From the IMG/VR virus record IMGVR_UViG_3300012964_000052, positions 1 through 25,623 of that record: a stretch of DNA of 25,623 bases; one strand, 5' to 3'. This DNA is from a virus. This document shows positions 1 to 25,623 of the stretch, piece after piece. The position numbers and the translations under genes were made by a program. The notes under the pieces were generated by a model that searched no databases, had not been told where the DNA came from, and saw nothing but the letters and a program-made list of their open reading frames with translations. Numbering within the stretch: the first letter of the stretch is position 1; each line of letters begins with the position of its first letter.

Positions 1-555
1 ACCTGCTTCCTCTGGTGGCATACCTGCTTCCATGCTGGCCTCTGGAGGCATGCCCATCTCCTCTTCGGGTATTTCTTCTTCAAATGCACCTGCAAGTTCA
101 GCATTGGTATCATCAATGTCTTTCTGGATGATATCATCAGTATGTTCTAATCCTCGGTTGATATATTTGATTGGTAAATCAATAGTAACAAGCCAAACGT
201 CATGTTCCGCCATTTTAGCACGTTTTGTTGAAGGATCTACCCAGTCCTCAGGCCCGTGTACTTTGACTGGTTTCTTAAATGTTCCTTTCTGGAAATTTAC
301 TTTAGCACCTAACTTTGTTAGACGCAAACCGGCATTTGGATCTGGCATCATGGCGTATGGATACATCCATACAGTCTTATACCAGTATCTGCCAATGATT
401 GGGCCTTCTACAAGTTCACCGAGTATCCAATTCTTGTAGGCGAAAATTTCTGCGTTGTCTAAGGTACGCTCAAATTCCAATAATGTATCCAAAAGTGTTT
501 CACCCTTGGAAATAGTTACCAGCGTTTTTTTGATAGAGTCTAAATCTGTTGCCAT
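1..555 (-). CDS. Conserved phage protein, probable late/virion component (3' end beyond window)
   Basis: An open minus-strand frame starts at ATG 555-553 and runs off the window edge at position 1 without a stop (185 codons visible). It begins MATDLDSIKKTLVTISKG and has a compact N-terminal domain of about 130 residues (motif ELVEGPIIGRYWYKT near residue 50), then an acidic Met/Pro/Glu tail with repeated MPPE units that is still open at the edge. The start is supported by AGGGA about 8 nt upstream and by a late box (ATAAATA, 580-574) that predicts a leader of about 13 nt. Late timing suggests a structural or assembly role, but I do not recognise the family with certainty. Confidence 0.8.
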   Translation of the reverse strand, partial: MATDLDSIKKTLVTISKGETLLDTLLEFERTLDNAEIFAYKNWILGELVEGPIIGRYWYKTVWMYPYAMMPDPNAGLRLTKLGAKVNFQKGTFKKPVKVHGPEDWVDPSTKRAKMAEHDVWLVTIDLPIKYINRGLEHTDDIIQKDIDDTNAELAGAFEEEIPEEEMGMPPEASMEAGMPPEEAG

Positions 556-573
556 TGTTGTCCCTGTTTCTAT

Positions 574-581
574 TATTTATC
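574..581 (-). promoter_or_regulatory. T4-type late promoter box (GATAAATA)
   Basis: On the minus strand GATAAATA sits 19 nt before ATG 555. T4 late boxes occupy about -13 to -6, so transcription should start near 568. Confidence 0.7.
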
Positions 582-614
582 ATAGTCCTGAAGAAAACTA
601 AATGTAAAAGAATA

Positions 615-631
615 GTACCACTTTCAGGTAC
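615..631. repeat. Hairpin GTACC / GGTAC with a loop shared with the 2.4-kb RNA block
   Basis: GTACC (615-619) and GGTAC (627-631) form an inverted repeat around ACTTTCA between the two divergent genes. The 13-mer ACCACTTTCAGGT (617-629) recurs exactly at 2397-2409 in the noncoding block. Role unknown. Confidence 0.4.
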
Positions 632-646
632 ATTATATTGTAAACT

Positions 647-654
647 CATAAATA
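647..654 (+). promoter_or_regulatory. T4-type late promoter box (CATAAATA) for phoH
   Basis: CATAAATA on the plus strand predicts a transcription start near 660. The first in-frame ATG codons (656, 662) lie in or at the edge of the promoter, which argues for a start further downstream. Confidence 0.65.
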
Positions 655-694
655 TGTGTGCATGACATCAAATCCAAAAGATGCATTTCCACAA

Positions 695-717
695 ATCGAT
701 ACCGTTCTGGTATCGAT
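695..717 (+). promoter_or_regulatory. Leader hairpin upstream of phoH
   Basis: ATCGATACC (695-703) and GGTATCGAT (709-717) form a perfect 9-bp stem with the 5-nt loop GTTCT. It lies in the predicted late leader, 43 nt before the preferred TTG start. It has no T-run, so it is more likely a translational or stability element than a terminator. Confidence 0.5.
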
Positions 718-760
718 GCCTTCCCTTAACTCAGAAAAATCCATAATAGGAGAACTCACC

Positions 761-1504
761 TTGAGCAAAAATCGTAAAATGGCAAAGGTATCGCCACCTT
801 CTCGTTCAACACGCTACCAAACCGAAGACCAAAACAATGTTGTCAAACTCGGTAACAGAAATTACAAACGTGTCGAATTGTTACCGACAAATACAGCGCA
901 AGAATCTTATGTCGAAGCATTGTTAGATAAGCGCATGGTATTTGCCGTTGGCCCTGCAGGTACTGGTAAAACATTACTCGGAGTATTAAGAGCTATTCAG
1001 GCGTTGCGTTCGCAAGAAGTTCAAAAAATTATTTTAACCCGTCCGGCGGTAAGCGTTGACGAAAAGCATGGTTTCTTACCAGGTGATCTAAATGCAAAAA
1101 TGGAACCATGGACTCGCCCAATATTTGATGTGTTTGAAGAATATTACGGGCTTGTAGAAACAAAGCGCATGCTTGATGAAGGTGTTATTGAAATTGCACC
1201 GTTAGGTTTTATGCGCGGACGTACTTTCAAATACGCATACGTCATTGCTGACGAAATGCAAAATGCAACGCCTGATCAGATGAAGATGTTGTTAACACGT
1301 ATCGGTGAAGGCAGCAGTATGATTTTAACCGGCGACCTAAAACAACATGATCGCGGATTTGATAAAAACGGCTTGAAGGATTTCTTAGAAAAACTTTCAG
1401 TCACACCAAAGAAATCAATGGCTGTATGCAAATTCGGAAGAGAGCACATTGAGAGAGATCCTCTTGTAGCAGATGTGCTAGAGATATACGGAGAAGAAGA
1501 TTAA
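761..1504 (+). CDS. phoH: PhoH-like P-loop ATPase
   Basis: PhoH-family ATPase, common in T4-like phages; the cellular role is unsettled (RNA or phosphate-stress links have been proposed). Walker A GPAGTGKT is at residues 64-71 from the preferred start. The family motifs TRPAVSVDEKHGFLPGDL, then VIADEMQN (Walker B region) and LTGDLKQ follow in order. I chose TTG 761 because AGGAG (748-752) sits 8 nt upstream, and the frame above it contains the late promoter and a perfect 9-bp hairpin. The open frame extends to ATG 656, so a longer protein (282 residues) is formally possible, and ATG 779 is another option. The gene ends in a strong terminator. Confidence 0.92.
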   Translation: MSKNRKMAKVSPPSRSTRYQTEDQNNVVKLGNRNYKRVELLPTNTAQESYVEALLDKRMVFAVGPAGTGKTLLGVLRAIQALRSQEVQKIILTRPAVSVDEKHGFLPGDLNAKMEPWTRPIFDVFEEYYGLVETKRMLDEGVIEIAPLGFMRGRTFKYAYVIADEMQNATPDQMKMLLTRIGEGSSMILTGDLKQHDRGFDKNGLKDFLEKLSVTPKKSMAVCKFGREHIERDPLVADVLEIYGEED

Positions 1505-1528
1505 AAAAGGGGCAAATGCCCCTTTTTT
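1503..1528. terminator. Bidirectional intrinsic terminator
   Basis: A6, GGGGC, loop AAAT, GCCCC, T6: a symmetric hairpin with T-runs on both strands. It sits between phoH (+) and the convergent small gene (-) and serves both. Confidence 0.9.
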
Positions 1529-1850
1529 ATTGTGCGGTTTTTCTTTGAGCAATTTCGTCTAATTGTCGCTGATATCTTTCTCTTAATGCTGCATCAATCG
1601 GTTGCAACTGCTGATTCTTCGATTGTGCTTTTCTGATATCTAATTCAAATAGTTTATCCTCGAGCATCTGTTGACGCAAGGTCAGCGATGTTTCCTGAAT
1701 TATTTGTCTGGTATCTTTATTTTCCTTCTCGACATCTGCAGCGTGTGCATATCTAGCATCAAGAGTGAACAGTGCACCTACCAGAGCAATAACTGATCCA
1801 GCAGATCCTAAGAGTATCTTAATAGGGTTATTCTTTATTGTGTTAATCAT
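1527..1850 (-). CDS. Small single-pass membrane protein with helical tail
   Basis: 107 residues from ATG 1850. One hydrophobic segment spans about residues 9-30 (ILLGSAGSVIALVGALFTL), ending near AHAAD, which could be a signal-peptidase-like or membrane-exit boundary. The rest is charged and probably coiled-coil (residues 35-107, rich in Glu, Gln, Lys, Arg). An in-frame ATG at 1880 overlaps the late box, so it cannot be the start of a late transcript; ATG 1850 was chosen. The stop overlaps the bidirectional terminator. A spanin or holin-type role is conceivable from the layout, but nothing specific supports it. Confidence 0.7.
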   Translation of the reverse strand: MINTIKNNPIKILLGSAGSVIALVGALFTLDARYAHAADVEKENKDTRQIIQETSLTLRQQMLEDKLFELDIRKAQSKNQQLQPIDAALRERYQRQLDEIAQRKTAQ

Positions 1851-1873
1851 ATTGTATTCCGATAATACAATAT
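1849..1873 (-). promoter_or_regulatory. Start-masking inverted repeat overlapping late promoter
   Basis: On the minus strand ATATTGTATT (1873-1864) pairs perfectly with AATACAATAT (1858-1849), loop ATCGG. The 5' arm overlaps the end of the late box and the predicted start site (near 1865). The 3' arm covers the first two bases of ATG 1850. Confidence 0.5.
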
Positions 1874-1878
1874 TTATC
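1871..1878 (-). promoter_or_regulatory. T4-type late promoter box (GATAAATA)
   Basis: GATAAATA on the minus strand, 20 nt before ATG 1850; predicted start near 1865. Confidence 0.65.
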
Positions 1879-1880
1879 AT

Positions 1881-1994
1881 AATTCGCGAATATAGAAGAG
1901 AACATTATTCACGAATGTACGCGAATATTCTAATCTCTGACAGAGATTATGCCAAAGATAGATATAAAAGAGAATTAGTAAGATTTATGTGATT
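1881..1994. other. Gene-free spacer with palindromes
   Basis: No credible gene. It holds the 10-bp palindrome ATTCGCGAAT (1882-1891), a related CGCGAATATTC (1920-1930) and a hairpin TAATCTCT / AGAGATTA (1931-1938 and 1942-1949, loop GAC). These could be operator or RNA elements. No convincing promoter was found on either strand. Confidence 0.4.
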
Positions 1995-2499
1995 TGTATT
2001 TTTAAGCACTGACGGAGGAGTTATAGAAGGGGTACGTGAAAAACACCTGCAGGAGAGCAGAATTTTCCACACACATCTGACAGCTTCGTCATAGACTGAA
2101 ACATGGCTTTTAGATAGTGTTGGATTGATTATGTCTAACTATACCTTCTGTTATTGCAGATTGGTGCCATGGTTGGGTCGCGTTAGCGATCACTGGTATT
2201 GCTATTCGTCTTCAGTCACTTATAGCACAGTTCCCGGGCGTTACCCATATATCTCACCGGGACAAACTTTATCTTTTCTTTAGTGTGGCAATTACATCAC
2301 CCCGCGGGGGTCTAGTCAGCATCTTATGCGTGCTGTTATTACCACAACCCGGTAGAAGCCGCCGGGAATACATCGTCACAGATATGTTCGGCAGGGACCA
2401 CTTTCAGGTGATGTACCGGGCGCAATAATATTTGGCGCGCCGACCTTAATCTTCTAGAATTTGTTTTAAAGGCAGAACAGTATTTTGTTTGCCTTTCTT
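1995..2499 (+). ncRNA. Candidate large structured noncoding RNA
   Basis: About 500 nt with no plausible reading frame and clearly higher GC than the flanks (34 of 60 bases at 2341-2400). Complementary segments are dense. The 9-nt TACATCACC (2293-2301) matches GGTGATGTA (2407-2415) and encloses two hairpins, CAGCA/TGCTG (2317-2321, 2331-2335) and CCCGG/CCGGG (2348-2352, 2362-2366). Outside it are GGTCGC/GCGATC with loop GTTA (2176-2191) and CCCGG/CCGGG (2233-2237, 2257-2261). A hairpin with a short T-run closes the plus-strand end. Large ornate RNAs such as GOLLD and ROOL occur in phages, but I cannot assign a class. Strand and 5' end are inferred. Confidence 0.45.
2468..2499 (+). terminator. 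Probable terminator after the structured block
   Basis: AAAGGCA (2468-2474) pairs with TGCCTTT (2490-2496), with inner AACA/TGTT, followed on the plus strand by CTTTG. The minus-strand tail (TTTAAAAC) is poorer, so it more likely ends a plus-strand RNA. It could also stop the long minus-strand operon ending at 2508. Confidence 0.5.
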
Positions 2500-2507
2500 T
2501 GTGTCAT

Positions 2508-3104
2508 TTAATTATCGTACACATTATGCACCATGGCATATATTTCTTGCCATGGTGACTTGTAACTCACCTTTGGAAATAGATCAGTTCCATAATGTGC
2601 GTTATATGGATGATTGATTAGAATGGTTCTTAAACCTACCTCATAGCCTGCTTCTGCTTGGCGCATATGATCTTCGATCCAGAAATATCCTGTACCGGCC
2701 CATCTTTGTAATTCGTGTGCTTTACTAATTCCCATTTCTAAACAAACAATTTCATCAAAAATATCACCAAAGATACTTATTAGATTTTGTGTTCGATAGA
2801 AGTTTGCTTGCGGGGCATCACTGATACTTGTTACCACAATAAATCGGAATCCTTCATCTGCAAGTTTTTTAACATATTCGACAGAATCAGCAAATGGTCC
2901 TAAATTAGCAATCCTTGAACTTTCATTAAATTCGGCAACAAACTTCTGCGCCTGCTGATGTGTAATCCCGTGCCTAACCGCAATACTATATTCATGATCG
3001 GTCCACGGAATTCGTGGATAACCCTGTTCTAACATAAATTTGTCGAATCCGTCGTTCCAGTTGACGAGAACGCCATCGCAGTCGGTTAAGATTATCTTCT
3101 TCAT
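2508..3104 (-). CDS. HAD-superfamily phosphatase / nucleotidase-like protein
   Basis: 198 residues with all four HAD motifs: I DCDGV with nucleophile D8 and acid D10; II VTSIS (T92/S93); III the lysine in SKAHEL (K128); IV WIEDH (E144, D145). The cap insertion lies between motif I and II (about residues 15-80), as in C1-cap HADs such as 5'(3')-deoxyribonucleotidases. In a phage, hydrolysis of a nucleoside monophosphate or removal of a terminal phosphate are reasonable guesses; the substrate is not readable. ATG 3104 follows the upstream stop by one base, so translation is probably coupled. Last gene of the long operon. Confidence 0.8.
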   Translation of the reverse strand: MKKIILTDCDGVLVNWNDGFDKFMLEQGYPRIPWTDHEYSIAVRHGITHQQAQKFVAEFNESSRIANLGPFADSVEYVKKLADEGFRFIVVTSISDAPQANFYRTQNLISIFGDIFDEIVCLEMGISKAHELQRWAGTGYFWIEDHMRQAEAGYEVGLRTILINHPYNAHYGTDLFPKVSYKSPWQEIYAMVHNVYDN

Positions 3105-3105
3105 T

Positions 3106-3468
3106 TTAGGCAGGTTGATCGAACACTGTGCGTGCTCTTACATTACCAAATTGGTCTGCAAATACTTCAGGGCTCTGTTCGACAACCACTTGTTGTTCTC
3201 GATATGCAGCATCGAGTTGTCCAATTTCCTTAGGATATTTTTCTCTGATATAGTGTTCGAACTTATCATAGTCATCCATACCGTGGCGTGCACCAGTGAT
3301 CATCTTGCGATTAATATAATCACCAATGGCACTGGACATAGTGTAGTGTCTATTTCTGAGTTGATTCACAAACTCAACTTTTTCACTAACTTCCCATTCG
3401 CCTGTTCTGGAACCTTTTTTAATATTATGTTTATGCGAAACAACGATATATACTTTTTCTTTTTTCAT
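3106..3468 (-). CDS. Conserved phage hypothetical protein
   Basis: 120 residues, starting MKKEKVYIVVSHKHNIKKG. A central conserved-looking stretch (VEFVNQLRNRHYTMSSAIGD, about residues 31-50) and a helical segment around MDDYDKFEHYIREKYPKEI look like a small globular protein with no membrane segment or signal peptide. AAGAAAG upstream serves as ribosome-binding site. It ends one base before the HAD gene and starts 11 nt after the preceding gene. I have seen similar proteins in T4-like phages but know of no function. Confidence 0.75.
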   Translation of the reverse strand: MKKEKVYIVVSHKHNIKKGSRTGEWEVSEKVEFVNQLRNRHYTMSSAIGDYINRKMITGARHGMDDYDKFEHYIREKYPKEIGQLDAAYREQQVVVEQSPEVFADQFGNVRARTVFDQPA

Positions 3469-3479
3469 AATTTACTTTC

Positions 3480-3749
3480 TTAATAATATTTGTTATATTT
3501 CACATCTTTTCTATTGAAAAATTTAAGACGCAAAAATGTATCAGCCTCTTTTGAGTAGACCAGAAGAATTGCTGTTTGCTTACTGGTGGCAACAGCCACA
3601 CCTACCCCACCGATTTGAACACCACGCTCATCATAGGTGTTATGAAATGCTTCTCGATATTCTCTAAATACATCAGTAGATGGTGTATCCCCGATAGAAT
3701 ATTCGTATCTGGAATAAATTACCTGCTTATGACATGAAGAATTAGTCAT
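3480..3749 (-). CDS. Small hypothetical protein
   Basis: 89 residues, MTNSSCHKQVIYSRYEYSIG at the N-terminus, then a beta-rich-looking core (GVQIGGVGVAVATSKQTAIL) and a basic, Tyr/Lys-rich C-terminus. No known motif. Its start overlaps the HNH endonuclease stop by 4 nt (ATGA), so it is probably translated by coupling. Because of this it may have travelled with the endonuclease, but nothing else supports that. Confidence 0.6.
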   Translation of the reverse strand: MTNSSCHKQVIYSRYEYSIGDTPSTDVFREYREAFHNTYDERGVQIGGVGVAVATSKQTAILLVYSKEADTFLRLKFFNRKDVKYNKYY

Positions 3750-4375
3750 TTTCTCAGGCCCTTCCCATCATACTTCTTTATATTTTCTAACCAAGGAATA
3801 ATTCTAAGATTTTCTTTAGAACTAATATCTTCAATCAACAGACCTTGCTCGAACCCCATTCTCACAGTGATAATATGATCAATTTGATATGCGCCATCTA
3901 TCCCACATTTACCGAGTGGCAAATTCTGTGGATTTATCTCCTCTTTAAATAGCTCATATGTCTTTCGTGTTCTTACAGCGACCCTATTTCTATATTTTCT
4001 AAAATCTGAGTATGCAGGATCTGTTCTCGAAAGGACTTCGGCGGATTCTTGCTTTTTTAATCCCTTATTCCATGCCACTTGTAATCCTTTCTTACCTTTG
4101 TTCCAAGGGATAATATCCATCTTATTCTTAGTTTCAATATTACTCTTTGATATTCTGTCGCGCACATCCTGTGGCACGACTCTACCAACTCGGCTTCTTG
4201 CAAGTGCTTCCTTCTGCGTTTCTGTTGCTGTGCGACCCTTTAAGGCAATAGAATTCGATTTTCCGATTTTAGATTTTACACTCGGACATTTTTGAGGAAT
4301 TTTATCACACGCCCATTCTTTTTTGTTTTCTATATAATAAGTTGCAGGTAGTCCACATCTATAACAACAATTCAT
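3746..4375 (-). CDS. HNH-type homing endonuclease with zinc ribbon and NUMOD-like repeats
   Basis: 209 residues from ATG 4375. The N-terminus has a Cys cluster (CCYRCG and CDKIPQKC, about residues 2-33) that could bind zinc. Then come two basic motifs of the NUMOD3 kind (GKSNSIALKGRTATETQKEA and a WNKGKKG/WNKGLKK pair) used for DNA contact. The C-terminus has an HNH beta-beta-alpha-metal pattern: CGIDGAYQIDHII, then ENLRIIPWLENIKK. A TTG at 4390 extends the frame by five codons but has no better ribosome site. It is freestanding beside the clamp-loader gene, a common type of site for T4-like homing genes. It may cut a related phage allele nearby. Catalytic residues are inferred. Confidence 0.75.
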   Translation of the reverse strand: MNCCYRCGLPATYYIENKKEWACDKIPQKCPSVKSKIGKSNSIALKGRTATETQKEALARSRVGRVVPQDVRDRISKSNIETKNKMDIIPWNKGKKGLQVAWNKGLKKQESAEVLSRTDPAYSDFRKYRNRVAVRTRKTYELFKEEINPQNLPLGKCGIDGAYQIDHIITVRMGFEQGLLIEDISSKENLRIIPWLENIKKYDGKGLRK

Positions 4376-4409
4376 AAAACTACTTATCAATTCTACAAGA
4401 GTTGCGGCT

Positions 4410-5345
4410 CTATTCCCGGGAAATCATCTCGAGCTCGACCAAACAAGCTGATAAATTTATTTCCGTATCACGGCACATCGTATGTTTTACCAAGCCATCG
4501 CGGATGGCAAGAATAATTCGACCTTCCTTAATTACATCACCATCGGCCCACACATCGAGATTCTGATACATAAACCGGTAAAGATCTTCATACTCATCTT
4601 GTTGAACTTGAGAGCAGATAAGTTTTCTGGCTTCTACATATTTCTTTGCTCTAAATAAAGCAATCATATCTAATTTGTAGTCTGATACAACTTCGGTGTC
4701 AGCATCGGGTTGCTGTAATTTACCACTGATAGAATTTGCTTGAATCAAACTAATACCACGGCGTAAATCTGGATATGTATCCTGCACAATTGATTCAAGT
4801 GCATCCGGGTCGATCTCAACCTTTTCAGTATCAAGAATATCGACAAGACGCATGTAAAACTCGCTTGTATCAAGTTTTTCAATATGCATACGACCAGTTT
4901 CGCTTCGGGATTTGATTGCTGGGATAATTTTGTGTGGGTAGTTGCAAGTCAGCAAAAATCGCACAGAATTCGCATATTTTTCCATGGTGCCGCGCAAGAC
5001 TCCTTGTGCAGCTGGTGACAGACCATCAGCCTCGTCTAAGAAGACGTAACGCATTTCACCGTATCCCATTGTTTCAGAAAAACGTGTGATAGTTTCGCGA
5101 ATGAAATCTACACCGTTATCTTTGGATGCATTTACCTCTAAGATATCAAAAGGATCTACACCGAGTTCGTTTAGTAGGATTTTGATTAATGTAGATTTAC
5201 CTGTACCGGGAGAACCGGAAAGTAACATATGTGGTAATGCACCTTGCTTAAGCCATTGCTCAATTTGTGTTTTTTGTTTTCGGTCCTTGAAGACATAGCC
5301 TTCAATACCTTTTGGGCGATATTTTTCTGTCCAGAGTTGTCTCAT
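4410..5345 (-). CDS. 44: Sliding-clamp loader large subunit (gp44-like AAA+ ATPase)
   Basis: 311 residues, close to T4 gp44 (319). It opens the sliding clamp and places it on primer-template DNA, and in T4 is also needed to load the clamp for late transcription. Walker A GSPGTGKS is at 44-51, Walker B VFLDEAD at 101-107, sensor 1 LLTCN near 131-135. The usual Ser-Arg-Cys motif reads SRS (146-148), keeping the arginine finger R147 but not the Cys. AAGG lies 7 nt before ATG 5345. The small subunit (gp62), which follows 44 in T4, is absent; an HNH endonuclease occupies that place instead. Confidence 0.93.
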   Translation of the reverse strand: MRQLWTEKYRPKGIEGYVFKDRKQKTQIEQWLKQGALPHMLLSGSPGTGKSTLIKILLNELGVDPFDILEVNASKDNGVDFIRETITRFSETMGYGEMRYVFLDEADGLSPAAQGVLRGTMEKYANSVRFLLTCNYPHKIIPAIKSRSETGRMHIEKLDTSEFYMRLVDILDTEKVEIDPDALESIVQDTYPDLRRGISLIQANSISGKLQQPDADTEVVSDYKLDMIALFRAKKYVEARKLICSQVQQDEYEDLYRFMYQNLDVWADGDVIKEGRIILAIRDGLVKHTMCRDTEINLSACLVELEMISRE

Positions 5346-5370
5346 TTCTATACCTTATGCTAATGAAGCT

Positions 5371-5376
5371 ATTATA
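5371..5376 (-). promoter_or_regulatory. Possible -10 element before the clamp-loader gene
   Basis: TATAAT on the minus strand in the 39-nt gap between the GroES-like and clamp-loader genes. The -35 (GTCGCA, 18 bp upstream) matches poorly and there is no T4 MotA box, so this is a weak or activator-dependent candidate. Confidence 0.3.
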
Positions 5377-5384
5377 TAGAAATG

Positions 5385-5714
5385 TTAGATCCACTGCGAC
5401 CAGATTGCTGTTTCAGGATCATCATCTGAAACTAAAAGTGCAGATGCGGGCCATTCGACTCCCCACAGCTGAATATATTCACCATCTTCTTGTTTAACTT
5501 TAAGCATACGAGTCCAACGACCGTTCTCGATTAAAATCCACTGACCGGGTGTAATTTCTGTGACACCTTCGCCAACAGAATAAACTTTCCCCCATCTTGG
5601 ACGAATTCCCTGTGTTTTGCCGTTGTCATCAGGAATAATAATTCCATTAATTATTCTCGATCCGCGCTCTAAATCAGTTACCAGAACTTTACCCGGCATT
5701 GCTTTAACTTGCAT
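5385..5714 (-). CDS. GroES/gp31-like co-chaperonin
   Basis: 109 residues, nearly the size of T4 gp31 (111). The N-terminus MQVKAMPGKVLVTDLERGSR and the pattern NGIIIPDD, GKVYSVGEG, PGQWILIENG follow the GroES beta-barrel, with the region around residues 20-38 taking the place of the mobile loop that binds GroEL. The likely job is to cap host GroEL for folding phage proteins such as the major capsid protein. It lies in the replication/assembly run, 119 nt below the preceding gene. The call rests on motif order, not alignment; a different small beta-barrel is the main alternative. Confidence 0.65.
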   Translation of the reverse strand: MQVKAMPGKVLVTDLERGSRIINGIIIPDDNGKTQGIRPRWGKVYSVGEGVTEITPGQWILIENGRWTRMLKVKQEDGEYIQLWGVEWPASALLVSDDDPETAIWSQWI

Positions 5715-5747
5715 TTTTAAATCTTTCTCTTTATGTGTTTTTAATTT

Positions 5748-5777
5748 GTTCAGGTTGTTGATAATTTTCTTCTGAAC
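5748..5777 (-). repeat. Inverted repeat GTTCAG / CTGAAC in the leader of the GroES-like gene
   Basis: Six-bp arms 5748-5753 and 5772-5777, 18 nt apart, in the 119-nt spacer. Weak; possible RNA stem. No promoter was recognised in the spacer. Confidence 0.25.
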
Positions 5778-5833
5778 CGTTGTTTAATTTCGGCCCTCGA
5801 AACACCTAATATCATCAGTAAAAATCTGAGGTC

Positions 5834-6178
5834 TTATTGGTCATTATCATCTTCCACAACAATATCACCACTCGGCAATTCTTTCTCTTTAATCTTCTTG
5901 GCAAGAACTGTAGATTTCGCAGGTGTCTTAACATTGTCGGTCTGTGTTGCTGGTAATTCGGTAACCGATCCTTTTAATCCTGTGTGGATAACAGAAGATT
6001 GCACGCGATGGTTATCTCGTGCAATCTGGTCAGCGGTACGAGCAATAGTGCCACCTCTTGTGATTTTATCACCCTTGGCATTTACGCCCATATTTCCCAG
6101 TGCAGGAGTTTTTTCGTTTTCGCGACGTATTGTATCCATGTCAATGGTTGTGCCACGATAAGTTGTATGTCTACTCAT
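5834..6178 (-). CDS. Conserved phage hypothetical protein
   Basis: 114 residues. The N-terminus has MSRHTTYRGTTIDMDTIRRE, then PALGNMGVNAKGDKITRGG, a motif set I associate with a small protein common in T4-like phages of unknown function. The middle (ARTADQIARDN) looks helical and the last 25 residues are charged and probably disordered. AAGGAT precedes ATG 6178 by a good distance. It sits between the Pol III-like protein and the GroES-like gene. Confidence 0.7.
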   Translation of the reverse strand: MSRHTTYRGTTIDMDTIRRENEKTPALGNMGVNAKGDKITRGGTIARTADQIARDNHRVQSSVIHTGLKGSVTELPATQTDNVKTPAKSTVLAKKIKEKELPSGDIVVEDDNDQ

Positions 6179-6187
6179 TTTTTATCC

Positions 6188-6703
6188 TTATTTTAAATAA
6201 TCTTTAATATCAAGTCGATATTTTAGGCTATCGACACGATGTACACCTATCAAGTAAAGTATATAGGAACTAACAGAACTACCGCGGCCAACACCCCATA
6301 TAAATTTATTCTTTCTTAGATATTCAACTAAGAAAATGAATAAACGAAGAAGCATAATTAAATCACGCTCTTTATATAATTCGTATTCTTCTTTAACTCT
6401 ATCAATTTCTTCTTGTGTGTTACATTTATTCAATAACCATGCATAGACGTCGATTTGTTGATATTCAGTGGGAAATATCCATTCATCGGCTCGTTCTGCG
6501 TGAAAATCATCAAATGTGAGTACCTCTTCTGGTGCATCTAAAAATACAGTAGCCAGATTCAACAAATTAGTCTGGTACTTTTCGTATAATTCGATATCGT
6601 TGTCTCTTATTACATTCAGATGACCGATATTCTTGCCTTGCAATAGGAGTTCGCTAAGATCGTCGCTTGAAAGTATAGCCTGACCATACATGTTGGTCTT
6701 CAT
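6188..6703 (-). CDS. DNA polymerase III alpha-like fragment protein
   Basis: 171 residues. The C-terminal 45 residues (FIWGVGRGSSVSSYILYLIG, then a HRVDSLKYRLD stretch) match the part of bacterial DnaE/PolC that carries the GRGS motif near the start of the palm. The remaining polymerase, including its catalytic aspartates, is absent. The N-terminal 120 residues are acidic and mainly helical. It is too short to polymerise. It could be a nucleotide- or DNA-binding module or act on the host polymerase. GAGG 9 nt upstream supports ATG 6703. Standalone proteins of this type occur in other large phages as far as I recall, with no known role. Confidence 0.7.
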   Translation of the reverse strand: MKTNMYGQAILSSDDLSELLLQGKNIGHLNVIRDNDIELYEKYQTNLLNLATVFLDAPEEVLTFDDFHAERADEWIFPTEYQQIDVYAWLLNKCNTQEEIDRVKEEYELYKERDLIMLLRLFIFLVEYLRKNKFIWGVGRGSSVSSYILYLIGVHRVDSLKYRLDIKDYLK

Positions 6704-6713
6704 AATTTACACC

Positions 6714-7427
6714 TCAGATCTTTTTTGGTCTCCATTTTTCTACCTGCACAATCCTTGCTGGTTCTCTAACAATACCGATATGTTTATCTGTCTCATCTCT
6801 GACAATTTTATCAAATTCTTCTAGAGGATCGATAATATCTTTGTACAGTTCTTCATCAGTGACTGTTGTATCGTCTGGTCTAACAAGTTCAAAACAGAAC
6901 CCATCATTTCTAACCCACCATGGAATTTCATCTCTTGCCTTACCTTCGGTATAATATTCTTCAGTAGACGAAGGTAAATCATATTCTCCATCAGCGCAGT
7001 CATATGAATGTTGCACTGACATATCGCTACCTTTGAGTTTCATCTCACCAACTACTAAATTTCCTTCAACCAAAACTGATAATTTCGAATGAAGTAAACG
7101 AATAATTATATCATCGTAAGGTTCGCTCGGACAATAAAGCATTATATTAGACGAAAGATTCGCAAGATACAAGTCATCTTCGTTTCCCACGTCTACAGCT
7201 ATAATATTCGGCAAATTAGTGTCAAGCCAAAAAAATACCTTTTGGTAAGCAATGGTTGCGCGATATTCAATATCTTCTCTTGATTTACCTTTTTTATCAA
7301 CCGCAACAAGATTAATTGATAAGTTCCAATCAACCGGTACTAGACTACCACTAAGTAATCTCATCCCAGTAAAATCGTATTCAAGGGTCATATGGTTTTT
7401 AATACGATGTTTTCCAATACTCATCAT
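6714..7427 (-). CDS. Conserved phage hypothetical protein
   Basis: 237 residues; the start may be either of two adjacent ATGs (7427 or 7424). The middle looks like alternating strand and helix (residues 40-135). A distinctive stretch near 155-190 reads PSSTEEYYTEGKARDEIPWW, followed by NDGFCFEL. Acidic C-terminal third. No recognised enzyme motif, signal peptide or membrane segment. The start overlaps the stop of the upstream small gene by 4 nt and it ends 10 nt before the Pol III-like gene, so the three are probably one unit behind the late box at 7709. Confidence 0.75.
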   Translation of the reverse strand: MMSIGKHRIKNHMTLEYDFTGMRLLSGSLVPVDWNLSINLVAVDKKGKSREDIEYRATIAYQKVFFWLDTNLPNIIAVDVGNEDDLYLANLSSNIMLYCPSEPYDDIIIRLLHSKLSVLVEGNLVVGEMKLKGSDMSVQHSYDCADGEYDLPSSTEEYYTEGKARDEIPWWVRNDGFCFELVRPDDTTVTDEELYKDIIDPLEEFDKIVRDETDKHIGIVREPARIVQVEKWRPKKI

Positions 7428-7690
7428 ACTAATTTCCTTATATTTTCTTCTAATTTCCCCAATTCTATTGGTTTACGTGCATCGGGAAATTTCCTTTTGT
7501 ATTCTTCGTCGGTTGTTTTATTCATCCTGCTGATGCGTTCATCTTCGAGCGATTGAATAACTTCTTTGATACTATGAACAGTTGCACTGTGCCCCAACGA
7601 GACCTGGTAGTTCATATACGAATATGCTTTTCCAAGTCGTTCAATAATTTCTTCGTCTGTTAATTTGCTAACTTCTAAAAAGGGATGCAT
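7424..7690 (-). CDS. Small hypothetical protein, first gene behind a late promoter
   Basis: 88 residues, MHPFLEVSKLTDEEIIERLG at the start, helical throughout, with a basic segment (MNKTTDEEYKRKFPDARKP). No known domain. AAGGAG lies 4 nt before ATG 7690, an ideal Shine-Dalgarno, and the late box ends 19 nt before the ATG. Overlaps the next gene by 4 nt. Confidence 0.75.
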   Translation of the reverse strand: MHPFLEVSKLTDEEIIERLGKAYSYMNYQVSLGHSATVHSIKEVIQSLEDERISRMNKTTDEEYKRKFPDARKPIELGKLEENIRKLV

Positions 7691-7701
7691 AAAACTCCTT
7701 C

Positions 7702-7724
7702 ACTCATGTATTTATGAAATGAGT
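7702..7724 (-). promoter_or_regulatory. Inverted repeat around the late promoter, abutting the Shine-Dalgarno
   Basis: ACTCAT (7724-7719) pairs with ATGAGT (7707-7702) around the late box. The 3' arm ends two bases before AAGGAG. A late transcript begun near 7703 would lack the 5' arm. Confidence 0.4.
7709..7716 (-). promoter_or_regulatory. T4-type late promoter box (CATAAATA)
   Basis: CATAAATA on the minus strand between two operons, 19 nt before ATG 7690; predicted start near 7703. Confidence 0.7.
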
Positions 7725-7736
7725 TTAGCAGAATCT

Positions 7737-7767
7737 AAAGATTGCTGATACAAGAGTATCAATCTTT
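7737..7767 (-). terminator. Terminator-like hairpin ending the early small-gene run
   Basis: On the minus strand AAAGATT+GATAC pairs with GTATC+AATCTTT (12 bp, 3-nt bulge, loop TCTT), overlapping the stop codon of the 136-residue gene. Only three Ts follow, so termination may be partial or factor-assisted. Confidence 0.5.
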
Positions 7768-8169
7768 GTTTATCACTTCGTAGATAGTGAATGTTCTATT
7801 CTGCGGCCACATATATACTCTCTCCGAAGACTCTCCTACGAAGAGAAGAAATTGCAGAGCATCTTCGTCGTCCTCAAACACCCAATACGACGCTGCCTTA
7901 TATATAATAGGTTGAAATAATAGTGAGTGGGCAACCGAAGCGAGTGACAATTCATCACTATTATCTGCTGGAACCGCTATCCCTTCGTATTCAATAGCGG
8001 TGTATCCCCACGATCCGTGAATGTGGTTCCTGCTGTATTTTAGAATTCGTCGGAAGTCTGAAAGATTTAGATTAGGGTAGATATGATCAGCATGATTTAA
8101 CCGAACCACATAAGGATCTTCAAAGAAGACTGATGTATTGAGGTGTAGCTTCTTAGAAAACAGAATCAT
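7759..8169 (-). CDS. Hypothetical protein with the phage F-x-DDEDA-x-F signature
   Basis: 136 residues. No enzyme motif. Near residues 98-110 it carries WVFEDDEDALQFLLF, the signature (aromatic strand, acidic turn, DA, Phe-x-Leu-Phe) that ends several other small proteins in this early region; here about 25 more residues follow. The N-terminal part has many His and Tyr. The start overlaps the preceding stop by 4 nt. Last gene before a terminator-like hairpin. Probably one of a set of early accessory proteins. Confidence 0.7.
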   Translation of the reverse strand: MILFSKKLHLNTSVFFEDPYVVRLNHADHIYPNLNLSDFRRILKYSRNHIHGSWGYTAIEYEGIAVPADNSDELSLASVAHSLLFQPIIYKAASYWVFEDDEDALQFLLFVGESSERVYMWPQNRTFTIYEVINKD

Positions 8170-8408
8170 AGATATTCATGATGTAGACGATGAAAGTTTG
8201 TTACATCATTCTTATCCGAAAATCGAATGCAGACAAATTGCCCAAGGTCGAGCTCGGCATAAAGCCCTTTTACTGATTCAAATCCTTTAGCAAATTCATC
8301 ATAACGGCGGTAGAAAATAGCCGGATGTAATCTGATTTGCATCCATTCACTTGTGTAACTATCTACTTTGATAATATCGCCTGTGATTTCACGCCCATTT
8401 TGTTTCAT
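8166..8408 (-). CDS. Small early hypothetical protein (weak member of the same family)
   Basis: 80 residues. N-terminal beta-like segment (TGDIIKVDSYTSEWMQIRLH), then helix, then CIRFSDKNDVTNFHRLHH near the C-terminus, a divergent copy of the acidic-turn/Phe signature. Start and preceding stop share one base (TAATG), and the stop overlaps the next start by 4 nt. Confidence 0.65.
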   Translation of the reverse strand: MKQNGREITGDIIKVDSYTSEWMQIRLHPAIFYRRYDEFAKGFESVKGLYAELDLGQFVCIRFSDKNDVTNFHRLHHEYL

Positions 8409-8662
8409 TATACTTTCTCCACTGGAATAACAGAATCTTTAGCCTTCAGGCCTGTGAGGTAATCCATTGTGAGTCTTCTGCGTCGACCTTTCACAGATAC
8501 TGTATATCCTTCTATAAAATAATTAAACCTATTTGGTTTAGCCGGTCCAGAGAGTGGATGTAGTACACCTGATACTTTCATGCTATAAAGTTTTTTCTCT
8601 TTCGAGTGCCAGAAATATCCTGGGTACTTAATTGCAATAAAATCAGGCGGAAGAGTTACCAT
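8408..8662 (-). CDS. Small basic protein, possible DNA-binding module
   Basis: 84 residues, basic. Motifs IKYPGYFWHSKEKKLYSMKV and EGYTVSVKGRRRRLTMDYL resemble the Y-x-V-S-x-x-G-R-x-R pattern of NUMOD4/AP2-like DNA-binding segments found at the front of homing endonucleases, but no nuclease follows. The gene starts inside the end of the upstream gene (20-bp overlap) with AAGGG as ribosome site, so coupling is likely. Confidence 0.65.
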   Translation of the reverse strand: MVTLPPDFIAIKYPGYFWHSKEKKLYSMKVSGVLHPLSGPAKPNRFNYFIEGYTVSVKGRRRRLTMDYLTGLKAKDSVIPVEKV

Positions 8663-8945
8663 TGGAATCCCTTATATAATAAAACCATTTATTAGAAATT
8701 TCCTCTCTAAGTTCCTCAGGATCTGTAGTCATCGAATACTGAGTTCCAAACTCATCCATCTGCAACTTAGCAGAAATCCTGTATTCTTTTCCCGAAACAG
8801 TCCTTATGTCAAATTTAGCATCATTTGAAAGTCTATCTATTACTTGATCTTCCGTATCCTGCGTATACCGTAGACTTTCTATGTACTTAATGGCAATGCA
8901 GGTGCCATCTTCGACTATTAGAAAAGGCGGTTGATAAGTTGCCAT
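8643..8945 (-). CDS. Small early hypothetical protein
   Basis: 100 residues, MATYQPPFLIVEDGTCIAIK at the start. A beta-rich pattern (residues 35-60, DIRTVSGKEYRISAKLQMDE) and a helical end. No known motif. TAATG junction with the upstream gene, 20-bp overlap with the downstream one. Confidence 0.65.
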   Translation of the reverse strand: MATYQPPFLIVEDGTCIAIKYIESLRYTQDTEDQVIDRLSNDAKFDIRTVSGKEYRISAKLQMDEFGTQYSMTTDPEELREEISNKWFYYIRDSNGNSSA

Positions 8946-9211
8946 TAGACCAGACTAAGGTACAGAGCAGATTCTGGATCAAAATCTGGTTTGAAGATAT
9001 AGATCTTCGGATTCGCAGACTGACCAAGTTTCAATATCTTTAGGACACGCCCTTCCATGGTCCATTTATCCATACCCTTGCCCACATTATTATTGAGCCA
9101 TGTTACCACTTGATAAAAGTGGTCACGGTCACGAATGACAATGCGGAAGGTATAAACAGCATTCTGCTCTTTAAGGTTAACAGGCGGTGTGTTAGACGTT
9201 TGTTTGGACAT
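8945..9211 (-). CDS. Small early protein of the recurring family
   Basis: 88 residues. The C-terminus (KIYIFKPDFDPESALYLSLV) carries the family pattern: aromatic strand, acidic turn, S/D-A, then alternating hydrophobics to the last residue. The middle has WLNNNVGKGMDKWTM, matching the V-N-N-x-x-G-x-W-T segment of the 75-residue member at 12466-12693. First gene behind the sigma-70 promoter at 9244-9272. No function known. Confidence 0.7.
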   Translation of the reverse strand: MSKQTSNTPPVNLKEQNAVYTFRIVIRDRDHFYQVVTWLNNNVGKGMDKWTMEGRVLKILKLGQSANPKIYIFKPDFDPESALYLSLV

Positions 9212-9243
9212 AATGTGGTTTCTATAAAGTTAGTTACAGTGTA

Positions 9244-9272
9244 ATTGTACTATAATGTACCATCAGAGTCAA
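9244..9272 (-). promoter_or_regulatory. Sigma-70-type early promoter (TTGACT, 17 bp, TACAAT)
   Basis: -35 at 9272-9267, -10 at 9249-9244 on the minus strand, within the 3' end of the dCMP deaminase gene and 33 bp upstream of ATG 9211. Near-consensus in both boxes and spacing. Confidence 0.7.
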
Positions 9273-9735
9273 TTGGTAGTGTTGGGAAAGCCGAAATTAT
9301 TTTAACGCCAGCTTCATTAAGCATTTCCATTGCCACCTTCATATCTTCTTGCCATCTTTCAGGTACCTTATCTACCGTATAATTAGCATCTATCACAAGT
9401 GTTCCAATCTTTCGCTGAATGATTGATTGGGCACAATTTGTACACGGAGAGAATGTGACAAACATTATGCAACCATTTAAATCGCCACTTGGTGCTAAAT
9501 CCATAGCGTTGCGTTCTGCGTGACACATCCATTTATACTTATATGGTCGAACATGCCGTTCTGATACACTATCGTCGATTCCCATAGGCATACCATTAAA
9601 ACCCCACGATACTGGTCTTCCATCTTGCGTGGTTATAACTGCACCGACCTTGGTTGAATCATCCTTTGACCAGTTGGCAATGTCTTTGGCCATACTTAGA
9701 AGACGGGCGGACCATTTAGGGCTTGTTATATCCAT
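9250..9735 (-). CDS. dCMP deaminase
   Basis: 161 residues. Deaminates dCMP to dUMP, supplying the thymidylate pathway; T4 has the same enzyme (cd). Zinc site: HAE at 72-74 (His ligand and catalytic Glu) and PCTNC at 97-101 (two Cys ligands), the signature of the cytidine/deoxycytidylate deaminase family. The N-terminus (TSPKWSARLLSMAKDIANWS) and KVGAVI also fit. Slightly shorter than T4's enzyme (193). Six bases separate it from the upstream stop, with a poor ribosome site, so coupling is likely. The 3' end contains the promoter for the next gene. Confidence 0.9.
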   Translation of the reverse strand: MDITSPKWSARLLSMAKDIANWSKDDSTKVGAVITTQDGRPVSWGFNGMPMGIDDSVSERHVRPYKYKWMCHAERNAMDLAPSGDLNGCIMFVTFSPCTNCAQSIIQRKIGTLVIDANYTVDKVPERWQEDMKVAMEMLNEAGVKIISAFPTLPIDSDGTL

Positions 9736-9741
9736 ATATTA

Positions 9742-10047
9742 TTAGTGTGACAGAGTTTCTCTTGTTATAATCTGGGCAAGTTCTTCTCCCAGATCATCCT
9801 TGTCGGTAACGATATACAAATTTGTACGTGTTTGCCCAATCTTCTGATCGTATGAAGAGGATTGCACTACCTTCCCGCCAGATGCTGGGTAGATTGTAAA
9901 ATGTATAGCACGCTGCACCTCATCAAGAGATGTACTTTTACTAGACATTCCGATAATGTTAGCATCTCTTTTTTTCTCGTATACTGCTTCATCATCATAC
10001 AAAACCCACCTGAACAATTTTTGTAATGTTTTTTTAATAATATTCAT
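9742..10047 (-). CDS. Conserved phage hypothetical protein
   Basis: 101 residues. The basic N-terminus (MNIIKKTLQKLFRWVLYDDE) looks amphipathic. The C-terminal half has FTIYPASGGKVVQ, a Tyr-Asp pair, TNLYIVTDKDDLGEELAQII, a pattern I recall in many tailed-phage hypotheticals without a known role. Overlaps the upstream gene by 4 nt and lies just before dCMP deaminase. Confidence 0.7.
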   Translation of the reverse strand: MNIIKKTLQKLFRWVLYDDEAVYEKKRDANIIGMSSKSTSLDEVQRAIHFTIYPASGGKVVQSSSYDQKIGQTRTNLYIVTDKDDLGEELAQIITRETLSH

Positions 10048-10253
10048 AATTTCTTAGCTGTAAAATTTAGTTTAAATAATAGAGATGTGTTTGTGTCATT
10101 GAAAACGTATATCAGATCGTTATCTCGCAGGTACGAATACCAATCAATCGATCTCGTTCCTGCATTATTAATGCACCAATAGCTCACAACTCTCGGGTCG
10201 TGTCCAACAACTATAAACTGGTAAGGCCATTTTTTCTTACTTAATATTCTCAT
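10044..10253 (-). CDS. Small early protein of the recurring family
   Basis: 69 residues. The ending LIYVFNDTNTSLLFKLNFTA carries the family signature. Preceded by WCINNAGTRSIDWYSY, similar in plan to the W-C-V-N-N segment of the protein at 12466-12693. Overlaps both neighbours by 4 nt. Confidence 0.7.
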   Translation of the reverse strand: MRILSKKKWPYQFIVVGHDPRVVSYWCINNAGTRSIDWYSYLRDNDLIYVFNDTNTSLLFKLNFTAKKL

Positions 10254-10477
10254 ACTTTCTCATATCCGGAGAATCTTAATTTAAAAATTGTGGCATCTTC
10301 TTCATTGTCAAACAAGAATATTGCTATAATATCAATAGATAGAGATACATCACTCATATCCAAAACAGAATGTTTCAGAAGAGATAGACCCGAAATATGA
10401 CAATATTCTACCATCTCAGTTATTTGTTGGCTGGACGGGTCATCAAATACAACTTCTTTTGTATTGCGTGGATGCAT
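10250..10477 (-). CDS. Small early protein of the recurring family
   Basis: 75 residues. The C-terminus IAIFLFDNEEDATIFKLRF is the clearest copy of the family signature, followed by SGYEKV. The N-terminal half (SSQQITEMVEYCHISGLSLL) is helical. Shares one base with the upstream stop (TAATG) and overlaps the next gene by 4 nt. Confidence 0.7.
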   Translation of the reverse strand: MHPRNTKEVVFDDPSSQQITEMVEYCHISGLSLLKHSVLDMSDVSLSIDIIAIFLFDNEEDATIFKLRFSGYEKV

Positions 10478-10704
10478 TATATTCCTAGTAATTTTCTGAT
10501 TACTAAATACTCATTCCACGCTGCTTCCAGAGTGGGATGTTTTTCGAGTTCAGCAGTGGTCGGGATCAATGTATGTTCTTCTATGATTGGCGCAAATGTT
10601 GTAGCGTCAGTAATCCATGTCCGTCCGTTATAAATCCTCATACAACCATTGATTGTATCATAACGGCAATCTCCTATTTTTGGAGATGTGGGATTTGTGG
10701 ACAT
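10477..10704 (-). CDS. Small conserved phage protein
   Basis: 75 residues. PKIGDCRYDTINGCMRIYNG then RTWITD at the N-terminus resembles a short beta motif found in phage proteins. The end KHPTLEAAWNEYLVIRKLLG is a C-terminal helix common in T4-like phage hypotheticals. Function unknown. AAAGG upstream of ATG 10704; 18 bases after the mazG stop. Confidence 0.7.
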   Translation of the reverse strand: MSTNPTSPKIGDCRYDTINGCMRIYNGRTWITDATTFAPIIEEHTLIPTTAELEKHPTLEAAWNEYLVIRKLLGI

Positions 10705-10722
10705 GTTATCTCAAACCTTTAA

Positions 10723-11082
10723 TTATTCGGATACCTTATCAGCCCTTGCAATTGCATCTTCATCTGTGTACTTTTCGGGATAGCGCTTTGCTAATTTATC
10801 AATGTTCATTTGCATAATTTCCTCAAACGAAACATCGAGTGTACGCATAGCAAGGGCAATATACCATAGCAGATCTCCAAGTTCTTCTTTTGCATTTACC
10901 ACATCCAGTGGTTTGTTGTAAATGAATGTTTTCTTAACCGCATCCAATAATTCGCCAGCCTCTCCCGAAATTCCAAGAGTTGCGTGAAGCAAATCGTACA
11001 TCTGGCTGTCAAGTTTTACACCTTCGACAGTAATATGTTTGCATGTGCGGTCGGTAAGTTCTAAATATTTTTGTGCGTCCAT
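10723..11082 (-). CDS. mazG: MazG-type nucleotide pyrophosphohydrolase
   Basis: 119 residues, the length of single-domain phage MazG proteins. Metal-binding motif EAGE (E41, E44) then EELGD (E67, D70) in the usual all-alpha arrangement. These enzymes cleave NTPs or dNTPs to monophosphates plus PPi; in phages, removal of aberrant nucleotides or lowering of (p)ppGpp has been proposed. AAAGGA precedes ATG 11082. It has its own sigma-70-type promoter inside the end of the upstream gene and sits two genes from a cluster leading to dCMP deaminase. Confidence 0.88.
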   Translation of the reverse strand: MDAQKYLELTDRTCKHITVEGVKLDSQMYDLLHATLGISGEAGELLDAVKKTFIYNKPLDVVNAKEELGDLLWYIALAMRTLDVSFEEIMQMNIDKLAKRYPEKYTDEDAIARADKVSE

Positions 11083-11093
11083 TAATTATTCCT

Positions 11094-12242
11094 TTAAATA
11101 TAAGTCTCATTTTTGACACTCTTTACTATTTTATAGAATTTCGTAAATTTGTCAAGCGAATGTCTTGCAGCATCTGTTCTTGCAAAGTAAGAATGATTCT
11201 TTGCTGATTCGGTTAGGTTAATTTTATTTTCTGTAATACTCTCGATTTCTAATACACCAAAGGAAGTAATAGACGCTTGCGTGCCGGAGTACCACAAATA
11301 ACCCTGATCTACTATAGACTTTTCGCCCTTACTATTTTCAAGAAGAAGAACACCCGTCTCCGATAAAGATTGGGAATCATGAAAGATCTGTGTCGCCTCA
11401 TACTCGGTAATTTCTTCGGCCCGTAGACCTACGTCTGTGACCGCCCGAGTTGAGACATATTTTACTACTCCATGGCTGCCAAAATAGCCATGACTAAAAT
11501 TTGTACCAGCAGTGAAGAGTGAATTACCTGTAGCAATTGCTTCATTAATATATTTTGCACTCTCTTCACGTGTTGATATTTTGTCGGCTTTCTTAATTAC
11601 CTTTAAAATCTTTACATTGGTCTGACAATGAAATTTTCCAGGTTCTATCTCAACAACCTGACGTCTTAGAAAAGACTGAATTGCATAAGGACCTGCAGAA
11701 GATTGTTGCAATGTACCATACAATGATAAAACACCTAAATAGGTACCGTGTAATTTATTCTGAAGAAGAACTGTATCACCAATATTTACATCAGATATAC
11801 TGACTTTATCTTCAAGAATCTCGGTGTTATTTGTTGCTTCTTCATATAATTTCGATGAAACAGGTATCAGTGTTAACTGTGCTTTTGCATCTTCTCTTGC
11901 CCAAACACATTTCTCCTGGATAAGCCCTTCAGTAATACCCGTGACCTTAAGGATATCGTTTAGGTTCTCTGATGAAATTCTAACTAAGAATCCTCGAGGA
12001 TCAATTACAAGCCAGGTAATATCTGCTGATCCCCAGTTTTTTCTATTTTGGTCATATAGCGTAAACCCGGGTAGAGGAATATTATCGTGTTCTTTTACAT
12101 CTGTGTGTTTAGTCTTTAGTTTTTCTACACGTTTCTTTTCAGGTGCTGTACTTCCACCCGGTATCACTTCAGCCTCTGGTAACAACTCTTTTTGTTTTGT
12201 GGAATCCCAACCGGTAAAAATTTTTTTAGAAATATTGAGCAT
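11094..12242 (-). CDS. Conserved phage hypothetical protein, 382 residues
   Basis: No domain I can name. The N-terminal 60 residues are basic and Pro/Gly-rich (LLPEAEVIPGGSTAPEKKRV). A central domain of about 200 residues follows, with DPRGFLVRISSENLNDIL and ITEGLIQEKCVWARED. A segment around 155-200 (IGDTVLLQNKLHGTYLGVL) looks like a KOW/SH3-type barrel. The C-terminus is basic. It is the largest gene of the early run and lies directly before mazG. Expression early and size suggest a regulator or replication accessory rather than a virion protein, but this is inference. Confidence 0.75.
   Translation of the reverse strand: MLNISKKIFTGWDSTKQKELLPEAEVIPGGSTAPEKKRVEKLKTKHTDVKEHDNIPLPGFTLYDQNRKNWGSADITWLVIDPRGFLVRISSENLNDILKVTGITEGLIQEKCVWAREDAKAQLTLIPVSSKLYEEATNNTEILEDKVSISDVNIGDTVLLQNKLHGTYLGVLSLYGTLQQSSAGPYAIQSFLRRQVVEIEPGKFHCQTNVKILKVIKKADKISTREESAKYINEAIATGNSLFTAGTNFSHGYFGSHGVVKYVSTRAVTDVGLRAEEITEYEATQIFHDSQSLSETGVLLLENSKGEKSIVDQGYLWYSGTQASITSFGVLEIESITENKINLTESAKNHSYFARTDAARHSLDKFTKFYKIVKSVKNETYI
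11128..11155 (-). promoter_or_regulatory. Sigma-70-type promoter for mazG (TTGACA, 16 bp, TAAAAT)
   Basis: -35 at 11155-11150 is a perfect match; -10 at 11133-11128. Located within the 3' end of the 382-residue gene, 45 bp upstream of ATG 11082. Confidence 0.6.
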
Positions 12243-12254
12243 TGCTTCTTATTA

Positions 12255-12443
12255 TCACTTATCTGTTAATTCTCGAATTCTTAATTGTGCATTGGTGCGA
12301 AGAATTAAGAATTGTTTCTTCTCTTCCGGATCAGAGGTATCGTCTATCAATCGTCTATAATTGGAATCAAGAATTTTAGCATCCATAAGATCGGAATGTC
12401 CGATAATCGAAATTTTCTCTTTTAGATTCAGAACATCATGCAT
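12255..12443 (-). CDS. Small helical hypothetical protein
   Basis: 62 residues, largely helical and charged (SDPEEKKQFLILRTNAQLRI). AGGAGG upstream of ATG 12443 is a strong ribosome site. Second gene of the early transcript from 12740. No recognised family. Confidence 0.7.
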   Translation of the reverse strand: MHDVLNLKEKISIIGHSDLMDAKILDSNYRRLIDDTSDPEEKKQFLILRTNAQLRIRELTDK

Positions 12444-12465
12444 AATAACCTCCTGTAATTAGACC

Positions 12466-12693
12466 TCACAAACCAAACTGTATCCGAAACATCGTGGCAT
12501 CTTGTCCATCTTCGAAACCGAACTTATTGCCGCCCAACATAGTCCACCGCCCTCGAAGATTATTAACACACCATATCACAATACCTTTTTTTGCAATTTC
12601 ATGATATGGTACATTAATGTTTGTAAAAGTCCATGATGTCTCTTTATCCCGAATTAATTCATTCATCGGAACATATAAATCTGTTTCTTGCAT
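12466..12693 (-). CDS. First early gene of the run; small protein of the recurring family
   Basis: 75 residues. Contains VIWCVNNLRGRWTMLGGNKF, then FGFEDGQDATMFRIQFGL at the very end, the family signature. Driven by the best promoter in the window and preceded by AGGAGG, so it should be made strongly and early. It may be a host-takeover protein; no function is known. Confidence 0.75.
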   Translation of the reverse strand: MQETDLYVPMNELIRDKETSWTFTNINVPYHEIAKKGIVIWCVNNLRGRWTMLGGNKFGFEDGQDATMFRIQFGL

Positions 12694-12716
12694 CTAACCT
12701 CCTATGCATATGTGGT

Positions 12717-12745
12717 ATTATAACAACTATTGTTACAAAAGTCAA
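12717..12745 (-). promoter_or_regulatory. Strong sigma-70-type early promoter (TTGACT, 17 bp, TATAAT)
   Basis: -35 at 12745-12740, perfect -10 at 12722-12717. It follows the terminator at 12763-12787. The inverted repeat TAACAA/TTGTTA (12721-12735) overlaps the -10 and spacer and could be an operator. Confidence 0.85.
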
Positions 12746-12762
12746 AAACGGCTATTAAAAAC

Positions 12763-12787
12763 AAAACTGGCCCCTTGGGCCAGTTTT
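12763..12787 (-). terminator. Intrinsic terminator after the hydrolase gene
   Basis: AAAACTGGCCC (12763-12773) and GGGCCAGTTTT (12777-12787), an 11-bp perfect stem with 3-nt loop, 17 bases beyond the hydrolase stop. Confidence 0.85.
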
Positions 12788-12804
12788 ATATTCAGCAATG
12801 GTAT

Positions 12805-13533
12805 CTATGATTTATATTTTTGCCAATCAGATTCTGGTTGAGCTAAACGATCAGCAATGATATGCATCGAATATGGATTATGACTAAGACCCATATGACT
12901 TGCATTTGGTATCTCGATATTCTCAGATAAAGGCCCCTCATCCTCGAGTGAGGCTTCCCACGAAACTACACCATCTGTCTTGCTGTATATTGATGTAAAT
13001 GGCACAGTTGGTTTTTTAGCAATAGATGCAACAATTTCGGGGTCAAGATGACTCTTATCTTTGCTCAATAATTCGTACAATCTTGTTGCATTTGTTGAGG
13101 TCAGATCTCCCTTAAATGGAGAACCGAGTGTGATTACCTGTCTTGTAATCTCAGGTGCAATTTTAGCAATTTCTCTTGCATAAATTCCTCCTAAACTCCA
13201 GCCGATTAAACTAACTTTAGCACCACCATGTTGTGTTGATATGCCGCGAACCCTATCTTCGATGTCTTTTGTTAATTTTTCCAGTCCGTGCCGAGGCCCC
13301 ATATTTCTACCTAATCCCCAGGGATATGCTTCATATCCGAGATCTCTCAAAAAATTACGAAGAAACTGAGTAGAACTGTCGCTGGTACCTAATCCCGGAA
13401 AAATAACCACAGGATGACCATCTCCTTTAGGAGCGATATTTTGAAGTGGAATTGTTAAGACTGCCCCCTGCATATATTCAATGAGAGAACGTGTGGCCTC
13501 AAGCATTAATAAGATCTTTGATGGGGAATTCAT
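12805..13533 (-). CDS. Alpha/beta-hydrolase (lipase/esterase-like), late gene
   Basis: 242 residues with an alpha/beta-hydrolase plan: VVIFPGLGT near 42-50 (oxyanion-side loop), nucleophile elbow GWSLGG (S113), SIYSKTDGVV (D187) and ASHMG (H213). It resembles bacterial triacylglycerol-lipase-like hydrolases, so the gene was probably acquired from a bacterium. No signal peptide. Possible roles are esterolysis of envelope lipids at lysis or processing of a host metabolite. It has a late box 22 nt upstream, AAGGA before ATG 13533, its own terminator, and a start-masking repeat like that of T4 lysozyme, all consistent with a strictly late, possibly lytic product. Confidence 0.82.
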   Translation of the reverse strand: MNSPSKILLMLEATRSLIEYMQGAVLTIPLQNIAPKGDGHPVVIFPGLGTSDSSTQFLRNFLRDLGYEAYPWGLGRNMGPRHGLEKLTKDIEDRVRGISTQHGGAKVSLIGWSLGGIYAREIAKIAPEITRQVITLGSPFKGDLTSTNATRLYELLSKDKSHLDPEIVASIAKKPTVPFTSIYSKTDGVVSWEASLEDEGPLSENIEIPNASHMGLSHNPYSMHIIADRLAQPESDWQKYKS

Positions 13534-13576
13534 GTAGCATCCTTTTATATTTTACTATTTATTTAAAATTCCCCAT
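13521..13576 (-). promoter_or_regulatory. Long inverted repeat masking the hydrolase start in read-through RNA
   Basis: On the minus strand ATGGGGAATT (13576-13567) pairs perfectly with AATTCCCCAT (13530-13521), which is codons 2 to 5 directly after the ATG. The late box and Shine-Dalgarno lie between the arms. RNA begun at the late promoter (near 13550) lacks the 5' arm. Confidence 0.6.
13556..13563 (-). promoter_or_regulatory. T4-type late promoter box (AATAAATA)
   Basis: AATAAATA on the minus strand between clpP and the hydrolase gene; predicted start near 13550, giving a leader of about 17 nt with AAGGA. Confidence 0.7.
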
Positions 13577-13593
13577 TAAGGTTCTTTATAAGA

Positions 13594-14190
13594 TTAAACT
13601 CGTTTTGAAACAATATGGTCAGCCAGCCCGAGTTCAATTGCTTGCGAAGAAGTCAACCATTTGTCGCGATCCATTAATTCCACGAAGCGTTCATATGTTA
13701 CACCCTTGGAATTATGGTGGACATACAGCTCTGTCATTTCCTTTTTGATGCGCAGACTTTCAATCAAATCGATTTCCATATCCGAAATCTTACCGCGTGT
13801 GCCCGACGAAGGCTGGTGAATCATAGTGATGGAACGAGGCATCAGATAACGATGTCCAGGTTCACCAGCTTGCGCAATAAATGATCCCATAGAGGCAGCC
13901 ATACCAGTTACGTAAGTATGCACTGGGCATTTGATATATTGCATAACGTCATAAACGCCAAGCCCATCATATACAGAACCACCGGGGCTATTGATATACA
14001 TGCTGATGGGCATATCCGAATTTTCAGCTTCAAGGAAAAGCAATTGTGCAACAAGAATATTACACATGTTGGTTTCAACTTCGCCAGTTAGGAACACAAT
14101 TCGTTCCTTCATCAGACGAGAATAAAGATCATATGAACGTTCACCGCGAGAGGTTTGTTCTACGACCATTGGGATTAAAGAATTTTTCAT
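13594..14190 (-). CDS. clpP: ClpP-like serine protease subunit
   Basis: 198 residues, the usual ClpP length. The fold motifs are clear: [17 protein letters not shown], the nucleophile motif GMAASMG (S100) and MIHQP (H125). At the place of the catalytic Asp (E-D-M-x-R-D in chloroplast ClpPs) it reads VELMDRDKW, so Leu172 replaces Asp, with D174 two residues on. It may be weakly active or need hetero-oligomers with host ClpP. It would form a barrel fed by a host ClpA/ClpX unfoldase. AAGGA precedes ATG 14190. The phage also has clpS (25245-25556). Confidence 0.93.
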
Positions 14191-14204
14191 TTGTGTTTCC
14201 TTAG

Positions 14205-14450
14205 TTAAAATCTTAGTTTGAATATTATCATATCTTCATCGGATTCAAATTCAAGTGCAATAATATATTGACGCCATGTTTCTCCACCGGGCCACACATA
14301 AGTTCCGTTATATTCTTTTAGAAGTGGCAACAATAAATGGAGTACTGCATTATTATTTCCGCGTTCGTTAATTTCGAGTTTTTTACAACCATAACGATAA
14401 AAATTGGCCCAATGTTGATCTCGGATATTAAAGTAATATCTAACAGTCAT
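14205..14450 (-). CDS. Small protein of the recurring family
   Basis: 81 residues, ending [19 protein letters not shown], a clear copy of the family signature at the extreme C-terminus. The N-terminal part ([20 protein letters not shown]) is aromatic and basic. It starts 14 bp from the divergent plus-strand gene and has no Shine-Dalgarno; a sigma-70-like promoter lies inside that divergent gene. Followed by clpP. Confidence 0.7.
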
Positions 14451-14451
14451 T

Positions 14452-14459
14452 GATAAATA
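14452..14459 (+). promoter_or_regulatory. T4-type late promoter box (GATAAATA)
   Basis: GATAAATA on the plus strand. The predicted start (near 14465) coincides with the ATG of the gene it would drive, implying a leaderless mRNA. Confidence 0.6.
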
Positions 14460-14461
14460 GT

Positions 14462-14490
14462 AGTATGAAAATAAAAGATGTTTTACTCAA
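14462..14490 (-). promoter_or_regulatory. Possible sigma-70-type promoter (TTGAGT, 17 bp, CATACT)
   Basis: -35 at 14490-14485 and -10 at 14467-14462 on the minus strand, each 4 of 6 consensus bases. It overlaps the start codon of the plus-strand gene and would drive 14205-14450 and clpP. Confidence 0.4.
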
Positions 14491-14854
14491 CGAGGGTGTT
14501 ACTGATATTGTAGCACGATTCTATAAAGAAGCAAGTGCGGATTCGGATAGGTATTTTAACCTCGAGGATGTAAAGTACAAAGAGAAGAATTCCAAATACT
14601 ATGACGAACACTTTAAACAGTGGTTTGAAGAAGGAGTGGCTCCAATCTTTACTAAACCAGTTGATACACCACAACCTAAATACAATAGCAAACCCGAAGG
14701 TAGTCATTTACAGAGCCCGGGATATCGTGGTTTACAATATGCTCTCGCTGCTGCTGGTCTTCCATATAATCATAATGTACAGAAATATCAGCCAAATGCA
14801 CCAGCTCTTATGACTACATACATGAATGCTGCACGCAACAATAACGGTCAATGA
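14465..14854 (+). CDS. Late phage protein of unknown function
   Basis: 129 residues, MKIKDVLLNEGVTDIVARFY at the N-terminus, a start reminiscent of internal or structural proteins of large phages. The middle is charged (YKEKNSKYYDEHFKQWFEEG), then a Pro-rich stretch and GYRGLQYALAAAGLPYNHNV. TTG 14450 extends the frame but overlaps the late box. ATG 14465 has no ribosome site and lies at the predicted transcription start. It is one of only two plus-strand genes and its end overlaps the convergent minus-strand gene by 7 bp with no terminator between. Confidence 0.7.
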   Translation: MKIKDVLLNEGVTDIVARFYKEASADSDRYFNLEDVKYKEKNSKYYDEHFKQWFEEGVAPIFTKPVDTPQPKYNSKPEGSHLQSPGYRGLQYALAAAGLPYNHNVQKYQPNAPALMTTYMNAARNNNGQ

Positions 14855-15093
14855 CCTCTTAGTTTCCTGAAAGTATATTCAACTGAATCTTCTTCCGAAA
14901 ACTTAAATACCACTAAGTCATACTTATTAAAGAAGACCGTTGCCTCTTGCATTATACGATCAATTACATTCTGTGATTCCACTATAACAGGTACAACATG
15001 GGTAAATCTCTTTATAGTGGGTTCGTATATCATTACAAACCCACCACCCGGACTTTTACACAGAATAGATGCGTGATCTCTTATACCATACAT
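14848..15093 (-). CDS. Small protein related to the recurring family
   Basis: 81 residues. The end DLVVFKFSEEDSVEYTFRKL is a variant of the signature (aromatic strand, EED turn, Phe-x-Lys-Leu). N-terminal half beta-like (GGGFVMIYEPTIKRF). TAATG junction with the nuclease gene upstream; converges on the plus-strand gene. Confidence 0.7.
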   Translation of the reverse strand: MYGIRDHASILCKSPGGGFVMIYEPTIKRFTHVVPVIVESQNVIDRIMQEATVFFNKYDLVVFKFSEEDSVEYTFRKLRGH

Positions 15094-15869
15094 TAATCGA
15101 TGCCTAAAGCCCGGTGCACGCTTGCTGCGAAGTCTGGATCAAAGTTATCAGCTTCTTCGTTCAGTGAATCCATGTTTTGCATTGCCCATTTCCAATACGA
15201 ATGTGGAATTTCAGTCATCAGTTCGCCTTTGTGTTTACCAAATGGCATGCGTTCGTAAATAATCGGTTCTGCTGCCCATTTTGCAATTTGTGGGCCATAT
15301 GGTTGGGTAGTATCGAGTAAATTCATAGATTCCATTAGATCTACCAACGCTTCGAGCAATTTTCCAGTAATATATGAGTCGTTACCAGCACGGTGACAAT
15401 ATAGATCGATGGGCACATCTAATTCAAGTGCAAAACGCAGGTAAGGTAAATTGGTTTCTTCAATTTCTGGCATGCTATTGAAAATTTTCTTAGCCATGCG
15501 CCAGGTGCAGATCCACTCATGATTGGATGTGTCAATACCGTGTCTTTCTAAAACACGCATATCGTAGAAATGATTATGTGCTACAAGGTACCCACCTAAA
15601 TAACCATTAACAACCGACTGAAATACATCACGAGAATCAACGAATGTCGGCCTATCTTCGACCATTTTATTTGTGATGTAACAAATTGATTCTACCTTAG
15701 GCGGAATTTTGCGATCAATCGGTTTATGTAATTCTTGGAAAATTGTCCAATCGTTATTTTCTCGGATAACAAATCCGGCTTCGATAATTTCGGCAATCTT
15801 ATAATCATCGGAGTTAGTTTCTGTGTCAAGGATAAGACAACTCTGTAAAAAATCTTCTTTATGTGACAT
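15093..15869 (-). CDS. ExoX-like 3'-5' exonuclease (DnaQ fold)
   Basis: 258 residues. DEDDh exonuclease: Exo I ILDTETNS (D15, E17), Exo II VAHNHFYDMRVL, Exo III CHRAGNDSYITG (His and Asp). The C-terminal 60 residues have MPFGKHKGELMTEIPHSYWK, the small domain that also ends E. coli exonuclease X (DUF3820 type). It probably degrades single-stranded DNA ends in repair, recombination or host-DNA breakdown. AAAGGA lies 9 nt before ATG 15869. Second gene behind the sigma-70 promoter at 16067-16096, so early. Confidence 0.88.
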   Translation of the reverse strand: MSHKEDFLQSCLILDTETNSDDYKIAEIIEAGFVIRENNDWTIFQELHKPIDRKIPPKVESICYITNKMVEDRPTFVDSRDVFQSVVNGYLGGYLVAHNHFYDMRVLERHGIDTSNHEWICTWRMAKKIFNSMPEIEETNLPYLRFALELDVPIDLYCHRAGNDSYITGKLLEALVDLMESMNLLDTTQPYGPQIAKWAAEPIIYERMPFGKHKGELMTEIPHSYWKWAMQNMDSLNEEADNFDPDFAASVHRALGID

Positions 15870-16047
15870 TTAGGTGTTCCTTTATTAATTGTTCGGTGCG
15901 TTTCTGGATATGGAATGCTGCTCTTTTCTTGAAACCGAACATCAACCACAGTACAGCTCGTTCTGCATGATATCGTGGATGATCTTTTTTATATCTCGGC
16001 CAGAAAACATAAATCAATCCCGCAAGTGCCAATAAAAATAGTAGCAT
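15859..16047 (-). CDS. Small inner-membrane protein
   Basis: 62 residues from ATG 16047, chosen because GGAG sits 6 nt upstream; ATG 16059 would add MEIS but that GGAG lies inside it. One membrane segment at the N-terminus (MLLFLLALAGLIYVFW), then a strongly basic cytoplasmic tail (RYKKDHPRYHAER; FGFKKRAAFHIQKR). Overlaps the nuclease gene by 11 bp. Early gene; could tether something to the membrane, but no family is recognised. Confidence 0.7.
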   Translation of the reverse strand: MLLFLLALAGLIYVFWPRYKKDHPRYHAERAVLWLMFGFKKRAAFHIQKRTEQLIKEHLNVT

Positions 16048-16066
16048 AGAAATCTCCATTTAGACA

Positions 16067-16096
16067 AGTGTAACATTTATATACATAGAAAGTCAA
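16067..16096 (-). promoter_or_regulatory. Sigma-70-type early promoter (TTGACT, 18 bp, TACACT)
   Basis: -35 at 16096-16091, -10 at 16072-16067 on the minus strand, just beyond the terminator at 16107-16139. The spacer holds TATAAATG, one base from a late box, so late use is possible too. Confidence 0.65.
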
Positions 16097-16106
16097 TTGT
16101 TCACCC

Positions 16107-16139
16107 AAAAAAAATGACACATAAAGTGTCATTTTTTTT
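16107..16139 (-). terminator. Intrinsic terminator of the large-protein operon
   Basis: ATGACAC (16114-16120) and GTGTCAT (16126-16132) with A- and T-runs of about 8 on both sides; very strong, and symmetric enough to work both ways. Confidence 0.88.
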
Positions 16140-16152
16140 CTTATAGTCGATA

Positions 16153-17940
16153 TTATCTACCGTAACCCTTCATATTTCCTAACTTAGAAAAGCGATTCAT
16201 CCATTCGAGCACTTCTTGATCAGCTTCTTCTTTAACAGTTTCTTTAGATTCTTCTGTAGATTCTTCCTTGGTTGGTTCTTTCTTGGCTGCAGGTGCGGCA
16301 GCCTTCTTTGATTTTTCTGCCTTGCGTTTCTCCCACCAGTCTGCAACTTTACCGGCACCGTGTCCTGCTAACGCAGCAGCTGGGCCCATTGCACCTAGGG
16401 CACCGACAACAGCCGGAAGTGTGGAACTCTCTACTGTCTTCTTCGCAAGAACAGGTGCAACCGATTCTTTAAGAATGTCATATTTTTTAAGCGATTGGAG
16501 CATTGCTGCTACGTCTTTGTCTACATTTTCCATGATATTTCCTTGGTGGTTTATTGATTCCGGCATTGTCGGTGCGGTACCGGGTGGATATTGACCGCCA
16601 GCTGCACTGCCCATTCCTGCAGAACCCAATGTTCCACCAGTTTGTGCCTGTGCACCCTGTTCTGCATCTTGCACCATCTCATCGTCTTCTTCAAGATCGT
16701 CTCCGTGTGTTAATGGAGATTCTTCACCGACTTTATCAGTAGGGACGAATTGACGAACAATATGCCCGAGTGTCTTATCTTCGCCTAACATCTCGTTGGC
16801 TAAATCTGCTATACTTTCTAGCATTGTATCTTCTGCAATTTCATTTGGTTTCATATGTTCTGCTCCCTTCTCCTGTGAGGGCACCTGTTCTGGTTCGCCG
16901 TTAGTTTTTGGTTTAGGGCGTTTCTTATCTGTAAAGATTCCCCTATCCACAAATTTATGTAATTTCTTTATTTCATCATTAATTTCGTAGGTCTTGATCT
17001 TATAATCTTCGCCTTGCAAGGTTGGATCTTGTGTAAGTTCAGCAAATGCCTGTTCCATTTTCTCTTTATTTGCCTTCAAAGCTCCTGCAAGATCGGTATA
17101 GATGTATGGATATTTTTCACTAATAACTCTTGGATTTACTGGTGTATCTGTAATATCCATAAACGAACCACCGCCCCCGGCATCAAATTGATATTTTTCT
17201 TTATCACTCAACTTCCTTTTTCCAGTTTCGTCTGTCTCATCTGTATAAGGAAAAAGTTGAAATAGCATTGCTCGGCCACTATAGGTATGAAAGTGTCCAG
17301 CATACTGTGTATTAGCAGTACACCATTGTGTGCCGAGTCCTAATGCACAACCTGCAGCCCGATTTAGCGTGGTGTAGATTCTGTAATCTTCGTTATCTAC
17401 AAGTTTCACACTCTTGGCCATTTTAATTCTGGCTGCCTTCTTTGCGGCATTGCGAACATCATCAATCTTATCTTTGTAATGTGTCGTCATATAATACCCG
17501 ACATCACGAACACTATTGAATTTTGGCAAATCCTTATGCCCTGGTTCTAACAGATTACGATTCTTCAGCAGATACCAATCTGCTAAATTCATATTCATAA
17601 CACCAGTTAAGTCTTCCCAATTATGACTACCAGCAATATATCGTCTTACAATCCAGTCACTATTAACTCCATCTCTGGAGTAAACTACACCGTCGTATCC
17701 TTCACGCTCAATTCGATCAATATTCTCTAAAAACCAGCGTGCAACTTCATCATCAGGTGCTTTCTGAAAATTTCTCGATGATCCTGCTGGGAAATTTTGC
17801 GGATGTGACCGTGCATCATCGCGAACTGCATCTGCAAGGTTAGCTACCATGTTCTTATCATTCATAACACGCTGGCTGCCCTTTGTTAGGGCAACTGCTT
17901 CGGTTAAGAATGATTCGATAAGTTGAGAAAGTAAACTCAT
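16153..17940 (-). CDS. Large late protein, probable virion component, with a W-C-T-A domain
   Basis: 595 residues. N-terminus MSLLSQLIESFLTEAVALTK. A domain at about 60-310 contains LGLGTQWCTANTQYAGHFHT and later KYQFDAGGGGSFMDITD, a pairing I have seen in phage proteins without a known function. Residues 340-470 are acidic and probably disordered, and carry a module (LGHIVRQFVPTDKVGEESPL, then THGDD) that matches one in the 1026-residue neighbour. The C-terminal third has an Ala/Gly-rich hydrophobic stretch (VVGALGAMGPAAALAGHGAG) and a Lys/Glu/Ala tail. AGGAT precedes ATG 17940, 3 bases after the upstream stop. Late operon; internal or head protein is my guess. Confidence 0.75.
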   Translation of the reverse strand: MSLLSQLIESFLTEAVALTKGSQRVMNDKNMVANLADAVRDDARSHPQNFPAGSSRNFQKAPDDEVARWFLENIDRIEREGYDGVVYSRDGVNSDWIVRRYIAGSHNWEDLTGVMNMNLADWYLLKNRNLLEPGHKDLPKFNSVRDVGYYMTTHYKDKIDDVRNAAKKAARIKMAKSVKLVDNEDYRIYTTLNRAAGCALGLGTQWCTANTQYAGHFHTYSGRAMLFQLFPYTDETDETGKRKLSDKEKYQFDAGGGGSFMDITDTPVNPRVISEKYPYIYTDLAGALKANKEKMEQAFAELTQDPTLQGEDYKIKTYEINDEIKKLHKFVDRGIFTDKKRPKPKTNGEPEQVPSQEKGAEHMKPNEIAEDTMLESIADLANEMLGEDKTLGHIVRQFVPTDKVGEESPLTHGDDLEEDDEMVQDAEQGAQAQTGGTLGSAGMGSAAGGQYPPGTAPTMPESINHQGNIMENVDKDVAAMLQSLKKYDILKESVAPVLAKKTVESSTLPAVVGALGAMGPAAALAGHGAGKVADWWEKRKAEKSKKAAAPAAKKEPTKEESTEESKETVKEEADQEVLEWMNRFSKLGNMKGYGR

Positions 17941-17943
17941 GAA

Positions 17944-20900
17944 TTACAATCCTACGAGAGTATCTCTCAAGGCATCAAGGATTGGTTTCAATTCCGCCGC
18001 TTTACCCCTGGCAGCATTATTTAGATATTCTTGATAGCCAGGGGTGCCGGGATTAGATCCCGATGCGCCCGTAATGGCTCTCTTAATTTGAGTTGCAAGT
18101 GTATTTTCTGCGGTTCCAAACTGTGCAGCACCAATATCGAGGTCACGAATTGTATCAATTGTTGCAAGTAATTGTCTTAACTTTGCACCGGTGGCCATAA
18201 CTTTCTGTCCGGCTTCGAAATTTCCACCTTCGAGATAACGCTTGGCTCTATTGCTAATCTGGCTTAGAGCAGTATTGGCTAATTTTTTAAGAACTGGTCG
18301 AACACGCTTGAAGACTGCGGTAAGTGCTTCATTCTCTGCCATCTTACCTTCTGGTTTCTTCAGTTCAGCACGCTTTGCCATTTTCTCTCTTTCAACAGCA
18401 CCTGTCGCAAGGTAAACAGTTTTTAGAGCACCAATTTGTTCAGCAAGTAAGTTAAAAACGTTGTCTGGATTCTGTATATCTCTACCGCTAATCTTGCCCA
18501 TACGAGCCTTCATGACTGTCGGATCTATATCTCTTTCTTCGCCTTCTTCTGGTTTGGGTTGTAATAGTGCCGGGTCGATTTGTTCGCCATCATCTGTAAA
18601 AGCAATAATTTGATACTGAAGTGTGCTATCTCCGCCCGGATCATATTCTCTTCCTCTCTTTCGAGCAGCTTCCATTCTGTCACGTATCTGCTTTTCATAT
18701 GGTTTAATACCTGCTACACCATTTTCAGCTGATACAACAACAAAGTTATCCGGATTACGCTTGAATTCTTTCCAAAGCATTCTTTCGTTAAATGGCTGTG
18801 GTTGTAAATCTGCCAAATTAGCTAATTTATGTCTGCTGTGAAGCCACTTAACTAACTTCTGACCACCCTTTTGCTTTCCGATAAGTTTGCTAAGAGAACT
18901 TTCATCAAGTTCTTCTTCGTCGAGTGACACATCCTCTGATTCTTTAATAAAATCTCTAATAATTTCATCAAACTTGAGTTGTTCAAGCAAAGATGGTCTA
19001 TATTTCATTTCGCCTGCCTCGCTGAGTTGCGGTCTTTCTTGTCCAATCATACCTTGTCCGCCTGGCGTTCTTGCATCGGCATCAGGGTATGCATAGATAT
19101 ATTGACCCATTGGATCTCTTACAACGTGGAATCTAATACCGTTGGCTCTGTATTCCTTAACATCAGGGCGATATCCCGGAATTGCTCGACCATGACTTAA
19201 TTCTACCTCGCCGAGATCTTCGGCATTATTCTGTAGCCAAGATGCGACAGCACGCATTTCTGCATCTGTGTTTGGCCCCTGGCCTTCGACATTAGCAATT
19301 GTCCTAATTTGTTCTAGCGGCGTTGAGGTAAACATACCAAACACCTGACGTCCCATACCACGAACATTGCGTTGCTGATAGCCTGGTAGATTATCTACAG
19401 TATGCCATTCCGGTGTCTGAACACCAGTTGCCTGCATGGCTGAACTAATAACAGAAGGAACATCATCGGCACTTCTTATAACCAGTTCATTTTCCGGATC
19501 CTGTGGCTCTAATTCCGGTTCATCTGCACCTGCCTCTGGGTTGATACGACTCATGTAGTCGCGCATTAGCTCTGATGGATTAATATTCTGTGTTTTTCTG
19601 CGCGTATCAGCCGCGGAAGACGTTGGCATTGTTGGTATTGCATCAGGTTCTGGTAAGGTATCATTAAACTCACCGTCGCCAGATTTAGCAATAGGATGTG
19701 ATGGTCGTGGATTTAAAATATCATCAACTTCATCGGGGTTAAAAGTCTGTGTTTTCGGTTTGGTAGGTTTTGTAGCTTCAGCCATTCCGCCCATAACCTG
19801 ATTGTGAATAGACTTTAATTGCTCTGGCGGTAATCCGGCGAGTTGTTCTTCGGTGTAGTGCTGATTAGCTTTACTAAGACCCATATCTTGCATATAAGAA
19901 ATCTTGCCAATCATCTCGGATTGATCTTCGTCACCAAAATCTTCATCGAGATTATCTTCACCGTACGTCAACGGTGAATCCTCACCTTCGTCGCCTGTTC
20001 TTACAAACTTTTGAATAACTTTCCCAAGTAACTTACCTTTTCCAGAACGAGGGCGTTCTTCGGCCTGTGGTTCTAGTTCCATCTGGTTATCTTCTTCATC
20101 GAAAGAAAATTCGTCGCCCATTAATGGAATTTCTACCTCAAGACCCTGTTCATCATCGTCGTGACTAAATCCATTATCGTGTTCGTGTCCGCATGTTGGG
20201 CAATGGACTGGTTTAGCACCTGCCATGCCAATGCCTGGTTGTCCCATTTCTGGTTCAATTAAACCATCATCGGCACCGACTACAACTGTTCCAGGAACCT
20301 GACTTCCTGTTTCTGGCGGGAAGCATACTTCACATTCCCAGTTTCCACATTCACATGTGCTTTGATTACCTAATCCATCCTCGGTGCATGTTGTTTCCAT
20401 AGAAAGTGCTTCTTCTACAGATGCCATCCACTTACTAAATTCGTCTCTGTGATCCATTTCCGGTCCTTCAATTTTTACGTTTTCTGATCCAAGAGACATG
20501 GGTGATAGATTACCATCATTGTCCATCTCTCCAAAATTATCTTTTGCGTCTTGTTCGAGAACTGATGCAACATTAGCGGTGGGAACAAGGATCTCCTCGC
20601 CGTCAAAGCTAATAATACATTGTTTTCCGTCAGTGCTATATGCCACAAAAACGCCAAATCCTGAGCCCATTGCAGAACCATACACGTCTGCAACCTGAAC
20701 CATGTCGCCTGAGCGGAATTCCGGCTTATCATTCATGGTTCCGGTAGTAGTAGGCTCAACAGTCACATGGAACCATTCGTTGCCATTGCTAAGATCACGA
20801 CTTGGAGCCGAAAATTGATCAATAGCTAACTCCCTAAGATCACCTTTAACATCAATCATTGCACCGTCTTGTGTATATTGAACAAAACGACCAATACCAC

Positions 20901-21024
20901 CGCCAGTGTGTGGACTAATGGTAACAGTATCATCTTTATTAAAGCGCCTATCATTGGTGCGTTGGGCAGATAGGACTGGCCCAACACTCTCCATTATTTT
21001 CATCCATTTTTTAATATCTGACAT
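17944..21024 (-). CDS. Very large late acidic protein, probable virion component
   Basis: 1026 residues. Two barrel-like repeats open it (about residues 30-80 and 100-155: TGGGIGRFVQYTQDG and MGSGFGVFVAYSTDG, each followed by a strand pair). Then come Cys clusters (CECGNWECEVC near 230; HCPTCGHEHD near 275) that could bind zinc. A long acidic, low-complexity region contains the FVRTGDEGEDSPLTYGEDN module shared with the 595-residue protein. Last comes a more globular Lys/Arg-rich C-terminal region (about 700-1026). AAGGG precedes ATG 21024, behind a late box. Possibly an internal or tail-associated protein; no named homologue. Confidence 0.75.
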   Translation of the reverse strand: MSDIKKWMKIMESVGPVLSAQRTNDRRFNKDDTVTISPHTGGGIGRFVQYTQDGAMIDVKGDLRELAIDQFSAPSRDLSNGNEWFHVTVEPTTTGTMNDKPEFRSGDMVQVADVYGSAMGSGFGVFVAYSTDGKQCIISFDGEEILVPTANVASVLEQDAKDNFGEMDNDGNLSPMSLGSENVKIEGPEMDHRDEFSKWMASVEEALSMETTCTEDGLGNQSTCECGNWECEVCFPPETGSQVPGTVVVGADDGLIEPEMGQPGIGMAGAKPVHCPTCGHEHDNGFSHDDDEQGLEVEIPLMGDEFSFDEEDNQMELEPQAEERPRSGKGKLLGKVIQKFVRTGDEGEDSPLTYGEDNLDEDFGDEDQSEMIGKISYMQDMGLSKANQHYTEEQLAGLPPEQLKSIHNQVMGGMAEATKPTKPKTQTFNPDEVDDILNPRPSHPIAKSGDGEFNDTLPEPDAIPTMPTSSAADTRRKTQNINPSELMRDYMSRINPEAGADEPELEPQDPENELVIRSADDVPSVISSAMQATGVQTPEWHTVDNLPGYQQRNVRGMGRQVFGMFTSTPLEQIRTIANVEGQGPNTDAEMRAVASWLQNNAEDLGEVELSHGRAIPGYRPDVKEYRANGIRFHVVRDPMGQYIYAYPDADARTPGGQGMIGQERPQLSEAGEMKYRPSLLEQLKFDEIIRDFIKESEDVSLDEEELDESSLSKLIGKQKGGQKLVKWLHSRHKLANLADLQPQPFNERMLWKEFKRNPDNFVVVSAENGVAGIKPYEKQIRDRMEAARKRGREYDPGGDSTLQYQIIAFTDDGEQIDPALLQPKPEEGEERDIDPTVMKARMGKISGRDIQNPDNVFNLLAEQIGALKTVYLATGAVEREKMAKRAELKKPEGKMAENEALTAVFKRVRPVLKKLANTALSQISNRAKRYLEGGNFEAGQKVMATGAKLRQLLATIDTIRDLDIGAAQFGTAENTLATQIKRAITGASGSNPGTPGYQEYLNNAARGKAAELKPILDALRDTLVGL

Positions 21025-21049
21025 TGAACGCCCTTAATCATTAATATTG

Positions 21050-21057
21050 TATTTATC
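21050..21057 (-). promoter_or_regulatory. T4-type late promoter box (GATAAATA) for the large-protein operon
   Basis: GATAAATA on the minus strand; predicted start near 21044, leader about 20 nt with AAGGG. CCCT just upstream of the box could pair with that AGGG in longer RNA (weak). Confidence 0.7.
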
Positions 21058-21081
21058 AGGGAGATGGGTTATTTCGGCCGT

Positions 21082-21106
21082 AAAAAAAGGCACGCTAAGG
21101 TGCCTT
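21082..21106 (-). terminator. Intrinsic terminator of the ligase operon
   Basis: On the minus strand AAGGCAC, loop CTTAGC, GTGCCTT, then a run of Ts (21088-21082). Separates the early ligase unit from the late operon. Confidence 0.88.
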
Positions 21107-21124
21107 CTATAATAACGATATAAA

Positions 21125-21280
21125 TTAGTTATTGGTGCAGGCATTCCGAACCTCGGCTGCCTTCATGCCAACTTTGATTGCTTCTACCCTGCATTGATCT
21201 CCGTGATATCCCCAGAATGTAAGTGCCACAATTGCAGCAAGAGCAATAACAACCAATGCAACAAGTTCATTTCTATCCAT
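21125..21280 (-). CDS. Short membrane protein (51 residues)
   Basis: Starts MDRNELVALVVIALAAIVAL, one membrane-spanning segment (about residues 6-23), then a short tail with two Cys (C30, C48) and mixed charge. GGAG 8 nt upstream and a TAATG junction with the preceding gene support it as real despite its length. Last gene of the ligase operon, just before the terminator. The two Cys might form a periplasmic disulphide. No family recognised. Confidence 0.7.
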   Translation of the reverse strand: MDRNELVALVVIALAAIVALTFWGYHGDQCRVEAIKVGMKAAEVRNACTNN

Positions 21281-21495
21281 TATTTTACTCCAAAGTGAGA
21301 TTTAATAGCCTGACGACAACCACAATCCGATTGATGGCGATGAGATACCTCCAAACATTCTTGCAGGATTAATTCGGCAAATTTTTCCTTCACGACCTGT
21401 AGGTATTCTTTATTTTGATAACAACCAGTAGCATCAACAACGCTCATTGCCCAATCTACCGCTTGTTTGTCGAGTTTTTTAAGTTGTTTGTTCAT
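21280..21495 (-). CDS. Small hypothetical protein with C-terminal Cys/His motif
   Basis: 71 residues, helical N-terminal half (QLKKLDKQAVDWAMSVVDAT). The end has HRHQSDCGCRQAIKSHFG, a His/Cys cluster that could hold a metal ion. Overlaps the ligase stop by 4 nt (ATGA) and shares one base with the next start. Cotranscribed with ligase. Confidence 0.7.
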   Translation of the reverse strand: MNKQLKKLDKQAVDWAMSVVDATGCYQNKEYLQVVKEKFAELILQECLEVSHRHQSDCGCRQAIKSHFGVK

Positions 21496-22865
21496 TTGAT
21501 TTCTGCCGAACTATTTGCAACAGTCTTATCGCTGCGGAATTCCTGATAACGAGGCAAGAATAAGGAGTCAACACCAGCGCGGTTCTTATCTTGGCTGCTA
21601 ATGCGCTCATTATACAATACAGTGACAATTTTGCCCATTAAATCATCGATATTTTCAGTAATCCACTTACGCAGATCTTCCGAAAATCCGCTGATTGCAA
21701 CTTCCACCTTACGATCACTGGACGCACAGATTAGACTCCCGACTTGGCCCTCATATTTGCCTTCACCGGGATTCCAGCCAATAATTTCTAAATCAGCATC
21801 CTTCTCTGCCTTCATTTTAACAAGGTGCTTGCTACGGGAATCCTCCCAATATGCAGCAAAGTTCTTAAGAATGGTGCCTTCTTCACCGGCTGCAAGCAAT
21901 TCTTCAAAATGACTTACTGCTTCGTTAAGACTATTAACAACACGGCACGGAATAGTCCAAAAAGACGGGAATTCTCCCTTTAGTTTTGCAGCAAGTGCAT
22001 CTTCACCAGTAGGTGTAAGAGCATCAATTGCTGTCTTTAGTGTTCCAAAGCGGTATGCGTAGTCTTCCTCGGAAATACCGTTGCGGAATTCGTCGGCAGG
22101 AATAGCATCCCAGAGTTGAGCACGAACCATCTTGGCTTCTTCGGGGCTAATCGTACCTTTAATTGCTTTGTTAATGATACCATTACCGATCTTACGGGAA
22201 AGTAGTTTGCCGTTTTCATCGACTACTACCAATTCACCGTCAAATACCTGCGATGTAGGAAATAAGTTACCGAGTTTAATGAAGTCGTCATCCATATACC
22301 CGAGCAAATCAATTGCCCGACCACTACGACCACAAATCGTGACCTTATTTCCGTCAACATGGAAGTTAACACGAAGGCCGTCAGCCTTTAATTGCGAGTA
22401 GGCTGGGTAAACAATGTTCTTAATGTTCTTCTCGTCGTAGGGACGAGCAAGTAGGCATGGGTATGTGGGAATAAAGCTATCAACTACAGCATTGACAATA
22501 CCATCCGCCATGCCGCAGCGAAGATCCTTACCAATAATCCGCTCAATAACAGTAGCATCAGAAGTGGAAAGGTTAGACAGAATGTGACGAAGATGCTCAA
22601 TACCTGCGTGACCAGTGAGTTGTCGATTCGACAACTTCTCAAGTTCAACCAGTGCCCAGTCGAGGGTCTTGTGTGTTTCGTCTTCATTAAGGAATTTGAA
22701 TGTGTAGTCAGGAATTTTCCTGATATAAAAATTTACATACGGGTCCAATGCAAACTTAACGACCTTTAAGAACAATTCATTAGTTTTGTGCTTCTCAATG
22801 GTTTTTAGCTTGTGACCACGTTTCGTATCCGAACCAATTTCTTCCAGAATCTGTAAAATGCTCAT
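21492..22865 (-). CDS. lig: ATP-dependent DNA ligase (T4 gp30 type)
   Basis: 457 residues (T4 ligase has 487). Seals nicks in Okazaki fragments and repair. Motif I KADGLR has the adenylated lysine at K160 (K159 in T4). Motif III is FDGELVV, motif IV EEGTILKN, motif V LVKMKAEKD, followed by IIGWNPGEGKYEGQVGSL of the OB-fold side. The N-terminal 140 residues are helical, like the DNA-binding part of T4 ligase. Start ATG 22865 with AAAGGGA upstream. Driven by a near-consensus sigma-70 promoter with a palindrome over the -10. Confidence 0.95.
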   Translation of the reverse strand: MSILQILEEIGSDTKRGHKLKTIEKHKTNELFLKVVKFALDPYVNFYIRKIPDYTFKFLNEDETHKTLDWALVELEKLSNRQLTGHAGIEHLRHILSNLSTSDATVIERIIGKDLRCGMADGIVNAVVDSFIPTYPCLLARPYDEKNIKNIVYPAYSQLKADGLRVNFHVDGNKVTICGRSGRAIDLLGYMDDDFIKLGNLFPTSQVFDGELVVVDENGKLLSRKIGNGIINKAIKGTISPEEAKMVRAQLWDAIPADEFRNGISEEDYAYRFGTLKTAIDALTPTGEDALAAKLKGEFPSFWTIPCRVVNSLNEAVSHFEELLAAGEEGTILKNFAAYWEDSRSKHLVKMKAEKDADLEIIGWNPGEGKYEGQVGSLICASSDRKVEVAISGFSEDLRKWITENIDDLMGKIVTVLYNERISSQDKNRAGVDSLFLPRYQEFRSDKTVANSSAEIK

Positions 22866-22882
22866 AATTTCCCTTTGTTTGC

Positions 22883-22897
22883 ACTATTTTAAATAGT
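22883..22897 (-). promoter_or_regulatory. 15-bp palindrome over the ligase -10 box (operator candidate)
   Basis: ACTATTT (22883-22889) and AAATAGT (22891-22897) around one central base cover the whole -10. The 9-mer TAGTTGTTA in this promoter's spacer also occurs in the promoter at 12717-12745. Confidence 0.4.
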
Positions 22898-22914
22898 AAC
22901 AACTAAGATGTCAA
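22886..22914 (-). promoter_or_regulatory. Sigma-70-type early promoter of ligase (TTGACA, 17 bp, TAAAAT)
   Basis: -35 at 22914-22909 (perfect), -10 at 22891-22886. It lies in the gap between the 59-residue gene and ligase. Confidence 0.8.
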
Positions 22915-22922
22915 ATGGCATT

Positions 22923-23102
22923 TTACAATATAGATCTAAGTTCTTTCTCAATAATATAATTAGCCATCTCGGGTAATAGCTTAAGGTAAATTCTGTCATG
23001 ATGTGTCTCACAATATGATTTACCGTACATAGTAGGATGCCTACATCCTTCGCCATCGCCCTTCCAGGCACAGACATGACTTTGTTTTTCTTGTTCTTGC
23101 AT
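22923..23102 (-). CDS. Short Cys/His protein (59 residues), probable zinc-binding
   Basis: Starts MQEQEKQSHVCAWKGDGEGC; key residues C11, C20, H22, C31, H34 and H35 (CRHPT, then YCETHHDRIY) form a likely zinc site. The end LPEMANYIIEKEL is helical. I recall the same pattern (CAW-GDG-GC-HP-YC-HH) as a small conserved protein of large phages, function unknown. A longer frame (22889-23134) covers the same DNA but lacks any such pattern. The start lies 12 nt after the tRNA-like RNA, with only a weak ribosome site (AAG), so the RNA above may control its translation. Confidence 0.72.
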   Translation of the reverse strand: MQEQEKQSHVCAWKGDGEGCRHPTMYGKSYCETHHDRIYLKLLPEMANYIIEKELRSIL

Positions 23103-23114
23103 AATCTTAAATTA

Positions 23115-23253
23115 GGTGCCCCTTCGTGGAACACATCAAACCACGGACCTATCGGTTAAGAACCGATTGCTCTATATTAGTGTAACTAGGTCGACATAAA
23201 CCTACAGGGCCCTGCGCGGTACAGTGGCCGACTGTTTTTCTGAGCTAAAGAGG
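23115..23253 (-). ncRNA. tRNA-like RNA, Lys(CUU)-type anticodon arm, with a 69-nt D-loop
   Basis: Cloverleaf elements in order: acceptor CCTCTT (23253-23248) with AAGGGG (23124-23119); TA; D-stem GCTC/GAGC (23245-23242, 23172-23169); anticodon stem ATCGG/CCGAT with loop TTCTTAA (anticodon CTT, 23160-23158); variable AGGTC; T-stem CGTGG/CCACG (23145-23141, 23129-23125). The D-loop is 69 nt instead of about 8, and contains hairpins ACAGT/ACTGT and TAGGT/ACCTA plus the palindrome CAGGGCCCTG. The T-loop is 11 nt (TTTGATGTGTT). The 3' end reads CACCT, not CCA. The predicted transcription start falls on the first acceptor base. Not an ordinary tRNA; a tRNA mimic or decayed tRNA. Confidence 0.6.
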
Positions 23254-23259
23254 AAATGT

Positions 23260-23288
23260 ATAATAACATTACCCTTTTATTGTGTCAA
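23260..23288 (-). promoter_or_regulatory. Strong sigma-70-type promoter of the tRNA-like RNA (TTGACA, 17 bp, TATTAT)
   Basis: -35 at 23288-23283 is perfect, -10 at 23265-23260 has 5 of 6. It abuts the TAG stop of the upstream gene. Start predicted about 7 nt past the -10, at 23253. Confidence 0.85.
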
Positions 23289-23618
23289 CTATTCAGTTTC
23301 TTCCAGATGCTCTAGAATAATTTTGTCGTATCCATACTTAACTGCGTATTCAATTATTTCTGCAAGAACAACCTCTTCCTCGGTTGTTGCGTACCAGAGC
23401 ACTCTTGTAGGGTCAATTGCTTCGGTGCCTTCGAGTACTGCAATAGATTTCTCTAAATACGATGAAATAGTATCAAACTTTTCGAGAGTAAATTTACCAA
23501 GTGCAGCGTCGAGTATCTCTGAATGAGGAATAACCTGTATGGTATTAATAATCTTTCCATTAGAATCAGCAACTGTATAATCTGTACCCAAACTCTCGAC
23601 ATGTGTTATTCTATACAT
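23289..23618 (-). CDS. Hypothetical protein cotranscribed with the SOD-like gene
   Basis: 109 residues. N-terminal beta-like segment (MYRITHVESLGTDYTVADSN), then acidic helices (LEKFDTISSYLEKSIAVLEG; EEVVLAEIIEYAVKYGYDKI). No Cys and no known motif. It begins directly after the SOD-like stop, with GAGG 9 nt before ATG 23618, so the two are probably made together. Could be a partner or regulator of that protein, but this rests on position only. Confidence 0.7.
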   Translation of the reverse strand: MYRITHVESLGTDYTVADSNGKIINTIQVIPHSEILDAALGKFTLEKFDTISSYLEKSIAVLEGTEAIDPTRVLWYATTEEEVVLAEIIEYAVKYGYDKIILEHLEETE

Positions 23619-24167
23619 TTAATTTAACCTCGTGTTAATGATATCCCAATTTATAATTTTCCAAATATCTGTAAGATATTTTTCTTTATCAGCACCGTAA
23701 TCTAGAATATACGAATGCTCCCATAGATCTACAATTACAGCAATATCATCAACAACTTTATGATTGTTGATAGTTTTAATTGTTCCGCTGGTCGAAAGAT
23801 AGATCCATCCCGCGCCTTTTAAATCAAGCGCAATTTGCATAAACTCCTCTTTGAATGTTTTATAATTGTCGAACTTCTTTGTTATAAGAATTTCGGATAT
23901 GCCACGTGGATTGTTCGACGATGATGGCGCTTGAAATTGTTCAAAGAACAATGTGTGTAATTTTGCTCCAGCAATTTGAAATTCACCTTCGCCAGCCAAT
24001 GCTTTCTTTACATAATTTTTATAGAGTGTGCCATAATGAAGGTCTATCGTCTCTTGTGAGAAGACAGGCGCAAGCACCTTAGTAGATACTGGAAGTTTAA
24101 TTTGATATATTTCATTCGCAGCCCGAATTTTTTCAAACAGGACACGAAATGGTGAAGTCTGTATCAT
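23619..24167 (-). CDS. Fe/Mn superoxide-dismutase-like protein
   Basis: 182 residues. The SOD plan is intact: APVFSQETIDLHYG (H44), AGAKLHTLFFEQF (H71), GAGWIYLS, VDLWEHSYILDYG (D147, H151), then INWDIINTRL. All four metal ligands of Fe/Mn SODs are present. The Tyr gateway (Y52) is kept but the second gateway His (E. coli H30) is Leu48. The W after H71 and other active-site residues differ, so activity is uncertain. It may remove superoxide during infection or serve a structural role. A late box lies 4 nt before ATG 24167, with no Shine-Dalgarno. Confidence 0.8.
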   Translation of the reverse strand: MIQTSPFRVLFEKIRAANEIYQIKLPVSTKVLAPVFSQETIDLHYGTLYKNYVKKALAGEGEFQIAGAKLHTLFFEQFQAPSSSNNPRGISEILITKKFDNYKTFKEEFMQIALDLKGAGWIYLSTSGTIKTINNHKVVDDIAVIVDLWEHSYILDYGADKEKYLTDIWKIINWDIINTRLN

Positions 24168-24171
24168 ACTG

Positions 24172-24179
24172 TATTTATT
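24172..24179 (-). promoter_or_regulatory. T4-type late promoter box (AATAAATA) for the SOD-like gene
   Basis: AATAAATA overlaps the stop codon of the upstream gene and ends 4 nt before ATG 24167, so a transcript from it would be leaderless. Confidence 0.55.
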
Positions 24180-25212
24180 AAAAATGCAGAAACTTTGACT
24201 TATTACTATAGAACCTTTCTACACCGATTGTGCGCTCCAATGTGGCGCGCTCGATAATCGGAACTAAGAATTCTCCAATACTTTCAAGGTGATTTTCTTC
24301 GGAAATTGTGCCGAGATCCAATGATTCAATGTTTGTATGAGAATCAGATGGTAGCTGTCCAACAATAACTGGTGTGAAGGTTACTTTTCCTTTACCATAG
24401 ACGACGTGTCTATGATCAAAGAGAAAATTATAATCTAATTCAACTGGCTGAACTCCCACAATTTTATGAAATTCATGCTGATCAGAATTAATACATCCAA
24501 GAAGTTCAATAGACGACTTATATCCCGGCATAATCTTACTCTCATCAATTACACTCGACGATCCTTTACCAAACAGGAGATGAGTATATTTTGCATAATC
24601 CTGTACAATAACATTTCTTAGGCAAAATGATAAGGCTGATTTATGATTCTGATAAAAAGTAGAAAGATTTAATTGAGAATTGTTCTGGAGAATATAGTTA
24701 GTCACCGAGTTTAGGGCACAATAACTTTCAAATTCTTCAACAATCTCAACATTGATATCTGGTGACACATTAAAAACCACAACAGAACTGTAAAATGTTT
24801 CATAATCAGATTTATGACGTATATAAATAGGTTCATCCACTTCACCGACAATTCGAAACATTGTGTGATTTTGACAAATCAGATAAGAAATTGTTGAAAA
24901 TACAGTTGCATCATAGAGGCTTTTTGGATTATTTTGTCCAATATCCTGATTTTCCATAGAATTGACCACCTCTATATTAGGATGATCATACATATCTTTG
25001 CTAATCAATACTTCATTACCAGATATGATTACAATCAACCCTCTCAATGTCGGGTCAACGATCATCTGTGTCTTGTTATTCTGAATAAGGAACCGTTGAT
25101 CGAAAAAATGTGTAAGGTTTGACTTAGAATATTTAGGCTGAACAGAAGAATAAGCTAATTCTTGATAATATTTTCCAAGAAATGTTTTAATTGGTATTAG
25201 ATTTGGTAACAT
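24178..25212 (-). CDS. Hypothetical protein with possible SufB/SufD-like core
   Basis: 344 residues. From about 115 to 300 it reads as many short strands: EVDEPIYIRH, SSVVVFNVSPDINVEIVEEF, NYILQNNSQLNLSTFYQN, then GYKSSIELLGC and DHRHVVYGKGKV. This order resembles the beta-helix of the SufB/SufD iron-sulphur scaffold proteins, but the strict HGA motif and key Cys are not obvious, so a different beta-helical protein is quite possible. N-terminal 60 residues basic and aromatic. Late box 24 nt before ATG 25212; SOD-like gene follows 10 nt downstream. Confidence 0.6.
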   Translation of the reverse strand: MLPNLIPIKTFLGKYYQELAYSSVQPKYSKSNLTHFFDQRFLIQNNKTQMIVDPTLRGLIVIISGNEVLISKDMYDHPNIEVVNSMENQDIGQNNPKSLYDATVFSTISYLICQNHTMFRIVGEVDEPIYIRHKSDYETFYSSVVVFNVSPDINVEIVEEFESYCALNSVTNYILQNNSQLNLSTFYQNHKSALSFCLRNVIVQDYAKYTHLLFGKGSSSVIDESKIMPGYKSSIELLGCINSDQHEFHKIVGVQPVELDYNFLFDHRHVVYGKGKVTFTPVIVGQLPSDSHTNIESLDLGTISEENHLESIGEFLVPIIERATLERTIGVERFYSNKSKFLHF

Positions 25213-25218
25213 TGAATT

Positions 25219-25234
25219 CTCGTATACATACGAG
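25219..25234 (-). promoter_or_regulatory. Hairpin at the late transcription start, masking the ribosome site
   Basis: On the minus strand CTCGTAT (25234-25228) pairs with ATACGAG (25225-25219). The 3' arm ends in GAG, the only Shine-Dalgarno-like bases before ATG 25212. The predicted late start (near 25230) removes most of the 5' arm. Confidence 0.5.
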
Positions 25235-25235
25235 A

Positions 25236-25243
25236 TATTTATG
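25236..25243 (-). promoter_or_regulatory. T4-type late promoter box (CATAAATA)
   Basis: CATAAATA on the minus strand between clpS and the 344-residue gene; predicted start near 25230. Confidence 0.7.
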
Positions 25244-25244
25244 G

Positions 25245-25556
25245 TTACAGTTCCTCGAAGGTTGCTGTAAGTGGAAAGTCGTTGGCGCGAGCTGTAGCAA
25301 TTGTCTCCATTGCTTTCTCCTCAGCAATTTCCCTGGTGTAAGGTGCGCCGGCAATACCTTGACCGGTTTCATGAATGACCTGTGTCAACATTAGTGCATC
25401 TTCTAATTTTCTATGAAAGATGTGCACTAAAATTTGTATCACGAAGTTCATAGTCGTGGTATCGTCGTTATGAAGGATTACCTTGTACATCTTTGGAAGT
25501 TGTACCTCAATCTTATCTTCAACGCGCTCAATTACTTCAATATCTGGTGTTGTCAT
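25245..25556 (-). CDS. clpS: ClpS-like N-degron adaptor
   Basis: 103 residues from ATG 25556, close to cellular ClpS (about 106). ClpS delivers proteins with N-terminal Leu, Phe, Trp or Tyr to ClpAP. PKMYKVILHNDDTTTMNFV holds the substrate-pocket N30, D31, D32; IHETGQG holds H62 (E. coli H66). YTREIAEEKAMETI and FPL at the end also fit. The N-terminal 20 residues, which regulate ClpA, are present. An upstream ATG at 25613 lies in the -35 box and is rejected. GGGG 9 nt upstream is the likely ribosome site. With the phage ClpP this suggests control of host proteolysis. Confidence 0.93.
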   Translation of the reverse strand: MTTPDIEVIERVEDKIEVQLPKMYKVILHNDDTTTMNFVIQILVHIFHRKLEDALMLTQVIHETGQGIAGAPYTREIAEEKAMETIATARANDFPLTATFEEL

Positions 25557-25565
25557 AGTTATATG

Positions 25566-25602
25566 CCCCGGGTTTAATAGATTTATTCTACACTTCCCGG
25601 GG
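25566..25602 (-). promoter_or_regulatory. Inverted repeat CCCCGGG / CCCGGGG around the clpS -10 box
   Basis: Arms at 25602-25596 (in the promoter spacer) and 25572-25566 (in the leader, containing the GGGG ribosome site), perfect over 7 bp. Could be an operator pair or a read-through RNA stem. Confidence 0.5.
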
Positions 25603-25613
25603 CAGTAAGTCAA
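25585..25613 (-). promoter_or_regulatory. Sigma-70-type promoter of clpS (TTGACT, 17 bp, TAGAAT)
   Basis: -35 at 25613-25608, -10 at 25590-25585 on the minus strand; start predicted near 25578, leader about 21 nt. Confidence 0.75.
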
Positions 25614-25623
25614 CCGAACTTAC

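What the first reader, a model, noticed from the sequence alone, without database searches (positions are those of the whole stretch)
23115..23288. tRNA-like RNA with a 69-nt D-loop, started exactly at its acceptor stem, in front of a small zinc-protein gene
A near-consensus promoter starts an RNA whose first base is the first base of a cloverleaf: 6-bp acceptor, D-stem, perfect Lys(CUU) anticodon arm, variable loop and T-stem. The D-loop carries about 60 extra nt with its own hairpins and a 10-bp palindrome, the T-loop is 11 nt, and there is no CCA. The RNA runs into the 59-residue Cys/His gene 12 nt later with no terminator. It could be a tRNA mimic used as a leader or RNase P/aminoacylation sensor, a tRNA carrying an insertion, or a decayed tRNA.
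Basis: partly seen in the sequence, partly recalled or inferred. Interest (0 to 1): 0.8.

Follow-up and report, generated by a model that had tools for sequence, protein, structure and literature searches.

The report
Phage tRNA mimic with extra arm
Large uncultured phages carry a small RNA that keeps the core of a transfer RNA but has an extra hairpin arm, a rebuilt elbow and a fast-changing anticodon; evolution clearly preserves its shape, and it probably works as a tRNA look-alike, perhaps as a decoy for host factors that act on tRNAs, rather than in protein synthesis.

Summary
On the minus strand at 23254-23115 lies a tRNA-shaped RNA gene with a 69-nt D-loop, a CUU anticodon loop, an 11-nt T-loop and no encoded CCA in this copy. 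It is neither decayed nor accidental. I found it in 33 other IMG/VR contigs (26 distinct alleles counting the window), directly after the same 109-aa gene. On a sequence-only alignment of 24 alleles, 27 of 41 proposed pairs show changes on both sides (shuffles 14.4; slid controls 5-12). These include the acceptor, the D-loop hairpin and a new 5-bp D-loop/T-loop kissing helix. A promoter places +1 at acceptor base 1 in 18 of 24. CCA is encoded in most alleles. Base 33 is A in 15 of 24, the anticodon changed at least 10 times on the tree, U36-A37-A38 is invariant, and the gene comes and goes with clean empty sites. ARAGORN, Rfam and isolate phages lack it. T4 rnaC has a similar layout but no detectable homology. 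Best reading: a trans-acting, non-decoding tRNA mimic, most likely a decoy for host factors that act on ANN-class tRNAs, such as anticodon nucleases. Architecture about 0.95; decoy mechanism inferred, about 0.35-0.4.

The parts
23260..23288 (-). Promoter TTGACA-17-TATTAT with TG before the -10 box; predicted +1 at 23254/23253, the first base of the acceptor stem
   Evidence: 11 of 12. Across 24 alleles the -10 box ends 5-7 nt before acceptor base 1 (exactly 6 in 18) and a 17-nt spacer to a TTGAAG/TTGATG-type -35 recurs
23115..23254 (-). tRNA-like RNA (R1 match spans 23111-23254)
   Evidence: CM R1, 128 bits, E 8.5e-34 (the window was in the training set); alignment A2
23248..23254 (-). Acceptor stem, 5' strand TCCTCTT
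   Evidence: 7 pairs in most relatives, 6 of 7 with changes on both sides, 97.6% paired
23118..23124 (-). Acceptor stem, 3' strand AAGGGGC, followed by A73 and CCT (23117-23114)
   Evidence: 15 of 24 alleles encode ACCA here
23242..23245 (-). D-stem 5' strand GCTC (pairs with 23172-23169 GAGC)
   Evidence: Invariant in 24 of 24 with U8 A9 A14 G15 and A21 A26
23189..23233 (-). D-loop insert hairpin: P3a 7 bp (23233-23227 with 23195-23189), P3b about 4 bp, apex P3c
   Evidence: P3a: 6 of 7 pairs with changes on both sides; P3b: 3 of 4, weaker; P3c: 3 of 4; P3a and P3c also predicted by RNAalifold
23205..23214 (-). Apical palindrome CAGGGCCCTG; relatives mostly GGYGGCGCCRCC; centre self-complementary (GCGC or GGCC)
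   Evidence: cofold predicts a dimer 9-20 kcal/mol below two monomers
23179..23183 (-). D-loop strand ACACT of the D-loop/T-loop kissing helix
   Evidence: 95.8% paired; 2 of 5 pairs with changes on both sides; no slide exceeds 48.4%. In the window the fifth pair is T/T
23131..23135 (-). T-loop strand TGTGT of the kissing helix (AGTGT in most relatives)
23151..23167 (-). Anticodon arm ATCGG-TTCTTAA-CCGAT, anticodon CUU at 23160-23158; loop ends U36 A37 A38
   Evidence: All 5 stem pairs have changes on both sides; UAA invariant in 24 of 24, base 33 A in 15 and U in 9; anticodon changes at least 10 times
23125..23145 (-). T arm CGTGG-TTTGATGTGTT-CCACG with an 11-nt loop
   Evidence: 96.7% paired; U54 U55 G57 invariant, A58 23 of 24
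23289..23618 (-). 109-aa protein of unknown function directly upstream, next to the RNA in all homologous loci examined but also present in phages without the RNA
   Evidence: no Pfam or PHROG match; no confident fold match
22923..23102 (-). 59-aa Cys/His protein (weak WRC match) downstream; other genes stand here in some relatives

Best explanation
It is an accessory, trans-acting phage RNA derived from a tRNA. Supported by sequence: it has its own promoter, predicted to start at acceptor base 1; it keeps the tRNA acceptor, anticodon arm, T arm and invariant core nucleotides; it adds a D-loop hairpin with a self-complementary tip; and it replaces the usual elbow contact by a 5-bp D-loop/T-loop kissing helix. 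Inferred: its 3' end is trimmed and CCA-completed like a tRNA. It is not used for decoding but competes with host ANN-class tRNAs (Lys, Arg, Ile type, U36-A37-A38) for a host factor that reads the anticodon loop and D-loop, most likely an infection-activated anticodon nuclease, so that the true tRNA pool survives. The variable anticodon would track the host's nuclease, and the extra arm would keep the decoy out of the ribosome, stabilise it or dimerise it.
For: Structure by covariation. Core U8 A9 G10-C13 A14 G15, A21-A26, G46, C48, G53 U54 U55 invariant in 24 of 24. Promoter places +1 at acceptor base 1. Encoded ACCA in 15 of 24. Not decoding: base 33 is A in 15 of 24 and three alleles have 8-nt anticodon loops. 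Fast evolution: at least 10 anticodon changes on the tree; near-identical phages carry different RNA alleles (L016/L020: upstream gene 98%, RNA 80%); at least 5 gains or losses with clean empty sites. Jumbo contigs with the RNA also carry ordinary tRNAs, so it is not their only tRNA. Published support for the general idea: the PARIS nuclease AriB cuts tRNAs sharing U36-A37-A38-U and also reads the D-loop (PMC12409363), and phage tRNAs are proposed to escape anticodon nucleases through anticodon-loop changes (PMC10264068).
Against: No expression, binding or nuclease data exist and the host is unknown. U36-A37-A38 is also simply the mark of ANN-reading, t6A-type tRNAs, so its conservation does not single out a nuclease. 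AriB also needs U39 in E. coli tRNA-Lys, and these RNAs mostly have C39. A nuclease-resistant replacement tRNA could leave similar traces. I did not test whether these phages or their hosts carry tRNA-targeting defence or tRNA-repair genes.
Confidence: 0.4

Rival explanations
1. It is a working but eccentric elongator tRNA (Lys, Arg or Ile) that tolerates a D-loop insert and replaces host tRNAs destroyed during infection, as described for other phage tRNAs.
For: A73 in 21 of 24, CCA encoded in most, 7-bp acceptor, intact tRNA core, anticodons only of Lys, Arg and Ile; phage tRNAs are reported to evade tRNA-cutting defences (PMC10264068; PMC11555353).
Against: Base 33, normally U in decoding tRNAs, is A in 15 of 24; three alleles have 8-nt loops; the anticodon changes between near relatives; jumbo contigs with it have ordinary tRNAs, including tRNA-Lys in one.
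Confidence: 0.25
2. It is a cis-acting tRNA-like leader or processing signal that controls the Zn-protein and ligase mRNA.
For: In the window the Zn gene starts 12 nt after the RNA with no terminator between.
Against: Different genes follow it in relatives; several relatives seem to have a new promoter before the next gene; phages L007, L010, L186, L188 and L199 have the same Zn gene with no RNA.
Confidence: 0.1
3. The 3' CCA end is charged with an amino acid for a non-ribosomal reaction, for example tagging proteins for the phage's own ClpS/ClpP.
For: ClpS lies four genes upstream in the window and in L152, and ClpP is in the window; A73 and CCA.
Against: No transferase was identified; PA5oct has ClpS and ClpP but no such RNA; purely positional.
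Confidence: 0.05
4. It is a precursor tRNA with a D-loop intron that is spliced to an ordinary tRNA.
For: The insert interrupts the D-loop of an otherwise tRNA-like gene.
Against: The 3' part of the D-loop pairs with the T-loop, which is itself enlarged, so removing the insert would not restore a normal D-loop/T-loop contact; no intron family was found by Rfam.
Confidence: 0.04
5. It is a decayed tRNA gene.
For: No CCA, 1:72 mismatch, missed by tRNA finders.
Against: Strong covariation across 24 alleles.
Confidence: 0.01

Closest known systems
Bacteriophage T4 rnaC (species 1 RNA, 139 nt), function unknown
   Same: Phage-encoded RNA of about 140 nt. Here shown to have a tRNA-like outline too: 7-position acceptor, anticodon-like hairpin, canonical T arm and a D-side domain of about 70 nt, with 19 pairs changed on both sides in 9 phages
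   Different: No match to model R1 above chance. T4 rnaC has a normal 7-nt T-loop, a 9-bp anticodon-like arm with a 6-nt loop, no CCA, and lies in a tRNA gene cluster. Analogous layout, homology not shown
Phage-encoded tRNAs proposed to evade anticodon nucleases (PMC10264068; T5 tRNA-Lys against PARIS, PMC12409363; PMC11555353)
   Same: tRNA-shaped phage RNAs with altered anticodon loops; Lys type prominent
   Different: Those are ordinary tRNAs meant to decode; this RNA has A33 in most alleles, a D-loop hairpin and a Watson-Crick elbow
Canonical bacterial tRNA (Rfam RF00005)
   Same: Core nucleotides, stems, A73, CCA; R1 scores ordinary tRNAs up to 57 bits
   Different: 69-nt D-loop with its own hairpin, 11-nt T-loop, no canonical GG contact in the D-loop; RF00005 gives only 13.3 bits, gathering 29
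tmRNA, T-box leaders and plant-virus tRNA-like structures (from general knowledge)
   Same: RNAs that imitate or read part of a tRNA
   Different: tmRNA has a tag reading frame, T-boxes bind tRNA in cis, viral structures sit at genome 3' ends; none applies here

Membership tests
Canonical elongator tRNA | Cloverleaf with 7-bp acceptor, 5-bp anticodon and T stems | tested here: met
Canonical elongator tRNA | Core nucleotides U8, A14, G15-C48, A21, R26, U54-A58 | tested here: met
   (A58 in 23 of 24)
Canonical elongator tRNA | 7-nt anticodon loop with U33 | tested here: not met
   Base 33 A in 15 of 24; three 8-nt loops; the window itself has U33
Canonical elongator tRNA | Short D-loop with G18-G19 contacting a 7-nt T-loop | tested here: not met
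   69-nt D-loop and 11-nt T-loop in the window; replaced by a 5-bp kissing helix
Canonical elongator tRNA | Recognised by tRNA finders | tested here: not met
   ARAGORN 0 in the window and 35 related loci; RF00005 below gathering
Canonical elongator tRNA | Aminoacylated and decodes on the ribosome | not testable with these tools
   Needs experiment
T4 rnaC family | Detectable sequence and structure homology | tested here: not met
   No R1 match at rnaC; no blastn match of the RNA in isolate phages
T4 rnaC family | tRNA-like RNA of about 140 nt with enlarged D-side domain | tested here: met
Phage tRNAs that evade anticodon nucleases | Altered anticodon loop | tested here: met
   At least 10 anticodon changes; A33
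Phage tRNAs that evade anticodon nucleases | Restores translation after nuclease attack | not testable with these tools
   Needs experiment
Cis-regulatory leader (T-box-like or tRNA-like leader) | Always linked to the same regulated downstream gene | tested here: not met
tmRNA | tmRNA recognised with tag reading frame | tested here: not met

The most novel reading that the evidence does not exclude
A class of phage RNA that keeps the tRNA core but swaps the elbow contact for a Watson-Crick kissing helix and carries a self-complementary arm that makes homodimers, acting as a fast-evolving decoy for tRNA-targeting immunity, with T4 rnaC (function unknown) as an independent example of the same strategy.
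Probability: 0.2. Interest if true: 0.88.

Novelty: new variant of a known kind. Interest (0 to 1): 0.72.

Why it matters
It is a covariation-supported phage RNA family that Rfam and ARAGORN miss and that I did not find in the papers searched. It shows that a tRNA scaffold can evolve with a different D-loop/T-loop contact and an added domain while its core stays fixed. If it is a decoy, phages defeat tRNA-cutting immunity not only with resistant tRNAs but with dedicated look-alikes. It also offers a handle on T4 rnaC, a stable RNA still listed as of unknown function (PMC9697503), which I find has a similar tRNA-like layout.

Tried and rejected
ARAGORN and Rfam on the window and relatives: nothing usable. 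blastn of the RNA in isolate phages: only short anticodon-arm matches to ordinary tRNAs or none. Many of the 75 hits of the first viral pattern scan are unrelated coding sequence, seen by eye and by lack of a full R1 match. Pattern scan of about 85,000 bacterial and archaeal genomes: R1 matches there look like ordinary tRNAs, 53.5 bits at most. PA5oct, the closest isolate by ligase among the first hits, has only short tRNA matches, at most 57 bits. Folding energy is not decisive for single sequences (z -1.55 and -0.48). Fold search of the upstream 109-aa protein gave no E below 0.7. A pattern on the kissing helix found no further members. An RNA-ligase or tRNA-repair partner was not looked for. 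Removing the insert in silico to re-scan as a tRNA was not done.

Full report
Check of the observation. The minus strand at 23288-23115 reads as described: TTGACA-17-TATTAT promoter, then a cloverleaf starting at 23254/23253 with a 69-nt D-loop, Lys-type CUU anticodon arm, 11-nt T-loop and no CCA, 12 nt before the ATG of the 59-aa Cys/His gene. ARAGORN and the whole-window Rfam scan do not see it; on 211 nt the Rfam tRNA model gives 13.3 bits against a cutoff of 29.

Relatives. Searches with the ligase, the Zn protein, the upstream protein and DNA patterns in IMG/VR found the RNA in 33 other contigs, 26 distinct alleles counting the window. It is single copy where looked for, including in contigs of 385 and 363 kb. 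The other R1 matches in those two contigs that I fetched are ordinary tRNAs by ARAGORN. The closest isolate by ligase among the first hits, Pseudomonas phage PA5oct (Arenbergviridae), lacks it.

Structure. On a sequence-only MAFFT alignment of 24 alleles, a structure I named has 92.7% of cells paired, 27 of 41 pairs with changes on both sides (shuffles 14.4 +/- 2.0, slid versions 5-12) and a covariation score of 0.438 (shuffles 0.205 +/- 0.010; slid 0.05-0.09). RNAalifold independently predicts the acceptor, D-stem, 7-bp insert helix, apical hairpin, most of the anticodon stem and the T-stem. Because the structure was partly derived from these sequences, the slid controls favour it somewhat; the both-side changes in acceptor (6 of 7), P3a (6 of 7) and anticodon stem (5 of 5) are the strongest evidence. 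P3b is the weakest helix (82.6%). Single-sequence energies are not decisive.

New elbow. The 3' part of the D-loop (ACACT) is complementary to the enlarged T-loop (AGTGT). 95.8% of cells pair, two pairs change on both sides in separate lineages (L011 ACATT/AATGT, L012 CGCT/AGCG), and 4 of 500 shuffles reach that. In the window the fifth pair is T/T. The core that makes a tRNA L-shaped is invariant (U8, A9, G10-C13, A14, G15, A21-A26, G46, C48, G53, U54, U55).

The palindrome. The tip of the insert is a hairpin whose 4-nt loop is GCGC or, in the window and L041, GGCC, both self-complementary. Cofolding predicts dimers 9-20 kcal/mol below two monomers. With only two loop types this is suggestive, not proof.

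Gene and expression signals. The -10 box ends 5-7 nt before acceptor base 1 in 24 of 24 by best-scoring hexamer (exactly 6 in 18), with a TG before it in 18 and a 17-nt spacer in most; L009 has no convincing -10. So the predicted start is acceptor base 1 and no 5' processing would be needed. 15 of 24 encode ACCA; the others would need a CCA-adding enzyme (inference).

Why not a decoding tRNA or a leader. Base 33 is A in 15 of 24; three alleles have 8-nt anticodon loops. The anticodon changes at least 10 times on the protein tree (quick tree with several weak branches; recombination contributes). L016 and L020 share 98% of the preceding 350 nt but only 80% of the RNA, while L015 and L016 share 95% of the RNA with 91% upstream, which looks like allele exchange. 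The Zn gene directly follows the 109-aa gene, without RNA, in L007, L010, L185/L186, L188 and L199; presence changes at least 5 times on a tree in which the short rows are poorly placed. In L003, L044, L009, L041 and L065 the next gene appears to have its own promoter, read by eye. These facts favour an accessory, trans-acting RNA under changing selection.

Mechanism. What does not change in the anticodon loop is U36-A37-A38, with anticodons CUU, UUU, UCU, GAU, UAU. The PARIS nuclease AriB recognises tRNAs sharing U36-A37-A38-U and also contacts the D-loop (PMC12409363); phage tRNAs are proposed to escape anticodon nucleases through loop changes (PMC10264068). I therefore infer a decoy for such a factor. 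Shown by sequence: conserved fold, promoter, turnover. Inferred: stability, 3' maturation, binding target, dimer. The main rival is a replacement tRNA that still decodes.

Comparison with T4 rnaC. T4 rnaC, listed as of unknown function and a late RNA (PMC9697503), does not match R1, but its own homologues from nine phages support a tRNA-like layout with a D-side domain of about 70 nt (47 pairs, 19 with changes on both sides, shuffles 7.2). The two look like separate solutions with one layout; common descent is not shown.

Verdict. Real, covariation-supported and functionally unassigned; a new variant of the phage tRNA-like RNA kind. Mechanism moderately uncertain.

Noticed in passing
L161:1909-2047 (T4 rnaC) and L202-L209: T4 rnaC homologues show covariation for a tRNA-like fold with acceptor, anticodon-like and T arms and a large D-side domain; in Melville and Kosakonia phage 305 the D-side sequence is largely replaced while the rest is kept.
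   Followed up: partly
window 23619-25553: Genes upstream on the same strand encode a Fe/Mn superoxide dismutase, a SufBD-core-like protein (just below the Pfam cutoff) and ClpS; ClpP lies at 13594-14190. The ClpS and dismutase order is kept in the 385-kb contig (L152).
   Followed up: no
L012 and L022, 3422-3597: These two alleles carry about 32 extra nt, an additional predicted hairpin, on the 3' side of the D-loop.
   Followed up: no
L015 and L023, downstream of the RNA: An extra small gene stands between the RNA and the Zn gene only in these close relatives.
   Followed up: no
window 22886-22914: A second near-consensus promoter (TTGACA-17-TAAAAT) lies directly before the DNA ligase gene.
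   Followed up: no
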